From: Litoreibacter roseus
GTDB lineage: Bacteria; Pseudomonadota; Alphaproteobacteria; Rhodobacterales; Rhodobacteraceae
Assembly: GCF_009811795.1 (NCBI RefSeq)
Contig: NZ_BLJE01000001.1
Span: forward strand, 1,054,001-1,118,000
Length of the DNA: 64,000 nucleotides
Reading direction: 5' to 3'
Numbering within the stretch: position 1 is the first letter of the stretch; every line of letters begins with the position of its first letter. Positions 1 to 64,000 of this stretch are shown here, piece after piece. The notes beneath the pieces are model-generated. The model saw only the letters and a list, made by a program, of their open reading frames with translations. It did no database searches and was not told the DNA's origin. Made by a program: the position numbers and the translations under genes.

Positions 1-805
1 GCCCGGTCATTTCAAACACCCCAATCTCGTCTGACGGTCCGTAGCGATTCTTGACCGCACGCAGAATTCGGAACTGGTGTCCGCGTTCGCCCTCGAAATA
101 GAGCACCGTATCAACCATGTGCTCGACCACGCGTGGACCGGCCAACTGACCTTCCTTTGTGACATGCCCCACGAGAATGACCGAGGTCCCGCGGCGTTTG
201 GCAAAGCTGATCAACTCATGGGATGCGGCGCGGACCTGACTGACCGATCCCGGCGCGCTGTCGACGTTGTCCGCCCACATGGTCTGGATCGAGTCGATTA
301 CCACCAGTTTCGGTTGTTCCGCATCAAGCGTCGTCAGGATGTCGCGCAGGTTGGTCTCGGCCGCCAATCGAACCGGGCTGTTTTCAAGTCCAAGCCGTGC
401 GGCGCGCAGTCTGATCTGCTCTGCTGCCTCCTCGCCGGTGACATAGATCACATCCATCCCGCCCCGCGCAAAGCGCGCAGCAGCCTGCAGCAACAAGGTG
501 GACTTGCCGATGCCGGGATCGCCGCCCACAAGTATCGCAGAGGCCTCCACCAGCCCGCCGCCCAGCACGCGGTCCAGTTCGGCCACGCCCGATACGGTTC
601 GAGCAGGGGGATCATCCTTCGTGGACAGGTCGGACAGAGGAACCTGTTTGCCGCGCACATTGCCAAGTGATTTCTTGCTTGGACCCGCAGACAGCGGAGC
701 CTCTTCCACGATGGAATTCCATGTTCCGCAGGCGTCGCATTGTCCCGACCATTTGGTGTGGGAGGCGCCGCAAGAGGTGCAGGTGAAGGAGGGTTGTTTT
801 GCCAT
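1..805 (-). CDS. radA: DNA repair protein RadA, N-terminal part (cut by window edge)
   Basis: RadA is a RecA-like ATPase that helps process branched recombination intermediates. About 268 codons are visible and the C-terminal Lon-like region lies outside the window. The protein opens MAKQPSFTC and has a four-cysteine zinc finger (CTSCG then CDACG). Next come a Walker A motif (GGDPGIGKSTLLLQ), a Walker B-type stretch ending VVIDSIQTMW, and, close to the window edge, KNRYG, the form here of the RadA-specific KNRFG motif. The ATG at 803-805 places the zinc finger right at the N-terminus, as in the family. The next upstream gene is the small membrane protein ending at 822, so the two may be cotranscribed. 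Confidence 0.96.
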   Translation of the reverse strand, partial: MAKQPSFTCTSCGASHTKWSGQCDACGTWNSIVEEAPLSAGPSKKSLGNVRGKQVPLSDLSTKDDPPARTVSGVAELDRVLGGGLVEASAILVGGDPGIGKSTLLLQAAARFARGGMDVIYVTGEEAAEQIRLRAARLGLENSPVRLAAETNLRDILTTLDAEQPKLVVIDSIQTMWADNVDSAPGSVSQVRAASHELISFAKRRGTSVILVGHVTKEGQLAGPRVVEHMVDTVLYFEGERGHQFRILRAVKNRYGPSDEIGVFEMTG

Positions 806-821
806 CGGGTCCGGGTTTGGC

Positions 822-1136
822 CTAACCGCCCATCCACGGCAAGCCGATAGTCAGCGCGCCACCGAAAATCGCCTGCATCAATGGCAGCAATCGTGACCAG
901 CCCGCCTCGTAGCGCACTGCTATAAGACCCAGAAGGGCACAACCGAGGCCAACAATCAGCGCTGGACCGGGCCAGTTGTTTGTGACGGCAACCATGCCGA
1001 GAAGCGTGGAAACACTGAGTGCCGCATTCACATACCTTACGGCTCCTTCGGTCAACGCGGCACGGTATCCCGACCACATCAAGGCGCCGAACACGGCCAA
1101 GCCGAGGATAATCCCTGCCAGTGCCTGAATGATCAT
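822..1136 (-). CDS. Small hydrophobic membrane protein, function unknown
   Basis: This is a 104-residue protein with about four hydrophobic stretches: an N-terminal segment IIQALAGIILGLAVFGALMW, one around residues 38-52, one around 58-75 and one at the C-terminus. I do not recognise the family. The start is the ATG at 1134-1136, which overlaps the stop of the PqiA-like gene by 4 nt (ATGA), so the two are probably translationally coupled. A longer reading of the frame upstream would run through the PqiA-like gene and is rejected. Sitting between a PqiA-like protein and RadA, it may be an accessory membrane partner of the former; this is inference from context only. Confidence 0.75.
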   Translation of the reverse strand: MIIQALAGIILGLAVFGALMWSGYRAALTEGAVRYVNAALSVSTLLGMVAVTNNWPGPALIVGLGCALLGLIAVRYEAGWSRLLPLMQAIFGGALTIGLPWMGG

Positions 1137-1561
1137 TGTCGCTTTTCCATCTGTGACAGGAAGAGGGACAGCAGAACGCAGAAGGTAAAGAGGTAGAGCC
1201 CCCAACCCGTTTCCAGCCGGCCGATCCCGACACCTTTCGCCAAGACAATATAGAGCGCGATCAAGAATATATCTGCCATGGCCAGCTTGCCCATGACCGA
1301 GATGGTCGGCAGCAGCTTGGGCGAAGCAAGGCCGAATTGAACCAGCGCCAGGCCAACCGTTTTCAGATACGGCGCGACTAAGGCGAAAAGCGTAACGACC
1401 ACGGCCAGAAAAATATCTTTGGCCCATAAAGCCTGCAATCCGGTCAAAACGGATATTTCAGAGAGTGCAAAGAACGGCAGAAGGCCAGCCTTTAGCAGCG
1501 GGGCGGTCCACGAGATAGGAAACAGGACCAACAAGGACAGATTAAGCGACTTCAACCACAT
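1133..1561 (-). CDS. PqiA-like inner membrane protein (single domain)
   Basis: The 142-residue protein has four predicted membrane segments and resembles one PqiA domain, for example the stretches LFPISWTAPLLKAGLLPFF and SVMGKLAMADIFLIALYIV. E. coli PqiA has two such domains with cysteine-containing metal sites and works with the MCE protein PqiB. Here there is only one domain and a single cysteine, so no zinc ribbon is present. No pqiB lies next to it. The start codon is the ATG at 1559-1561. The downstream small membrane protein overlaps it by 4 nt. The family assignment is fairly secure, but a role in lipid transport is inferred from relatives. Confidence 0.75.
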   Translation of the reverse strand: MWLKSLNLSLLVLFPISWTAPLLKAGLLPFFALSEISVLTGLQALWAKDIFLAVVVTLFALVAPYLKTVGLALVQFGLASPKLLPTISVMGKLAMADIFLIALYIVLAKGVGIGRLETGWGLYLFTFCVLLSLFLSQMEKRQ

Positions 1562-1840
1562 AGGCGCGAGGTGCCGCGCGAGATCGGAATTGTCAAACTG
1601 TTCCTGCGAACCGCATGTTGATCAAGTCGACGAGTGCGCTGCAAAAATATTGGCTATGTTTGATTTTTCTCTATGCGGAAGCTTTTGAACTTTACGGAGA
1701 GAAACTCCGTCTCATGCGATGGTGCGTGTCCGAACAGCGCCCAAGCGACCGATGTACTGTGTCGTGACTGATGTAGGCTTGCTGACAGAACGCACCCAAT
1801 GGCAGTTTTTGTTGCTAGCAAAGGCAACTAATAAAAAAGC
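1562..1840. other. Non-coding gap, AT-richer than its surroundings
   Basis: This 279-base stretch holds no convincing gene on either strand. It contains a small perfect hairpin (ACGGAG-agaaa-CTCCGT, 1695-1711). The left half would carry the promoter of the minus-strand PqiA-like operon. The right part is AT-rich and lies downstream of the immunity-type gene. The base composition is unlike the flanking housekeeping genes, which fits the edge of an acquired segment. Confidence 0.5.
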
Positions 1841-2494
1841 TTAGCCAAAAACACTGCAACGCATGAATTGAAGCGGTTCAGCGAGTTTCGTCGCGATGAG
1901 CGCAGAGTGTAGTTTGTCACTCACAAAGAACTCTCCGCCGTTCACAATTGGATCGACCCAGATATCGGGAGATCCAAGCACGCCAGACTTGACAGAAATC
2001 TGATCGTCTTCAAAGGCCCGCAAACGATAATAGGGTTTTGCCTTGGGCCCGCGCTCTTGAGCCGCCGGTGACTGATCCGGAACGATCGTATCTTTTGCCA
2101 CTTCGACATTGATGATGAAGAACTCCTGCTCATATGGCTTATCTTCGTCAGCCCGGCGCATTTCAACGGGATAGAAATTGCTTTCTCCGATATCAAACTG
2201 TCGAATAACATCGGCAATGTCTTTTGAAACCACGGGACATATCCATTTGACATAATGCGGAAGTTTCTTCGGGAGTTTCCACTTGTGTGGGTCTCCCTTT
2301 GTGGGGGTACGTTTCGTCTCCAATACACTTGGAAAGCGATCAGAAGGAAGGGGAACTCCTTTCTCACTGTCGAGCATCAGCGCATCAGAGGCTTCGATGC
2401 TTTGGGGCAGATCGTATTGTGCAGTCGGCCAGTGAAAACCAAACTCAGCAGCGACGCTACCGGGCGCTGTACTGACCCAAACATGTTCACTCAT
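1841..2494 (-). CDS. Imm11/DUF1629-like immunity-type protein
   Basis: This 217-residue soluble protein has features I associate with the Imm11 (DUF1629) family: a central PVVSKDIADVIRQF segment, the following NFYPVEM element, and a C-terminal part ending KLAEPLQFMRCSVFG. Proteins of this family are thought to protect against polymorphic toxins encoded next door. No intact toxin gene is present. The gene is visibly AT-richer than its neighbours, which fits horizontal transfer. The ATG at 2492-2494 overlaps by 4 nt the stop of a short upstream frame that may be the tail of a decayed partner. The family call rests on recognition by eye, without a search. Confidence 0.6.
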   Translation of the reverse strand: MSEHVWVSTAPGSVAAEFGFHWPTAQYDLPQSIEASDALMLDSEKGVPLPSDRFPSVLETKRTPTKGDPHKWKLPKKLPHYVKWICPVVSKDIADVIRQFDIGESNFYPVEMRRADEDKPYEQEFFIINVEVAKDTIVPDQSPAAQERGPKAKPYYRLRAFEDDQISVKSGVLGSPDIWVDPIVNGGEFFVSDKLHSALIATKLAEPLQFMRCSVFG

Positions 2495-2652
2495 TTCGCG
2501 TCTCCCACCTTACTCGCCCCCATCTTTTCCAGCGTTTCTGCGTCGACCAAGCGTGCTGTGATGAGATTCGGCCTGATTGGTCCATACATTTGTCGAAGGT
2601 GCGCTTCAGCTAAAGTTGGTCCTTTGTGTAATCGCAGCAGATGGGCGCGGAC
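2491..2652 (-). pseudogene. Possible 3' remnant of a gene coupled to the immunity gene
   Basis: A frame without a usable start codon runs 53 codons and ends in TGA at 2491-2493, overlapping the ATG of the immunity-type gene by 4 nt. Its translation includes LHKGPTLAEAHLRQMYGP and LVDAETLEKMGASKVGDAK, which reads like the end of a real globular protein. Two in-frame stops lie just upstream, and an open stretch in another frame (ending TAG, containing SAHLLIFDTESAP) adjoins it, as expected for a frameshifted gene. It could be the C-terminus of a toxin, because polymorphic toxin genes usually precede their immunity genes. The coding status is uncertain. Confidence 0.3.
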
Positions 2653-2835
2653 TCAGTATCAAAGATCAACAGGTGAGCTGAGCCCGAGCCTATCTTGTAA
2701 CAAGATCGCTTGGCTTTTCCGGTAATGTTTGTTTCAACCATCACCAACAGGGCGTTCGCAACAGCACTTGATGCCAGTCGAACTTGCGCCGCGGGTCACC
2801 GCCAAGCTTTACCATAGGAAAACCAGGAAGACGTC
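2653..2835. other. Non-coding or decayed stretch before the transglutaminase-like gene
   Basis: Together with the remnant, this completes the 341 bases between the two intact flanking genes (2495-2835). On the minus strand it holds two short frames: one starts with ATG at 2815 (MVKLGGDPRRKFDWHQVL) but soon hits a stop, and one runs from about 2786 into the possible remnant. On the plus strand it must carry the promoter of the gene starting at 2836. The GGAAG at 2826-2830 is a fair ribosome binding site for that gene. I see no RNA gene. Confidence 0.4.
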
Positions 2836-3615
2836 ATGAAGCTACAGATCGACGTGCATCTCAAATATCGGCTGGATCATCCGACGGACATGCTGATGCA
2901 GATTGAACCGGCGGCGATCCCGGGGCAGGTGGTAACATCCGCTCACCTCGGCACATCGGATACCGCGCACTTCGCGCGTGTGCCAGGTGAAGACGCTGTA
3001 GGCGAGCGCATATGGATCAGAGCGGAAGAGATGTTTTCTTGCATGCTGAATACGGCGGTGGAGATAAACCGAACGATCCCAGATTTCTCAGGTCTTGCCG
3101 CCACGCCATGTCACCTACTGCCCGGTGACGCGGTGAAATACTTGTTGTCTTCTCGGTATTGCCCGTCAGACGAATTCCAGTCGCTGGTTAAAGCGGAGTT
3201 TGCGGGCCTAGAAGGCGGCGCACTCGTACATGCCGTAAAAGACTGGGTTAGATCTAAGATCACGTATTCGCCCGGGGCCAGCACGGCACAGACCACCGCC
3301 CTAGATACATTCGTGCAGCGCCACGGGGTTTGCCGGGATTTTGCGCATCTGATGGTGACGTTGACCCGAGCCGCTGCAATCCCCGCACGGTTTGTCAGCG
3401 CGTTTGGCCCGGGCGTAAAGCCGCAGGACTTTCATGCTGTTGCAGAAGTATTTCTTGATGGCGCATGGCAACTCATTGATGCGACGGACATGACCGATGC
3501 GTCGTCCTTGGCGGTTATCGGCGTTGGACGGGATGCGGCAGATGTGGCCTTCCTAACCAGCTTCGAGATGATTCAGATGGTGCAGCAATCTGTCGAAGTC
3601 CAAGAATTGGACTAG
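2836..3615 (+). CDS. Transglutaminase-like (cysteine protease fold) protein
   Basis: The 259-residue cytoplasmic protein has the transglutaminase-like core with the Cys-His-Asp triad: C166 in HGVCRDFAHL, H200 in DFHAVAEVFLDG, and D215 in WQLIDATDMT. The N-terminal 100 residues match the beta-rich domain usual in bacterial members (MKLQIDVHLKYRLDHP). Members act as proteases or amidases, and their physiological substrate is generally unknown. No signal peptide is present. In other genomes relatives sit beside circularly permuted ATP-grasp and alpha-E genes; none is here. The stop overlaps that of mlaF on the other strand by 4 nt. Confidence 0.88.
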   Translation: MKLQIDVHLKYRLDHPTDMLMQIEPAAIPGQVVTSAHLGTSDTAHFARVPGEDAVGERIWIRAEEMFSCMLNTAVEINRTIPDFSGLAATPCHLLPGDAVKYLLSSRYCPSDEFQSLVKAEFAGLEGGALVHAVKDWVRSKITYSPGASTAQTTALDTFVQRHGVCRDFAHLMVTLTRAAAIPARFVSAFGPGVKPQDFHAVAEVFLDGAWQLIDATDMTDASSLAVIGVGRDAADVAFLTSFEMIQMVQQSVEVQELD

Positions 3616-4358
3616 CGTACAGCCTCGATCGGGCCATCAGGCGAGCCGCTGATAAATTGCGCCACGTAAGGATCGCCCGAGGCATCCAGATCGCCCACCG
3701 GACCGGTCCACTGGATCACACCGTCGTGCAGCATCGCGACCTTGTCGGCGATGGCCCGGACTGAGCTCATGTCGTGGGTTATGGTCATGGCTGTGGCCCC
3801 CATCTCGACCACGATTTCGCGAATGAGATCGTTGATAACCCCCGCCATGATCGGATCTAGGCCGGTGGTTGGTTCGTCAAAGAAGATGATCTCGGGGTCA
3901 GCAGCGATCGCCCGGGCGAGACCAACGCGCTTTTGCATGCCGCCTGACAGCTCTGCCGGATAACGGTCGGCCACATCCGCTTTCAGACCAACACGGCGCA
4001 GCTTTTCGATGGCAATCTCGCGGGCCTCGTCCTTCGGGCGCTTGAGCGAGCCGCGCAGGAGGCGGAACGCGACGTTCTGCCAGACGCTGAGGCTGTCAAA
4101 AAGGGCAGCACCTTGAAACAGCATCCCGAACCGCGCCAGAAAGGCGTCCCGTTCCGCGGTTTTTGCGTCCTGCCCATCCACCATGATCCGCCCGCTGTCG
4201 GGGCGCACCAGGCCAAGAATGCATTTCAGCGCGACGGACTTGCCGGTGCCGGACCCACCAATAATGACCATGCTCTCCGCTTTGGGAATATGCAGGTCAA
4301 CGCCTTGCAGTACATGGTTGCTTCCAAAGGATTTTTTAACCTGCTCCATCCGTATCAT
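3612..4358 (-). CDS. mlaF: ABC transporter ATPase, MlaF type
   Basis: This 248-residue ATPase powers an MCE-type phospholipid transporter together with the MlaE permease. It shows Walker A (IIGGSGTGKSVALK), the ABC signature (LSGGMQKRVGLARAI), Walker B (IIFFDEPTTGLDP) and the switch histidine in MTITHDMSSV. The LSGGMQKR form of the signature is typical of the MlaF group. The ATG at 4358 overlaps the mlaE stop by 4 nt, so ATPase and permease are translationally coupled. No MCE-domain gene (mlaD) follows. The next gene is convergent and overlaps by 4 nt. Confidence 0.93.
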   Translation of the reverse strand: MIRMEQVKKSFGSNHVLQGVDLHIPKAESMVIIGGSGTGKSVALKCILGLVRPDSGRIMVDGQDAKTAERDAFLARFGMLFQGAALFDSLSVWQNVAFRLLRGSLKRPKDEAREIAIEKLRRVGLKADVADRYPAELSGGMQKRVGLARAIAADPEIIFFDEPTTGLDPIMAGVINDLIREIVVEMGATAMTITHDMSSVRAIADKVAMLHDGVIQWTGPVGDLDASGDPYVAQFISGSPDGPIEAVR

Positions 4359-5140
4359 GACGCGAAGAATATCCCTGTAAGCACGAAGTTAGCCGCCAAT
4401 ATAAGCACAGCTGCCGCCTCGACGGACCCCTTGGTGGCCCGCCCAACACCTTGCGCCCCTCTGCCAGAGTTCATGCCGAAATAACAACCCATGAGTGCGG
4501 CGATGCCGCCAAAGACCGATCCTTTGACGAGACTGGAGACGATGTCAGACGCCTCAAGGAAATCAGCGGTGTTGCGCAGGTAGGTGGCAGAGTTGAAGTC
4601 AAGTGTTTGGGTCGCCAGAAGCCAACCGCCCATGATGCCGATGATATCGCCGACAGCGACCAGAAAGGGCACCACGATCAGCGCTGCCAGAACGCGCGGG
4701 GCCGTCAGATATTTCATTGGGTTGGTCGAGAGTGTAACGAGTGCGTCGATCTGCTCTGTCACCTTCATGGTGGCGATTTCGGCGGCAATCGAAGAGGTCA
4801 CGCGCGCGGCGATCATCAAGCCGACCAGAACCGGTCCCAGTTCCCGCACGATCCCGATAGCCACGATCTGAGGTACCACAGCTTCCGCATTGAACCGCGC
4901 GCCGCCTGCGTAAATCTGCAGCGCCAGGGCACCGCCGGTAAAAATTGTCGTAAGGCCCACAACCGGAAGGGAGAAATATCCAATGTTCAGAACAGCGTGC
5001 CCGAACTCCTTGAAGTAGAAGGGCGGTCTGAAAAAATGGCTGATCGTTTCGAGCGTGAATAAGGTGATACGTCCGAGCGCTGCTAGCAGCGACAAGGTCA
5101 AGGCCCCAAGGCCTGCAAGAAAACTGAGCGCGTATGTCAT
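4355..5140 (-). CDS. mlaE: ABC transporter permease, MlaE type
   Basis: The 261-residue integral membrane protein has five to six hydrophobic segments and the conserved MlaE core, seen in VGLTTIFTGGALALQIYAGG, VRELGPVLVGLMIAARVTSS and EQIDALVTLSTNP. With MlaF it would move phospholipids between the membranes to keep the outer membrane asymmetric. The substrate-binding MCE subunit MlaD is absent from the neighbourhood. The start ATG (5138-5140) overlaps the stop of alr by 4 nt, and its own stop overlaps the start of mlaF. Cell-wall precursor synthesis and lipid transport thus share one transcript here. Confidence 0.93.
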   Translation of the reverse strand: MTYALSFLAGLGALTLSLLAALGRITLFTLETISHFFRPPFYFKEFGHAVLNIGYFSLPVVGLTTIFTGGALALQIYAGGARFNAEAVVPQIVAIGIVRELGPVLVGLMIAARVTSSIAAEIATMKVTEQIDALVTLSTNPMKYLTAPRVLAALIVVPFLVAVGDIIGIMGGWLLATQTLDFNSATYLRNTADFLEASDIVSSLVKGSVFGGIAALMGCYFGMNSGRGAQGVGRATKGSVEAAAVLILAANFVLTGIFFAS

Positions 5141-6156
5141 GAATATGTCCGGGCGTAGCGGGCCCCAAGCCCGGTCAGAATTTCGTATCCAATGGTCCCG
5201 CAGGCGTCTGCCAACTGGTCCACGGTTTGATGCGGTCCCAGAATGGTCAGGTGATCCGGGATGGCGTCCAGATCGGTGACGTCAACGCTGATCAGATCCA
5301 TCGAGACGCGGCCTGCGATGGGGCAGGGCGTGTCCCCCGCGTAGAGAGTCCCGCGGCCAGACATCGCGCGGATCAGACCATCGGCATAGCCGCCGGATAC
5401 CGTGGCAATGACCGTGTCTTTCTCTGCGGTAAAGGTGCAACCATAGCCCACGCTTTCGCCCGCTCTGAGGCGCCGCGTCTGGATGATCGGCAGGTCAAGC
5501 GTAGCGACAGGCTGCGCGTCCGCAAAGGGCGCCCCGCCGTAGAGGCCCACACCGGGGCGGGTCAGGTCGAAATGATAATCCGGCCCCAGCAACGTCCCAC
5601 CGGTGGCCGCAAGAGATCTCGGGATGGGAATCCCAGCGGTCATGTCCAAAAATGCGGCAAGTTGCGCGGCGTTGGCCGGATGATCCGGATCATCTGCGCA
5701 GGCAAGATGGCTGAGGATCAGAGTGGCACCCGCTGCGAGGTCCGTTGACCAATCATAGGTCTCCAACCCCAAGCGGTTCATGCCTGTATCAAGCTGCAGC
5801 CCGAAGGGATGATCCGGCAACTCGGCTGTGTGGCGGGCAATCTGCTCAGGACTGTTCAACATAGGGATCAGGCCCAGATCGCTCAGGCGCCTTGTGTCGC
5901 CTGCCATGTGCCCCGAAAACACGTTTATCTCGACATCGGGACCAAGGGTTGCGCGCAGGCTTGCACCTTCTTCGGCGACGGCGACGAAAAACCGGCGGAC
6001 ACCTGCTGCTGCCAAAGCGCGTGCGACCCGTGCGCTGCCCATGCCGTAGCCATCTGCCTTCACCACCGCTGCTGTCTCGCCCGCAGACAGTCGGTCAAGT
6101 GCGCGCCAGTTCTCGACAATTGCGCCCAGATTAATGTGGAGGTGTCCCGTTCCCAT
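5137..6156 (-). CDS. alr: Alanine racemase
   Basis: This PLP enzyme interconverts L- and D-alanine and supplies D-Ala for peptidoglycan. The PLP lysine is in AAVVKADGYGMG and the catalytic tyrosine in GESVGYGCTFTAEKD. The frame stays open to a TTG at 6192, but the ATG at 6156 (MGTGHLHINLGAIVENW) puts the PLP lysine at residue 33, very close to Lys34 of E. coli Alr, so I chose it. The length, 339 residues, is normal or slightly short. The gene follows the RND pump gene closely and overlaps mlaE by 4 nt. No dadA or transcriptional regulator accompanies it, so it is probably the biosynthetic rather than a catabolic racemase. Confidence 0.95.
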   Translation of the reverse strand: MGTGHLHINLGAIVENWRALDRLSAGETAAVVKADGYGMGSARVARALAAAGVRRFFVAVAEEGASLRATLGPDVEINVFSGHMAGDTRRLSDLGLIPMLNSPEQIARHTAELPDHPFGLQLDTGMNRLGLETYDWSTDLAAGATLILSHLACADDPDHPANAAQLAAFLDMTAGIPIPRSLAATGGTLLGPDYHFDLTRPGVGLYGGAPFADAQPVATLDLPIIQTRRLRAGESVGYGCTFTAEKDTVIATVSGGYADGLIRAMSGRGTLYAGDTPCPIAGRVSMDLISVDVTDLDAIPDHLTILGPHQTVDQLADACGTIGYEILTGLGARYARTYS

Positions 6157-6203
6157 GCGTTCGCTTGTCGGCAGACGGGCCGCCAACGTCAACCCGTTTC
6201 CAT

Positions 6204-9200
6204 CTATTCCGCAGCTTTGAGCGGCTGTGACCCATGCTCGATCTTCGGGGTTGTCTGTGGAACGACGGCATCGTCCTCCGTCCAGATTAATAGCGGGTCA
6301 CGCACTTTGGATGCCTGTTTGCGCAGCAAAAGATCCCGCGCCGACTGCGAGCGCCGTCCACCAAGCGCGCGCAATTGTTTGACGGATGCGTAGGCCCCCA
6401 GTGACAGCCAGACGCGCAAGGCCAGAAGGGCGGGTGTGAAGATCAAGGTCAGAACCGTTGCAATTCCAAGGCCGAACACGACCGCCGTAGCGAGCTGCTT
6501 CCACCAGAGCGCAGTGGGACTGTCCACGGAGTATCCGCCGCCGATAAAGTCCAGAGACAGTCCGAACATCATCGGGGCCAGGCCCGCCATCGTTGTGATG
6601 GTGGTCAGCAGAACCGGGCGAATGCGCGCCTCTGCAGTGCGGGTGATCGCCTCCAGCCGGGGCATGTATTGGGAATATTCCTGATAGGTGTCGATCAGGA
6701 CAATGTTGTTATTCACCACGATACCGGCCAGCGCCACGATGCCTGTCCCGGTCATGATGATCGAAAAGGGTTGATCCATGACCAGCATGCCGATCAAGAC
6801 CCCTGTGGTGGATAGAACGACGGCCACAAGAACGAGAACCGCGTTGTAGAAGCTGTTGAATTGGGCCAGCAGGATGATGAACATCAGGCCAAGCGCCGCT
6901 GCGAAGGCCGAACTGAGGAACGCTTGGCTTTCGGCTTGTTCTTCCGTGTCGCCCGCCCATTCGTAGCTGACGGAGTTGGGCAAAGGGTTCTCGGTTTCGA
7001 TCCAGTCGGTCAGATACGCGATACGCTCGTTGGCATTCATAACGGCGCCGTCGTCATTGGTCAGCCCGGGTGTGACGTCTGCCTTCACATCGAAATAGCG
7101 GCTCTGATCGATACGGTCGATCTGGCCCAGTTTCTTGACAGGCTTGCGGCTGATGAAGTTCGCGAGCGGGACCAGACCATCTGGCGTACGCACCTTCAGT
7201 GTGTCGAGCGTCGACAGAACACGGGAGTCTTCGGGCAGGCGGACCCTGATCTCGATCTCTTCGTCAGAGGTGTCGACCCGCATTTCATCCAACAGCAGCC
7301 CGCGTGTCACAAGCTGAACCATCGCGCCAACCGTGGCCACATCGGCCCCGTAGCGGCCTGCGGCTTTCACATCGACATCTATCTGCCAGTCGATGCCGGG
7401 CAGGGGGCGCGTGTCCTCAATCGTGATCAGGCCGTCTGTCTCGTCAAACTTGGCGCGGGCGATCCGTGTGGCTTCCTGCAGTTCAATCCAATTGTCGCCC
7501 TTGAGGCGCAGGTTGACTGGCTTACCGTCCGCAGGACCCCGGTCCTGAGACAGGATTTCGGTTCGGATGCCGGGGATCCGGTCCATCTTTTCCTGCATCT
7601 CGTCAAGGATTTCGATGTCATCGCGGCGTGTGCCCCATTCGGCCAGTTCGATCTGTATCTGGCCGATTGTATCAAGTGGCCCTGATGCCCCACCTGTGTT
7701 GGTGTCGAGACCTCCTTCGCCAGCGAAGGCGAAGATGCTGTCGATGCCGTCCACAGTTGCAATGACGTCTTCAACCTGTTGCACGACCTGATCTTTTTCG
7801 CTGAGCGACATGTTTCCGCGGGCGCGGACGTAGACAATGGCCTGTTCGGTCTCGCTCTCCACAAAGAATTCGACGCCATTGTTGTTTGCGCTGAAGGTCG
7901 TGAAGGTGACGATCACAAAGGTGATCACGGCGCCGATTGCGACCAATGGCATGACCGGATTGCCGGCAAGGAAGTTGATGAACTTGCCAAAAGCCGACCG
8001 GCGGTAACCTGCGTTGATGCGGGTTTCGCGTTTTGGACGTGACACGGCACCCATGGCCGTTGAAGCAAACATTGCGGCGAGCGTGAAGAAGACGACAGCG
8101 AAGATGCTGGCAAGCGCACCGCCTTCACTGCGCTCGATGGGCAAGATGTAGCTGGGATTCAAAAGCTGCATGGCTGCGATGAACAAAAGCCCGACCCCAA
8201 TGGCGCAGATCGCGAGGCGGACGACGAAAGGCAAAGGGCGCAGCGCGTCGGAGCCATATCCGATCAGCCGTGACACCCGACCGGAAACACCGCCCAGAAC
8301 GGGCAGATAGATCAGCGCCACGATCAACGACGCCGAGAGGACGAAGATCAGGGTGACCGGCAGCATTCCCATGAACTCCCCCGGGACGCCGGGCCAGAAG
8401 AGCATCGGAAGGAAAGCGCAAAGCGTCGTCGCGGTGGAGGACACGATTGGCCAGAACATCCGCTTGGCCGCCTCGACAAATGCCTGCATCGGGCCGACGC
8501 CTTCGCTGATGCGCTTGTCGGCGTACTCAACGACGACGATGGCGCCATCTACAAGCATGCCGACGGCAAGGATCAGGCCGAACATCACGATGTTCGAGAT
8601 CGAGATACCCATGATCCCTAGCAGAATGAAGCATAGAAGGAAGGAGGTCGGTATTGCGAAGCCCACCAGCAATGCCGACCGCGTGCCAAGCGTGGCCAGT
8701 ACAACGATCATCACCAGCGCGATGGCGGTCAGGACCGATCCCTCCAACTGCTGCACCATGTTGGCGACGGTTTTGGACTGGTCCAGCGTTACATCGACCC
8801 GGATCGCGTCTTGCAGATCCCCGGACCATGTCTCGCGTTCCGCCGCAACGGTGTCGCGGACCAGTTGGGAGGTGTCGATGATGTTGTAGCCCTTACGTTT
8901 CACGACCTGCAACGCAACCGTCTCGGAGCCGTTAAACCGGGCGGTCCCGGTGCGGTCTTCGAAGGTCAGACGAATTTCGGCCAGGTCGCCGAGTGTGACC
9001 ACCCTGTCCCCGTTCACCTTGACGGGCAGGTCGTAGATATCGCGGGGCTCATCGAAGGAAGACGGGATCTTGACCGCAAACGCGCCTTGTTCTGTCTCGA
9101 CCTCGCCCGCAGCGATCAGCAGGTTGTTGTTTGTGACCGTGTTGATCAACTCTCCGGCGGTGACGTTGTAGGCCTCCAGCGCAAGCGGATCGATGATCAC

Positions 9201-9752
9201 TTCCAGCATTTCGTCCCGGTGGCCCGCAAGCCCGGCCTCAAGAATTGGCGGCAGTGCTTCCAACGTGTCCTGCAGGTCTTTCGCCACCCGCAGCAATGTC
9301 CGCTCCGGCAGGTCGCCGGACAAGGCTACAATGACAATGGGAAATTCCGAGAAGTTGATTTCATTGATCGTGTATTGATCTGCGCCTTCCGGGAACTCCG
9401 CTTCGGCTTGGGTCATTTTGTCCCGCACGTCTGCGAGAATTTTGGTCTTGTCCCACCCGAATTCAAATTCCAGCGCCACGCCTGCGTAGTTCTCCGACGC
9501 GGTGCCCGTCATCGTTTTCAGACCGTCAAGGTCCTGAAGCTTCGACTCCATCGGTTTGACCAAAAGCTTTTCGCTGTCTTCCGCAGAGATACCGGGGAAG
9601 GGAACGGAGACAAAGAGCGCCGGGATTTCAATATCCGGCTCGCCTTCTTTTGGCAGACCCTGATAGGCGGTCCATCCGATCACGAGCGACATGATCACAA
9701 AGGCAATGATCATCCGGGCACGTGACCCGGCCCAATCGACGATACCTGTCAT
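6204..9752 (-). CDS. RND efflux pump permease with an unusual membrane insert
   Basis: This is a 1,182-residue inner-membrane proton-driven exporter of the AcrB/CzcA superfamily, with an N-terminal membrane helix, the PGISAEDSEKLLVKPME porter element and the TM4 motif GMLVDGAIVVVEYADK. TM4 has a single aspartate (D402) followed by Gly, as in CzcA-like pumps, where drug pumps of the AcrB type usually carry two aspartates. It is over 100 residues longer than AcrB. The excess is an insert at about residues 497-589 with two extra hydrophobic stretches and a polar C-terminal tail of about 65 residues. Its adaptor gene precedes it with a 1-nt overlap. The substrate cannot be read from the sequence, and no outer membrane channel gene is nearby. 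Confidence 0.93.
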   Translation of the reverse strand: MTGIVDWAGSRARMIIAFVIMSLVIGWTAYQGLPKEGEPDIEIPALFVSVPFPGISAEDSEKLLVKPMESKLQDLDGLKTMTGTASENYAGVALEFEFGWDKTKILADVRDKMTQAEAEFPEGADQYTINEINFSEFPIVIVALSGDLPERTLLRVAKDLQDTLEALPPILEAGLAGHRDEMLEVIIDPLALEAYNVTAGELINTVTNNNLLIAAGEVETEQGAFAVKIPSSFDEPRDIYDLPVKVNGDRVVTLGDLAEIRLTFEDRTGTARFNGSETVALQVVKRKGYNIIDTSQLVRDTVAAERETWSGDLQDAIRVDVTLDQSKTVANMVQQLEGSVLTAIALVMIVVLATLGTRSALLVGFAIPTSFLLCFILLGIMGISISNIVMFGLILAVGMLVDGAIVVVEYADKRISEGVGPMQAFVEAAKRMFWPIVSSTATTLCAFLPMLFWPGVPGEFMGMLPVTLIFVLSASLIVALIYLPVLGGVSGRVSRLIGYGSDALRPLPFVVRLAICAIGVGLLFIAAMQLLNPSYILPIERSEGGALASIFAVVFFTLAAMFASTAMGAVSRPKRETRINAGYRRSAFGKFINFLAGNPVMPLVAIGAVITFVIVTFTTFSANNNGVEFFVESETEQAIVYVRARGNMSLSEKDQVVQQVEDVIATVDGIDSIFAFAGEGGLDTNTGGASGPLDTIGQIQIELAEWGTRRDDIEILDEMQEKMDRIPGIRTEILSQDRGPADGKPVNLRLKGDNWIELQEATRIARAKFDETDGLITIEDTRPLPGIDWQIDVDVKAAGRYGADVATVGAMVQLVTRGLLLDEMRVDTSDEEIEIRVRLPEDSRVLSTLDTLKVRTPDGLVPLANFISRKPVKKLGQIDRIDQSRYFDVKADVTPGLTNDDGAVMNANERIAYLTDWIETENPLPNSVSYEWAGDTEEQAESQAFLSSAFAAALGLMFIILLAQFNSFYNAVLVLVAVVLSTTGVLIGMLVMDQPFSIIMTGTGIVALAGIVVNNNIVLIDTYQEYSQYMPRLEAITRTAEARIRPVLLTTITTMAGLAPMMFGLSLDFIGGGYSVDSPTALWWKQLATAVVFGLGIATVLTLIFTPALLALRVWLSLGAYASVKQLRALGGRRSQSARDLLLRKQASKVRDPLLIWTEDDAVVPQTTPKIEHGSQPLKAAE

Positions 9753-10996
9753 CAGGTGCCCTCCTCGCGGTAGGTCACATCGACCTGAACGCCATCGGTC
9801 ACATATTCTTGTCCCACGACAATCACTTCAGCGGTCTGATCAAGACCTGAAACCCAGACGCCTTCGGTGGTATCCTGCAATATAGTGATCGGGGCGAAAG
9901 CGGCTTTGTTGTCGACTGCGACACGCACGCCCAGCGTGCCCGAGTCGTCCAGTGTCAAAGCGGACGCGGGCAAGAGATGCGCGGCCTTGCCGTCCGCGCC
10001 GATCATGATTTCAGCGGTTTGACCGTCTCGGAGGCCCAGATCCTCATTCGATACGGTGATCTCGACCCGAAAGGTGCGTGTCTCTGGGTCTGATGACCGT
10101 GACAGGAACGTCACTTGGCCCTGCAGTTCCTGGCCTGCAGTGGTCCGCCCAACGGCCGAGGCGCCAACAGCGACATTTGCCACCTCTGTTTCCGGCACGA
10201 AGGCCACCAGCTTGATCGGGTTCAACTGAATGATGTTCGCGCAAAGCGATCCCGGTTGCAGCAAAGCGCCAAGCTCAGCCGTATCCGTCTCCAGCAGCCC
10301 TGAAAAAGGAGCCTTAATCGTCAGTCGGTCGATCTCTTTTTCGGCGGAGGAAATGGCGGCCTCGGCAGACTGAACACCCGCCATCGCTGATTGAACGGCT
10401 GCCTTAGCCGTTTCAACGCCTGCCAAGGCGGACTGAACCGAAGCACGTGTCGACGCAACACGCGTGTCAGACGCAAATCCGTCCCGGCTGAGCTTCTGAG
10501 CGGCGTTGTCATTGATGCGCGCTTCTTCCAATAGCGCCTGCGCTTCGGCAAGACGTCCCTCGGCTTCGGGCAATTTTGCCTTCGCCTCGGGCAAGCGGGC
10601 ATTGGCCAGCGCCAGATCCGTTTCGCGTGTACCGGGATCAATTTTGCACATGACTTGCCCACGCTCGACATAACTGCCCTTGCGCAAAGGTTCGCTTTCG
10701 ACAAGGCCGGATGTTTCAGCGCGGATATCTACCTGACGCGCAGCCTCGGTCTGCCCACGCAACATCACGGCGTTGTCAATCTCTTGCGCTTCAGATCTGA
10801 TGGCGACCACCGAAACGCGGCGGACGCCGTCTTCCGTCGCAGGCTGGACGTCTTCTGCTGCGGGTGCCGCAGCCGCCGGTTCAACCGCCACATCATCTGC
10901 TGCACCGGCAAATTCAGACACCCGATCCCGCTCAAAAACCAGAAGATAGAGCGCTCCGGCAACCAAAATCGCCGTAATAATTGAAAAAAACCGCAT
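9752..10996 (-). CDS. RND efflux periplasmic adaptor (membrane fusion protein)
   Basis: The 414-residue adaptor is anchored by an N-terminal hydrophobic segment (RFFSIITAILVAGALYLLVF) and would link the RND pump to an outer membrane channel. It has the split lipoyl/barrel domain (RGQTEAARQVDIRAETSGLV, later IKAPFSGLLETDTAELGA) around a long alpha-hairpin made of near repeats such as LPEAKAKLPEAEGRLAEAQ and SAMAGVQSAEAAISSAEKE. The frame is open to 11065, but the ATG at 10996 follows an AGGACG ribosome site and starts right at the membrane anchor. A likely promoter lies between the two candidate starts, which supports 10996. It overlaps the pump gene by 1 nt (TGATG). Confidence 0.92.
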   Translation of the reverse strand: MRFFSIITAILVAGALYLLVFERDRVSEFAGAADDVAVEPAAAAPAAEDVQPATEDGVRRVSVVAIRSEAQEIDNAVMLRGQTEAARQVDIRAETSGLVESEPLRKGSYVERGQVMCKIDPGTRETDLALANARLPEAKAKLPEAEGRLAEAQALLEEARINDNAAQKLSRDGFASDTRVASTRASVQSALAGVETAKAAVQSAMAGVQSAEAAISSAEKEIDRLTIKAPFSGLLETDTAELGALLQPGSLCANIIQLNPIKLVAFVPETEVANVAVGASAVGRTTAGQELQGQVTFLSRSSDPETRTFRVEITVSNEDLGLRDGQTAEIMIGADGKAAHLLPASALTLDDSGTLGVRVAVDNKAAFAPITILQDTTEGVWVSGLDQTAEVIVVGQEYVTDGVQVDVTYREEGT

Positions 10997-11043
10997 GTGT
11001 TCGTCCTGCCGCGACGCGGCGTTTTGAAGTGCGCACCGGGCGC

Positions 11044-11073
11044 GTATAAAGATCAGACCAGCCAACTTGGCAA
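11044..11073 (-). promoter_or_regulatory. Candidate sigma70 promoter of the RND-alr-mla operon
   Basis: On the minus strand TTGCCA (11068-11073) and TTATAC (11044-11049) are separated by 18 bases. Transcription would start about 40 bases before the adaptor ATG at 10996. Immediately upstream on the minus strand lies GTAAGTAAGGTATCACCTA, which could serve as an operator; no dedicated repressor gene is adjacent. The rest of the 258-base divergent gap (10997-11254) contains nothing else I can name, apart from the GGAGGCGCGAGGC ribosome site before 11255. Confidence 0.45.
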
Positions 11074-11254
11074 GATAGGTGATACCTTACTTACGCTGAA
11101 CCGACCAGTTTAGATTAATCCCGTGGGCGGATTGATGCAAGTGCATGACAAAGGTCTGGAATGTTCGTGATCGTGTCTGCTCTTGGCAAGGTTTGCCCGT
11201 TCAGGATAGAAGGCCGCAACGCGCATTAGAAACAAGCGGGCGGAGGCGCGAGGC

Positions 11255-11899
11255 ATGAGCGATACCGACAGTTTTATCGAGGAAGTCACCGAAGAGGTGC
11301 GCCGGGACCGGTTGTTCATTCTGCTCAAGCGGTGGGGTTGGATCGGCGGCTTGGCTGTTGTGCTTCTCATCGGCGGGGCTGCGTTCAACGAATACCGTAA
11401 AGCGACCGCACAACGAAGCGCCGAGGCTTTCGGTGATGCGCTGCTGGACGGTATTGCTGCAGAGGATCAGGGTGTGTCCCTGTCGGAAATTCCAACCTCT
11501 AATCCAGAGCAACAGGCGCTGGCCAATCTGATGGCTGGTGCGGACGCGCTTGCGTCGGGCGATACGGAAACGGGACGCTCTCTTTTGGACGGCGTGGCAA
11601 ACAATTCCGACGCGCCCGATGTCTATCGGGATCTGGCCGAGTTCAAAGCGGCCCTCGCACAGTCACCCGAAAATCCGACCGAAGAGCGGCTGGCGACGTT
11701 CCGGGAAATTGCCGACAGTAACAGCCCGTTCCGCCTTCTGGCCCGCGAACAGGTCGCCCTTGTGCTCATTGATGCAGGTCGTCGCGAAGAGGCGATGGAT
11801 TTGCTGCGCGAGATGTTGGACGAAGCGGGCGTGACAGCGGGCTTGCAACAGCGCGCGACAGAGTTGATTGTGGCGCTTGGGGGCGACCTTGGCGGCTAG
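11255..11899 (+). CDS. YfgM-like membrane-anchored TPR-type protein
   Basis: This 214-residue protein has a cytoplasmic N-terminus, one membrane helix (WIGGLAVVLLIGGAAF, near residues 29-45) and a periplasmic helical-repeat domain with AFGDALLDGI and EQQALANLMAGADALASGD elements. E. coli YfgM associates with the SecYEG translocon and periplasmic chaperones, and lies directly before bamB and der, the same order as here. The ATG follows a good GGAGGCGCGAGGC site. Identity is supported both by architecture and by the yfgM-bamB-der context. The sequence itself is a weakly conserved type, so function is inferred. Confidence 0.85.
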   Translation: MSDTDSFIEEVTEEVRRDRLFILLKRWGWIGGLAVVLLIGGAAFNEYRKATAQRSAEAFGDALLDGIAAEDQGVSLSEIPTSNPEQQALANLMAGADALASGDTETGRSLLDGVANNSDAPDVYRDLAEFKAALAQSPENPTEERLATFREIADSNSPFRLLAREQVALVLIDAGRREEAMDLLREMLDEAGVTAGLQQRATELIVALGGDLGG

Positions 11900-11953
11900 G
11901 TTAGACAAAGTCTGTGTGGTGATTATTCGGGTATCAAGCGGGGCGGAGCAGTC

Positions 11954-13282
11954 ATGAGCGGCACATTGCGATTTTTGACATTCGGAATTGTTCTGGTCGC
12001 GCTTGTGGCCTGCGGGGAAGAGCAATTGGTGCTCGACGGCCCAAGGTTTGATATCCGCGATGACCTGCCGCAAGCCGGTGAGGCACGGCCGGTCCAAGGT
12101 AACGCAGACGCACCACGTGCCTTCGCAGCACCTCCTCAGGTCAATCACACCGCATGGACCCATCGAAATGGTAAGGATCGCCATCAGATTGATCATCCGG
12201 CGCTGGGATCGGATCTGCGTCTGATCTGGACTGCCAATATCGGGGATGGTGACCGGAAGCGTGGCCGCATCACGGCTGACCCGGTTGTTGCCGGAAACAG
12301 AATTTTCACGCTCGACAGTTCCAGCCGCGTGAGTGCAACGAGCACGTCGGGCGCGTCGTTGTGGTCCCGCGGACTTGTCCCGGCCGTGGACGACGCGCGA
12401 GAGGCGACCGGCGGCGGTCTGGCGGTCGGTGAAGGCTTATTGTTTGCCACCACCGGCTTCGGAGAGTTGTTCGCGATCAACCCAGAGACCGGAGCCACCG
12501 TTTGGCGTCAGCGCCTTGACGCGCCTGTTACGGCGTCGCCCACCGTCAGCGACGGTTTGGTCTACGTCATCAGCCGCGACAATCAGGCGTGGGCGCTGGA
12601 CGTCACGAACGGACGGATCCGCTGGCAGTTGGCCGGAACGCCCTCTGACACGGCTATGATCGGCGGGGCGGGTCCTGTGATCAACGGACGGCTCGTGGTG
12701 TTTCCCTTCAGCTCTGGTGAGATGTCGGCGACGCTCAAGCGGTCGGGCATCCGCGTCTGGTCTTCTTCCGTCGCGGGCGAGCGGCGTGGGCGGGCCTATG
12801 CCAGCTTCTCCGACATCACAGGTGATCCGGTGGTGGCCAATGGCCGCCTTTATGCGGGCAATCAAAGCGGACGAACTGTAGCGCTGAATGCGGGGTCCGG
12901 CGAACGGATCTGGACCGCCAGCGAAGGGGCCTATTCGCCTGTTTGGCCTGCGGGCGACAGTCTCTTCCTGATTTCTGATCAAGCAGAGTTGGTACGCCTC
13001 GATGCCGAAACCGGCGAACGCATCTGGGGAACGGAACTGCCATATTTTACGCGGTCCCGCCTGAAGCGGCGCAAGGCCGTGTTTGCTCATTACGGGCCTG
13101 TTCTTGCTGGCGGACGCCTAATCGTAGCGTCCAATGATGGGCAGATCCGCAGCTTCGATCCTGAGACCGGCGCCTTGGTGGGGCGCGTGTCCGTCAATGG
13201 CGGCGCATCGGCCAATCCTGCGGTTGTTGACCGAACTCTTTATGTCGTAACGGGACGGGGGCAACTCGCCGCTTTCCGTTGA
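11954..13282 (+). CDS. bamB: Outer membrane assembly lipoprotein BamB
   Basis: The 442-residue lipoprotein is built of PQQ-type beta-propeller repeats and belongs to the BAM complex that inserts beta-barrel proteins into the outer membrane. The signal peptide ends in a lipobox (VALVAC, Cys20). Propeller repeats are visible as GELFAINPETGATVWRQRLD, NQAWALDVTNGRIRWQL, TVALNAGSGERIWTASEGA and ELVRLDAETGERIWGTELP. Length is typical for alphaproteobacterial members. It starts 54 nt after the yfgM-like gene and 50 nt before der, the conserved arrangement. Its barrel substrates here include LptD. Confidence 0.93.
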   Translation: MSGTLRFLTFGIVLVALVACGEEQLVLDGPRFDIRDDLPQAGEARPVQGNADAPRAFAAPPQVNHTAWTHRNGKDRHQIDHPALGSDLRLIWTANIGDGDRKRGRITADPVVAGNRIFTLDSSSRVSATSTSGASLWSRGLVPAVDDAREATGGGLAVGEGLLFATTGFGELFAINPETGATVWRQRLDAPVTASPTVSDGLVYVISRDNQAWALDVTNGRIRWQLAGTPSDTAMIGGAGPVINGRLVVFPFSSGEMSATLKRSGIRVWSSSVAGERRGRAYASFSDITGDPVVANGRLYAGNQSGRTVALNAGSGERIWTASEGAYSPVWPAGDSLFLISDQAELVRLDAETGERIWGTELPYFTRSRLKRRKAVFAHYGPVLAGGRLIVASNDGQIRSFDPETGALVGRVSVNGGASANPAVVDRTLYVVTGRGQLAAFR

Positions 13283-13332
13283 CGCCATTTGCCTGTAAGA
13301 CGCGCCCCTGATCTTCCGTCGGAGCGCGTCTC

Positions 13333-14790
13333 ATGTCTTTCACACTGGCCATTGTCGGTCGCCCGAATGTGGGCAAGTCCACGCTGTTCAACCGTTTGGT
13401 GGGCAAGCGGTTGGCGCTGGTCGATGACCAGCCCGGTGTGACCCGTGACCTGCGGGAGGGCGACGCGCGTCTGGGAGATCTGCGTTTTACGGTGATCGAC
13501 ACCGCGGGGCTGGAAGAGGCGACTGATGAAAGCCTTCAGGGGCGTATGCGCCGCTTGACCGAGCGCGCCGTCGAGATGGCGGATGCCTGCCTTTTCGTCG
13601 TCGATGCGCGGTCCGGGGTCTTACCCGCCGACGAGGTATTCGCTGATATTCTGCGCAAAAAGTCCGCACGCGTCATTCTTGCTGCGAACAAGGCCGAAGG
13701 GCGGGCCGGGGAAAGCGGTTTGCTCGAGGCCTACGCCCTCGGTCTGGGAGAACCTCTGAGGCTCAGTGCAGAGCACGGCGAAGGTATGGGCGAGCTTGCA
13801 GCTGAATTGAGGCCTCTCATCGAGGCTGCAACGGAAAGCGCGCCAGAAGTTGAGCCGCAAGTCGATATCGACGTGGATGAAGGCGACGAGGTGCCAGACT
13901 ACGTCGCGCCCCATTCCGGCAAGCCCTTGCAGATTGCCGTCGTCGGGCGCCCGAATGCCGGGAAATCGACGCTTATTAACAAGATCATTGGCGAAGATAG
14001 GTTGCTTACCGGTCCGGAGGCAGGAATTACACGGGATGCTATTTCTGTTACAACAGACTGGCAGGGCACCCCGACCCGGATTTTCGACACCGCGGGAATG
14101 CGGAAGAAGGCGAAAGTTCAGGACAAGCTGGAAAAACTCAGCGTGTCTGACGGTTTGCGGGCCGTGAAATTTGCCGAAGTGGTCGTGGTCCTTTTGGACG
14201 TGAATATTCCGTTCGAACAGCAGGATCTGAGGATCGCCGATCTGGCTGAGCGGGAAGGGCGCGCCGTCGTTTTGGCTGTCAACAAATGGGACACCGAGGG
14301 CGAAAAGCAGGACAAGCTGCGCGCCCTGAAAGAGCAGTTCAATCGCTTGTTGCCACAATTGCGTGGGGCGCCGCTGATCACCGTCTCTGCGCTGACAGGT
14401 CGTGGGCTGGAGCGGTTGCGCGAAGCGATCCTTGAGGCGCACGAGGTTTGGAACAGACGTATACCAACCGCTGCCCTGAACCGCTGGTTGACTGGTATGT
14501 TGGAACAACATCCGCCGCCTGCACCCCAAGGCAAGCGCATCAAGCTGCGCTACATGACGCAGGCCAAGTCCCGCCCGCCGGGATTTGTTGTAATGTGCTC
14601 TCACCCACAATTACTTCCCGCGAGCTATTCCCGCTATCTTGTCAACGGGTTGCGGGACGATTTTGATATGCCTGGTACACCCATTCGGCTGTTCATGCGC
14701 TCTCAGAATGACGCGAACCCGTTCAAGGGCCGCAAGAAGCCTGGACCCAGTAAATTGCGGAAACATCTCGGTCCAAGACGCGCGGAATGA
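13333..14790 (+). CDS. der: Ribosome assembly GTPase Der (EngA)
   Basis: Der carries two consecutive GTPase domains and a C-terminal KH-like domain, and is needed for maturation of the 50S subunit. The first G domain has [22 protein letters not shown] and a diverged NKAE base-recognition motif. The second has [26 protein letters not shown] and NKWD. An acidic linker ([17 protein letters not shown]) separates the two. The KH-like domain ends in the basic tail [20 protein letters not shown]. At 485 residues it is of normal length. It ends the plus-strand run; dnaB converges on it across a 58-base gap containing only weak inverted repeats. Confidence 0.98.
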
Positions 14791-14848
14791 GATGGGAAGA
14801 TAGTGCCTGGCACTGCGGCCGGGGCACCCCTGAACGAGAATCGCTTCG

Positions 14849-16354
14849 CTAGAATTCCTGCGCGCCGCCGTCTTGCCAAGGCTTCACTAGGTTGCCGAAG
14901 CGGGTATAGCGGCCCTCAAAGCTCAACTCGACCGTGCCGATGGGACCATGCCGCTGCTTGCCGATGATAACCTCGGCGCGGCCATGTAGACTTTCCATCG
15001 CGTTTTGCCATTCCGCCATCTTGTCCAATTCATGATCGCCGGGTTTCTCACGCTCTTTGTAGTATTCCTCCCGGAACACGAACATAACAACGTCCGCGTC
15101 CTGCTCGATCGAGCCAGATTCCCGTAGGTCGGAGAGTTGTGGGCGTTTGTCCTCGCGGCTTTCCACCTGCCTGGACAGCTGGGACAGGGCGATCACCGGG
15201 ATGTCCAGTTCTTTGGCGATGGCCTTCAGGCCTTGGGTAATTTCAGACACCTCATTCACACGGCTGTCTTTGGCGGTGGCCGGACGAACCAGTTGAAGGT
15301 AGTCGATGATCAGAACGTCCAGCCCGTGGGTCCGCTTCAGCCGACGCGCGCGGGCGGCCAGCTGGCTGATCGGCAGGGCGGGCGTGTCGTCGATGTAAAG
15401 CGGGCAGCTTTCAAGCGATTTCGCGGCCTCGACAAAGCGGCGAAATTCACCCTCTGTCATGTCGCCGCGACGGATTTGTTCGGACGGCACTTCGGAGGCC
15501 TCGGACAGCACCCGGGCGGCCAACTGTTCTGCGCTCATCTCCAGGGAGAAGAATCCGACAGCACCGCCTTCGATGGCCCCTTCGACGCCTTCGTGGGTCA
15601 TGCCCTTTTTATGAGCCTTTGCGATGTTGAACGCGATATTCGTCGCCAGCGACGTCTTCCCCATGGACGGACGACCTGCAAGGATCAGAAGGTCTGATTT
15701 GTGCAATCCACCCAACTTCTTATCCATATCGATCAGACCTGTTGAGATCCCGGCGAGGCCGCCCTCGCGCTGATACGCAGCGTTCGCGACATTAACAGCG
15801 TCGGTTACAGCCTTGAGAAAGCTTTGAAACCCGGTCTCCGATCTTCCATCTTCGCCCAGCTTGTAGAGCCGCTGTTCGGCGTCAACAATTTGACTTTTTG
15901 GATCGCTCTCCGTCTCGACGGTAGCGGCCTTGGTCACGATTTCCTGGCCCAGCTCGATCAGTTCGCGGCGGATCGCAAGATCGTAGATCATCTGTGCATA
16001 GTCGCGGGCTGCAAAGGCGGAAATCGACGCGCCCTGCAAGCGCACCAGATAGCTTGCGCCCCCCAATTCCTTAAGCCCTTCATCCTCTTCAAAGAAAGGT
16101 TTGAGTGTAACCGGCGAAACAAGCAGATTCTTGTGAATGCGGGAGGCTGCGGTCTCGAAAATTCGGCGGTGGACCGGGTCGAAAAAGTGCTCTGGCGTGA
16201 TGATTTGTTCGATGCGGCTGAAGACATCGTTGTTCGTCAGGATTGCACCCAGCAGTTGTTGTTCTGCCTCGATGTTGTGGGGAAGTGCACCTGTGCCTGC
16301 TTGCGTCTGATCCACATGCGCTGCCGTATTCGGCATCGTGCTCAGGTCATTCAT
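14849..16354 (-). CDS. dnaB: Replicative DNA helicase
   Basis: DnaB is the hexameric helicase that unwinds DNA ahead of the replication fork. The protein has the N-terminal helical domain (LPHNIEAEQQLLGAIL) and the RecA-like motor with Walker A LAGRPSMGKTSLATNIA, Walker B DVLIIDYLQLV and the IALSQLSRQVESR element. The start chosen is the ATG at 16354 (MNDLSTMPNTAAH), preceded by AGAGG; the frame is open 22 codons further, but that extension is not conserved-looking. Length is 501 residues. A DnaA-box sequence lies 78-86 bases upstream. It is transcribed away from pyrE/pyrC on the same strand, after a 250-base gap. Confidence 0.98.
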   Translation of the reverse strand: MNDLSTMPNTAAHVDQTQAGTGALPHNIEAEQQLLGAILTNNDVFSRIEQIITPEHFFDPVHRRIFETAASRIHKNLLVSPVTLKPFFEEDEGLKELGGASYLVRLQGASISAFAARDYAQMIYDLAIRRELIELGQEIVTKAATVETESDPKSQIVDAEQRLYKLGEDGRSETGFQSFLKAVTDAVNVANAAYQREGGLAGISTGLIDMDKKLGGLHKSDLLILAGRPSMGKTSLATNIAFNIAKAHKKGMTHEGVEGAIEGGAVGFFSLEMSAEQLAARVLSEASEVPSEQIRRGDMTEGEFRRFVEAAKSLESCPLYIDDTPALPISQLAARARRLKRTHGLDVLIIDYLQLVRPATAKDSRVNEVSEITQGLKAIAKELDIPVIALSQLSRQVESREDKRPQLSDLRESGSIEQDADVVMFVFREEYYKEREKPGDHELDKMAEWQNAMESLHGRAEVIIGKQRHGPIGTVELSFEGRYTRFGNLVKPWQDGGAQEF

Positions 16355-16431
16355 ACCCGCCTCTTTCTGTTTATTGTCCCCAGTGACCAGGGTGATGACG
16401 GATGGCGGTCCGCTAATCAATCTGGATATCC

Positions 16432-16440
16432 TGTGGATAA
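16432..16440 (-). promoter_or_regulatory. DnaA-box sequence upstream of dnaB
   Basis: TGTGGATAA on the plus strand is an exact copy of the DnaA-box consensus TTATCCACA read on the minus strand, 78 to 86 bases upstream of the dnaB start. It could tie helicase expression to DnaA levels. One nine-base match in this window is close to chance expectation, so its position is the only argument. Confidence 0.35.
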
Positions 16441-16514
16441 ATGCTTTCTTATTATGCCTTTATATTGCGATGAACGGCGCGGTTCGGTCAACATCTAGAG
16501 AATGTCAATTTCGA

Positions 16515-16555
16515 ATGTCAGCCGGTTTCAATGCGATGCACGCTCCGGTTGACAT
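16515..16555. repeat. Inverted repeat with 11-bp arms between dnaB and pyrE
   Basis: The arms ATGTCAGCCGG (16515-16525) and CCGGTTGACAT (16545-16555) pair over 11 positions with one G-U pair, enclosing 19 bases that contain a small TGC-GAT-GCA palindrome. It lies in the 250-base gap downstream of pyrE and upstream of dnaB. It could be an RNA hairpin ending pyrE transcription or a protein-binding palindrome. Copies of TGTCA/TTGACA recur around it. Confidence 0.45.
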
Positions 16556-16567
16556 GTTTTGACGGCC

Positions 16568-16587
16568 GGAGTGTCCCAAGACACTCC
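16568..16587 (-). terminator. Hairpin downstream of pyrE
   Basis: GGAGTGTC-ccaa-GACACTCC is a perfect 8-bp stem with a 4-base loop, starting 17 bases after the pyrE stop on the minus strand. No run of T follows in the direction of pyrE transcription, so it is either an imperfect terminator or an mRNA 3'-end stabiliser. Confidence 0.5.
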
Positions 16588-16604
16588 AATGAGGTCGAAT
16601 CGCC

Positions 16605-17282
16605 TCAGGATTTGTGGGCCTCCTGCCATCCGCGTGGATCCTTCAAGAACGCCTCGACCTCTTGCAATGTCTCGGGGTCGAAGCTTTGCTGGATCTTTGC
16701 TTCCGCTAGGACATCCCACCACGTGCAAAGATGATGCAGCGTCACGCCGTGATCGCCCAGTTTGGAAATGGTTTCGGGAAAGATGTCGTAATAGAAGATA
16801 ACCGCCGTATGACCGCAGATTGCACCCGTTTCCCGGATGGCATCCACGAAGCTGAGTTTTGAGCCGCCATCGGTGGTCATGTCTTCGACGAGCAAAACAC
16901 GCTGCCCTTCCGTCATTACACCCTCGATCCGCGCATTGCGACCATACCCCTTGGGCTTCTTGCGCACATAGGTCATAGGCAGGGCCATCCGCTCGGCCAC
17001 CAAGGCGCCAAAGGGAATGCCTGCGGTTTCGCCGCCTGCAACGTTGTCGAACGCTTCCAGTCCCGCATTGCGCATTACCGTGCAGGTCAAAAAATCCATC
17101 AGCGTTGACCTGATCCGTGGAAAAGAGATCAGCTTGCGACAATCGATGTATGTGGGCGAGGGTAGTCCCGAGGCCAGCGTGAAAGGCTCCCGCGCGTTGA
17201 AGTGAACAGCGCGGATTTCCAGCAGCATCTGCGCCGTCAGTCGGGCGATCTCTTCTTTCTGGGGGTAGCTGGTGGGGATCAT
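16605..17282 (-). CDS. pyrE: Orotate phosphoribosyltransferase
   Basis: PyrE joins orotate to PRPP to make OMP in pyrimidine synthesis. The PRPP-binding motif is [15 protein letters not shown], and the phosphate loop region reads [18 protein letters not shown]. The 225-residue protein begins at the ATG at 17282 ([19 protein letters not shown]). An in-frame extension to 17324 would run into the end of pyrC and is not needed. Only 23 bases separate it from pyrC upstream on the same strand, so the two pyrimidine genes form an operon. Downstream are two inverted repeats and then dnaB. Confidence 0.96.
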
Positions 17283-17305
17283 GAGGCCTCTCTCATTCAA
17301 TGCGG

Positions 17306-18343
17306 TCAGATTTGAACGTGCCAATGCAGCGGCATGCCGGGATCGAAGACCGTGACAGGGCCATCGCCTGTCTCGATCTTGTCTGGATAGGTGACGGGAT
17401 CGCCTTTGGTCAGCGTGACGGTGTCGTCATTTGGCTGCAGTTTGTAAAAGGCCGGACCGTGAAGCGAGGCAAAGCCTTCCAGCTTGTCCAGAGCACCCTC
17501 CTGCTCGAACACTTCGGCGAGGATCGAAAGCGTGTTGGTCGCCGTAAAGCAGCCAGCGCACCCGCAGGCATGTTCCTTCAAATTGTCCGTGTGCGGGGCG
17601 CTGTCGGTGCCCAGAAAGAAGGACTGGTCGCCGGACGTCGCGGCCTTGCGCAGCGCCAAACGATGCTCTTCGCGCTTGGCGACCGGCAAGCAATAATAGT
17701 GAGGCTTGATGCCGCCTACCAAGATGTCGTTGCGATTGATGACGAGATGGTGCGTCGTGATCGTTGCGGCCAGATCGTCCCCCCCGGCCTGCGCATATTC
17801 AACGCCCTGTTGGGTCGTGATATGCTCCATCACAACGCGCAAGCCAGGGATATCCCGACGCAGGGGATCAAGAACGGTGTCGATGAAGACCGCTTCGCGA
17901 TCAAAGATGTCGACATCGGCGTCGGTGACCTCTCCGTGGACACAAAGTGGCAAGCCAATTTGCGCCATGTTTTCAAGCACACGCTTTACTTTGCTAAAGT
18001 CTCGGACGCCGGCTGCGGAATTGGTTGTGGCGCCCGCGGGATAGAGCTTGACAGCCGTGATCAATCCGATTTCGGCAGCCGCGCGAAGGTCCTTAACCTC
18101 GGTTTCTTCCGTCAGATAAAGCGTCATCAAAGGTCGGAAATCGCTGTTCAAAGGTTTGGCGGCCAAAATGCGATCACGATATGCAGCGGCATTGGCCGCG
18201 GTAACGACCGGTGGCACCAGATTGGGCATGATCAGGGCCCGGGCAAAGTGCCTGGCGGTTTCCGGCAACACGCCCTTTAGCATCTCGCCGTCTCGCAAAT
18301 GAAGGTGCCAGTCATCGGGTCTGCGGAGCGTTAGTGTGGTCAT
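17306..18343 (-). CDS. pyrC: Dihydroorotase (class II)
   Basis: PyrC closes carbamoyl-aspartate to dihydroorotate. It has the binuclear zinc site of the amidohydrolase fold: the histidines in [11 protein letters not shown], the lysine to be carboxylated in [14 protein letters not shown], further ligands in LCVHGEVTD and VVMEHITT, and the aspartate in [10 protein letters not shown]. The length of 345 residues matches E. coli PyrC (348), so it is the shorter type II enzyme. The ATG at 18343 ([13 protein letters not shown]) is chosen; the open frame continues upstream through the ureD start region without homology. pyrE follows after 23 bases. Confidence 0.97.
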
Positions 18344-18530
18344 TGGTGCCTCGGTCCAGTGTTGCCATGGCTTAGCGCCTGGCAGTGACCTTGGCCAGAT
18401 GAAGGAGGCGCGGAACTGCTTAAAAATGAGGCAGGTAAGGCGGTAAATCGCAAAATCCCGTGCTGGGGTGGTGGTGCCGTTTGCAAGAGGCGTCAGCGAC
18501 CGCCAACTATGAGGTCGAGGGGTAATGTGA

Positions 18531-19340
18531 ATGTTTGACAATCCGGTGCGGTCTGACCTTCAGCGCGTGCGTGGGCGCGCGACCGTTGGGCTGTCGTCTA
18601 AGGGATTGAAAACCCTTCACCAGTCGGGATCTGCCAAAGCGCTCTTGCCGCGCGTGCAGGGCACGCCGGAGGTGGTGTTTCTGAACACAGCAGGTGGCGT
18701 GACTGGCGGGGATGACCTGTCCTACGCGCTTGCGCTTGCGCCTGATACAGAAGCGCTCGCCACGACGCAGACGGCTGAGCGCATCTACCGGAGTACGGGC
18801 GACACGGGCTCTGTTACGGTGAAGCTGGAGGTCGGTGCGCGCAGTGTTCTGTCTTGGGTCCCGCAGGAAACGATCGTGTTCGACGGCGCAGCCCTTACCC
18901 GCCGAACCGAGGTCGATCTCGCCCCGTTTGCGGCCTTTCTGATGTCAGAAATGATCGTGCTTGGAAGGCAAGCGATGGGCGAAACGGTGCGCTTCAGCAA
19001 TGTGCGGGATGCGCGCGTGATCCGCAGGGACGGCCAGGTGATCTACCGGGACACGCAGCGTATCCACGACGATGTTCTGGCAGACGGCGACAATCCGGCC
19101 TTGCTCGACGGCGCACGCGCGTTGGGACTGATCGGGTTTTTTGCTGAAGCGGCCCCGCTGCACACTGATGCGTTGCGGGCGATATTGGCGCATCACCCGG
19201 TGCGGTCCGGCGTGTCGGGTTGGGATGGACGGGTGATGATCCGACTTCTGGCCGAAGACGCGTTCCAGTTGCGGCGGGCGGTGGTTGCGTGTGTTGAGAT
19301 GTTGCGTGGCGCGCCGATGCCGCGCGTGTGGCAGATGTGA
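18531..19340 (+). CDS. ureD: Urease accessory protein UreD
   Basis: UreD is the scaffold that, with UreF and UreG, delivers nickel to apo-urease. The 269-residue protein shows the family elements [21 protein letters not shown], split here as [10 protein letters not shown], then [11 protein letters not shown] and [14 protein letters not shown]. It is the first gene of the urease operon and starts with ATG at 18531 after GAGG-rich sequence. The 187-base gap to pyrC on the other strand must hold divergent promoters; I could not identify a clear NtrC-type site there. ureA starts 8 nt after its stop. Confidence 0.95.
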
Positions 19341-19347
19341 GAAAAAG

Positions 19348-19650
19348 ATGAACCTGACACCAAGAGAAAAAGACAAGCTGCTGATCAGTCTGGCCGCCAT
19401 GGTGGCCCGCGGCCGGCTGGAGCGGGGCGTGAAGTTGAACCACCCGGAGGCCATCGCCCTCATCACAGATTTTGTCGTCGAAGGGGCACGCGACGGGCGC
19501 AGTGTGGCCGACCTGATGGACGCAGGCGCCCATGTCGTACGCGCCGATCAGTGTATGGTCGGCATTCCCGAAATGATCCACGATGTACAGGTCGAAGCGA
19601 CGTTTCCAGATGGGACGAAGCTTGTGACCGTTCACCATCCTATTCGATAA
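19348..19650 (+). CDS. ureA: Urease gamma subunit
   Basis: This is the small structural subunit of urease, 100 residues, normal length. It begins [20 protein letters not shown] and contains the family signature around [21 protein letters not shown], and near the end [18 protein letters not shown]. The start at 19348 follows GAGAAAAAG only 8 nt after the ureD stop; an in-frame upstream extension lies inside ureD. Unlike the common ureA-ureB order, a Tat-exported cyclase gene follows it. Confidence 0.98.
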
Positions 19651-19672
19651 CCGACCAAGAAGGAGAGCTGCG

Positions 19673-20485
19673 ATGTGCAATGCCTGTGTGATGGAAGCGG
19701 TCAAATCGCGAATGCTGTCGCGGCGCGATTTGTTCAAAGCGGGCGCAGCGGGAGCGGCTGTCGCGACTGTTGGTGCGGTTCCCGCGGCCTTGGCCGACGG
19801 GCATGGGTCAGTGCGGGACATGACACACGCCTACGATGAGACATTTCCCACGTTCTTCAATGAACCGGGCATCGGCTATGAGCAGAAGTTCAATTTTGCC
19901 GAAAACGGCTTCAACTTGTACCAGCTGTCAATCAACGAACACACCGGAACCCATATCGACGCGCCGCTGCATTTCTCGGAAGACGGAAGCTCCGTCGATG
20001 AGATCGAGGTCGGTGATCTGGTTGTCCCACTTTGCGTGATCGACATTCAGGAAAAGGCCGATGCCGACGCGGACGCGCAAGTGACGCCTGATGACTTGGA
20101 GGCGTGGATTTCTGCCAATGGTGATATTCCGGACAGGGCTTGTGTCGCGATGATGTCCGGGTGGGCCGGCAAAGTAGACGGCCCGGAATACAGAAATGCA
20201 GATGACGCGGGCACGATGCATTTTCCGGGTTTTCATATTGAGGCCACACAGATGCTGTTGGAGCAGACGTCCGCCAGCGCCTTGGCTGTCGACACTCTAT
20301 CGCTGGATCACGGGATCTCGGGGGACTTCGCGACACATTATGCTTGGCTTCCAGCAGGGCGGTACGGCATCGAAAATATCGCAGGTCTGGAGCAGGTGCC
20401 CGCGGCGGGCGCGACCCTGATTGTCGGTGCGCCGAAGCACAAACGCGGCACCGGTGGTCCTGCGCGCATCTTTGCGATGGTGTGA
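19673..20485 (+). CDS. Tat-exported cyclase-family hydrolase (kynurenine formamidase-like)
   Basis: The 270-residue protein has a twin-arginine signal (SRRDLFKAGAAGAAVATVGA, cut after ALA around residue 42) and a cyclase-family (PF04199-type) domain with the metal-binding HTGTHIDAPLHF motif (family pattern HxGTHxDxPxH) and a later DTLSLDHG element. Relatives include bacterial kynurenine formamidase and various amide or lactone hydrolases; the substrate here is unknown. Its own AAGGAGAG site precedes the ATG by 6 nt, and ureB starts 3 nt after its stop. It thus sits in the urease operon between two cytoplasmic subunits although it is exported folded to the periplasm. Confidence 0.88.
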   Translation: MCNACVMEAVKSRMLSRRDLFKAGAAGAAVATVGAVPAALADGHGSVRDMTHAYDETFPTFFNEPGIGYEQKFNFAENGFNLYQLSINEHTGTHIDAPLHFSEDGSSVDEIEVGDLVVPLCVIDIQEKADADADAQVTPDDLEAWISANGDIPDRACVAMMSGWAGKVDGPEYRNADDAGTMHFPGFHIEATQMLLEQTSASALAVDTLSLDHGISGDFATHYAWLPAGRYGIENIAGLEQVPAAGATLIVGAPKHKRGTGGPARIFAMV

Positions 20486-20488
20486 CCA

Positions 20489-20794
20489 GTGATCCCCGGT
20501 GAAATCATGGCCGCCACAGGAACGATCGTTCTGAATGAGGACAGCGAAGCTGTTGTTCTTGAGGTGTCCAACACAGGGGACCGGCCGGTGCAGGTTGGGT
20601 CGCACTACCATTTCGCCGAGGCCAATACAGGTTTGGCGTTCGACCGGGAGGTGGCGCATGGAATGCGCCTTGATATCGCTGCGGGCACGGCCGTCAGGTT
20701 CGAGCCCGGGCAAAAACGGGAGGTGACGCTCGTCCCAATCGGCGGCGCGCGCAAGATTTACGGGTTTAACCAGAAAGTGATGGGATCGTTGTGA
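20489..20794 (+). CDS. ureB: Urease beta subunit
   Basis: UreB is the second structural subunit of urease, 101 residues. It starts with GTG (read [18 protein letters not shown]), the usual MIPGE opening of the family, and contains [20 protein letters not shown] and the end [17 protein letters not shown]. The gene begins 3 nt after the cyclase stop and its own stop shares a base with the ATG of the next small gene (TGATG). It is therefore likely to be translated by reinitiation after the cyclase gene. Confidence 0.98.
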
Positions 20795-21108
20795 TGGGAA
20801 AATATGCCTCCCCTTTGGATTTATGGCGCACGGGCATGGAAGTTTCCATGCTGGTGGCCGAAACGCAGGCCGTGATGACCTTGCGGATGATGGGTATGGC
20901 GGGCGTCTGGTCCGTGACGCCATCGGAAAACAGCCGGATGGTCAGTGAAAAGCTGCCTGCCTTTGCCAAATCCGCCACGGCGGCGGGGACCGCGATCATG
21001 ACCGGCAAGCGACCCGATCAGGTCATGTCGGCTGCCGTCAAGCCCCTGAGATCGAAGACGCGCGCCAACTCCCGCAGGTTGGCGAAACGTGGCCTGAAGG
21101 TGAAATAG
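20794..21108 (+). CDS. Small basic protein between ureB and ureC, unknown function
   Basis: The 104-residue protein starts [17 protein letters not shown]. It has a methionine- and alanine-rich middle (ETQAVMTLRMMGMAGVW), an Ala-Thr rich stretch (AKSATAAGTAIMTG), and a very basic C-terminal tail rich in Lys and Arg. I recall similar genes at this place in related Rhodobacterales, often labelled antifreeze protein, a label with no functional support. It is coupled to ureB by TGATG and ends 3 nt before ureC, so it should be made in step with urease. No signal peptide is visible. It may act in urease assembly or bind nucleic acid or membranes; function unknown. Confidence 0.8.
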   Translation: MGKYASPLDLWRTGMEVSMLVAETQAVMTLRMMGMAGVWSVTPSENSRMVSEKLPAFAKSATAAGTAIMTGKRPDQVMSAAVKPLRSKTRANSRRLAKRGLKVK

Positions 21109-21111
21109 CGT

Positions 21112-22803
21112 ATGCCTGCTAAGATCGACCGCGCCGACTATGCCGCGATGTACGGCCCCACCACCGGGGACAAGGTGCGTCTTGCTGACACGGACCTTGT
21201 GATTGAAGTTGAAAAAGACCTGACAACCTACGGGGAAGAGGTCAAATTTGGCGGCGGTAAGGTCATCCGCGATGGGATGGGACAGTCCCAAATGACCCGG
21301 GCAGGCGGCGCGGTTGACACGGTAATCACCAACGCGCTGATCGTCGATTACACTGGCATCTACAAAGCGGATGTCGGCCTGAAGGATGGACGCATCCACA
21401 AGATCGGCAAGGCGGGCAATCCGGACACTCAATCCGGGGTAGATATCATCATCGGTCCCGGGACCGAAGCGATTGCAGGGGAAGGCCGCATTCTGACCGC
21501 GGGTGCGATGGACGCGCATATCCACTTCATTTGCCCGCAGCAGATCGAGGACGCCCTGCACTCCGGCGTGACAACCATGCTGGGCGGCGGCACTGGGCCA
21601 GCCCACGGCACTTTGGCGACAACCTGCACGCCGGGTCCATGGCACATTGCGCGTATGCTGGGCGCGGTAGACAGCGTTCCGGTTAATATCGGCCTGTCGG
21701 GGAAGGGCAATGCTTCACAGCCAGAACCCATTGAGGAAATGGTGCGTGCGGGGGCCTGCGCATTGAAACTTCATGAGGATTGGGGGACGACCCCCGGCGC
21801 GATTGATTGCTGCCTTACAGTCGCAGATCAGATGGACGTGCAGGTCATGATCCACACGGACACGCTGAACGAGAGCGGATTCGTCGAGAATACGCTTGGG
21901 GCCATCGGCGACCGGACGATCCACGCGTTTCACACCGAAGGGGCAGGCGGCGGGCATGCGCCCGACATCATGAAGGTCGTCAGTAGCCAGAACGTGATCC
22001 CGTCCTCGACCAACCCCACGATGCCTTACACTGTCAACACGCTGGAAGAGCATCTGGACATGTTGATGGTTTGCCACCATCTCGACAAATCGATCCCCGA
22101 GGATGTGGCCTTCGCGGAAAGCCGAATTCGAAAAGAGACCATAGCCGCCGAAGATATCCTGCACGACATGGGCGCGTTTTCGATCATTGCGTCCGACAGC
22201 CAGGCCATGGGACGGGTGGGCGAGGTTTTGATCCGCACATGGCAAACTGCCGACAAGATGAAAAAGCAGCGCGGACGGCTGGCGGACGAAAGCGGGGACA
22301 ACGACAATTTCCGAGTTCGCCGCTACATTGCGAAATACACAATCAACCCGGCGGTGGCCCATGGGATAAGTAGCCATATCGGGTCCATTGAAGAGGGCAA
22401 GCGTGCCGATCTGTGCCTCTGGAACCCCGCGTTTTTTGGAGTGAAACCCGAGATGACGCTGATCGGGGGCATGATTGCCTGCGCGCAGATGGGCGATCCA
22501 AATGCCTCTATTCCAACGCCGCAGCCTGTCTACAGCAGGCCCATGTTTGGCGCGATGGAACGCTCGGTCGAACACTGCTCCGTCACGTTTGTCAGTGACG
22601 CATTCGAAGGGTTGGATCTCGACAAGGACACGGTCGCCGTCTCGGACACGCGCGGCATCGGCAAGTCGGATATGCGGCTGAACGATGCGACGCCAAAAGT
22701 TGAGGTCGACCCTGAAACCTACGAGGTGCGTGCGGACGGCGAAATTCTGACCTGTGAGCCTGCCACCGAACTGCCCATGGCGCAGCGGTACTTTCTGTTC
22801 TAG
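21112..22803 (+). CDS. ureC: Urease alpha (catalytic) subunit
   Basis: UreC carries the two-nickel active site that hydrolyses urea to ammonia and carbamate. The 563-residue protein has all the ligands: H136 and H138 ([10 protein letters not shown]), the lysine to be carbamylated K219 ([12 protein letters not shown]), histidines in [12 protein letters not shown] and [15 protein letters not shown], the flap region [20 protein letters not shown] with its mobile cysteine and histidine, and the aspartate in [13 protein letters not shown]. Nothing essential is missing, so the enzyme should be active. It lies 3 nt after the 104-residue gene and is followed by a lipoprotein gene. Confidence 0.99.
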
Positions 22804-22825
22804 TCTCGCTCGGCGGAGGAAACTT

Positions 22826-23113
22826 ATGAAAAAATTCGGTTTTTTGCTCGCGCTCGCTGCATGCAGCCCGGTGCTTTACAACGTCCCTGGAGTCCGTGAG
22901 GCGCAAGCCTCCGAAGTGGTGAATTGCAGACTGGTCGGCACCGTCGTTGGCAAGCCGGGAGTCTTCGGACCGCTGAAGGATATCGGCCTGCGAGACGCGC
23001 GGCGCGCTGCCCTTGAAGCTGCGACCAACCTCGGAGCCAACACAGTGGTTTTCGATCCCATCCCGGAGGGACAGGACGTCTACGAACTGCCGGGTCAGGC
23101 TTATGTTTGCTGA
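22826..23113 (+). CDS. Small lipoprotein, function unknown
   Basis: The 95-residue protein has a short lipoprotein signal (MKKFGFLLALAAC, lipobox LAAC) and a compact domain with VVNCRLVGTVVGKPG, ARRAALEAATNLGANTVVFD and a C-terminal cysteine. The layout, with two cysteines and an ALEAA.NLGANTVV helix, resembles DUF4156/RcsF-like small outer membrane lipoproteins, a tentative comparison. The ATG at 22826 follows GGAGGAAACTT, a strong ribosome site, 22 nt after ureC. Its place in a urease operon is unexplained. Confidence 0.78.
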   Translation: MKKFGFLLALAACSPVLYNVPGVREAQASEVVNCRLVGTVVGKPGVFGPLKDIGLRDARRAALEAATNLGANTVVFDPIPEGQDVYELPGQAYVC

Positions 23114-23256
23114 TAAGTCCCTGTCGTAAATCGTTAAAATGAGTTCCATGCAGAATACGCAAGGCGGGAATGCGAAGATGTCCGTCGATATGACAGCCAG
23201 CCTGACTTATCTACCAGATCAAAGGGGGGGCAACCCTAGAGAACTGGAGAGTAGCG

Positions 23257-23475
23257 ATGGCATTCATCATAGAAAAGTACAGCACAGGCATTTTCGACGG
23301 CATCGGCGCCTTTTTCCGTGGCCTTGGCCGTGGACTGACAATGGCGTCAGCTGCCAACGCGCGGATCGCGCAAATGGATCGTCTGAACGCAAAGACAGAC
23401 GACGAATTGGCCAAACTTGGCCTGCGCCGCGAAGATATCGTGCGTCACGTGTTCAAGGACATCCTGTACATCTGA
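23257..23475 (+). CDS. DUF1127-type small protein
   Basis: The 72-residue protein has an N-terminal hydrophobic/amphipathic part (GIFDGIGAFFRGLGRGLTM) and a C-terminal DUF1127-like motif (LNAKTDDELAKLGLRREDIV). DUF1127 proteins in alphaproteobacteria are small, often stress-regulated and some bind RNA; this one is longer than the roughly 45-residue minimal type. It starts with ATG at 23257 after CTGGAGAG and lies between the lipoprotein and ureE. The 143-base gap before it (23114-23256) is large for this operon, so it may have its own promoter. Confidence 0.8.
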   Translation: MAFIIEKYSTGIFDGIGAFFRGLGRGLTMASAANARIAQMDRLNAKTDDELAKLGLRREDIVRHVFKDILYI

Positions 23476-23491
23476 CTTTCGGGGGCGCCGC

Positions 23492-23944
23492 ATGACGGAT
23501 TTGCCCCGAGCCCATAAGATTGAACGCGAAGCGCGAGATGCCACAGACGCGATAAATCTGACCTATGACGCGCGATTGCTGCGCCGAAAACGCCTGACCA
23601 GTGACGCTGGCCGGGCGTTTATCGTTGATCTGCCCGAAGTCATCAGTCTGAACCATGGGGACGCTTTTGTGCTGGAAGACGGCACGAAAATCCTTGTGCA
23701 AGCTGCCGATGAAGCGTTGCTGAAGGTGCGCGGCCATCTCCCGCGGCTGGCGTGGCATATTGGAAACCGCCACGCACCTTGCGAAATTGCCGATGATCAC
23801 CTTCTCATTCAGGCCGATCACGTCATGCGCCAGATGCTCGAAGGGCTTGGGGCGGATGTCGCCGAAGTGATGATGCCCTTCTCCCCCGAGGGCGGTGCCT
23901 ACGGCGAGGGCCGCACCTTCGCGCACAGTCATGTCCACGATTGA
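23492..23944 (+). CDS. ureE: Urease accessory protein UreE (nickel chaperone)
   Basis: UreE carries nickel to the UreDFG complex. The 150-residue protein has the peptide-binding N-terminal domain and the metal-binding domain with GNRHAPCEI and the conserved ADHVMRQMLEGLG histidine. The C-terminus has a short histidine-containing tail, HSHVHD, in place of the long poly-His tail of some homologs. The ATG at 23492 (MTDLPRAHKIERE) is chosen because the frame further upstream overlaps the DUF1127 gene. It overlaps ureF by 14 nt. Confidence 0.95.
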   Translation: MTDLPRAHKIEREARDATDAINLTYDARLLRRKRLTSDAGRAFIVDLPEVISLNHGDAFVLEDGTKILVQAADEALLKVRGHLPRLAWHIGNRHAPCEIADDHLLIQADHVMRQMLEGLGADVAEVMMPFSPEGGAYGEGRTFAHSHVHD

Positions 23945-24557
23945 TCGGCTCAGTCTTGTTCAGTGGCTGTCGCCGGCGTTTCCCGTGGGCGGCTATGCAT
24001 ATTCTCACGGGCTTGAGCAGTCCATCGCGCGAGGGGATGTATCCGATGCAGACAGCTTCGCGTGTTGGCTGAGGTCAATCCTAACCCATGGGGCCGGGCG
24101 CAGTGATGCGATCTTGCTGTGTTGCGCGCTGCGCGGAGACAACGTGGCAGACGAGGCGCGCGCGTTTTGTCCCAGCTCGGAACGCTGGGTGGAAACCATT
24201 GATCAGGGACGCGCCTTTCTGGCGGTGACAAACAGCCTCTATGGCGAAGCCCGGGCGCCCGCGGCGCTCCCGGTCGCGGTGGGGTTGGTCGCGCAATGCT
24301 TGTCCCTTTCTGGCGCCGAGGTCGCCGCGATCTATCTGCATAGCTTTGCGTCCAACCTGGTCTCGGCAGCGGTGCGGTTCGTGCCCTTGGGCCAGACTGC
24401 CGGACAGGCTGTTCTGAATACGTTGCACCCAATGCTTGTGACTCTCGCGGAGGAGGCAGAGCATGCGACTGTCGATCAGATCGGCACTTCTGTCTTCGGC
24501 GCAGATCTGGCGGCAATGGAACATGAGGTGATGGATGTACGGGTGTTTCGGACATGA
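23931..24557 (+). CDS. ureF: Urease accessory protein UreF
   Basis: UreF acts as the checkpoint protein in the UreDFG nickel-insertion complex. The 208-residue all-helical protein shows the family start [20 protein letters not shown] and the GLEQSI element, then LYLHSF-like [20 protein letters not shown] and the conserved [10 protein letters not shown] segment. Its ATG (23931) lies 14 nt inside the end of ureE and its stop overlaps the ureG start by 4 nt, so E, F and G are translationally coupled. Confidence 0.96.
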
Positions 24558-25174
24558 GTGATACCGGACCTCTGCGCGTAGGCATTGGCGGACCAGTGGG
24601 GGCTGGCAAGACCAGCCTGACGGCGGCGCTGTGTAAGGCGATGACGCCTGATTACTCGGTTGCCGTGATCACCAACGATATCTTTACCCGCGAAGACGCG
24701 GAGTTTCTGATGCGCGCGCAAGTGCTGCCACAGGATCGCATTCGCGGTGTCGAAACAGGTGGTTGCCCCCATACGGCTATCCGCGAGGATGCATCTATCA
24801 ATCTGGCGGCGGTCTCGGATCTGCGGGCTTCAATTCCCGATCTTGATGTCATTCTGATCGAAAGCGGTGGGGATAACCTTGCAGCGACTTTCAGTCCCGA
24901 GCTTGCGGACCTTTCGATCTATGTCATCGACACGGCGGCAGGGCAGGACATTCCCCGGAAACGAGGACCGGGCGTGACGCGGTCTGATCTTCTCATCGTG
25001 AACAAGACCGATCTCGCACCCTATGTCGGGGTCGATCTGGATATGCTGGAGCAGGACACCAAGACCGCGCGGGGAGATTTGCCTTACGTTCTGGCGGAGG
25101 TCAAAAACGGTCGCGGCATATCGGACGTCGTGGCGTTTCTTGAGCGCGAAGGGGGCCTATCCAGGTCAAAGTGA
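24554..25174 (+). CDS. ureG: Urease accessory GTPase UreG
   Basis: UreG is the GTPase that drives nickel insertion into urease. The 206-residue protein has the P-loop [13 protein letters not shown], the nickel-binding Cys-Pro-His in [17 protein letters not shown], the [15 protein letters not shown] element and the guanine-specific [10 protein letters not shown]. It closes the urease operon. Its last 9 nt overlap the end of the convergent glycosyltransferase-like gene, so there is no room for a separate intergenic terminator. Confidence 0.98.
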
Positions 25175-26968
25175 CTTTTCACGCGCTTTCGCTGCTTGAG
25201 CGAGCCGTTTGTTGGCAGCGTTGAGTGCCCGTCGAAATACCGGGCCGGGACCGTTGGCCATCACATGTCCTGCAAGCAGGTAGACCCGGTAAGGATGTTT
25301 CTCAGGGTCGATCATCCGTAACAACTGTCTGAGGTAACGTCGGAATGTCCGGCGTGCCCGGAGCATTTGATAAAATTTTGTCTGCGTGAGTGTTCCATCC
25401 ACGCAGGCCCCCACGACGGGCTTCAAGAGCCCCATCTGGATCAGCCCACTGGCAATCCTATGCCCCTGAAAACGGCATTTGAGCTTGGTGATGTTCTGGC
25501 CGCGAAAGAGCGCCGCATGCATCGCGTCGGCATCTTCCCGAGGGTCGTAAAGAATAAAGACCTCTTTTGCGCCTTGCACCATGTCCGGTGCATACCCGTA
25601 GGAAGTATTGAAATCGCGGATCCATGCCTTCTGGTAACGCTTTTCCCAAGGGGCAACGTCCCGGTCCAATGTTGCTTGGGGGCTGATTGCAACAACTGTC
25701 GCGTCGGGGCAGGCCGCGGAAAACGCGCAGGCTGCATATCCGCCCATAGAGGCGCCATAGAAAACGACTGTGTCGAACTGATCGAAGAACTTCTCTGATT
25801 TCAAACGATCGAAAAATTTGGTGACATCCGTATCCCGGTACCATGTCCAGCCATGGGCCATAAGGCCGAGGATGGACCATCCCTGCGACTGCACAAAATC
25901 AAAGCCCCACGGCAGGCGACCTTCGTTGTTGGAATAGACATGGTCGAGGTTTTCGAACGTGACAATAAGGGTCTTGCCGCTTTTGACAAACAAAGCGCTG
26001 TGTTCGGGGCCGACCCGCTCAAAAAAGCCCTTCTCATCGCCAAGCGCTTTCAACTCGTCTGTCCATGCGGCCCGTGGCGCAGGGGCGATATCGACCGCAG
26101 CTGCGGATTTTGCTGGTGGCGCCTCATCTGACTTGTGAGGGTTCTTCTGCGGCAAGGGCGCTTCAGACGGTACGATGTCATGCAGCGTTAGAAGCCGTCC
26201 GATCAGGCTTTCGGGATGTGGTTCGCCGCCTTCACGCTCGACGATCCGCATGCGCATCCGGCGGCCCCAGAAGTGGATCGAGAGAGTGTTGTCCGTCACA
26301 TATTGGCTGAGATCCAGATTGGGCTTCAACATCAAACGGCGTTTCTTGAAGCTGATCGGGAAAAGAGCCTCAATCGGCATCGCATATTTGTGCTCACCCG
26401 ATTTATGGAGAAAATGGGTCAGGGCCTGCGGTCCCCAAACCCCCCAGCTTTGTTCCCCTACATGAACCGGCGTGCCGGCCTCTTTCTGGGCGATCATGTC
26501 CGCTTTGGTTGCGTCATCGAACCAGTCAGGGATTGCATATTCATCTGAGGTAAAATCGATCAGCCCCGCCAGCGCGTCGCTGTCCTGCGGCAGGCCGACG
26601 ACACCGTTGTTGATGTGCCGGTTGCTTTCCCAACCGTGGAAATGACCATTGGAAGTCGTGAATTCCTTGACGCAATAAGCATCCGTGTCAGCCCAGATTG
26701 TCCGGTCGCATTTGGCGAGCATATTGTAGCGCCACTTGTCCGCCTGTGGCGCGGGGGATCCAGTTCGTTTGTGGGCGATCACGTTGCCAAGCGGCATGAT
26801 CTCGTTGGCATCGGCAATTTCGATGCCGTCGGGAATATTGCCGACATCGCCGTAGGTGTACATTTTCACATGATGACCTGCGTCGCGGAAAGATGTGGCA
26901 CACAGTTGTTCCATGTAAGAGAGGTTGCCGCCGATCCAGAGCTGCGCAATCTGGTATTCTTTTGCCAA
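25166..26968 (-). CDS. Two-domain protein: glycosyltransferase-like N-terminus fused to alpha/beta-hydrolase-like C-terminus
   Basis: The 600-residue protein has an N-terminal domain like GT32/capsular-type transferases, with [20 protein letters not shown] containing a DXD-type motif (D94, D96) and [14 protein letters not shown]. After a Pro/Ala-rich linker near residues 275-305 comes an alpha/beta-hydrolase-like domain with a nucleophile elbow [15 protein letters not shown] (Ser407), a candidate acid in [11 protein letters not shown] and a candidate histidine in RFQGHRIAS. It may add and trim or acylate a sugar, but no substrate is readable. The start appears to be TTG (26968), needed to complete the N-terminal strand. 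It is divergent from the other two transferase genes across a 147-base gap. Confidence 0.72.
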
Positions 26969-27115
26969 AGCTCCGCCTTTTCGACCTTTGCCCGATCCGA
27001 CAGATTAACCCTGCCTTATCCTCATGCTGTTTCGATTCTCGCAAAGGACAGGTTAAAACGCAATGAAAAGGTGATTCGCACGCGACAGACGGATCACGGA
27101 GCAGGCAGACCACCC

Positions 27116-28144
27116 ATGAAGATCACAGTGGTAACCACCATGCGCAACGAGGCGCCCCACGCGCTGGAATGGATTGCGCATCATCGGGCGCTCGGCGTGA
27201 CGGATTTCGTGATCTACACAAATGACTGCGAAGACGGCACCGGCGCCTTGCTGGATTTGCTTCCTGACGTCCATCATTTGGACCAGAGCGAGGCAGATGG
27301 TGCCCCCCAATGGGCTGCCTTGCGCGCGGCATGGGACCATCCTGCTGTGGCAAACGCAGACTGGCTTTCTTGTTTGGATTGCGATGAATTTGTAAATTTA
27401 GACAATGCCTTATCAGGCGTTCCTGATCTGATTGATGCTGTCTCTGCGGATGCGATTGTCTTGCGATGGCGGCTCTTTGGAAATGATGGGCATCTGGATT
27501 TCTCTGACCAGCCAACGACAGAGCGCTACACCCGCGCGGCGCCCGCCAACATGCCGTTTCCGCCCATTGGCAGCTATTTCAAAACGCTTTTCCGGAAAGA
27601 CGGGCCGTTTCGCCAGTTTGGCGTTCACCGGCCCAAACAGAAAAATCCGGATCGTCACGGTGTTCCGACGTGGGTCGATGGTAGCGGGCAACCGATCGTG
27701 GGGGCTTTGGCTGCGAATGACGGCCAGATCATGCACTGGCGCCAGCCCATCGCCCGTAATCTCGTGCAGCTTAACCATTACTCGGTGCGGTCCGCTGCGG
27801 ATTTCATGATAAAGCGGGATCGGGGATTGCCGAACCATAGGGAGAAACCGCTGGATCTCACCTATTGGGTGGAACGAAATTTCAATGCGGTGGAAGAAAC
27901 CTCAATCGCACATCATCGGCCGAGGACAGAAACAGAGCTTGAGGCTTTTATGGCCATAAGTGGTGTGACCGAGGCAGTAGAGGCGGGGCAGGCGTGGCAT
28001 CGGGCGCGGTTTGCTGCGCTGATGAAAGATCCGGAAGAGTTGAAGCTTTACGGGCGGCTTGTTCTGGCAAATGGCAGTACGCCCCCCAACGCCGCTAAGG
28101 CGATGGAACTGGTCGAGGCATACGGGGCGGCTCATGGGGGATGA
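27116..28144 (+). CDS. Glycosyltransferase, GT2/GT92-like (Glyco_tranf_2_4 type)
   Basis: The 342-residue protein has the single compact domain of this family: VVTTMRNEAPHALEWIAHHR for nucleotide-sugar binding, VTDFVIYTNDCEDGT, and the metal-binding LDCDEFVN (D88, D90). Later come FKTLFRKDGPFRQFGVHRPK and LNHYSVRS, also family features. It is cytoplasmic, without membrane segments. The start at 27116 (MKITVVTTMRNE) begins at the first strand of the fold; the frame extends upstream but over the divergent promoter. It overlaps the next gene by 11 nt. The acceptor is probably a surface or exopolysaccharide, which is inference. Confidence 0.87.
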   Translation: MKITVVTTMRNEAPHALEWIAHHRALGVTDFVIYTNDCEDGTGALLDLLPDVHHLDQSEADGAPQWAALRAAWDHPAVANADWLSCLDCDEFVNLDNALSGVPDLIDAVSADAIVLRWRLFGNDGHLDFSDQPTTERYTRAAPANMPFPPIGSYFKTLFRKDGPFRQFGVHRPKQKNPDRHGVPTWVDGSGQPIVGALAANDGQIMHWRQPIARNLVQLNHYSVRSAADFMIKRDRGLPNHREKPLDLTYWVERNFNAVEETSIAHHRPRTETELEAFMAISGVTEAVEAGQAWHRARFAALMKDPEELKLYGRLVLANGSTPPNAAKAMELVEAYGAAHGG

Positions 28145-30386
28145 CGTTTATCATCACTGCGCATTGCCTGTCGTGGAAGCACATGGGGTGACCTGTCTGG
28201 ATTGTGTCGGCTGGCAACAGCCCACCGGTGATCTCGGACTGCGCGTCTTCCTGGCCGCAGGATCGGCGTTCAAAGGTATGGCCAAGACCGCGCCTGCCGG
28301 TTGCGCGAGCTTTTCTGACGCGCGGTCTATCAATGGGGGTCTAGTGTTTGCGGGCCAAGCGCCTTTGGCCGATACGACAACGTTCGCCATGGTCAATGGG
28401 TCTGTTGAACTGCCGATCTCCACCCCCGAGCCTGAACTGTTCGATGGGCTCAATGTCTGCATCGCTGAAGTCAACGGGACACCCATCGCGCAGATCGAGG
28501 CGTGGATACGTTATCATCTGCCGTTCGGTTTGCAGGCCCTCATTCTTGTTGACCGTGGAAAGCAGAAAGAAAACAAGCAACTGGCAGGTGACCTTAAGGC
28601 TTTAGTGGCCAAGTCTGGGCTGTCCAGATTGTTACATGTTACGTCACCTGTTCCCCTTGGCAGGCCCAACCTTCCCCAAGCGTCCCATCCCTACAATGCG
28701 CCGGACGCGCCCGGGAAAGACCGGATGACCGATCTCGACGCCAATTCTTGGACCGCGCCGCTGGGACAATTGCACATTTACGAGTGGGCCAGATGGCGGT
28801 TTCTGGGACGGGCCAAAGCGGTGATGAACCTTGAACTTTCGGATCTTCTACAGCCCGGTGCGGACCCGTTTACAAAAGTTCACGACAGCACTCAGGGAGT
28901 TATCCAACTGCTCGGGGACCGCATTTATCCCTGGCGCGTCAGGTCTGATGATGCGCCGTCTTTTGGGGATCACATCTGTAAGCCATTCGATGCAAGCGGG
29001 GGCAATCGCAGATGGTGTCTGGCCCCCGCGCGATTGCGGCCCGACAACACATGGCGGCTGGTCCGGGTCGTCGATGCGGTCCCTGCCGAGGGGGAAAGCG
29101 CTCTGTTCTGGCGCGCCATGTCTTTGGTCCACCCCTACAGCAATATCGCCGAAATCGTGCCCAAGACGTCGCTGGTGGAAGATGCCGCGGTGTTGAAATT
29201 CATGTCGGATAACTTCGATCACAAACCGGTCCGCGCACCAGACAGTAAGGTTGATGCGGCGCCGGCTCCGGACAATAACCGCTGTTGTGTGATCACCTGC
29301 ATGAAAAACGAAGGCCCGTTCATTCTGGAATGGCTGGCCTATCATCGCGCGATCGGCGTAACGGATTTTTTGATCTATACGAATGACTGCACGGACGGGA
29401 CTGTCGAATTGCTGGACGCCTTGCAGAAGCGCGGCCTTGTTCAACGACGTGATAACCCGTTCAGGCAGACAGGTCTCAAACCTCAGCACGCCGCGCTGCA
29501 AGCGGCCGAGAGTGAGACACTTCTGCAAACTGCCGGATGGGCGATCTCAATGGACGTCGATGAGTTCATCAATATTCATGTCGGCGATGGCCAGCTAGGC
29601 GATCTCTTCGATCACATTGGCGACGCCAACATGGTTTCTTTGACATGGCGGCTGTTTGGCAACAGCGACGTGGACCTCTTCGAAGATGCCTTTCTGATCG
29701 ATCAATTCACCCAGTGCGCCCCGGAACTGGCCCGAAAGCCCCATCAGGCGTGGGGTTTCAAGACTCTGTTTCGCAACATCGGCATCTACAAGAAGCTCGG
29801 CGTGCATCGCCCCAAGGGGTTGAAGCCGGACTTGTGGGATCAAATCAAGTGGGTCAACGGGTCTGGCAGAGCCATGCCGAAGAAGCTGTTACGGAACGGA
29901 TGGCGGTCCACGCTTGACAGCTATGGCTATGACGTCGTGACGCTAAACCATTATGCCGTGCGATCAGCGGAAAGTTTTTTGGTCAAGCGAGACCGGGGAC
30001 GGGTCAATCACGTGGCCCGGGATCAGGGGCTGAACTATTGGTTCCGGATGAACAACAACTGGCAGGAAGATCGCTCAATCCAGACCAAACGCAGCGCGCT
30101 GGTCGAAGAGTATGAACGACTACTTTCCGACCCTGAGATCAGCGCCGCCCACGCGGCGTGCGTTGTAGCCCATAGATCCAAGATAGATGATCTTCGAGCG
30201 GCGGAGACCTACGGTACGTTCTACCAAGAACTCACCAGCGAGCGCATGAAACGGCTGTCCCGGATGCATCCGTATTTTGGGGCCAACGTTTTCATTTCCG
30301 GGCCGAGCAGCGTCCCGGACGATGTTGTTTTCAAATCAGATTTTCCGGAACGCTTCTTCTTTACCGTTGAGCGCGATCCGGCCTGA
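28134..30386 (+). CDS. Tandem glycosyltransferase: degenerate N-terminal copy plus intact GT2/GT92-like domain
   Basis: This 750-residue protein has a C-terminal half (from about residue 382) that closely resembles the preceding gene product: ITCMKNEGPFILEWLAYHR, VTDFLIYTNDCTDGT, MDVDEFIN (D474, D476), LGVHRPKGLKP and LNHYAVRSAESF. The N-terminal half keeps the fold order (VCIAEVNGTPIAQIEAWIRY, LPFGLQALILVDRG) but at the metal site reads VMNLELSDLL, with no DXD. It therefore looks like a catalytically dead copy that may bind the acceptor. The ATG at 28134 lies 11 nt inside the upstream gene. It ends 39 nt before the convergent acyl-CoA dehydrogenase gene. Confidence 0.83.
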   Translation: MGDDVYHHCALPVVEAHGVTCLDCVGWQQPTGDLGLRVFLAAGSAFKGMAKTAPAGCASFSDARSINGGLVFAGQAPLADTTTFAMVNGSVELPISTPEPELFDGLNVCIAEVNGTPIAQIEAWIRYHLPFGLQALILVDRGKQKENKQLAGDLKALVAKSGLSRLLHVTSPVPLGRPNLPQASHPYNAPDAPGKDRMTDLDANSWTAPLGQLHIYEWARWRFLGRAKAVMNLELSDLLQPGADPFTKVHDSTQGVIQLLGDRIYPWRVRSDDAPSFGDHICKPFDASGGNRRWCLAPARLRPDNTWRLVRVVDAVPAEGESALFWRAMSLVHPYSNIAEIVPKTSLVEDAAVLKFMSDNFDHKPVRAPDSKVDAAPAPDNNRCCVITCMKNEGPFILEWLAYHRAIGVTDFLIYTNDCTDGTVELLDALQKRGLVQRRDNPFRQTGLKPQHAALQAAESETLLQTAGWAISMDVDEFINIHVGDGQLGDLFDHIGDANMVSLTWRLFGNSDVDLFEDAFLIDQFTQCAPELARKPHQAWGFKTLFRNIGIYKKLGVHRPKGLKPDLWDQIKWVNGSGRAMPKKLLRNGWRSTLDSYGYDVVTLNHYAVRSAESFLVKRDRGRVNHVARDQGLNYWFRMNNNWQEDRSIQTKRSALVEEYERLLSDPEISAAHAACVVAHRSKIDDLRAAETYGTFYQELTSERMKRLSRMHPYFGANVFISGPSSVPDDVVFKSDFPERFFFTVERDPA

Positions 30387-30424
30387 CCGCACCAGCGCTG
30401 ACATTCTCCCAACTGGCTCGCGAC

Positions 30425-31645
30425 CTAGAAAAAAGCCTGTAATCCGGTTTGCGCGCGGCCAAGGATCAGGGCGTGAACGTCATGGGTGCCCTCGTAGGTG
30501 TTCACGGTCTCTAGGTTCACCATGTGGCGCATCACCTGGAACTCTTCCGAAATGCCGTTGCCGCCGTGCATGTCGCGAGCTGTCCGGGCGATCTCCAGCG
30601 CTTTGCCGCAGTTGTTGCGCTTCATCAGGCTGATCATCTCGGGCGCGGCATTGCCTTCTTCCATCAGGCGCCCGACACGCAACGAACCCTGAAGACCTAA
30701 CGAGATCTCTGTCTGCATGTCTGCCAGCTTTTTCTGAAACAGCTGCGTGCCCGCAAGGGGTTTATTGAATTGCTTGCGATCAAGCCCGTATTGACGGGCG
30801 GCGTGCCAACAAAACTCAGCCGCCCCCATGACGCCCCAACTGATCCCGTAGCGCGCTCGGTTGAGACATCCGAAGGGACCTTTGAGACCCTCTACATTCG
30901 GTAGGAGAGCGTCTTTTCCGACCTCCACGCCGTCCATCACGATTTCGCCGGTGGTGGAGGCCCGCAAGCTCAGCTTTCCGCCAATCTTAGGAGCGGACAG
31001 GCCTTTCATTCCCTTTTCAAGGACGAACCCCCGGATCTTGCCACCATGTGCCTCGGATTTGGCCCAGACCACAAAAACATCCGCGAAGGGCGCGTTCGAG
31101 ATCCACATCTTTGAGCCGGACAGGACATAGCCCGTGGCGGTTTCTTTTGCGGTGGTTTTCATACCCGCAGGATCGGATCCCGCGTCCGGTTCGGTCAGAC
31201 CGAAACACCCGATAAGTTCGCCCGACGCAAGCCCCGGCAGGTACTTCTGGCGCTGCTCTTCCGAGCCGTAGGCATAGATCGGGTACATCACCAGAGACGA
31301 CTGCACCGACATCATGGACCGATAGCCGCTGTCGATCCGCTCGATCTCACGCGCGACGAGGCCGTAGGTGACATATCCGGCACCAAGCCCACCATATTCT
31401 TCCGGCACGGTGACCCCCAGAAGGCCCGCGGCACCCATGTCCTTGAATATTCCGGGATCACTGGTTTCTTCGCGGTAGGCATCGATGACCTTCGGCGCCA
31501 GTTTTTCGTTGGCAAAGGTGCGCGCGGCGTCGCGCAGCATGCGCTCGTCTTCCGTCAATTGATCCTCAAGTCGGAACGCATCTTCCCAGTCGAACCGGGC
31601 CATGTCCGGCGCATCTTTGGCTTTGATCGGCGTGGTTACGTTCAT
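30425..31645 (-). CDS. gcdH: Acyl-CoA dehydrogenase, glutaryl-CoA dehydrogenase type
   Basis: The 406-residue FAD enzyme most resembles glutaryl-CoA dehydrogenase, which oxidises and decarboxylates glutaryl-CoA to crotonyl-CoA in lysine and tryptophan breakdown. Features are the [19 protein letters not shown] start, [15 protein letters not shown] for FAD/substrate binding, the family-specific [18 protein letters not shown], and the catalytic Glu385 in [15 protein letters not shown]. It stands alone on the minus strand with 118 bases to the divergent MoxR gene. The acyl-CoA dehydrogenase family is certain, and the glutaryl specificity is likely from the overall pattern. Confidence 0.9.
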
Positions 31646-31763
31646 GGGGAAGCTCCTTCAATGGTTGCGCTAAGACTATCGTCTTGGTTTCGCTTCGGCA
31701 ATGCGGCGGGTCACCTTGACGCGGACGGGTCAAGATGCAGCATTGGCCGTCTGAGGAGACGCC

Positions 31764-32675
31764 ATGACAAGTTTGCCCGCATCTATCGATGAGACGATTT
31801 CTCTTTTGGAGGGGCAGAACTATGTCTGTTCCCGCGCTTTGGCGACGGTGGTGTTCCTGTCACTTAAGCTTGGGCGACCCGTGTTTCTGGAAGGCGAGGC
31901 CGGCGTTGGGAAAACCGAGATCGCAAAGGCCATGGCCGCCGCACTGGGTCGCAAGCTGATCCGGCTTCAATGCTACGAGGGGTTGGATGCCGCAAGCGCA
32001 GTCTACGAATGGAATTTCGCCGCACAAATGGTTGCGATCCGCGCGGCTGAGGCCGAGGGAAACGCCGATAAGGATACGCTTCAGCGGGAACTCTTCTCGG
32101 GCGATTACCTGATTTCCCGCCCTCTGCTTCAGGCGATGGAGCCGCAGGAGGGCGGTGCACCGATCCTTTTGATCGATGAGTTGGACCGCACCGACGAGCC
32201 GTTCGAGGCGTTCCTTTTGGAAGCGCTCAGCGATTTTCAGGTGACGATCCCGGAACTTGGCACGATCACAGCGCCAGAGCCGCCCATCGTTATTCTCACA
32301 TCGAACAGAACGCGCGAAGTGCACGACGCCCTCAAGCGCCGCTGTCTCTACCATTGGGTAGACTATCCCAATTTCGAGCGCGAGATGGAGATCCTGCGCG
32401 CTCGTGCGCCCGAAGCGCAGGAAACGCTGAGCCGCGAAATCGTCGCGTTCGTTCAAAAGTTGCGGACGGAGGACCTGTTCAAGAAACCGGGCGTGGCCGA
32501 GACGATCGACTGGGCGAAGTGCCTGCTGGCCCTTGATGTGATGACTATGAGCCCCGAGGTGATTGCCGATACTTTGGGCGCTATTTTGAAGTATCAGGAC
32601 GATATCCAGAAAATTCAGGGCTCCGAGGCCAAGCGTTTGTTGGACGAGGTTCGGGCGGAACTGGCCACGGCCTGA
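31764..32675 (+). CDS. MoxR-family AAA+ ATPase (CoxD-like)
   Basis: The 303-residue AAA+ ATPase has Walker A GEAGVGKTEIAKAMA, the family RLQCYEGLDAASAVYEWNF segment, Walker B ILLIDELDR and sensor/arginine elements around ILTSNRTREVHDALKRRC. MoxR ATPases pair with VWA-domain proteins as metal or cofactor chaperones; CoxD helps build the Cu-S-Mo site of CO dehydrogenase. A GAGGAG site precedes the ATG. The VWA gene starts 3 nt after its stop. The molybdenum-linked genes downstream favour a CoxD-like role over other MoxR roles. Confidence 0.92.
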   Translation: MTSLPASIDETISLLEGQNYVCSRALATVVFLSLKLGRPVFLEGEAGVGKTEIAKAMAAALGRKLIRLQCYEGLDAASAVYEWNFAAQMVAIRAAEAEGNADKDTLQRELFSGDYLISRPLLQAMEPQEGGAPILLIDELDRTDEPFEAFLLEALSDFQVTIPELGTITAPEPPIVILTSNRTREVHDALKRRCLYHWVDYPNFEREMEILRARAPEAQETLSREIVAFVQKLRTEDLFKKPGVAETIDWAKCLLALDVMTMSPEVIADTLGAILKYQDDIQKIQGSEAKRLLDEVRAELATA

Positions 32676-32678
32676 TCC

Positions 32679-33932
32679 ATGGCTGAATATCTGCCTCTCG
32701 ACATTCCCGAAGACGGGAAGCTTGCGACGAACATTACATGGTTCGCGCGTGCTCTGCGCGCAGCGGGATTGCCCGTTGGTCCGGGGCGTGTGATTGATGC
32801 CGTCCGCGCGGTCGAAGCGGCGGGGTTTTCCCGTAAACAGGATTTCTATTTCACGCTACAGGCCTGTTTCGTCTCCCGTCCTGAACATCGGGCTGTGTTT
32901 GCGCAAATCTTCCGGCTCTATTGGCGCGACCCCCGGTATCTGGAGCATATGATTGCGGCGTTGACGCCCGCGATCCGGGGCGTGCAGGAAGAAAAGAAGG
33001 CCAAATCCGCCGAAAAACGCGCGGCAGAGGCGCTTTTGGACGGGGTGAACCGCGACCTTCCCGACATTCCAGATGACGAGGAAGACGGCACGCAGATCGA
33101 GATTGATGCGTCCCGCACCATGTCATCTGAAGAACGTCTGCGATCGCTGGACTTCGAGCAGATGAGCACCGCCGAGATGGCCGAGGCAAGGCGTATGCTG
33201 GCCAAGCTGAAGCTGCCTGTCCGGCCGCTGATGTCCCGCCGGACGAAGCTGGCACTGAGAGGCAACCGGATCGATTGGCGGGCCACATTGCGCCACTCTA
33301 TGAGGACAGGGGGCGATCTGCAGGAGCTTCGGCTCAAGCAACCGCGCATCCGCTGGCCCAATCTTGTGGCCCTTTGTGATATCTCAGGCTCGATGAGCCA
33401 CTATTCCCGTGTGGTGCTTCATTTTCTGCATGCGGTCAGCAACGAAAAAGGCGCCGGATGGGCGCAGGTCCATGCGCTCACCTTCGGGACCCGCCTGACC
33501 AATATCACCCGCCATCTGCGTCAACGTGATGTCGATGCAGCGCTTGCCGCCGCCGGGGCGGAGGCTCAGGATTGGGAAGGGGGCACGCGGATCGGATCTT
33601 GCTTGCATGACTTCAACCGGGATTGGTCGCGGCGGGTAATGGGGCAGGGGGCGATCGTCCTGCTCATTACTGATGGGCTTGACCGGGATGACCCGGATGT
33701 CCTGGCGCGGGAAATGCAGCGGCTTAACCTAAGTGCACGGCGTGTCATTTGGCTCAATCCGCTTCTCAGGTGGGAAGAATTCGCCCCAAAGGCCAAGGGT
33801 ATTGCGGCAATGCTGCCTCATGTGGACAGTTTTAGAGCGGGTCACAGCATCGCGTCGTTAGAGGCGCTGGCAGACGCGCTTAGCCGTCCGGATGACACGG
33901 GCGAGAAGGCGCGGTTGATGGCGCAGCTGTGA
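32679..33932 (+). CDS. VWA-domain protein, CoxE-like
   Basis: The 417-residue protein has an N-terminal helical part and a C-terminal von Willebrand A domain with the metal-ion adhesion site DISGSMSHYSRV and a second strand VLLITDGLDRDDPDVL. It matches the CoxE family, which works with the MoxR-type ATPase CoxD in maturation of molybdenum hydroxylases. An acidic stretch (DDEEDGTQIEID) lies near residue 130. The gene is tightly coupled to the ATPase gene (3 nt) and ends just before the DUF1203 gene. Confidence 0.92.
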   Translation: MAEYLPLDIPEDGKLATNITWFARALRAAGLPVGPGRVIDAVRAVEAAGFSRKQDFYFTLQACFVSRPEHRAVFAQIFRLYWRDPRYLEHMIAALTPAIRGVQEEKKAKSAEKRAAEALLDGVNRDLPDIPDDEEDGTQIEIDASRTMSSEERLRSLDFEQMSTAEMAEARRMLAKLKLPVRPLMSRRTKLALRGNRIDWRATLRHSMRTGGDLQELRLKQPRIRWPNLVALCDISGSMSHYSRVVLHFLHAVSNEKGAGWAQVHALTFGTRLTNITRHLRQRDVDAALAAAGAEAQDWEGGTRIGSCLHDFNRDWSRRVMGQGAIVLLITDGLDRDDPDVLAREMQRLNLSARRVIWLNPLLRWEEFAPKAKGIAAMLPHVDSFRAGHSIASLEALADALSRPDDTGEKARLMAQL

Positions 33933-34015
33933 CGGTGTTTGCGCAAGCTTCGGGTCGGCTGCCCCCGCGTCGTATCGTAGGATCTGTTCATCTTAAAACG
34001 ATGGAGACCCAGGTC

Positions 34016-34480
34016 ATGAAATTCACACCCTATGCTCAGACCTTTGTAGATGACATCCGCGCAGGCGGCCCGGATGCCTATGGGCGGGTGGCGGAGGAGG
34101 CGATCTCGTCCGGCACTGGCACACCCTGCCGGTCCTGCCTCAAAAACGTGCCAAAAGGGGATACCATGCTCATCCTTGCCGCGCGCCCCTTTCGGACTCT
34201 GCATCCCTATGCCGAAACAGGTCCTATTTTTTTCTGCAAGGCGCCGTGCATGCCTTACGCGGACGACGGCACGCCCGACATTCTTAGCCGGTCTCCTGAA
34301 TTTCTGGTTAAGGCGTACAGTGCGGATGACCGTATTCTCTACGGCACGGGCCGGATCACACCAAAGGATGAGATCACGGATTATGCGCGGACGCTTTTCG
34401 ACCGGGAGGATGTCACCTACATTGATGTGAGATCGGCCCGAAACAACTGCTTTCTGACAAGGATCATCCGTGACACCTGA
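34016..34480 (+). CDS. DUF1203 family protein
   Basis: The 154-residue protein has the cysteine-containing elements TPCRSCLKNVPKGDTMLIL and GPIFFCKAPCMPYADD, and ends SARNNCFLTRI, as in DUF1203 proteins of unknown function. The cysteines and the His in LHPYAETGP might bind a metal. The frame opens with a GTG at 33929 overlapping the VWA stop, but the ATG at 34016 has a better site (CCAGG) and starts at the family N-terminus KFTPYAQTF; this choice is moderate. Its end overlaps the GTG start of the XdhC gene by 11 nt. Confidence 0.82.
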   Translation: MKFTPYAQTFVDDIRAGGPDAYGRVAEEAISSGTGTPCRSCLKNVPKGDTMLILAARPFRTLHPYAETGPIFFCKAPCMPYADDGTPDILSRSPEFLVKAYSADDRILYGTGRITPKDEITDYARTLFDREDVTYIDVRSARNNCFLTRIIRDT

Positions 34481-35435
34481 CCTCAACGATATCCCGGCGA
34501 TCGCCTTGGACTGGCACCAGAAGGGCACGGGTGCTGCAATCGCCACAGTTGTTGAAACCTGGGGATCAGCGCCGCGGCCCGTGGGCAGCCAACTGGCGAT
34601 CAGCGGCGAGGGCGACATTATGGGGTCTGTCTCGGGCGGATGCGTTGAGGCCGCTGTCGTGGTCGAGGCAATAGACGCGCTTGATGACGGCAAGCCCCGC
34701 ATTCTTGAGTACGGCGTCAGCGACGATGAGGCCTTTGCGGTTGGGCTCGCATGTGGCGGGACAATCCGCGTGATGGTGGAACCCGTGGGCAAGGCAATTC
34801 CAGAAGACTTGCTTGCGGACTTGGTCGCACGCCGAGGTAGTGCCGCGCCTGTGGCCTATGTGGTGAACACATTGGATTGGTCTCGCCATCTAGGGTCGCT
34901 TGAAGATCATCCAGAGCGATTTCGCAGCGACAAATCCGGGTTTGACGAGGAGGTTTTTGTTGGCATTCATAATCCGCCCCTGCGGATGGCCGTGATCGGC
35001 GGCGCACATATAGCGCAGCCTTTGGTCGATATGGCGCGGGCCTGTGGCTTCGCGCCCGTCGTCATAGACCCGCGCGAGACGTTCGCCAGCCCGGCGCGGT
35101 TTCCCGGCACGCCCCTTGTCCACGATTGGCCCGATGAGGCGCTGGAGGCGTTCGGGCTCGACACGCGCAGTGCTGTGGTGACCCTCACCCATGATCCCAA
35201 GATTGACGATCCCGCAATCACTCAGGCACTGAAATCCGACTGTTTTTATCTGGGCTGCCTCGGATCTACGCGGACCCATGCGAAGCGGGTCGCGCGGCTG
35301 GAAGAACAGGGGTTTTCGCCCAAAGATATCGCGCGGATCCACGCGCCTGTCGGGCTGGATATCGGCTCGAAGTCGCCGGCAGAAATCGCGGTTTCGATCA
35401 TGGCGCAGATCATTCAAAGTCTGCGGCAGGGCTGA
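34470..35435 (+). CDS. XdhC/CoxF family molybdenum cofactor maturation protein
   Basis: XdhC-type proteins bind molybdenum cofactor and pass its sulfurated form to xanthine dehydrogenase-like enzymes. The 321-residue protein has the N-terminal XdhC/CoxI domain (ETWGSAPRPVGSQLAIS and MGSVSGGCVEAAV) and the C-terminal Rossmann domain (MAVIGGAHIAQPLVDMA, VVTLTHDPKIDDPAI, YLGCLGSTRTHAKR). It begins with GTG at 34470 inside the end of the DUF1203 gene and shares one base with the next start (TGATG). Together with MoxR and VWA proteins it indicates a molybdenum hydroxylase maturation cassette. Confidence 0.93.
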   Translation: MTPDLNDIPAIALDWHQKGTGAAIATVVETWGSAPRPVGSQLAISGEGDIMGSVSGGCVEAAVVVEAIDALDDGKPRILEYGVSDDEAFAVGLACGGTIRVMVEPVGKAIPEDLLADLVARRGSAAPVAYVVNTLDWSRHLGSLEDHPERFRSDKSGFDEEVFVGIHNPPLRMAVIGGAHIAQPLVDMARACGFAPVVIDPRETFASPARFPGTPLVHDWPDEALEAFGLDTRSAVVTLTHDPKIDDPAITQALKSDCFYLGCLGSTRTHAKRVARLEEQGFSPKDIARIHAPVGLDIGSKSPAEIAVSIMAQIIQSLRQG

Positions 35436-36442
35436 TGGACTTCGGATCAGTTCCGACGGAAAACGCAGGCGGTGCGATCCTTGCCCACTCCGTTCAGGTT
35501 GGCGAAAGACGGCTGCGCAAGGGCGCATGGCTGACCGAGGCGCATATCGCGGATCTGACAGAAGCGGGCGTCACTGAAGTGACCATTGCAAGGCTGGGCG
35601 ACGCAGATGTTCACGAAGACGCGGCGGCCCTGCAACTGGCACAGGCGCTGGTTCCTGATCCGGCGGCCGTCCATCTTGAGCTGGGGCGACCGGGCACAGG
35701 CCGCGTCAACATTCTAGCAACGCGACCCGGAATTGCTGCGGTTGATGCCGCAAAGATCAACGCGCTGAACAACATTGATCCGATGATTACGGTGGCGACG
35801 GTTCCGGAATGGCAGCGCATGGCCTCGCGCGGGATGGTCGCGACGGTCAAAATCATCTCCTACGGGGTAGCTGAGGATGCATTGAGGCGGGCGTGCGACG
35901 CGGGGCGGGGGGGCTTGACGCTTAGGCCCGCGGAGCTGACACGAGCTACTCTGATCCAGACGCGCGTCGGTACGGATGACGGCGAAAAGGGCCACGCGGC
36001 GATTGCGCAGAGGATGGAAGCGTTGTCCGTCGACCTTGATCCCAAACACGTGGTGCCGCACGCCATAGCGCCGTTGTCGGAGGCCTTGCTTGCAGCGGAA
36101 GGCGAGGTGCTGTGCATCCTGACGGGGTCCGCGACCTCGGATCTTCTGGATGTCGCGCCCGAAGCCGTGCGGCGCGCAGGGGGGACGGTTCATCATTTCG
36201 GCATGCCCGTTGACCCCGGCAATTTGCTGTTTCTGGGCGCGCTAGGAGACAAGCCAGTGATTGGTCTTCCGGGCTGTGCGAAATCGCCCGCGCTCAATGG
36301 GGCCGACTGGGTGCTGGAGCGGATCATTTGCGCGGTACCAGTGACACCAACGGACATCATGGGCATGGGGGTCGGCGGTCTCCTGAAGGAAATACCGACG
36401 CGCCCTCAGCCCCGACGTGCGCAATCTTCGTCTGAAACATAA
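35435..36442 (+). CDS. Molybdopterin-binding (MoeA/MoCF-like) protein
   Basis: The 335-residue protein starts MDFGSVPTENAGGAILAHSV, an opening I know from molybdopterin-binding proteins next to xdhC genes. It has a C-terminal MoCF-like domain with CILTGSATSDLLDVAPEAVR and the MPVDPGNLLFLGALGDKPVI segment (compare the PGNP-type element of MoeA). It lacks the full MoeA length of about 400 residues, so it is probably not the main molybdenum insertase but a cassette-specific variant, possibly for cytidylylated cofactor. It is translationally coupled to the xdhC gene and ends at a clear hairpin. Confidence 0.82.
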   Translation: MDFGSVPTENAGGAILAHSVQVGERRLRKGAWLTEAHIADLTEAGVTEVTIARLGDADVHEDAAALQLAQALVPDPAAVHLELGRPGTGRVNILATRPGIAAVDAAKINALNNIDPMITVATVPEWQRMASRGMVATVKIISYGVAEDALRRACDAGRGGLTLRPAELTRATLIQTRVGTDDGEKGHAAIAQRMEALSVDLDPKHVVPHAIAPLSEALLAAEGEVLCILTGSATSDLLDVAPEAVRRAGGTVHHFGMPVDPGNLLFLGALGDKPVIGLPGCAKSPALNGADWVLERIICAVPVTPTDIMGMGVGGLLKEIPTRPQPRRAQSSSET

Positions 36443-36444
36443 AA

Positions 36445-36465
36445 AGCCCCGGCACTGCCGAGGCT
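36445..36465. terminator. Bidirectional terminator hairpin
   Basis: AGCCCCGGCA-c-TGCCGAGGCT forms a near-perfect stem (one mismatch, effective loop about 5 bases) just after the stop of the molybdopterin-binding gene. On the minus strand it is followed by TTTTTATG, a fair U-run for ending infC transcription, and on the plus strand by TTCATT. It separates the two convergent units. Confidence 0.75.
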
Positions 36466-36488
36466 TCATTCGTTCCATGGAAGGAAAA

Positions 36489-37034
36489 TCAGGTCTTAAC
36501 CGGGCCAATCATCATGATCATCTGGCGACCTTCCATCTTAGGCATGTTTTCCACCTTGCCCGATCCTTCGACGTCGTCCGCCACGCGTTCCAGAAGTTCG
36601 CGCCCCAGATTGAGGTGCGCCATTTCCCGACCACGGAACCTCAAGGTGACCTTCACCTTGTCGCCGTTCTCGAGGAACTTGAAAACATTGCGCATCTTCA
36701 CGTCATAATCATGCGTGTCGGTGTTGGGTCGAAACTTGACCTCTTTCACCTCGATGGTCTTCTGCTTCTTGCGCGCCTCGGATTCGCGCTTTTGCTGTTC
36801 GTATTTGTACTTGCCGAAATCCATGATCTTACAGACCGGCGGATTGGCATTGGGTGAGATCTCTACAAGATCAAGTCCGGCCTCGGCGGCCATTTCCATG
36901 GCGCGGGCTGGTGTGACAACACCGACGTTTTCGCCGTCGGCACCGATCAATCGGATTTCATCTGACCGGATGCGGTCGTTGACGCGGGGTCCGGTTTCAC
37001 GCACCGGGGGTGCGTTGTGGGGTCTGCGGGCTAT
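36489..37034 (-). CDS. infC: Translation initiation factor IF-3, apparent ATA start
   Basis: IF-3 keeps ribosomal subunits apart and rejects incorrect start codons. The 181-residue protein has the N-domain ([40 protein letters not shown]), the lysine-rich linker region [18 protein letters not shown], and the C-domain ([40 protein letters not shown]). The family N-terminus ARRPHNAPP is preceded by ATA (37032-37034) with AGAAGGA nine bases upstream. An ATG exists at 37100, but it lies inside a likely promoter and gives an untypical Arg-rich extension. A rare start codon fits the known self-control of infC (AUU in E. coli). The hairpin at 36445 follows its stop. Confidence 0.93.
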
Positions 37035-37076
37035 GGCCTCAAGTCCTTCTGTCGTTAAAAATAAAGGTCTGCGCAA

Positions 37077-37104
37077 AACTAAGCGCCGTCGTCGGGTCAT
37101 TCAA
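37077..37104 (-). promoter_or_regulatory. Candidate infC promoter
   Basis: On the minus strand TTGAAT (37099-37104) and TTAGTT (37077-37082) are 16 bases apart. Transcription would begin near 37070, giving a leader of about 35 bases with AGAAGGA before the ATA start. The ATG at 37100 overlaps the -35 element, so it could not be on this transcript. The remaining upstream gap (to 37230) also carries the promoter of the divergent acidic protein gene. Confidence 0.5.
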
Positions 37105-37230
37105 GTCGGTTTTCCGCCGACACATCGGATTGCGGAACATTCGGCTTGGTCTTCGGTTGAGACTACGTGATGCAGTGCCACCGGGGGCGTCAATGCACGC
37201 ATTCTCCCGAAAAGACGAGAGGGAAGATTC

Positions 37231-38289
37231 ATGAAATATCATTTTGTCATTGGTTTGGCAGCGACTCTGGCCGTTGGCGTTGGGGCGTCACATTCAGCTT
37301 ACGCAATGGGCTGGTTTTCTTCGGAAGAGGAAGAGGTCGCACCGCCAGCCCAAGAACCTGCGGACAGCGCCGTCACGGCACCCGATGCAGTTGAGGATCT
37401 TGAAGAGCAGGCTGAAGACGCTGCAGATACGGCGACCGAGACCGCGAATGACGCCGCCGCTGAGACAGAAGACGCCGTTGAAGGTGGGGCTGAAGTCGCT
37501 GATGATGCTGCAGCCGAGGCGGAAGAGGCAGTTGAGGGCGGGGCAGAGGCAGTTGAAGAGACCGCCGAGGATGCGGTGAATGCAACCGAAGGTGCTGCGG
37601 ATGACGCTGCTGCCGCAACCGAAGAGGCTACAGAAAACGCTGCCGAAACCGCTGAAGAGGCCGCCGATGCAGTTGGCGATACGCTGAACGACGCGGCGGA
37701 TAGTGCAGCCGATACGGCTCAGGAAGGTCTGAACGCCGTTGAAGGTGCGGCAGAAGACGCTGGAGACGCCGCCGCAGACGCCGTGGAAAGCGGAACTGAA
37801 GCTGCATCAGAGGTCGGCAATGCTGTTGAAGGTGCTGCTGAGAGTGTCACGGACACTGCCGATGATGCGGCATCTGAAGGTGCACAAGCCGTTGAAGAGG
37901 CAGCGGAAGGTGCGGTCGATGGCGCCGATGCCGTAGAGGATGCAGCGACAGATGCAACGGACACCGTCGAAGAAAGCGCTGCTGAGGCCGCCGAGTCAGC
38001 AGAGGATACTGCAACGGAAGCTACGGAGAGTGACGCATCTGATACCAGTTCCGATGCGGGATCTTCAGATGACGCCGCAGATCAGAACGAAGCAGCGGCC
38101 GCTGAAACAGACGCCGGACCGCTGACTGTTGAAGGGTTTGACTACGACGCCGCTGTTGAGCAAATCGATGCGTCTGACATGAACGTTGTTGCTAAGACTG
38201 CCCTGAAAAACAGCCTTCAGGCCGTCCGCGACAACCCGGATGCGCTGCGTGAAGTGTTGGAGCAAGTGCGGGCTGCAACCGGACAATAG
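37231..38289 (+). CDS. Secreted, extremely acidic Ala/Glu/Asp-rich repeat protein
   Basis: The 352-residue protein has a clear Sec signal (cut after SAYA, residue 25). Then follows a long low-complexity region built of variants of AVEGGAE, AVEGAAED, AVEEAAEG and DDAAAEAEEA. From residue 26 to 321 I find no Lys, Arg, His or Cys. The last about 50 residues form a different, ordinary-looking domain (GFDYDAAVEQIDASDMN, then the first Lys at 322). The repeat has the look of amphipathic or LEA-like helices or an extended polyacid. A GAGGGAAG site precedes the ATG. Function is unknown; metal, calcium or osmotic roles, or cell-surface charge, are possible. It is divergent from infC. Confidence 0.85.
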   Translation: MKYHFVIGLAATLAVGVGASHSAYAMGWFSSEEEEVAPPAQEPADSAVTAPDAVEDLEEQAEDAADTATETANDAAAETEDAVEGGAEVADDAAAEAEEAVEGGAEAVEETAEDAVNATEGAADDAAAATEEATENAAETAEEAADAVGDTLNDAADSAADTAQEGLNAVEGAAEDAGDAAADAVESGTEAASEVGNAVEGAAESVTDTADDAASEGAQAVEEAAEGAVDGADAVEDAATDATDTVEESAAEAAESAEDTATEATESDASDTSSDAGSSDDAADQNEAAAAETDAGPLTVEGFDYDAAVEQIDASDMNVVAKTALKNSLQAVRDNPDALREVLEQVRAATGQ

Positions 38290-38313
38290 GCCCGGTCGCA
38301 TAGTTTTCTAATC

Positions 38314-38338
38314 GGTTAGGCGGCACGTCCGCCTAGCC
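38314..38338. terminator. Hairpin between convergent genes, containing the fpr stop codon
   Basis: GGTTAGGCGG-cacgt-CCGCCTAGCC forms a 10-bp stem with one G-T(U) pair, 25 bases after the acidic protein gene. The fpr stop codon (38333-38335) lies within its right arm. There is no T-run on either side, so it is a probable but atypical shared terminator. Confidence 0.55.
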
Positions 38339-39169
38339 AACGAACGCCTTTTCGACCACATATTCCGCCGGTTCCGAGTTCGCGCCTTCGCGCAGGCCGA
38401 ACCCTTCCAGGATTTCCTTCAGGTCGTTGTTCAATCCAATGGACCCGCACACCATAGCGCGGTCAGTTTCCGGTGAAATCGGCGGCACGCCCAGATCAGT
38501 GAACAACTCCCCAGACTTCAGTTTTTCGGTAATACGGCCCATCTTGGTGCTCTCTTCCCGGGTCGTCGTCGGGTAATATTTCAGTTTTCCGGCAACCATT
38601 TCACCGATCAGCGGGTCGTTCTCCAGTCCTTCGACCAACTGACGGCCGTATTCCAGTTCCGCCACATCGCGGCAGGTGTGGGTTACGATGACCTCGTCAT
38701 AGTCTTCGTAGGTCTGCGGCTCCCGCAACAGCGACGCGAACGGGGCGAAGCCTGTGCCGGTCGAAAAGAAGTAAATCCGTTTGCCGGGCAGAAGTGCGTC
38801 GTGAACAAGGGTGCCCACGGGTTTGGGGCGCAGGATAATTTCGTCACCGACCTGAATGTGCTGCAGCTTCGACGTCAGCGGGCCATCCTGAACCTTGATC
38901 GAATAGAACTCCAGCTCATCATCCCAGGAAGGTGACGCGATCGAGTATGCGCGGAGCAAGGGTTTCGTGCGCCCAGTCGCGGGGTCCGGATCACCCATAA
39001 GCCCGATCATGACAAACTCGCCGGAACGGAAGCGCAGGGATTGCGGGCGTGTTACCCGAAAGGAAAACAGGCGGTCGGTCCAATGCGTGACAGAGGTCAC
39101 CGTCTGGGCGTCAGGCAGGGTCGGGACGGGTTTGGCTGTGGCGGTGGTCACTGTGGTCTGCTCGGTCAT
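38333..39169 (-). CDS. fpr: Ferredoxin--NADP reductase
   Basis: Fpr moves electrons between NADPH and ferredoxin or flavodoxin. The 278-residue enzyme has the FAD motif LLRAYSIASPSWDDELEFYS, the NADP pyrophosphate motif YFFSTGTGFAPFASLLREP, AMVCGSIGLNNDLKEIL, and ends EYVVEKAFVG as bacterial-type FPRs do. It is the last gene of the sulfite reduction operon, 60 nt after the DUF934 gene. No cysJ is present, so Fpr with a ferredoxin is the natural electron supply to the siroheme enzyme here; this is inference from the operon. Confidence 0.95.
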   Translation of the reverse strand: MTEQTTVTTATAKPVPTLPDAQTVTSVTHWTDRLFSFRVTRPQSLRFRSGEFVMIGLMGDPDPATGRTKPLLRAYSIASPSWDDELEFYSIKVQDGPLTSKLQHIQVGDEIILRPKPVGTLVHDALLPGKRIYFFSTGTGFAPFASLLREPQTYEDYDEVIVTHTCRDVAELEYGRQLVEGLENDPLIGEMVAGKLKYYPTTTREESTKMGRITEKLKSGELFTDLGVPPISPETDRAMVCGSIGLNNDLKEILEGFGLREGANSEPAEYVVEKAFVG

Positions 39170-39229
39170 GTCTTTTTTACGAAGCCTGATTTGGCCCCGT
39201 CCTCTGATGGGTCAAAATGGGAAATATGT

Positions 39230-39649
39230 CTAGCCGCGCAGGCGCGACTGATAGTCATGGGTTTGCCAGCCAGCCCGGTCGCGCCATTGATTTTCTGGCT
39301 GGCGGCGTGCGAGATCTTCATCGATCTCCACATCGTCAAAACCCGACCGCCGCGCCATCGCGTACTGATCTGCAATGACATGGCCCTTAGCGCGAAGACG
39401 CCCCTCGAAGCCCATCAGACGCAGGCGCCGCGCAATGGTAAACCCGCGTCCGTCCGCAAACGACGGAAAGTCGATGCGGATCATGTCAATTTCAGCCAGC
39501 CGATTGGACAGGGTGTTTGGATCCGCGTCACTCGGCAGGTCGATGGACAGAACTGGCCCGGCGTGATTTGCGGGCAGATCTTCCAGAGCGATGAAGTCGT
39601 AGTCCCAGTCATCGGGTTTGAAACCCGCGTCACTGACAATCACACTCAT
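39230..39649 (-). CDS. DUF934 family protein of the sulfur assimilation operon
   Basis: The 139-residue protein resembles DUF934 (CysX-like) proteins that accompany cysI and cysH in many proteobacteria. Visible family parts are VLSIDLPSDADPNTL, IDFPSFADGRGFTIARRLR and GFEGRLRAKGHVIADQYA. Its biochemical role is not established; it may help electron transfer or stability of the siroheme enzyme. It starts 3 nt after the cysH stop. The C-terminus is short and polar (THDYQSRLRG), without the cysteines a redox protein would need. Confidence 0.85.
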   Translation of the reverse strand: MSVIVSDAGFKPDDWDYDFIALEDLPANHAGPVLSIDLPSDADPNTLSNRLAEIDMIRIDFPSFADGRGFTIARRLRLMGFEGRLRAKGHVIADQYAMARRSGFDDVEIDEDLARRQPENQWRDRAGWQTHDYQSRLRG

Positions 39650-39652
39650 GTT

Positions 39653-40399
39653 TTATGTCCTTGCTTGGGCAGGTCCGCGCACAGCTTTGCCGTCCACGAA
39701 GTGAATGCCGCATTCGTCTTTTGCCTGTCCGCGCCAGCGCCCGGCCCGTGGGTCTTCGTCTGCCCGTGCCTTTGTCGTGCATGGCACGCATCCGACAGAC
39801 GGATACCCCTGCGAGACAAGCGGATGGCGGGGCAGGCGGTTGTTTATCATGTATTCCCGAATGTCATCGGTATCGAAATGGGCGAGCGGATTGACTTTCA
39901 TCCGACCATCCGCGCCCGCCTCGAAAAACTCAAGCTGCGCCCGCTGCCCACCTTGGTACCGTTTGCGTCCGGTGATCCATGCATCGAACCCCTCGAGTGC
40001 CTTGTCCAGAGGCCGGGTCTTTCGCAGCGCGCAGCAGGCGTCGACATCGTAGAGGTGCAGTAGATTGTCGACGTCCTGCTCCAAAAGCTCGCCCCGATCA
40101 GGACGGATCACCTTGACGTTGAGACCTAGCTTGGCGGCCAGATCACTTTGATAGGTAAGCGTTTCGGGAAACAGCATCTCGGTATCGATAAAGAGCACGG
40201 GAATGGTCCGGTCCACACGCGACAGCATGTGAAGCAGAACGACCGACTCTGCGCCAAAAGAACTGACCATTGCGATTTGACCAACCAGCGCATCACGGAC
40301 CGCATGGGCCAACACATCGCTGCCGGAATGATGCGCAAAGCGGCTGTTCAACTCCGCAGCGCGCTCTGAGATCGGGGCGAGGGGAGCCTCAAGCGGCAT
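39653..40399 (-). CDS. cysH: Adenylyl-sulfate (APS-type) reductase CysH
   Basis: The 248-residue enzyme reduces activated sulfate to sulfite. It has the nucleotide-binding SSFGAESVVLLHMLSRVD, DTEMLFPETLTYQSDL, a CC pair in VDACCALRKTRPLDKAL and a CxxC in SVGCVPCTTKARADED. The CC and CxxC cysteines form a [4Fe-4S] site found in enzymes that use APS, so this is the APS type and not the E. coli PAPS type. The cysteine-containing catalytic tail reads KDECGIHFVDG. It overlaps the cysI stop by 11 nt. Confidence 0.95.
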   Translation of the reverse strand: MPLEAPLAPISERAAELNSRFAHHSGSDVLAHAVRDALVGQIAMVSSFGAESVVLLHMLSRVDRTIPVLFIDTEMLFPETLTYQSDLAAKLGLNVKVIRPDRGELLEQDVDNLLHLYDVDACCALRKTRPLDKALEGFDAWITGRKRYQGGQRAQLEFFEAGADGRMKVNPLAHFDTDDIREYMINNRLPRHPLVSQGYPSVGCVPCTTKARADEDPRAGRWRGQAKDECGIHFVDGKAVRGPAQART

Positions 40400-42053
40400 T
40401 GGCCTTCACCTCCGGATAAAGCGCCGCCTTGAATGGGGCCAGGCCCAGACGGCGGTAGGTTTGAAGAAAGGTCTCATCCGGATCCTCACGCAGATCGAGA
40501 TAGGCATAGATGAGCCGCTCTATCGCGGGAACAATCTCGTCATAGGCAAAGCCTGGTCCCGCCCGCTCGCCAATGGCAGCAGTTTCCGTTCCGTCGCCAC
40601 CCAGTGTGATCTGGTAGTTTTCGACACCGGCGCGGTCGAGTCCGAGGATACCGATATGGCCCACATGGTGATGTCCGCAGGCATTGATGCAGCCAGAGAT
40701 CTTGATCTTCAACGCACCGATATCATGCTCCAGCTTCAATTCGTCGAAGCGGGTCGCAATCTGTTGCGCAACCGGGATCGAACGCGCCGTCGCCAGGGCG
40801 CAGTAATCCATACCCGGGCAGGCGATAATGTCCGAGATCAGCCCAATATTGGCCGTTGCCAACCCATGCTCTTTTAGCCGCGCGTGGATCGCGGGCAGGT
40901 GCGATTTGTGCACATGGGGCAGGATCACGTTCTGCTCGTGGCTGATGCGCAACTCGTCATGACCGTACTCTTGCGCGATCTTCGCCATCTCACGCATTTG
41001 GTCGGAGGTCGCATCGCCGGGCGTCTGCCCCTGTGCCTTCAAGCTGATTGACACGATCGCGTAGTCGGGATTGCGATGCGCCGTCAGGTTGGTGTCCGCC
41101 CATGACCGAAACACTGGGTCTTCATGGTAAGTTGCCTTGAACTGCGCGACAGAGCTTTCGATGAATTCCGGCGCTTTGAACTGTGCCTCGATCTTGGCAA
41201 GCCAGTCCTGATCCACGCCAGAGAACTCCGGTTGGATCAAGACAAAGCGGTCTTCAACCAGATCTCGGATCGTCTCCAGCCCGTTTTCATGAACGGTTAT
41301 CTTAATCCGGGCCTTGTATTTGTTGTCGCGACGGCCGAGCAGGTTGTAGACGCTGACGATGGCTTCGACGTAGGGCAGCAAGTCCGCCTTCGGCAGAAAT
41401 TCCCGCAGAGTTTTGCCGACCATCGGCGTCCGGCCCAAACCACCACCAACAATCACCTCAAAGCCAGCGTCACCGTCTTTCGTAACCATACGCAGGCCGA
41501 TGTCGTGGGCTTTGGTAACAGCACGGTCGTTAGGGGCGCCGGTGACCGCGATCTTGAACTTCCGCGGCAGGAACTGGAATTCTGGATGATCGGTTGACCA
41601 CTGGCGCAAAAGTTCAGCCACCGGGCGGGGGTCCTCGATCTCATCCGCCGCAGCGCCTGCGAAATGGTCCGCCGTCACGTTTCGGATCGTGTTGCCGGAG
41701 GTTTGAATGGCATGCATCCCGACCTCACCCAATGCATCCAGCATGTCTGGTACGTCGCGCAACTTGGGCCAGTTGTACTGGATATTCTGACGTGTGGTGA
41801 AATGTCCGTAGCCCTTGTCCCACTTGTCAGCGATATCAGCCAGCGTCGTCATTTGCATGCTGTTGAGCGTGCCATAGGGGATCGCCACGCGAAGCATGTA
41901 GGCGTGCAGTTGCAAATAGAGCCCGTTCATCAGGCGGAGCGGTTTGAACTCGTCCTCTGTCAGCGAACCGTCAATGCGCCGCTCGACCTGCGCGCGGAAT
42001 TGCGCGTTGCGCTCGCGCAGGAAATCGCGGTCGAAATCTGAATAATGGTACAT
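40389..42053 (-). CDS. cysI: Assimilatory sulfite (or nitrite) reductase, siroheme type
   Basis: The 554-residue protein catalyses six-electron reduction, most likely of sulfite to sulfide given the operon. It has the siroheme/[4Fe-4S] cysteine motifs CPGMDYCALA and SGCINACGHHH, the substrate region TTRQNIQYNWPKLRDVP and the GNTIRNVTAD element. Its single-chain, ferredoxin-type build fits the absence of cysJ and presence of fpr. The start is ATG at 42053 (MYHYSDFDRDFL); the frame upstream overlaps the DUF2849 gene. The neighbours cysH, cysG and DUF2849 make sulfite the better guess over nitrite. Confidence 0.94.
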   Translation of the reverse strand: MYHYSDFDRDFLRERNAQFRAQVERRIDGSLTEDEFKPLRLMNGLYLQLHAYMLRVAIPYGTLNSMQMTTLADIADKWDKGYGHFTTRQNIQYNWPKLRDVPDMLDALGEVGMHAIQTSGNTIRNVTADHFAGAAADEIEDPRPVAELLRQWSTDHPEFQFLPRKFKIAVTGAPNDRAVTKAHDIGLRMVTKDGDAGFEVIVGGGLGRTPMVGKTLREFLPKADLLPYVEAIVSVYNLLGRRDNKYKARIKITVHENGLETIRDLVEDRFVLIQPEFSGVDQDWLAKIEAQFKAPEFIESSVAQFKATYHEDPVFRSWADTNLTAHRNPDYAIVSISLKAQGQTPGDATSDQMREMAKIAQEYGHDELRISHEQNVILPHVHKSHLPAIHARLKEHGLATANIGLISDIIACPGMDYCALATARSIPVAQQIATRFDELKLEHDIGALKIKISGCINACGHHHVGHIGILGLDRAGVENYQITLGGDGTETAAIGERAGPGFAYDEIVPAIERLIYAYLDLREDPDETFLQTYRRLGLAPFKAALYPEVKANAA

Positions 42054-42054
42054 C

Positions 42055-42357
42055 TCAGGACAACTCCACTTGCTTGCCGTGGGCATAATTGGACGGGCCG
42101 CGCGTACGGAACTCTTCCCGGAAATGGGTCGGTTGTGGTCCATCATCCGTGATCTGGACGTCTGCCAAATAGGCGCCGACCACTTGGTCAGGCTGAGACT
42201 GTGCCAGCAAAAGGCGCAAATCGCCGTGGGCGGCGTCTTCAATCACTTCCGCCTCGCCAATCTTGCGGGACCAGGTGTCGGCTTCCGTCAGGTAGATCAC
42301 ATCGCCTTCAAGCAGCGCATTTGCTGTTACGACTTTAGGGGTGAACGGCTTGCTCAT
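42055..42357 (-). CDS. DUF2849 family protein
   Basis: The 100-residue protein belongs to a small family found in alphaproteobacteria between cysG and cysI. It reads VVTANALLEGDVIYLTEADT at the start, then a middle with HGDLRLLLAQSQPDQVVGAY, and a tail THFREEFRTRGPSNYAHGK. It has no cysteines and no export signal. Its function is unknown; constant linkage suggests a role in sulfite reductase assembly or siroheme delivery. Start overlaps the cysG stop by 4 nt and its end is 1 nt before the cysI start. Confidence 0.88.
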   Translation of the reverse strand: MSKPFTPKVVTANALLEGDVIYLTEADTWSRKIGEAEVIEDAAHGDLRLLLAQSQPDQVVGAYLADVQITDDGPQPTHFREEFRTRGPSNYAHGKQVELS

Positions 42358-43745
42358 GAGGCAGCCTCCTTCTGTTCAAAGTCTTCCGCCGCCGCGAGGG
42401 CGGCTCTGGGCGCGAGGCCAAGGAATGTCAGGGCGGGGCCGTCAAACCCGGCGTTTTGCAGGGCAGGCTCCAGCTCTGCCAGCGTTGTCGACAGAATCTG
42501 CTGCGTCGGACGGGACGCGTTTTCGATCACTGTCACCGGCGTCGCGGGATCTGCGCCATGCATCAAAAGGCGGCCTTGAAGGAAACGGGCGGACTTCTTG
42601 CCCATGTAGATCGCAGCAACTTCGCCGGGTTGGGCCAAAGCGCGCCAATCGTGATCCGCAAACCCCTTCGTGTCGTGACCTGTTATGAAGCGAACGCCAG
42701 AGTTGCGACCGCGCTTGGTGAGGCTCTGACCCAAGATTGCCACAGCGGCAGACGCGGATGTGATGCCGGGAATAATGCGCCACGCAACACCACTGGCCTC
42801 GCAAGCTTCGATCTCTTCGTCCAGCCGCCCGAACACTGTCGGGTCCCCGGATTTGAGCCGAACAACATAGGCACCGCCGCGGGCGTGGCTGACAATCATT
42901 TCGTTGATCGCATCTTGCGTCACGGACGGGCCGAAGCCTTCCTTTCCGGCGGACAGAAGCGTGGCCTCCCGGCGGGCCAACTCCAGAATCTCCGGCGCAA
43001 CCAGGCGGTCGTAGATGATAACATCCGCTGTATCGAGCGCTTTGCGGGCCTTCAGTGTCAGGAGTTCCGGATCGCCAGGACCAGCGCCAACAAGGTCAAC
43101 GCGCCCTTCTTTTTCCGGCGCTGCCAGATGTTGACCGAGAAGATCCTCAAGCGCCGTTTGTGCTTCGGCTTCACCCGTCACGGCGGGCCCTGCCTTGAAG
43201 TAATAATCCGACCAGAAATCGCGACGCTTTACACCAAAGGGCAGGGCCTCAACCCGTGTGCGAAACGCTTTGCCGACCCGGGCCAGCAGTCCCAATGTGG
43301 GCGGCAGCTTTTCTTCCAGATCCTTCTTGATGGCACGGGCCAGCACGGGGGCCGCGCCTTCCGTGCCGATAGCGACTGTTACGGGATCACGGTCGACAAT
43401 TGCAGGCGTGATGAATTGGCTATCGCCCAGGTTGTCCACGATATTGACGAGTGCGCCGTCTGCATGGGCCAGACTTGCAACGCGAGCGTCCTCCGCCTCG
43501 TCTTCGTTTGCCGCGTAAAACAGACGTGCGCACATCGCGTCGCCCGGTTCCATCGCTCGGGGGATCAGTGTAAGAACGCCCTCAGCGGCCCATGCGTGTA
43601 TTTCTGGCGCCGCGTTTTGCGCTACAACCGTCAGTCTTGCTTCGGTTTTCAGAAGAAGACGCAATTTCGCCAGCGCTGCGTCACCGCCGCCAGACAAAAC
43701 AATACGCCGTCCCTCGACTGCCATAAAGATTGGAAAGTGTTTCAT
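42354..43745 (-). CDS. cysG: Siroheme synthase, bifunctional CysG
   Basis: CysG makes siroheme from uroporphyrinogen III. The N-terminal dehydrogenase/ferrochelatase part starts MKHFPIFMAVEGRRIVLSGG with a nucleotide-binding Gly-rich loop, and contains NLGDSQFITPAIVDRDPVTV and APVLARAIKKDLE. The C-terminal methyltransferase part has VDLVGAGPGDPELLTLKARK, VVRLKSGDPTVFGRLDEE, IPGITSASAAVA and VIENASRPTQQ. The length of 463 residues is normal. The ATG at 43745 is chosen because it begins the first domain; the longer frame lies over the promoter region. It leads the operon for sulfite reduction, which needs siroheme. Confidence 0.96.
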   Translation of the reverse strand: MKHFPIFMAVEGRRIVLSGGGDAALAKLRLLLKTEARLTVVAQNAAPEIHAWAAEGVLTLIPRAMEPGDAMCARLFYAANEDEAEDARVASLAHADGALVNIVDNLGDSQFITPAIVDRDPVTVAIGTEGAAPVLARAIKKDLEEKLPPTLGLLARVGKAFRTRVEALPFGVKRRDFWSDYYFKAGPAVTGEAEAQTALEDLLGQHLAAPEKEGRVDLVGAGPGDPELLTLKARKALDTADVIIYDRLVAPEILELARREATLLSAGKEGFGPSVTQDAINEMIVSHARGGAYVVRLKSGDPTVFGRLDEEIEACEASGVAWRIIPGITSASAAVAILGQSLTKRGRNSGVRFITGHDTKGFADHDWRALAQPGEVAAIYMGKKSARFLQGRLLMHGADPATPVTVIENASRPTQQILSTTLAELEPALQNAGFDGPALTFLGLAPRAALAAAEDFEQKEAAS

Positions 43746-43776
43746 TGAAATCTCTCGCTTCGTTGATCTCAATATA

Positions 43777-43831
43777 GAACAATTTCCTAATTTTATGCTA
43801 TACGACGCACGAGATAAGGAATATTGTTTCC
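43777..43831. promoter_or_regulatory. Divergent control region between cysG and the Lrp-type regulator
   Basis: The 135-base AT-rich gap holds two similar elements in opposite orientation: GAACAATTTCC (43777-43787), the reverse of GGAAATTGTTC, and GGAATATTGTTTCC (43818-43831), itself an imperfect palindrome. Their centres lie about 42 bases apart, close to four DNA turns. This arrangement suits cooperative binding of an Lrp/AsnC octamer, such as the product of the adjacent gene. Promoter elements of both genes probably lie between them, for example TTATCT-16-TAAAAT toward cysG. Confidence 0.4.
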
Positions 43832-43880
43832 GGGATTGATGCCTTTTACGTATTTGTTCCACGATGAAGGGAGATTTGGA

Positions 43881-44342
43881 ATGACAGTCCGCCTTGATGC
43901 CACGGATCGGAATATTCTCTCAGAACTTCAGGCCGATGCCTCGCAGTCTTTGGAGGAAATCGCCCGCAAAGTGGGGTCATCGAAGACCCCGGTCTGGAAC
44001 AGGATCAAAAAACTGCGCGGCGCCGGGGTGATCAAGCAGGACACCGTTATTTTGGATCCCGAAGCCTTGGGGCTGGAGGCGTGTTTTTTCGTACTCGTTC
44101 GCACGTCAGAGCATGAGGCCGATTGGCAGCAAAGGTTCCTCAGCACGCTGAAGGCGCGTCCCGAAGTGATGGAGGCGCACAGGCTTGCCGGTGATATCGA
44201 CTACATCCTGAAAGTGCGCGTCACGAATGCACGCGCCTACGATGAGTTCTATCAGGCCTTGATCTCGGAGGTGCGGATTTTCAACGTAACCGCGCTGCTT
44301 TCGATGGAAGAGATCAAGTCCACAACGGTTTTGCCGCTCTAG
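43881..44342 (+). CDS. Lrp/AsnC family transcriptional regulator
   Basis: The 153-residue protein has an N-terminal winged helix-turn-helix (LDATDRNILSELQADASQSL, EEIARKVGSSKTPVWNRIKK) and a C-terminal RAM ligand-binding domain (VMEAHRLAGDIDYILKVRV). It is divergent from cysG and probably controls the sulfite reduction operon, perhaps sensing cysteine or another amino acid; the ligand cannot be read. The ATG at 43881 follows AAGGGAG. Its last 4 nt overlap the end of the DsbA-like gene on the other strand. It is not a siroheme decarboxylase: it keeps the full DNA-binding helix. Confidence 0.94.
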   Translation: MTVRLDATDRNILSELQADASQSLEEIARKVGSSKTPVWNRIKKLRGAGVIKQDTVILDPEALGLEACFFVLVRTSEHEADWQQRFLSTLKARPEVMEAHRLAGDIDYILKVRVTNARAYDEFYQALISEVRIFNVTALLSMEEIKSTTVLPL

Positions 44343-45088
44343 CGACAAACAGACGGCTCAGCGCGTTCCAACTCAATTAAGCGGGCCATTCGGCTCGGTC
44401 CGATTTCGCCCATCACGACTGTGCGCCCGACCACGAGGGCGGGTGTCCCTATGATGCCCAATATCTCCGCAAGGGCCATGCTTTGCGAGAGCTGCGCGGT
44501 GACCGCTTCGCTGTTCATATCAGCAATCAATTCGTCTGAGGACAGGCCGATGTCGTTGGCCAAATCGCGAATGTAGGTGTCGGTCAACGCAAACCGGCTT
44601 CCCATGAGCTTTGCGTGCACTTCGGTGTATTTGTCCTGCGCCCGGGCGGCGAGCGCCAGTTTCGCCCCGAACACAGATCGATCGCCCAAAAGCGGAAGCT
44701 CGTGCCATATAACCTGAATGCCGGGGTTGTGGTCCAGACTGTCTAACCGGTCGGACAGGACCCGGCAGTAGGGGCAGTTGTAGTCGGAAAAAGAGGCGAT
44801 TGGAACGACGCCGGGCGCGGCCTGTCCAAACAAGTTTGCACATAGATTAGGTCTGACATCTTCGATCGGCAGAGCGGCGGCAGACCCGCTGTCCAAACCT
44901 ATGAAGGGATCGCGTAAGATGCCACTGACCGACCCACCTTCTAGAAAGCGAAATCCGGGGGCACCGGGGATATCCTCAAAGTCGAAACCGCTGGGCCAGA
45001 GGTCGATCAACCGGGACCCCGCAGTCTGCCAGCCAACCAACGCAGCACCAATAGCCGTCAGCCCCAAAACAGTCCTGCGTAATGACAT
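44339..45088 (-). CDS. DsbA-family thioredoxin-fold protein
   Basis: The 249-residue exported protein has an N-terminal signal with paired arginines (MSLRRTVLGLTAIGAALVG) and a thioredoxin-fold domain with the redox pair CPYC in IASFSDYNCPYCRVL and the cis-proline loop IGTPALVVGRTVV. It is of the DsbA/DSBA-like oxidoreductase group that oxidises, reduces or isomerises periplasmic disulfides. Two further cysteines (PNLCANLF and the C-terminal SVCR) are unusual. The gene shares 1 nt with the upstream dipeptidase gene (TGATG), which gives probable coexpression without a clear functional link. Confidence 0.88.
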   Translation of the reverse strand: MSLRRTVLGLTAIGAALVGWQTAGSRLIDLWPSGFDFEDIPGAPGFRFLEGGSVSGILRDPFIGLDSGSAAALPIEDVRPNLCANLFGQAAPGVVPIASFSDYNCPYCRVLSDRLDSLDHNPGIQVIWHELPLLGDRSVFGAKLALAARAQDKYTEVHAKLMGSRFALTDTYIRDLANDIGLSSDELIADMNSEAVTAQLSQSMALAEILGIIGTPALVVGRTVVMGEIGPSRMARLIELERAEPSVCR

Positions 45089-46467
45089 CAGGTTTTGCTG
45101 ATCGCATCCAGTATGCGAACCCAGCTTCGTATCCCTTTGTGAAAACTGGATAAATCATATTTCTCATTTGGGGAGTGGATCTGGTCGTCATCCTTCCCGA
45201 AGCCAATCAACATGGCGTCCATGCCAAGGATATCCTTGAAATAGCCCGCAATCGGGATCGAGCCGCCGCATCCAACGTAAGCTGCTGGATTGGGCCATTC
45301 GTCGGATAAGGCGCCGCGCGCTGCTTCGAATGCCGGATGCGTCGTTGTCATCTCTGACGCGGGCGACGCGCCATGCCCCTTGAAGCTGACCGAGCAGTCC
45401 GACGGCAGCTGAGCTTCCACATGCGCCCGAAAGCTTTTGCGAAGCGCATGGGGATCTTGCCCCGGCACAAGGCGGAAGGAGATCTTGGCCGAAGCCTTCG
45501 AGGGTAGAACCGTCTTGAACCCTTCGCCCTCGTAGCCCCCTGAAATACCGTTCACCTCACAGGTGGGACGAGACCAGATCATCTCGAGCCCCGTTCGTCC
45601 CTGCTCGCCTGCGGCCACGCCCAAACCGACCTCGCCCAGAAACTCCGCATTTGAAAACCCAAGGTCGTGCCACTGTTTGGCGATGTCCTCCGGCAATTCG
45701 GCGACGTCGTCGTAGAAACCCGGTACCGTAATCCGGCCGGTCTCGTCATGAAGGCCGGCGATGATCTTCGACAGCACTCGGATCGGGTTCATGGCAATCC
45801 CGCCATACATCCCCGAATGCAAATCCTTGTTGGGCCCTGTAATCGTGATCTCTTCGCCCAGAAGGCCGCGCAAACGCGTCACAATTGCAGGTGTCGCATC
45901 ACCGAACAATCCTGTGTCGCAAATCAAGGCGACATCAGCGGTCAATTCATCCGCGTTGTCCGTCATGAACGGGACGAGTGAGGGGGATCCGCTTTCCTCT
46001 TCCCCTTCGAAAAAGATCGAAACCTTAGTGGGCAGGCTGCCATGTACCGCGACCCATGCGCGACAGGCCTCAACGAAAGTCATCAATTGGCCCTTATCGT
46101 CGGATGACCCACGGCCTCGGATTACCTTTCCTTTTGGCGTATCTTCCACCTGCGGCTCAAAAGGCGGTCGATCCCAAAGGTCAAGTGGATCAACGGGTTG
46201 CACGTCGTAGTGGCCGTAGAACATGACATGGGGACCGCCTGTGTCCGATCCGTGCGCCATGACCATTGGATGACCGGGCGTTTGCCGCTTGGAAGCGTCA
46301 AATCCGATAGACTGCAAATCAGCGACCAACCAGTCTGCCGCGTGGACACAGGCATCCGCGTGGGCGGGATCGGTGGAGATTGACGGAATGCGCAGCAACT
46401 CTTCCAGACGCGCAGTTGCCTGCGGCAAGGCCTCGTCTACTTGTGCAAGAACCTGTTCCAAACTCAT
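45088..46467 (-). CDS. M20 family dipeptidase
   Basis: The 459-residue cytoplasmic metallopeptidase has the M20 zinc-site motifs HVMFYGHYDVQPVDPLDLWD, GRGSSDDKGQLMTF and the catalytic glutamates in FFEGEEESGSPSLVPF, with a dimerisation domain in between and a final HSPNEKYDLSSFHKG histidine motif. Relatives cleave dipeptides (carnosinase/PepV-like, CNDP type). The ATG at 46467 (MSLEQVLAQVDEALP) is chosen, and the frame upstream has no homology and overlaps a DnaA-box sequence. It is followed by the DsbA-like gene with a 1-nt overlap. Confidence 0.93.
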   Translation of the reverse strand: MSLEQVLAQVDEALPQATARLEELLRIPSISTDPAHADACVHAADWLVADLQSIGFDASKRQTPGHPMVMAHGSDTGGPHVMFYGHYDVQPVDPLDLWDRPPFEPQVEDTPKGKVIRGRGSSDDKGQLMTFVEACRAWVAVHGSLPTKVSIFFEGEEESGSPSLVPFMTDNADELTADVALICDTGLFGDATPAIVTRLRGLLGEEITITGPNKDLHSGMYGGIAMNPIRVLSKIIAGLHDETGRITVPGFYDDVAELPEDIAKQWHDLGFSNAEFLGEVGLGVAAGEQGRTGLEMIWSRPTCEVNGISGGYEGEGFKTVLPSKASAKISFRLVPGQDPHALRKSFRAHVEAQLPSDCSVSFKGHGASPASEMTTTHPAFEAARGALSDEWPNPAAYVGCGGSIPIAGYFKDILGMDAMLIGFGKDDDQIHSPNEKYDLSSFHKGIRSWVRILDAISKT

Positions 46468-46486
46468 GTCGTCCCCCAAACGTGAT

Positions 46487-46495
46487 TTATCCACA
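46487..46495 (+). promoter_or_regulatory. DnaA-box sequence in a divergent gap
   Basis: TTATCCACA is an exact DnaA-box consensus, 20-28 bases upstream of the M20 dipeptidase start and about 100 bases before the exported protein gene at 46596. Its relevance is uncertain; about half a match is expected by chance in a window of this size. Confidence 0.3.
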
Positions 46496-46595
46496 GACCG
46501 TAGCAAGGCAAAATTGACTGTCCAGCCCAAATGATCGGCTGGAAAGACGGTGCACAATCGAGTACGTGAACGGCGGTGAAAAAGGAAATCTCGAA

Positions 46596-47168
46596 ATGTT
46601 CATGCGCTTTGCAATAAATCTTTGCCTTTGTGTCGGTTTGCCTGCGGTAGCAGCGGCGGAACCGATGACTTTCAAAGAGGCCCGGAAAGCGTTTGGTCGG
46701 GTGGAGAAGCCGGTGGCGATTGTTACGAATGTCGACTGGCTCGACCAGAAGCAAGAGGAAATTCTGGCCGCGTTGGTCTCCAACATTCCCTATTTTGGCG
46801 CGATCGCCCTGAACAAGGATGAAGGACTGTTCGTGGACTGGCTGCAGGCCGCCGCGCAACACCATGACGCGGCCGCTGCGAGATCGGCAGCCTTGGCCCA
46901 TTGCGAGGCCAGCAAGAAACCTGGATCTTCCGCCTGCATTGTTGTTCTTGAGGTCCGCGCCGCAGGGCAGGGCGAGCAGACCCTGAGCGCACCAGCAGCT
47001 GAGGCGTTGCGCACCGAGTATCGCAAATTGCGCGCGCCGAAGGCATTCGCGATATCGCGAAGTACCGGAAATTTTGGCTTTGCGAGGGGCGATGCGGAAG
47101 CCGCTTTAACGGCATGCGAGACGGCTGGGACATCCGCAGATGACTGCACGGTTCTGGTTGCTGACTGA
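46596..47168 (+). CDS. Exported protein with paired cysteines, upstream of hemA
   Basis: The 190-residue protein has a Sec signal (MFMRFAINLCLCVGLPAVAA, cut after AAA). The mature part contains two Cys-x(n)-Cys blocks, ALAHCEASKKPGSSACIVVL and ALTACETAGTSADDCTVLV, with the A-L-x-x-C spacing seen in DUF4189-like secreted proteins; this comparison is tentative. From memory, similar genes beside hemA in Rhodobacterales have been named as ALA synthases, which this sequence does not support. The start at 46596 follows AAAGGAAATC. The gap of 135 bases to hemA suggests separate promoters. Confidence 0.75.
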   Translation: MFMRFAINLCLCVGLPAVAAAEPMTFKEARKAFGRVEKPVAIVTNVDWLDQKQEEILAALVSNIPYFGAIALNKDEGLFVDWLQAAAQHHDAAAARSAALAHCEASKKPGSSACIVVLEVRAAGQGEQTLSAPAAEALRTEYRKLRAPKAFAISRSTGNFGFARGDAEAALTACETAGTSADDCTVLVAD

Positions 47169-47303
47169 TGTGGTGGCAGATGAATGTATCGTAAAAGCGA
47201 CGGTAAAAATTCATTAATTTGTACCAGTCGCGGCAAATTGTAGCCTGTCACATCATCATAACGGTTTATATACGGTGCCAACCGCATAACGAAGGTTAGT
47301 TTT

Positions 47304-48527
47304 ATGTCCTACGACGCCGCGCTCGACACAGCCTTGAAACGCCTGCGTGACGAGGGTCGCTATCGGACGTTTATCGACGTCGAACGGGCACGCGGCAATT
47401 TCCCGAATGCAGTATGGACGAAGGAAGATGGCAGCACGCAAGACGTGACCATCTGGTGCGGCAACGATTATCTTGGGATGGGGCAACATCCGGTGGTGTT
47501 GGCCGCGATGCATGAAGCGATTGATGCAACTGGTGCTGGATCCGGTGGCACACGCAACATCTCTGGCACGACGGTCTATCACAAACGGCTCGAGGCAGAA
47601 CTTGCGGACCTCCACCAGAAAGAAGCAGCACTGCTTTTCACCTCGGCTTACATCGCCAACGACGCAACTTTGTCGACCCTGCCGAAACTTTTTCCCGGAC
47701 TGGTGATCCTGAGTGACAGTCTTAACCATGCCTCAATGATTGAAGGTATTCGGCGCAATGGTGGTGCGAAGCGGGTCTTCAAACACAATGACCTGGATGA
47801 CCTGCGTGTCCAATTGCAGTCACTGCCCGCGAACACCCCGAAACTGATTGCTTTTGAGTCAGTTTACTCGATGGATGGTGACTTTGGTCCCATTGAAGCG
47901 ATCTGTGATCTGGCGGATGAATACGGCGCCCTGACGTATATTGACGAAGTTCACGCGGTCGGCATGTACGGCCCGCGCGGTGCCGGTGTAGCCGAGCGGG
48001 ACGGCCTGATGGATCGCATTGATATCATCAACGGAACGCTTGCGAAGTCCTATGGCGTTATGGGGGGATACATCGCCGCTAGTGCAAAAATGTGTGACGC
48101 CATAAGATCTTATGCGCCGGGGTTCATCTTTACGACATCGCTGCCGCCTGCTGTTGCTGCAGGTGCTGCGGCGTCTGTAGCGCACTTGAAGACGGATCAA
48201 GCGCTGCGTGATTTGCACCAACAATGTGCAGCGACGTTGAAGTTGCGCCTCAAAGGTCTGGGCCTTCCGTTGATCGACCACGGCAGCCATATTGTACCTG
48301 TTCATGTGGGCGATCCCGTAAAATGCAAAATGATTTCCGATAGACTGCTGGAGGATCATGGGATCTATGTTCAGCCTATCAATTTCCCGACTGTCCCTCG
48401 GGGAACAGAGCGGTTGCGGTTCACGCCGTCGCCCGTCCATGGCCCCGACATGGTCGACGCTTTGATCGATGCAATGGATGACTTATGGTCACGCTGCGCC
48501 CTTAATCGTGCGGAGAAAGCAGGTTAG
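47304..48527 (+). CDS. hemA: 5-aminolevulinate synthase
   Basis: This PLP enzyme condenses glycine and succinyl-CoA to ALA, the first step of tetrapyrrole synthesis in alphaproteobacteria (C4 pathway). The 407-residue protein has [51 protein letters not shown] for cofactor contact, and the PLP lysine in [16 protein letters not shown]. The start lies after GAAGGTTAG. I looked for an FnrL site (TTGAT-N4-ATCAA) in the upstream gap and saw none. The product feeds heme and also the siroheme made by CysG elsewhere in this window. Confidence 0.98.
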
Positions 48528-48544
48528 CACCGAACAACGGGTGC
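48527..48544 (+). terminator. Small hairpin after hemA
   Basis: GCACC-gaacaacg-GGTGC forms a 5-bp stem directly after the hemA stop codon (48525-48527). No strong T-run follows (ATTCATCTTT a few bases later), so termination would be partial at best before the RodZ-like gene. Confidence 0.3.
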
Positions 48545-48580
48545 ACGCATTCATCTTTATGTGATACCTTTGTAGCTAAG

Positions 48581-49915
48581 GTGCGGCATTCATGGGGCGA
48601 ATCGACCGTGCTTACGATAAAACGGGACATAGAACGGGCAGAACGGATGTTGGGGCGTACACCACCCTCGAAATCTGAGTTTACGGAAGACCTGCACAGC
48701 GAACCGCTGCGTGGGTTCGATGATTTCGAACTTCAACTGGGCGATATGATGCGCGGCGAGCGGGCGACGCTCGGCAAATCGCTTCTTGACGTGCAGCGCG
48801 ACCTCAAGATCAAAGCGACATACATCGCAGCTGTTGAGAATGCAGATCCGTCTGTGTTTGAAACACCCGGATTTATTGCTGGCTATGTCAGATCCTACGC
48901 ACGATATCTTGGGATGGACCCGGACTGGGCGTATCAGAGATTCTGCGCTGAAAGCGGTTTTCAAGGTGTTGACGGGATGGCGAAAGGCACAATCGGTGCC
49001 AAGCCACAGCCAAAATCCGAAAGCCGGATTGGTAAGGACGACCCCGTACTTGGATCAATGACATCATTCACTCCCGTCAGCGAAAGCATCTTCTCGCGGA
49101 TCGAGCCAGGGGCAATCGGATCCGTCGCGGTTTTGATCGGGCTGATCAGCGCGCTTGGGTATGGCGGTTTCTCGGTTCTTCAGGAAATTCAGCGCGTGCA
49201 ATTCGCGCCCGTAGATCAGACGCCCGGGATAACCTCTCAAGTTACCGACTTTGCGGGTGCGTCCGGGATGAGCGATCCGACTCTTCTGGCAACCAACGCC
49301 ACCGAGAATGTGACACAACCATCTGCCGATGCGTTGGACAGGCTTTATCGCCCTCAAGCCTTGAAGGCACCAATTCTGACAGCGCGTGATGGACCCATCG
49401 CGACCCTTGACCCAAGATCAACGGGTGCGCTGGTCGACGCGGTGCCAGAAGTTGTGATCAACACGGTTTCTGCTGATCCCCGTGTATCCCGAACTGTTGT
49501 CGCGACCGCGAGCCCATCCCGTGTGCAGGTTGTCGAGCCTCAGGGACCGGAACTTGCAATCTTCGCCGTGCGCCCCGCATGGGTGCGCGTCGCTTCAAGC
49601 GATGGGACAATTCTGTTCGAAAAAATTCTGGATGCGGGCGAGCAATACATTCTGCCTCAAACAGACACCGCGCCAATTTTACGGGCCGGCAATTCTGGCT
49701 CGTTGTATTTCAATGTGCAGGGCAAAGCCTATGGACCTGCAGGATCCGGAACGACGGTCACCAAGAACGTCAGTCTTGCGGCAGACGCCATTACGGAAAA
49801 CTACGCTCAAGCTGATTTGACAGCTGATCCCGAGTTGTCGGACGTGCTGACCGCCATGGCCGAAGCATCAGTGCTTGGCGCGGAAACGGAAACCGAGACA
49901 GAGACGCAGCAATAG
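48581..49915 (+). CDS. RodZ-like membrane protein with HTH and DUF4115 domains
   Basis: RodZ-type proteins connect the MreB cytoskeleton to the cell-wall machinery. This protein has a cytoplasmic helix-turn-helix domain (LGKSLLDVQRDLKIKATYIA, FETPGFIAGYVRSYARYLGM), one membrane helix (SVAVLIGLISALGYGGF, around residue 185), a long Thr/Pro/Ala-rich periplasmic linker, and a C-terminal DUF4115 domain (RPAWVRVASSDGTILFEKIL, GNSGSLYFNVQGKAYGP). The tail ends in a Glu-Thr repeat. Start choice is uncertain: GTG at 48581, GTG at 48608 or ATG at 48647 (MLGRTPPSKSEF); the last fits relatives best from memory. Gene order RodZ-like then ispG is common. Confidence 0.88.
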   Translation: MRHSWGESTVLTIKRDIERAERMLGRTPPSKSEFTEDLHSEPLRGFDDFELQLGDMMRGERATLGKSLLDVQRDLKIKATYIAAVENADPSVFETPGFIAGYVRSYARYLGMDPDWAYQRFCAESGFQGVDGMAKGTIGAKPQPKSESRIGKDDPVLGSMTSFTPVSESIFSRIEPGAIGSVAVLIGLISALGYGGFSVLQEIQRVQFAPVDQTPGITSQVTDFAGASGMSDPTLLATNATENVTQPSADALDRLYRPQALKAPILTARDGPIATLDPRSTGALVDAVPEVVINTVSADPRVSRTVVATASPSRVQVVEPQGPELAIFAVRPAWVRVASSDGTILFEKILDAGEQYILPQTDTAPILRAGNSGSLYFNVQGKAYGPAGSGTTVTKNVSLAADAITENYAQADLTADPELSDVLTAMAEASVLGAETETETETQQ

Positions 49916-49992
49916 ACTGACAGTTTGATTGCGGCGCAGCGGCACTCCACCTATATCTGAGCCAGGTTCAGCAGCAGACGGGTCAGCGCTTC

Positions 49993-51117
49993 ATGTCACT
50001 TCATGCAATCCGCCCATGGCGTCAGATCGACCGTCGTAAATCCCGCCAGATCATGGTCGGTACGGTTCCTGTCGGGGGCGATGCACCGATCACTGTTCAA
50101 ACGATGACCAATACCGACAGTTCCGATGTGAGGGCCACGGTCGAGCAAGTGCAGGCCTGCGCGGAGGCGGGCGCTGATATTGTGCGCGTTTCCACACCGG
50201 ACGAGGCAGCGACGAAAGCGCTGAAGGACGTTGTCGCCGAAAGCCCGGTTCCAATTGTGGCTGACATTCATTTCCACTATAAACGCGCGATTGAAGCCGC
50301 CGAAGCCGGGGCGGCGTGCCTTCGGATCAACCCCGGTAACATCGGCGATGCCAGCCGTGTGCGAGAGGTCATCAAGGCGGCCAAGGATCACAACTGTTCA
50401 ATCCGCATTGGTGTGAACGCTGGCAGTCTCGAAAAACATCTTCTCGAAAAATACGCCGAGCCGTGTCCCGAGGCGATGATCGAAAGCGGTCTGGATCATA
50501 TCCGCATCCTCGAGGACAACGATTTCCAGAACTACAAGATCAGTTGCAAAGCGTCCGACGTTTTCCTTGCCGCCGCTGCCTACCAAGGGTTGGCGGAAGC
50601 GACGGATGCACCTATCCACCTTGGCATTACAGAAGCGGGTGGACTGACCTCTGGCACCATCAAATCCGCCATCGGGCTGGGCAATCTGCTTTGGATGGGC
50701 ATTGGCGACACCATTCGCGTTTCCCTCTCCGCAGATCCCGTGGAAGAGGTGAAGGTCGGCTACGAAATTCTGAAGTCTCTGGGTTTGCGCCATCGGGGCG
50801 TGAACATCATCAGTTGTCCGTCCTGCGCGCGGCAGGGTTTTGATGTGATCAAGACGGTATCAACGCTTGAGGATAGGCTGGCCCATATCAAGACGCCCAT
50901 GAGCCTGTCCATCATCGGATGTGTGGTCAATGGTCCCGGCGAGGCGCTGATGACGGATGTCGGGTTCACCGGCGGTGGGGCGGGATCCGGCATGGTCTAC
51001 ATGGCGGGAAAGCAGAGCCATAAGATGAGCAATGATCAGATGGTAGATCACATCGTCGAGCTTGTTGAAAAACGCGCTTCCGAGATTGAAGATCAGCCCG
51101 ACGTGGCGGCTGAGTAA
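49993..51117 (+). CDS. ispG: 4-hydroxy-3-methylbut-2-enyl diphosphate synthase
   Basis: IspG is the [4Fe-4S] enzyme making HMBPP in the MEP isoprenoid pathway. The 374-residue protein has [20 protein letters not shown], the TIM-barrel elements [20 protein letters not shown] and [10 protein letters not shown], and the cluster ligands in [14 protein letters not shown] and [13 protein letters not shown] with ligand Glu downstream. Length is normal for the bacterial two-domain form. The start is ATG at 49993, 77 nt after the RodZ-like gene. DUF1499 follows after 20 nt, so they may be cotranscribed. Confidence 0.98.
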
Positions 51118-51137
51118 ACAGGAATTTCAAAGGCCTG

Positions 51138-51590
51138 ATGTTAAAATACGTCCTCATTCTCGTCGTTCTGCTGCTCGTCGCTGCAATGCTTTATGTGCGC
51201 TTTGCGCCGATAGAGACTGCATCATACCATGTCGATCCGGGCAGCATTGCCCAAAGCGGGGCGGACGGTCAGTTCTCTGTTGCACCTGGTGGGGATCTGG
51301 AGCCGCAGATTTACGAAAGATCGCCAGCCGAGATTGCCAGCGCACTTGAAACAATCATTGTCGATACGCCGCGCACCAGACTTGTTGAAGGGGCGCTCGC
51401 CGATGGGCAGGCAACGTATATGACACGATCGGCCCTTTGGGGTTTTCCGGATATAACGACAATCCGGCTCGAAGAGCAGGATGGCAAAACGCAGCTCACC
51501 GCAATCGGACGGCTGGTCTATGGCCAAAAGGATTTCGGGGTTAACGAGGCGCGTGTCAGATCTTGGATTGATGCTCTAGGTGATCCCTAA
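51138..51590 (+). CDS. DUF1499 family protein with N-terminal membrane anchor
   Basis: The 150-residue protein has an N-terminal hydrophobic helix (MLKYVLILVVLLLVAAMLYV) and a DUF1499-like domain, seen in RTRLVEGALADGQATYMTRS, LWGFPDITTIRLEEQDGKTQ and RLVYGQKDFGVNEARVRSWI. The family is widespread in proteobacteria, and its function is not known. The domain probably lies in the periplasm. It starts 20 nt after ispG and its stop is 2 nt from the stop of the convergent small gene. Confidence 0.86.
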   Translation: MLKYVLILVVLLLVAAMLYVRFAPIETASYHVDPGSIAQSGADGQFSVAPGGDLEPQIYERSPAEIASALETIIVDTPRTRLVEGALADGQATYMTRSALWGFPDITTIRLEEQDGKTQLTAIGRLVYGQKDFGVNEARVRSWIDALGDP

Positions 51591-51592
51591 GA

Positions 51593-51826
51593 TCAGGAAG
51601 AAACGCACCCACCCGACACTTCACGCCATATCGGGTTGTTTAATGACATTTCACAGCGTGCCATAAAAACCCGTCCTCCAACGGCCAGACACCGCAACTC
51701 CCCAAGTTCAACCCGGGTGCCTTGTTTGTCGGTGCAATAACACTCGACTGTCCGACCCGACGGTGAGGTTACGTCAGCAACAAGCGGAGTTGCGGAAAAA
51801 ATCGCTATCAAGACCAATTTACGCAT
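51593..51826 (-). CDS. Small secreted cysteine-containing protein
   Basis: The 77-residue protein has a Sec signal (MRKLVLIAIFSATPLVA) and a mature part of about 60 residues with five cysteines: ECYCTDKQG, LRCLAV, ARCEMS and GGCVSS. The spacing suggests two disulfides plus one free cysteine. I do not know a family for it. It lies alone on the minus strand, converging on DUF1499 with a 2-nt gap and divergent from prfA across 53 bases. Signal peptide and regular cysteine spacing favour a real gene over a shadow frame. Confidence 0.7.
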   Translation of the reverse strand: MRKLVLIAIFSATPLVADVTSPSGRTVECYCTDKQGTRVELGELRCLAVGGRVFMARCEMSLNNPIWREVSGGCVSS

Positions 51827-51879
51827 TGAATTAGTCTAGCACACTTGACCCCGGCGCGCCAAGTTCGCATCACGCCGTG

Positions 51880-52932
51880 ATGGTTCCTTTAGAAAAACTA
51901 CGACAGATCACCGAGCGGTTTGAATTTCTCGAAGCGCAACTTGCCTCAGGCGCGGTCGAGAACATCGCGACAGTCAGTCGGGAATACGCGGAGTTGAAGC
52001 CCGTGGCCGAAGAGGTCGCGGCCTATCGTCAATTGTTGGCAGATATCGAAGACGCGCAGACGATGTTGGCAGATCCCGAGATGAAAGTATTAGCCGAAGA
52101 AGAACTTCCGGCTCTTAAAGCCCGGTTGCCAGAGGCTGAGGCGTCGATCAAACTGGCGCTTCTGCCGAAGGATGCAGCAGATGCCAGGCCTGCAATGATA
52201 GAAATCCGGCCGGGAACGGGCGGGGACGAAGCCGCACTGTTCGCCGGCGACCTGCTGAACATGTACCGCCGATATGCGGAAAATCACGGCTGGACCTTTG
52301 ATATTATCGAGGAACAAGCCTCGGATCTGGGCGGGATCAAGGAAGTGACGGCCCATGTGAAAGGCCTGAACGTTTTTGCCCGGCTGAAATACGAGAGCGG
52401 CGTCCATCGGGTTCAACGGGTCCCGGTTACTGAAAGTGGTGGGCGTATCCATACCTCCGCGGCGACCGTTGCGGTTCTGCCCGAGGCCGAGGAGGTCGAT
52501 ATCGACATCCCGGCGACGGATATACGTATCGATACGATGCGCGCCAGCGGGGCAGGCGGCCAGCACGTGAATACGACCGACTCCGCGGTCCGCATCACCC
52601 ATATTCCCAGCGGGATTGTCGTGACCAGTTCCGAGAAATCCCAGCACCGAAACCGTGAGATCGCCATGCAAGTTCTTCGAGCGAGGCTCTATGATCTGGA
52701 GCGCCAAAAGATTGATGACGCACGCTCTGCGGATCGGAAATCTCAGGTCGGGTCCGGCGACAGGTCCGAGCGCATCAGAACCTATAATTTTCCGCAAGGC
52801 AGGATGTCGGATCACCGGATCAACCTCACGCTCTACAAGTTGGATCAGGTGATGCAAGGCGACTTGGATGAGGTGATCGACGCGCTCGCTGCCGACGCGC
52901 AAGCGCAACTGTCGGCGGAACAAGGTCTCTGA
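51880..52932 (+). CDS. prfA: Peptide chain release factor 1
   Basis: RF1 ends translation at UAA and UAG. The 350-residue protein has the stop-codon recognition region near [18 protein letters not shown], the catalytic GGQ in [18 protein letters not shown] and the conserved [20 protein letters not shown]. The frame starts with GTG-ATG (51877/51880); I chose ATG ([14 protein letters not shown]), the usual family opening. No clear ribosome site precedes it. The next gene, prmC, methylates the GGQ glutamine and starts 2 nt after the stop. Confidence 0.97.
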
Positions 52933-52934
52933 GG

Positions 52935-53768
52935 ATGCCGGTTCCCGTAGAGCCCTTATTGCGGGATGCGGCTCGACGTCTGGAGATCGCAGGTGTGCCA
53001 ACGCCCGAAATTGACGCCAGCGCGCTTTTGACAGCGGCCGCGAGATCTAGAACAGCCGCGACCGATACCGTCTCTGATGAAGCCGCCCGGCTCTACGAAC
53101 AAATGATCCAGCGCCGTCAACGGAGGGAGCCGGTGTCCCACATCAAGGGCACCCGCGCGTTCTGGAACCATGATTTCATCGTGACGCGCGATGTGCTCGA
53201 CCCCCGCCCGGATACTGAGACTTTGGTTGAACTCGCACTGCATCACCCGTTTGAACGTGTTCTGGATCTGGGAACAGGATCTGGATGCATTCTGCTCAGC
53301 CTAATGGCTGAAACAGGGGCTTGCGGGGTCGGCGTCGATATCTCCGATGCGGCGCTGGAGGTCGCACGTCACAACGCTGCGGCGATCGGTGTCACGCCCA
53401 CTCTTCTAAAAAGCGATTGGTTTTCGGGTGTCGATGGAACGTTTGATCTGATCGTCGCCAATCCGCCCTATGTGACAGCAGACGGCTACCTTACGCTGGA
53501 GCCGGAGGTTCAGACATGGGAACCACGCATCGCCGTAACGCCGGGCGGTGATGGGCTGGATCCGTATCGTATCATCGCAGATCAACTGGGATCCTATCTG
53601 TCGCCCCTGGGGCGGGTTCTGGTGGAGATTGGATATGACCAAGGCGACGCCGTGAGCGGGATCTTTGAAGCGGCTGGACTGCGCAATATCAGCGTTCATC
53701 GGGACCTTGGGGGTAAAGATCGCGTCGTTCAGACCAGAAGTCATGCGCAAAGCGCCGCCGATGGGTAG
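52935..53768 (+). CDS. prmC: Release factor glutamine methyltransferase
   Basis: PrmC methylates the glutamine of the GGQ motif in RF1 and RF2. The 277-residue protein has the N-terminal helical domain (LRDAARRLEIAGVPTPEIDA), a conserved EPVSHIKGTRAFWNHDFIV, the SAM site VLDLGTGSGCILLSLM, and the catalytic DLIVANPPYVTADG. It starts 2 nt after prfA, the usual pairing of enzyme with substrate gene. Its end is followed by a strong hairpin and a structured leader before the next gene. Confidence 0.97.
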   Translation: MPVPVEPLLRDAARRLEIAGVPTPEIDASALLTAAARSRTAATDTVSDEAARLYEQMIQRRQRREPVSHIKGTRAFWNHDFIVTRDVLDPRPDTETLVELALHHPFERVLDLGTGSGCILLSLMAETGACGVGVDISDAALEVARHNAAAIGVTPTLLKSDWFSGVDGTFDLIVANPPYVTADGYLTLEPEVQTWEPRIAVTPGGDGLDPYRIIADQLGSYLSPLGRVLVEIGYDQGDAVSGIFEAAGLRNISVHRDLGGKDRVVQTRSHAQSAADG

Positions 53769-53811
53769 AATAAGCTTGCAAATCCCCTGCGCTGCTGATT
53801 TTGTAAGTCGC

Positions 53812-53841
53812 GTAAGACAGTGACGCGTTAGCGTCCCTTAC
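53812..53841 (+). terminator. Nested hairpin after prmC
   Basis: GTAAG (53812-53816) pairs with CTTAC (53837-53841) and inside it GACGC (53822-53826) pairs with GCGTC (53831-53835) around a GTTA loop. This is a 10-bp two-part stem with a small internal loop, 43 bases after the prmC stop. There is no T-run, so it may be a weak terminator or part of the leader of the next gene. Confidence 0.45.
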
Positions 53842-53856
53842 ACTTAAGCCAAAAAT

Positions 53857-53920
53857 AAGGTCTCGATCCTAGTCATTGGGACGCCGCAGAATGAAGCGGA
53901 AAGGATCGAAGAGAAGACCT
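53857..53920 (+). ncRNA. Candidate structured mRNA leader before the DUF4167 gene
   Basis: Three nested pairings can form: AGGTCT (53858-53863) with AGACCT (53915-53920), CGATCC (53864-53869) with GGATCG (53903-53908), and CCGC (53884-53887) with GCGG (53896-53899). The first two are directly stacked on the 5' side and separated by 6 bases on the 3' side. The element ends 27 bases before the ATG at 53948. It could be a cis-regulatory RNA; no known riboswitch class is recognised. Confidence 0.35.
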
Positions 53921-53947
53921 CAAGTCAAAGGCTGGAACCAGTTACAC

Positions 53948-54613
53948 ATGAGATCATCGAAGTCACGGTCGCGGGGTAAGAACCGCAGCAATAACAACAA
54001 CCGTTCCATGGGCAACGTCATGAACCGCGTGTTCGACAGCTCTGGCCCGGAAGGCAAAGTGCGCGGGACACCGCAACAGATCATTGATAAATATCAAGGT
54101 CTTCATCGGGATGCGCAATTGTCCGGTGACCGTGTGGCGGCTGAGAACTTCGCCCAGCACGCAGAACACTACACGCGACTTCTCAGCGAAGCGCAGCGCG
54201 AGCAGGAGGCCCGGCGCGAAGCGCAGGAGGCCCAGCAACGCGAACGCCAGAAAGAGCGCGACGCGGCGCAAACCGACCAGTCGCCACAGCAAGGCGATGC
54301 ACCCTCCACCGAGGTCCAGCAGCCCGGTGAGGCGTCTGACGCATCGTCCGAACAGTCTCAACCACGTCGGCCCCAACGCGGCCGCCGCCGTGAGACCCAG
54401 CAGGAACCTGCGCAACCCGCGCCGGCGGGTGAAGGTGATCAGCCGGATGTGATCGATCTTGGCGCTGATGCCGATAGTGGCGACAGCGGTTTGGTCGAAA
54501 CTGTTGAGGCCGCCGCACCAGAAAAGAAGCCCCGCCGCGCCCGCAAACCGAAAGCGAAGCCGCAAGAAGCCGAAGCTTCAACAGATACACCAGAACAGCC
54601 TGCCGCCGAATAA
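53948..54613 (+). CDS. DUF4167 domain protein, basic, probably RNA-binding
   Basis: The 221-residue protein begins MRSSKSRSRGKNRSNNNNRS, followed by the DUF4167 core: VFDSSGPEGKVRGTPQQIID, then KYQGLHRDAQLSGDRVAAEN and FAQHAEHYTRLLSEAQREQE. The second half is low-complexity, first Gln/Glu/Arg-rich (coiled-coil-like), then Pro/Gln-rich, with a Lys/Arg patch (EKKPRRARKPKAKPQE). The family is nearly restricted to alphaproteobacteria and its function is unknown; the basic, Asn-rich head suggests RNA or ribosome contact. The frame is open upstream, but homology starts at 53948. The stop lies in a hairpin shared with rsmA. Confidence 0.87.
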   Translation: MRSSKSRSRGKNRSNNNNRSMGNVMNRVFDSSGPEGKVRGTPQQIIDKYQGLHRDAQLSGDRVAAENFAQHAEHYTRLLSEAQREQEARREAQEAQQRERQKERDAAQTDQSPQQGDAPSTEVQQPGEASDASSEQSQPRRPQRGRRRETQQEPAQPAPAGEGDQPDVIDLGADADSGDSGLVETVEAAAPEKKPRRARKPKAKPQEAEASTDTPEQPAAE

Positions 54614-54621
54614 TCGGCGGC
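54602..54621. terminator. Perfect hairpin containing the DUF4167 stop codon
   Basis: GCCGCCGA-ATAA-TCGGCGGC is an 8-bp perfect stem whose loop includes the stop TAA of the DUF4167 gene; its last base belongs to the rsmA stop codon on the other strand. It can form in both transcripts. No T-run follows, so it may work with translation termination or Rho. Confidence 0.55.
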
Positions 54622-55463
54622 TAGGCCTTGGCAAATGCGCGAGCCAGCGCACAAAATTGCTCAAGTCCGATCTGCTCTGCGCGCTCCGTCGGTGAGATAC
54701 CGGCGGACACTAATAGTGTTTCGATATCCGGATGCAGGCCTTTAAGTGAAGACCTCAGCATTTTTCGACGCTGATTGAATGCCGCTGCGACCACGCGGGA
54801 CAGGACAGCGGCGTCAGCTTCGAACCGCGGAGCCGGTAGGCGGGTCAGATGAACGACTGCTGATTTAACCTTGGGGGCAGGAACGAACGCCTCCGGCGGC
54901 AGGTCCATGACAATCCGGGCGTCGCAACGCCACTGGGCCAAGATGGCCAGGCGGCCGTAGGATTTCGATCCGGGGGGCGCCACGATCCGCTGCGCAACTT
55001 CACGCTGAAACATGAGGGTTAGGCTTTCCCACACCGGAGGCCAGATGTCAGGCGTCAGCCAGCGAACCAGAAGCTCCGTTCCGATGTTGTAAGGCAGGTT
55101 CGCCGCGATGCGGATGGGCGGCGTCAGATATGCCAGCGGATTGATCGCTAACGCGTCGTCGTTGATAACGTCAAGTCTGCCTGGATATGCGTCCGCTATC
55201 TCGGCCAAGGCGGGCAGACATCTCGCGTCCTTCTCCACCGCCAGCACTTTTCGGGCGCCTTCGGCCAGCAACCCGCGCGTCAAACCGCCGGGGCCTGGAC
55301 CGATCTCAAGCACATCGCAACCGCTCAGATCGCCGGCCTGTCGCGCGATTTTGGCCGTCAGGTTCAGATCCAGCAGAAAGTTCTGACCAAGCGCCTTCTT
55401 TGCACTCAACCCGTGGGTCGCAATGACCTCACGCAGCGGGGGAAGGGCATCTATCTGTGCCAC
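54621..55463 (-). CDS. rsmA: 16S rRNA dimethyladenosine transferase
   Basis: RsmA (KsgA) dimethylates A1518 and A1519 of 16S rRNA. The 280-residue protein has the RNA-binding [19 protein letters not shown], the SAM motif [19 protein letters not shown] and the catalytic [14 protein letters not shown], then the C-terminal [15 protein letters not shown]. The start appears to be GTG at 55463, 4 nt after the pdxA stop. The order surA-pdxA-rsmA is the same as in E. coli, where it is part of an envelope/stress operon. Confidence 0.97.
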
Positions 55464-55467
55464 TGGA

Positions 55468-56421
55468 TCACCCTCGCTTGCAGGCCATATCCCAAGCCAT
55501 TCGCAGTGCCGCGATCAGGCTGGTGGGATCGGCAATGCCGCGACCGGCGATGTCGAACGCTGTGCCATGATCCGGGGATGTCCGAATAAAGGGAAGTCCA
55601 AGGGTCACGTTCACGCCGCTCGCAAAATCAATGGTTTTGATCGGGACGAGCGCCTGATCGTGGTACATGCAAATCGCGGCATCGTAGCCCGCCCGTGCGG
55701 GGCCGTGAAACATCGTATCCGCAGGCAAGGGCCCACGGATGTCCATGTTTCGCGACAGCTCTTCGATGACGGGTGTGATAGTTTCAATCTCTTCACGCCC
55801 CATCACACCACCTTCGCCAGCATGGGGGTTGAGACCAGACACGGCCAGTCGAGGCGCTGGAATACTGAAATCCCGTTGAAGCGCCACGTGGGTGATCTGG
55901 ATTGTTCGGCGCAGCAAATCTTGTGTGAGCGCCCGCGGAACGTCCGCCAGCGCAATGTGGATCGTGGTCGGAACCACCCTCAGTTCGGGGCATGCCAGCA
56001 TCATCACCACCTGATCCACGTCGGCCAGCGCCGCGAGATATTCCGTGTGGCCGGGATAACCGAAGTCGGCACCGTCTTTCAGTGCCTTTTTGTGGATCGG
56101 TAATGTGCAAAGGGCGGAGGCTTCCCCGTTAAGTGTCAGTTCAACGCCACGCGCGATCACGTCGATCACACCTTGCGCGTTTGTCGGATCTGGCGCGCCG
56201 GGTTTTGCTGTGCCGGCAAACGGATGAGGCAAAACCGGCAGCGCATCTGATTGCGCGACCTCCGAGAGGGCATTTATCTGTGCAATCGGGCCGTCCATAT
56301 GCGCAGGGTCGGCGATCAGCGCGAATGGAACCTCGCCCTTCAACGCTTCAAACGCCTTTTGCGCAAGTTCCGGCCCGACGCCCGCCGGTTCACCACAACT
56401 GACGATAACGGGGGCTGTCAT
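55468..56421 (-). CDS. pdxA: 4-hydroxythreonine-4-phosphate dehydrogenase
   Basis: PdxA oxidises 4-phosphohydroxy-threonine in vitamin B6 (PLP) synthesis. The 317-residue protein has the nucleotide/substrate start [18 protein letters not shown], the metal histidines in [13 protein letters not shown] and [14 protein letters not shown], and [16 protein letters not shown]. Start ATG (56421) overlaps the surA stop by 4 nt. The PLP it helps make is the cofactor of Alr and HemA in this same window, though they are separate operons. Confidence 0.96.
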
Positions 56422-57713
56422 CCCTCGACGATGATCGCGTCTGCGCGCAGTTCTTCGAGATAGCTGTCCGCGAAAGAGGTCAAACGACGTTGGAAAATCT
56501 GTTCGCGGGTTTGCGCACGCAGATCAATGGCCTCGCCATCCTCGTTTACAGGGACATCCACCGTCCGGGCGCAAAGCTTCAGATAGAGACGAAATGCACC
56601 GTTTTGCCGGGTCAGCGCGGCGGAGCTTTCATCAGGATCAAGACGCGCGAGTTCCAGTGCGATGTCCGCAGGCACCTCTGACGCGGGCAAGACATCCCGG
56701 GTAAACTGGCCGTCTGCCATCGATTGAGCAGGTTCGTAGAGGTCGTCGCATGTGTCGTAGAGTGCATCGTACCGCCCGGCCTGGGACAGATCGGTGCCAC
56801 CAGCGGTTGGGATCAGGATACTGACATACTCCAACGCGAGGGTTTCAGATGGTGTGCCGTCCGTTTCCTCAAGGTCGCGGAGTTGGAAAATCGCAATGCC
56901 GGGACCAAGATTGACCGGTTCTGTCACTTCACCGGGGGCAAGTGTCAGAACCTGACCTCTGAGGGCAGGGGGCAGGCGTCCGATGGGCAACCAATCCAGT
57001 CGGCCCCCACGCGCGCGGGTCGGGGTGGCAGAGTATTCGCGCGCGGCGGCCGAAAATGCCGCTTCGCTTTCGATGGTCTCAGACAGGCGTTGAACAAGTG
57101 CGCGCGCCTCGTCCTCTCGCCCTTCGCGGATGGGAACAATGATTTCCGACAGCAGAACACGCACACCGCCACGGCTTTGGGTGGAGAGTGACAGCGCACG
57201 ATCAAGTTCCGCATCGCTTACAGCGACCCGCGGACCGAACCGCCCGCGGACAAGCTGACGCCATGCGATGCCGGACGACACAAAATCGCGAAACGTTTCT
57301 TCCGGGACGCCGCGATTGGCAAGCTCGCTGATGAATTGGTTCGCTGACAGATTTGCGCGGCCCGCAAACTCTTCCATACCGGCGCGGATCTGCTCTGGGG
57401 TTGCCGTGATCCCGGCGGCGCGCGTCGCGCTTTCCCGCAGGCGATCTTCGATAAGTTGCTCTCGGGCCAACTCGGTCAGATCGCCCGGTGCGCGCAACAG
57501 GGTCAACAACGCGCGCCGCTGATCCACCTCATAGTTTGTGATCGACAGACCATTCACAGATACGGCCGTGGCGAAGGGGCTTTCCTGTCCAGCGGCACCC
57601 TGGCCAATGCAGGCAGCAGCAAAGGCAAGGCTCAGCATCAGTGCGAGGCTTGAAAGGCGATTGAAGACGGGGCGAGACGCGTGGCTGTATGTCATGGAGG
57701 GCCTGAAGCTCAT
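56418..57713 (-). CDS. surA: SurA-type periplasmic chaperone/peptidyl-prolyl isomerase
   Basis: SurA escorts outer membrane beta-barrel proteins, above all LptD, through the periplasm. The 431-residue protein has an export signal (LSSLALMLSLAFAAACIG), the N-terminal SurA domain (AVSVNGLSITNYEVDQRRAL, LIEDRLRESATRAAGIT) and one parvulin domain (VRVLLSEIIVPIREGREDEA, GRLDWLPIGRLPPALRGQVL). E. coli SurA has two parvulin domains. I chose the ATG at 57713, 8 nt after the lptD stop, with GGAT upstream; the ATG at 57695 is also possible. It is next to its main client gene, lptD. Confidence 0.92.
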   Translation of the reverse strand: MSFRPSMTYSHASRPVFNRLSSLALMLSLAFAAACIGQGAAGQESPFATAVSVNGLSITNYEVDQRRALLTLLRAPGDLTELAREQLIEDRLRESATRAAGITATPEQIRAGMEEFAGRANLSANQFISELANRGVPEETFRDFVSSGIAWRQLVRGRFGPRVAVSDAELDRALSLSTQSRGGVRVLLSEIIVPIREGREDEARALVQRLSETIESEAAFSAAAREYSATPTRARGGRLDWLPIGRLPPALRGQVLTLAPGEVTEPVNLGPGIAIFQLRDLEETDGTPSETLALEYVSILIPTAGGTDLSQAGRYDALYDTCDDLYEPAQSMADGQFTRDVLPASEVPADIALELARLDPDESSAALTRQNGAFRLYLKLCARTVDVPVNEDGEAIDLRAQTREQIFQRRLTSFADSYLEELRADAIIVEG

Positions 57714-57721
57714 TTTGTTTG

Positions 57722-59866
57722 TTATCCGCGGCATTGACGCGTGAAGCTCTTCTTGCTTGCTGAATTCGGTCCGAAGCCCGCGAGTTGAACGGACAGGCTG
57801 AAATCAGTCGTTGCCGTTACAATATCCGAAGAGGTGAAGCGGCGCGAGACCGAAAGATTAAGTGCGGTGCATTCGTTTTCAAATCGCAGTCCAAGGCCTG
57901 CCCGGGTGGCCTGACCCTGAACGAAATCATGCCGCACGCTGCTCAGGAACGTCCAGTAGGGCGTGATGTTGTATCCGCCGCTCAAGGCAATTTCTGAGGT
58001 ATCACTTGGACGACCTTCCTGCTCGTCCGCTTCAAGATATGCATAGGTGGAAGACAGGTTGAAGTCTTCGGTATTCCAGCTGAACCGCATTTCATTTCGG
58101 GAAAACGTCATGCCGTCGTCAAACACGGCGCGGTTTATAAGGTTCAATTGCGTGCCAATCTTAAGCTGGGCTGCGACCAACCAGTCGCTACCACGCCCGT
58201 CCAGACCAGTAGAGGACCGGAACTGTTCCCGTCCTTCATCCCGTAGAATACGACCCACCGTTAGTCCAAGGGACCAACCGTCAGGATCATCACGTGTGTA
58301 GGTTACCCCCAAGTTCAAACGCGCCCCTTGCTCCTGCGCATCGGCACCCGGAAAACGGTTGAAGCGAAATAAGTTCGCTTCGTCAAATTCCACCAAAAGG
58401 CTGTCATCATTGGCGACATCCCGGTCGCCGTCGTCTGACCATGCAAGCTGAACGATGGGTTCCAGAAGATGGGTGGCGAAGCGGCCTTGTTTCAGCATGG
58501 GCCAGCGCACCTCAAGCGCGGTGTAGGGTGTGACCTCTACGGTATCGCCAAAACCGACACGGTTTTCCTGCCGGATCTCATAGACGTCTGTCCGCAGTTC
58601 TGTCTGGCCAGCGACGATCATGCCATTGCTGAGTTGCCAGTTGCGCCGCCAGTCCGCGATGGCGGAAACGCGCATCACGTCCCGCGCAAACCCGCTGAAT
58701 GTCAGGTCTTCGTCGGACCTGCGGTAAGAGCCACTTGCTTCCAATTCGACAGATGCAATGCCGCCGATGCCCATCGGCTTGAAGCGGCGTGTGATGCTGG
58801 TGTCGCCCAGAACCGTCGGGATTTCGGAGCTGTCCTCGTCTTCCCGCAAGGACTTGTAGTAAACCAGTTCGGCGGTGATCAGCTCTTTACGCGTGGCGCG
58901 CTCGACGCTGACGGCGCTGTCGAGCCGGTCTTTGTCAGAGAAACCGTAGACCAAAAGATAAGCAGGGTCCGATGTCAGCTCTAAATCGAACTTCCCGCGA
59001 AATCCGCGTGGTGCGGCGAACGTGCCATCCGCAAAGAGATAGCTGCGCACACCGTCTTCCAAGTCATCGCGGGTCACGGCTCCCCGGGCTTCGACCTCCG
59101 CGTACCGGAATTTACGCCGGTACCGGCCATCCAGCGTGTAGGAGCCTTTTGTGGTGACCCAAGGTGCAATCGTCAGGTCTGCGTGATCGCCCAACGTGAA
59201 GAAGTAGGGAGTACGGACGCCGACACCGATATCGCCATTTGACCGAATCTGTGGTGTTAGAAATCCATTCGCGCGCCGGATGGATGGATCAGGCAGACGC
59301 AGATAGGGCGTGTACAGCACTGGCACACCCAATACCCGCAGGCTGGCATCGTTGAAATAGATCTGCCGCGTCTCACTGTCGTATATAATCCGGCGGGATC
59401 TGATTTCCCAAAGAGGCACAGGGTCCTCATCGCAGATGTGGCAACTTGATGCGACGGTCTTGTAGAACTGTGTGAACCGGCCGTCGGTTAGGGCAATTTC
59501 ATTTGCTGCGACCTGCAGCTGTTCCGAGAACACGAGACGCGCGCTCTTCAAGACACCGGCCTGCAGATCGCCCGACAAGCCCGCCTCATCCGCGACAATG
59601 ACAGTGCCGTCAGTGTCGACAAGATAGAGCGGTCCCTCAATCGTCAGCTGATCAGTGACCCCGTTATAGCTTATGGCCTGCGCCCGCAAACGCACGCCAT
59701 CGTTGAGCACTTCGACATTTCCAGCGGCCCGCAAAACCTGCGTTTCGCTCGAAAATGTCACTTCGTCGGCCACAAGGGTGGCTGTCTTCACCTCGACCGT
59801 TTGTCTTTGGGCGACCGCCGCGCCTGACCAAAGCACACACGCCAAAATGCAGAGAATTCGCCGCAT
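57722..59866 (-). CDS. lptD: LPS assembly protein LptD
   Basis: LptD is the outer membrane barrel that inserts LPS into the surface with LptE. The 714-residue protein has a signal peptide (MRRILCILACVLWSGAAVA), the OstA/jellyroll N-domain (VEVKTATLVADEVTFSSETQ, LSGDLQAGVLKSARLVF) and the LptD barrel (GVRTPYFFTLGDHADLTIAP, TKGSYTLDGRYRRKF). Cysteines in SSCHICDED and near the C-terminus (NECTAL, TRQCRG) could form the inter-domain disulfides LptD needs. It shares 1 nt with lptG upstream and is followed by surA. Confidence 0.97.
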   Translation of the reverse strand: MRRILCILACVLWSGAAVAQRQTVEVKTATLVADEVTFSSETQVLRAAGNVEVLNDGVRLRAQAISYNGVTDQLTIEGPLYLVDTDGTVIVADEAGLSGDLQAGVLKSARLVFSEQLQVAANEIALTDGRFTQFYKTVASSCHICDEDPVPLWEIRSRRIIYDSETRQIYFNDASLRVLGVPVLYTPYLRLPDPSIRRANGFLTPQIRSNGDIGVGVRTPYFFTLGDHADLTIAPWVTTKGSYTLDGRYRRKFRYAEVEARGAVTRDDLEDGVRSYLFADGTFAAPRGFRGKFDLELTSDPAYLLVYGFSDKDRLDSAVSVERATRKELITAELVYYKSLREDEDSSEIPTVLGDTSITRRFKPMGIGGIASVELEASGSYRRSDEDLTFSGFARDVMRVSAIADWRRNWQLSNGMIVAGQTELRTDVYEIRQENRVGFGDTVEVTPYTALEVRWPMLKQGRFATHLLEPIVQLAWSDDGDRDVANDDSLLVEFDEANLFRFNRFPGADAQEQGARLNLGVTYTRDDPDGWSLGLTVGRILRDEGREQFRSSTGLDGRGSDWLVAAQLKIGTQLNLINRAVFDDGMTFSRNEMRFSWNTEDFNLSSTYAYLEADEQEGRPSDTSEIALSGGYNITPYWTFLSSVRHDFVQGQATRAGLGLRFENECTALNLSVSRRFTSSDIVTATTDFSLSVQLAGFGPNSASKKSFTRQCRG

Positions 59867-60960
59867 CAGCCATCCTCCGTATGGAGGAGGAGACCCACAG
59901 ACATGAAGATCCCCGCGAGAGGCGGTGCCCAGGCTGCGACAATCACGGGGATCTGACCGTTTTCACCTAGAACCTGCGCAAAATTCCGCAAAAAGTAGAT
60001 CGAGAACCCCATCAAAACCGCAAACAACACCATCAATCCCGTCTTTCCGAACCGGGTATGACGCATTGTGAACACCGCGCCAATCAAAACCATTGCGGCA
60101 AAGAGCACCGGATTTGCCAATTCCATTTGTAACCACACGCGGTGCTGCAGGGCCGAGAAGCCGGCTCGGTCAAGCTGACGGATAAACCGCGGCAGTTCCC
60201 ACACCGGTATCGCGCTTGGAGTGCCAAAACTGTCGCGAATTTGGTCTTGGGTCAGATCAGATGGAATGCGCAGTCTCTCGTGTTGGACTGAGCCGCTTTC
60301 AGGATTGATCGGCGCATTGAAGGTCCAGCGCTTTGCCTGTGACAACTGCCACGCCCCGGGGTTCAGAACGGCCTCTTGCGCCTCTATTCGGTACTGTGCG
60401 GCGCCTTCATTGTCGAAGCCGTAAAATGTGACATCAAAGAATTTGGTTCCATCCAGATTGGCGCCACCCGCGCGGATCACGATCTGTCCCGCAAAACTGG
60501 CCTGGCGTAGCCATAGCCCCTGATCCGAGACGGAACTGACACTGCCCTCGCCGGAATAACGCGTGGCGACAACTTCGAACTGTTTGCCGGTTGCAGCAAC
60601 GATTGGGTTCAAGACGGCAATTCCGAAAACGCCGAAAAGCGCCGCGGTCAGGATTGGACCGAAGAGCGACCTAAACGCCGACCGACCCGATGCCCGTGTC
60701 ACGACCATCTCGGACGTGCGCGCAAGGCCCAAAAACAGGGAGATCGTAGCGAGCACGATCAGAAGCGGCAGCATTCGATAGAGTGTGCCGGGAGAATTTA
60801 AAAGCGCGAGTTGCGCCGCCTCCAACAGTCCAACGGCGTCACTGTCAAAGCGGCGCAACTGCTCGACCATATCGATCAGCACGACGATGCCAAAAAACAC
60901 GCTGAACACGATGAGAAAGGACGATGTGAACCGGCGGGCGAAATAGAGATCAAGCTTCAT
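59866..60960 (-). CDS. lptG: LPS export permease LptG
   Basis: LptG and LptF form the inner membrane channel of the LPS extractor driven by LptB. The 364-residue protein has six membrane helices in two groups of three around a periplasmic jellyroll domain: MKLDLYFARRFTSSFLIVFS at the start, [17 protein letters not shown] as the coupling helix, and PVLFAAMVLIGAVFTMRHTR near the end. The ATG at 60960 overlaps the lptF stop by 4 nt; a longer frame upstream lies within lptF. lptB is not in the window. Confidence 0.96.
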   Translation of the reverse strand: MKLDLYFARRFTSSFLIVFSVFFGIVVLIDMVEQLRRFDSDAVGLLEAAQLALLNSPGTLYRMLPLLIVLATISLFLGLARTSEMVVTRASGRSAFRSLFGPILTAALFGVFGIAVLNPIVAATGKQFEVVATRYSGEGSVSSVSDQGLWLRQASFAGQIVIRAGGANLDGTKFFDVTFYGFDNEGAAQYRIEAQEAVLNPGAWQLSQAKRWTFNAPINPESGSVQHERLRIPSDLTQDQIRDSFGTPSAIPVWELPRFIRQLDRAGFSALQHRVWLQMELANPVLFAAMVLIGAVFTMRHTRFGKTGLMVLFAVLMGFSIYFLRNFAQVLGENGQIPVIVAAWAPPLAGIFMSVGLLLHTEDG

Positions 60961-62078
60961 GCCATCTGCGCCTCGGCTTTTCGGTGCCGCACCCGGCCCG
61001 AAAACCACATCAACGTTACAGCAACGAGGAACCCGAAAAGTGGCGCCATGTATGCCAGCCAGAACAAACCGATGTCGTCTCGTGCGATATCTTCGGATGT
61101 GTTCGCAATGATCTGGGTGAAAATAACCAATACGACAGCTGCAATCACTTGTCGCCAAACACCAAATCGCGAAAAACCACCCACCAGAAGCGTGGAAAAC
61201 CCGATCAGGGGAACCGCAATGGATAGTAGAGATTTTGCGAACCTATCGTGGGCCTCATAGCGGAAGGTTGCGCGGTCTCCGCGTGTACCTGACAGGTCTG
61301 CTTCGGTTGGGTTCAGAAGCACGGCTGTCGGCAATTCCCGCACATCGCGGCGCTTGCTGCCGCCGCCCGACACCAGCCCCGCAATGTCATAGGTGAAATC
61401 CGTAAAGGCAACGGTGGAAAGTCGCCCGACCTCGGGTTGGAATGTCTGCGCAAGACCGTCAAACATCACTAGGCGGGGGCCGCCATCGCTGCGCACGATA
61501 AGTGCCCGTTTTGCGGTATAGGTCGTGACCGCCTCCGGCACGCGGCTGTCTTCCAGAAACAGCTCTTCGAGTTCGCCCCGTTCCGTGATGTTTTGAATGT
61601 AGAGAGCCACGTCATCGCTCGGATGCATGAAGCGGCCTTCTTTCAAAAAGCGTGCAGTGACGTCGCGGCTGACTTCCTCGCTGCGGCCTGCAAGCTCGGT
61701 TCGGGCAGCTGGCACGAGGATATGCCCCAAGACGGCGACAAGAACCGCGACAACCAGACCGAAGTAAAGCACCGGCCGGGCGATGCGGAACGCACTGGCG
61801 CCAGATGTCTGGAGCACAACCAGCTCGCTTTCTGACGCCAATCGGTTGGTCACGTAAAGCGCCGCGACGAATCCTGAGATCGGTAAAACCACAAGAATTA
61901 CATAGGGCAACGTGAGCAGCGTGAATTCCAAGAAAACGAAGGCGGATTGCCCATCGCTGATTAGGTCGTCGAACAGGCTGAGAGCCCGGTTGACCCAGTA
62001 AACCGACACCAGGATGAGGGAGAAAAATCCGAACAGGACCAAAAGCTGCGACAGCATATATCTGTCGAATCGTGCCAC
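60957..62078 (-). CDS. lptF: LPS export permease LptF
   Basis: LptF is the partner of LptG in the LPS transporter. The 373-residue protein starts with GTG (MARFDRYMLSQLLVLFGFFS) after AAGGGGGA and has the same two triplets of membrane helices with the coupling helix VLQTSGASAFRIARPVLYFG, the jellyroll domain, and the final MAPLFGFLVAVTLMWFSGRV. It is the first gene of the minus-strand run lptF-lptG-lptD-surA-pdxA-rsmA. The promoter must lie in the 127-base divergent gap to pepA. Confidence 0.95.
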   Translation of the reverse strand: MARFDRYMLSQLLVLFGFFSLILVSVYWVNRALSLFDDLISDGQSAFVFLEFTLLTLPYVILVVLPISGFVAALYVTNRLASESELVVLQTSGASAFRIARPVLYFGLVVAVLVAVLGHILVPAARTELAGRSEEVSRDVTARFLKEGRFMHPSDDVALYIQNITERGELEELFLEDSRVPEAVTTYTAKRALIVRSDGGPRLVMFDGLAQTFQPEVGRLSTVAFTDFTYDIAGLVSGGGSKRRDVRELPTAVLLNPTEADLSGTRGDRATFRYEAHDRFAKSLLSIAVPLIGFSTLLVGGFSRFGVWRQVIAAVVLVIFTQIIANTSEDIARDDIGLFWLAYMAPLFGFLVAVTLMWFSGRVRHRKAEAQMA

Positions 62079-62205
62079 ATGTCCCCCTTCGTTCTCTTTT
62101 TCGCGCCGAAGCTAGCGCAAGCGGTCCGCTGGGAACAGGGGGTTCTGGTCATCGGCGCAGCCCCGCGCTAGCAAGGGGCAACGCGCATCATGGAAAGGCT
62201 CTTGG

Positions 62206-63681
62206 ATGACTACCCCCACCGCACTTCGTTTCATCGAAACCGATATTGAACAGATCAAGGATGCCCCCGGTGTCGTTGCGATTTTTGTGCCAGAAGGTGG
62301 CAGTCTCGATGTCACCGGGCGCAGGGTGAACCGCCTTCTGCGGGGGGCCGTTGCCCGCCTGTGCGAGGACGAGGCCTTTGAAAAGCTGGAGGTTGGTCAA
62401 AGTGTTTCGTTGGCGTGGCCCGTGAACATGGCCGCCGAGAAGGTGGTGGTGGTCAAACTGGCACGCCGTCCCACGGTAGAACAGGCCCGGAAAGCGGGCG
62501 CGACATTGGCCAAGACCAAGGGCGGCAAACCCATGATGGTGCTGTGTGGCAACCTGCGTCGCGCGTCCGATGTGGCCTTGGGGTTGGCGTTGCGCGAATA
62601 TGATTTCAAGGATCACAAGACCGGAACCAACACAGACCGGGAAGAGGCTGTGTTCATGGTCAATGAGCCTGCCGCGGAAGAGGACGCGGTCGACGCCGTT
62701 CGCGCTGTTACCGAAGGGGTCTTCTTCACACGGGATCTGACAAATGAGCCTGCGAACATTCTGACCACGACCGAGTTTGCCAATCGCTTGAAAGAAATGG
62801 AAAGCCTCGGGCTGATCGTCGAAGTTCTCGAAGAGAAGGAACTTGAAAAACTTGGGATGCGCACCCTGCTGAGTGTGGGCCAAGGGTCAGACAGCCCAAC
62901 CAAGGTTGTCGTCATGCGGTGGGAAGGTGGCAAAAAAGATGCCCAGCCCTTCGCGCTTGTCGGCAAAGGCGTTGTGTTCGACACCGGTGGTATTAGCCTG
63001 AAGCCCGCTGCTGGCATGGAGGATATGACCATGGATATGGGCGGGGCTGGCGTGGTCTCTGGCGTCATGAAAACCCTCGCCATGCGCAAATCGAAGGCCA
63101 ATGTCGTCGGGCTTGTTGGCTTGGTGGAGAACATGCCGTCGGGCAATGCGACCCGGCCCGGCGATGTCGTTACCTCAATGAAGGGCGATACGGTCGAGAT
63201 CATCAACACGGATGCGGAAGGTCGGCTCGTTCTGGCTGACGTCCTCTGGTACACGCAGGAGCGGTTTGATCCGATTGGCTGCATAAACCTCGCGACACTC
63301 ACGGGCGCTATTATCATTGGTTTGGGTCACGAGAACGCGGGTGTTTTCTCGAACAATGACGCGCTTGCGAATTCTTTCCTGAAAGCTGCTGATGCCGAGG
63401 AAGAGGGCGCTTGGCGGATGCCCATGGGCAAGGCTTACGATGATCAGCTCAAGTCCCGCATCGCGGATATGAAGAATGTCGGGGGCAGGCCTGCGGGGTC
63501 GATCACCGCGGCGCAATTCCTGCAGCGCTTTATCAAGCCTGAGACGCCTTGGTGCCACCTTGATATTGCCGGTGTTGCTTCAGTGAAGTCAGAAACCGCC
63601 TTTGCCCCCAAGGGTGCGACCGGGTGGGGCGTTCGGGCGCTCAACCGGTTGATTGCGGATAATTTCGAAACGGATGAGTGA
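62206..63681 (+). CDS. pepA: Leucyl aminopeptidase (M17)
   Basis: PepA is a hexameric two-zinc or two-manganese aminopeptidase. The 491-residue protein has the M17 catalytic motifs VGKGVVFDTGGISLKPAAGM, LVGLVENMPSGNATRPGDVV and the signature NTDAEGRLVLADVLWYTQE. In some bacteria PepA also binds DNA. It is divergent from lptF, and its stop overlaps the holC start by 8 nt. The pairing pepA-holC near lptFG is common in proteobacteria. Confidence 0.97.
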   Translation: MTTPTALRFIETDIEQIKDAPGVVAIFVPEGGSLDVTGRRVNRLLRGAVARLCEDEAFEKLEVGQSVSLAWPVNMAAEKVVVVKLARRPTVEQARKAGATLAKTKGGKPMMVLCGNLRRASDVALGLALREYDFKDHKTGTNTDREEAVFMVNEPAAEEDAVDAVRAVTEGVFFTRDLTNEPANILTTTEFANRLKEMESLGLIVEVLEEKELEKLGMRTLLSVGQGSDSPTKVVVMRWEGGKKDAQPFALVGKGVVFDTGGISLKPAAGMEDMTMDMGGAGVVSGVMKTLAMRKSKANVVGLVGLVENMPSGNATRPGDVVTSMKGDTVEIINTDAEGRLVLADVLWYTQERFDPIGCINLATLTGAIIIGLGHENAGVFSNNDALANSFLKAADAEEEGAWRMPMGKAYDDQLKSRIADMKNVGGRPAGSITAAQFLQRFIKPETPWCHLDIAGVASVKSETAFAPKGATGWGVRALNRLIADNFETDE

Positions 63682-64000
63682 GGTCTTCTTTTATCACCTG
63701 ACGCGTCAGCCCCTTGATGCCATTCTGCCCACGCTCTTGAACAAAGCGCGCGGGGCGGGATGGCGTGTCGCCGTGCGGGGCGTGTCCGCAGATCGGATGG
63801 CTTGGCTGGACGAAAAGCTCTGGGCGGTCGAGGGGTTTCTTCCCCACGCCCAGGCGGGCGGACCTTTTGATGGGGAGCAACCGATCCTTCTGACGACAGA
63901 GGCCTCCGCCGCCAATTCCCCGGAATGCATAGTATCTGTGGACGGTGCCGACCTGGCGCCCGAAGATATTAGAGCCGTGACGCGGGCTATGATCCTTTTT
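63674..64000 (+). CDS. holC: DNA polymerase III chi subunit, N-terminal part (cut by window edge)
   Basis: Chi links the clamp loader to single-strand binding protein. The first 109 codons are visible: MSEVFFYHLTRQPLDAILPT, then LLNKARGAGWRVAVRGVSA, DEKLWAVEGFLPHAQAGGPF and QPILLTTEASAANSPECIVS. These match the HolC fold and its usual length of about 150 residues. The ATG at 63674 lies 8 nt inside the end of pepA, so translation is coupled. The C-terminus is outside the window. Confidence 0.93.
   Translation, partial: MSEVFFYHLTRQPLDAILPTLLNKARGAGWRVAVRGVSADRMAWLDEKLWAVEGFLPHAQAGGPFDGEQPILLTTEASAANSPECIVSVDGADLAPEDIRAVTRAMILF

Follow-up and report, generated by a model that had tools for sequence, protein, structure and literature searches.

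In the protein encoded at positions 37231–38289 of the window (the whole stretch of DNA analysed, 64,000 nt from Litoreibacter roseus), as in its homologues, what has been conserved is an Ala-rich helix of net negative charge that is acidic on one side and Ala/Val on the other, in phase over hundreds of residues, and the lack of basic residues is the extreme of a variable trait. The gene is near-universal and syntenic in a highly abundant marine bacterial family, fits none of the families described so far and could not be related with confidence to any known structure, and its product probably has a structural job in the cell envelope. It comprises the following features.

37231–38289, plus strand: whole open reading frame (ORF; 352 aa plus stop, ATG start) of an exported, Ala-rich acidic helical protein, from the sequence and from orthologues at the same locus.
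37231–37305, plus strand: predicted signal peptide, residues 1–25, MKYHFVIGLAATLAVGVGASHSAYA, with a cleavage-like site AYA/M and then MGWFSS.
37294–38193, plus strand: run of 300 residues without Lys, Arg or His, by residue count.
37378–38046, plus strand: continuous amphipathic helix, residues 50–272, period 3.63–3.65, from periodicity, helical wheel and AF2 helices.
38041–38121, plus strand: Ser/Asp/Ala-rich hinge, residues 271–297, predicted by AF2 to be unstructured.
38122–38286, plus strand: conserved C-terminal domain (CTD), residues 298–352, a predicted three-helix bundle, from sequence profile A1 and AF2.

The basic residues of the 352-aa protein are K2, H4, H21, K322, K326, R333, R340 and R347 and no others, and Cys is absent from it altogether; the stretch of 296 residues free of bases and Cys described in the initial annotation is real and slightly longer, at 300 aa (residues 22–321). 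This run holds 93 Asp/Glu and 93 Ala, and the net charge of the mature protein is near −92. Elsewhere in the window, counting ORFs of 150 aa or more, the longest run without Lys, Arg or His measures 121 aa and lies in ORF 6204–9752, whose product was read from its sequence as an RND-type pump. At 20 syntenic loci, the longest run has a median of 27 residues over 247 stop-to-stop ORFs. An ordinary protein would therefore come nowhere near a run of 300 residues by chance. As a conserved feature, however, the run had to be rejected, since just 23 of the 102 homologous linkers are fully basic-free, others, even within one genus, being Lys-rich and TolA-like (L012, L019 and L020). Net charge was negative in all 102. 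The earlier description as a polyanion thus holds for a strongly acidic helix but not for the absence of bases as its defining trait. Long basic-free runs also occur in two further ORFs, one of 290 residues in L031 (11240–13171, minus strand) and one of 288 in L041 (8925–11171, minus strand); both ORFs lie away from the infC-linked position and may not be genes.

On a helical wheel of residues 50–272, one half is 60–68% Asp/Glu with no Val, Leu or Ile at all, and the other is about 50% Ala with about 20% Val/Leu/Ile. For the window protein the two halves contain 56% and 7% Asp/Glu, an asymmetry inflated by the fitting of the wheel phase to polar residues, and the real test of the stripe is the shuffling of blocks of 8–16 residues, which preserves local order. 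A significant polar/Ala peak at 3.55–3.75 residues per turn was present in 87 of 102 linkers (median 3.65, quartiles 3.64–3.67). Median spectral power was 25, compared with 7 after block shuffling, and 81% of 98 linkers exceeded their shuffles at p<=0.01; these counts come from related homologues and so are not independent. In the window protein the values were 46.9 and 8.8. Charge and helical periodicity, the computation of which the initial annotation had proposed, thus came out as strongly negative and as a stripe near 3.65 residues per turn, a pattern that it had missed. Its recurring AVEGAAE-like units proved loose: order exists as a helical stripe (period about 3.63–3.65), and there is no copied repeat. 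Tandem Repeats Finder detected a single weak array in the gene (12 bp, 3.5 copies), and tandem expansion of the DNA was rejected as the source of the order; with almost no tandem repeat in the DNA, the coherence does not come from recent copying. Third codon positions have a GC fraction of 0.47 in the acidic linker (37306–38124), compared with about 0.60–0.74 in the other genes of the window.

Such coherence bears on whether the linker is a spacer with no structural role, its composition free to slide and the CTD alone mattering. Linker sequence and length do vary widely, and the CTD is the only part of the homologues that can be aligned, yet the stripe is phase-coherent against block shuffles in about 81–89% of linkers and the helix is kept without the CTD at five loci, which makes drift of this kind very unlikely. 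Heptad coiled coils have a period of 3.5 and hendecads one of 3.67 (PMC4786415). With a period of 3.63–3.67 the stripe therefore runs nearly parallel to the helix axis, near the pitch of a straight alpha-helix, a geometry fit for a flat surface or for a bundle that is almost straight or has a slight right-handed twist.

A flat surface could be a membrane, with the helix lying on it Ala/Val face down as in apolipoproteins or phasins. The straight stripe fits, and 11 of 28 homologues gave weak Pfam matches to Apolipoprotein and 9 of 28 to Phasin_2 (best 3e-8 and 2e-7). For the window protein, however, Apolipoprotein scored 17.6 bits against a curated cut-off of 90 and Phasin_2 gave no match at E<=1, the resemblance probably reflecting shared helix composition, large residues are scarce on the apolar face, most of which is Ala, and the flanks lack basic residues to meet anionic lipids; we regard this reading as quite improbable. 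An ice-binding helix of the type I antifreeze kind, with an Ala/Thr face in a marine bacterium, would by analogy share the straight Ala-rich face with Thr/Ser and the near-11-residue periodicity. It is barely credible here, as Thr and Ser are equally frequent on both faces (median 0.157 versus 0.149), so that there is no Thr ice-face, and the distribution tracks the phylogeny of one family and not cold habitats, judging by organism names.

The main rival is an unfolded acidic polyelectrolyte, an LEA-like protectant or cation buffer that would become helical only with salt, at low pH or on drying, and whose charges would hold water and divalent cations. The number of acidic residues, the net charge of the mature protein and the negative charge of every linker are all in keeping with it, as is the existence of LEA-like disordered proteins in bacteria (PMC8096337). 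Group 3 LEA proteins have 11-mer motifs (PMC12871917) and share the 11/3-like periodicity; an 11-residue periodicity was found here (median 3.65, close to 11/3), a necessary and not a sufficient mark of that group. No LEA model in Pfam, LEA_4 included, matched the window protein at E<=1 or any of 28 homologues at E<=0.01, however, and the LEA-like helix suggested in the initial annotation finds no backing there. A pure polyelectrolyte, moreover, needs no phase-coherent stripe over 200 and more residues, several homologues are Lys-rich, and codon adaptation is ordinary (0.57, versus 0.71–0.77 for EF-G, EF-Tu and GroEL), so that very high abundance is not indicated and codon use lends no support to very high expression. 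A polyelectrolyte is a real but minor possibility.

The AF2 model of the full-length protein, built on a 28-sequence alignment, has helices at residues 50–148 and 154–270 (pLDDT about 50–75), an unstructured hinge and a CTD at about 82–95. Ala/Glu-rich segments are commonly predicted as helix by AF2. A TonB_2 protein of the same genome was unsuitable as an Ala-helix control, not being Ala-rich. Modelled alone, the CTD is a three-helix bundle (pLDDT 85, pTM 0.64; about 90 pLDDT within the full length). Its 55 residues matched no family in Pfam or NCBIfam; Foldseek against the PDB and viral models returned nothing below E 0.6, the matches being generic three-helix bundles (affibodies, paramyxovirus P domains), and the best match of its sequence profile in the PDB (E 0.0079) was an apparently designed protein.

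The proposal that a C-terminal domain of about 50 residues is the conserved part was confirmed by its family-wide conservation at residues 298–352. Searching with the C-terminal residues alone, as had been suggested, was productive: the 55-residue CTD as a single sequence retrieved orthologues in 29 of 61 genomes, and a profile of 30 sequences found it in 236 of 295 Rhodobacteraceae genomes (91 of 113 genera) and not once outside the family in class and phylum samples of about 280 genomes per draw. In the loci examined the gene order is nearly constant, with infC divergent, the acidic gene, and fpr-DUF934-cysH-nirA convergent. The window protein has every feature by which we define the infC-linked family of the Rhodobacteraceae here, namely the A1 profile, the Ala/acidic helix, an exported N-terminus and the infC/fpr position. 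Its surroundings are as follows.

36489–37034, minus strand: infC (IF3), divergent neighbour and conserved synteny partner, with an apparent ATA start at 37034–37032.
37035–37230, plus strand: intergenic region shared by infC and the acidic gene, with a length near 200 nt in almost every relative.
38333–39169, minus strand: ferredoxin-NADP reductase-like gene (fpr), convergent, with DUF934, cysH and nirA/cysI beyond it, all names being read from the sequences.

The apparent ATA start of infC is invariant in all 24 loci in which the RRPHNAP start region was found (the window and 23 of L002–L029), and a family-wide ATA start may be of interest in itself; infC of E. coli also has a non-AUG start, AUU. 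The intergenic region carries TTCAAGTCGGTTTTCCGCC, which recurs in relatives with minor changes, and no RNA element in Rfam matched it. The CTD was not found at four Ruegeria loci (L091, L092, L156 and L157), where infC and fpr are close neighbours. In genome G023 (L030) the gene is tandemly duplicated, a long-linker copy (275–1048) being followed by a short-linker copy of 135 aa (1255–1659). Scanning of the full-length protein against genome contigs confirmed nothing, and a plasmid origin is not indicated, the one match among 72,556 plasmid records being distant and on a 1.58-Mb Pseudorhodobacter replicon.

The helix and the CTD come apart in both directions. Five loci (L089, L099, L110, L115 and L148, of which L099 and L110 are from Leisingera) have the anchor and the acidic Ala-rich helix at the same position without the CTD, and the short frames scanned at such loci gave no match to it, even a weak one. 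Conversely, L127 encodes a 107-aa protein that is CTD with almost no linker, and paralogues elsewhere carry the CTD behind an exported LysM domain (L173–L175), a secreted coiled coil (L177–L179 and L181) or linkers containing Arg/Lys (L176 and L180). LysM scores were 21.3 bits for one of these proteins and 14.4 for another, against a Pfam cut-off of 20.9. The initial annotation had held that the repeat would be dispensable if homologues kept the CTD behind an ordinary N-terminal region, and the LysM, coiled-coil and near-linkerless proteins show that it is; neither helix nor CTD is strictly required. The position of the CTD behind exported LysM supports a periplasmic, wall-proximal place for it. 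Two LysM–CTD paralogues (L183, 5857–6648; L184, 5895–6575) adjoin a gene for a CopD-like membrane protein, L184 also a CopC-like one, neighbours named from their sequences and hinting at a link to periplasmic copper handling. In two genera, CTD paralogues with more ordinary linkers (L189, 5729–6385, containing Arg/Lys; L190, 5448–6122) have phospholipase-D-like genes nearby, and what reads as a CsbD-like start is found at the edge of L189.

Export, as claimed earlier, is supported by N-termini that read as a signal peptide or an anchor. By a rough, pattern-based classification in which some members are borderline, 91 of 103 homologues are anchor-like, 11 signal-peptidase-like (the window protein, with AYA/MGWF, and its nearest subgroup among them) and 1 has a lipobox; Lys or Arg occurs within residues 2–6, ahead of the hydrophobic segment, in 101 of the 103. 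The homologue of Palleronia pontilimi (L114) has a lipoprotein-like signal, LVAGC, so that a lipid may hold this helix and CTD on a membrane. This variable attachment (anchor, cleavable or lipoprotein-like) argues against a strict tether between inner and outer membrane. A TolA-like tether would have an inner-membrane anchor, a helix spanning the periplasm and a CTD binding an outer-membrane or peptidoglycan partner. Most homologues do combine an anchor, an Ala-rich helix and a small CTD, some have linkers of the EEAAKAAEEA type, and the median linker of 194 residues would by arithmetic reach about 29 nm as a single helix. However, the N-terminus of the window protein looks cleavable and that of the Palleronia homologue lipoprotein-like, linkers range from about 35 (L127) to 493 residues, the CTD is missing at five loci, and no TolA/TonB-type C-terminal domain in Pfam matched the CTD, the window protein or its homologues. 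We judge a tether of this sort rather improbable.

The explanation that we favour, if tentatively and at somewhat short of an even chance, is that the protein is exported to the periplasm and forms an acid-coated rod or bundle of helices, which carries a docking domain and serves as an envelope spacer or scaffold and not as an enzyme. The N-terminus, as export signal or anchor, would deliver the protein to the periplasm, where the Ala/Val faces of at least two helices, or of a single helix that turns back on itself at the predicted break near residue 150, would pack into a nearly straight bundle. The carboxylates left outside would be neutralized by cations of the marine periplasm (Na+, Mg2+ and Ca2+), and the CTD would dock the rod onto a partner in the periplasm or cell wall. 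The N-terminus of most relatives would hold the rod at the inner membrane; in the subgroup of the window genome it is apparently cleaved, which would leave the rod soluble or held by the CTD alone. Speaking for the rod are the near-universal syntenic gene, the tight period, the phase coherence, the AF2 helices and CTD, and the LysM association. Against it count the pLDDT of about 50–75 in the helices, an apolar face of mostly Ala, which is a weak packing surface, and a charge density that, where ionic strength is low, would work against a bundle. Given linkers of 35–493 residues, a CTD missing at some loci and the whole gene missing at the Ruegeria loci, the protein is unlikely to be a precise ruler or a scaffold that the cell cannot do without. 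A bolder extension, which we think unlikely though worth stating, is that the family represents an undescribed class of structural proteins of the periplasm, an acid-coated, untwisted Ala-face bundle of adjustable length with a mobile three-helix docking module (also used on LysM proteins), forming an envelope skeleton or spacer specific to the Rhodobacteraceae. If the rod is real, it would offer a clean, length-variable natural system for the assembly of acidic Ala-face helices in the marine periplasm, and the CTD would then be a small docking module not known before.

Family searches miss the acidic helix probably because the conserved quantity is a physical pattern and not a sequence. Like group 3 LEA proteins and the LEA-like proteins of bacteria, BilRI among them, the window protein is rich in Ala/Glu/Thr and hydrophilic, with a helical periodicity near 11/3, but it is nearly without basic residues and joins its helix to an export signal and a folded CTD. 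TolA consists of an inner-membrane anchor, an Ala-rich helical domain II and a C-terminal domain III. Most homologues share this overall architecture, and some linkers are in TolA's Ala/Glu/Lys style; the family differs in its 55-aa three-helix CTD and unconstrained linker length, and the window protein in a linker without Lys and a cleavable-looking N-terminus. The peripheral stalks of rotary ATPases are hendecad, right-handed helical stalks (PMC6131620), and the b subunit resembles our protein as a long anchored helix of Ala and charged residues with near-11/3 periodicity, but it has another compartment and partner, no sequence relation was found, and charge is far more one-sided here. Ag473 of Neisseria is a short, exported, Ala/acid-rich helical repeat protein; the window protein is longer, has a CTD and lacks the lipobox Cys, and it falls outside the Ag473 lipoprotein family (NF047840; 17.9 bits against a cut-off of 100). 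DalA (RSP_1200), an envelope lipoprotein found mainly in Rhodobacterales and uncharacterized until recently, binds peptidoglycan and is a proposed divisome scaffold (PMC10470522). Likened by description only, it is an example of the role that such an envelope protein can have, although at about 18 kDa and in the outer membrane it is unlike the acidic helix protein. Our literature search returned no paper on the infC-linked family, which is apparently undescribed and apparently works like known helical spacers.
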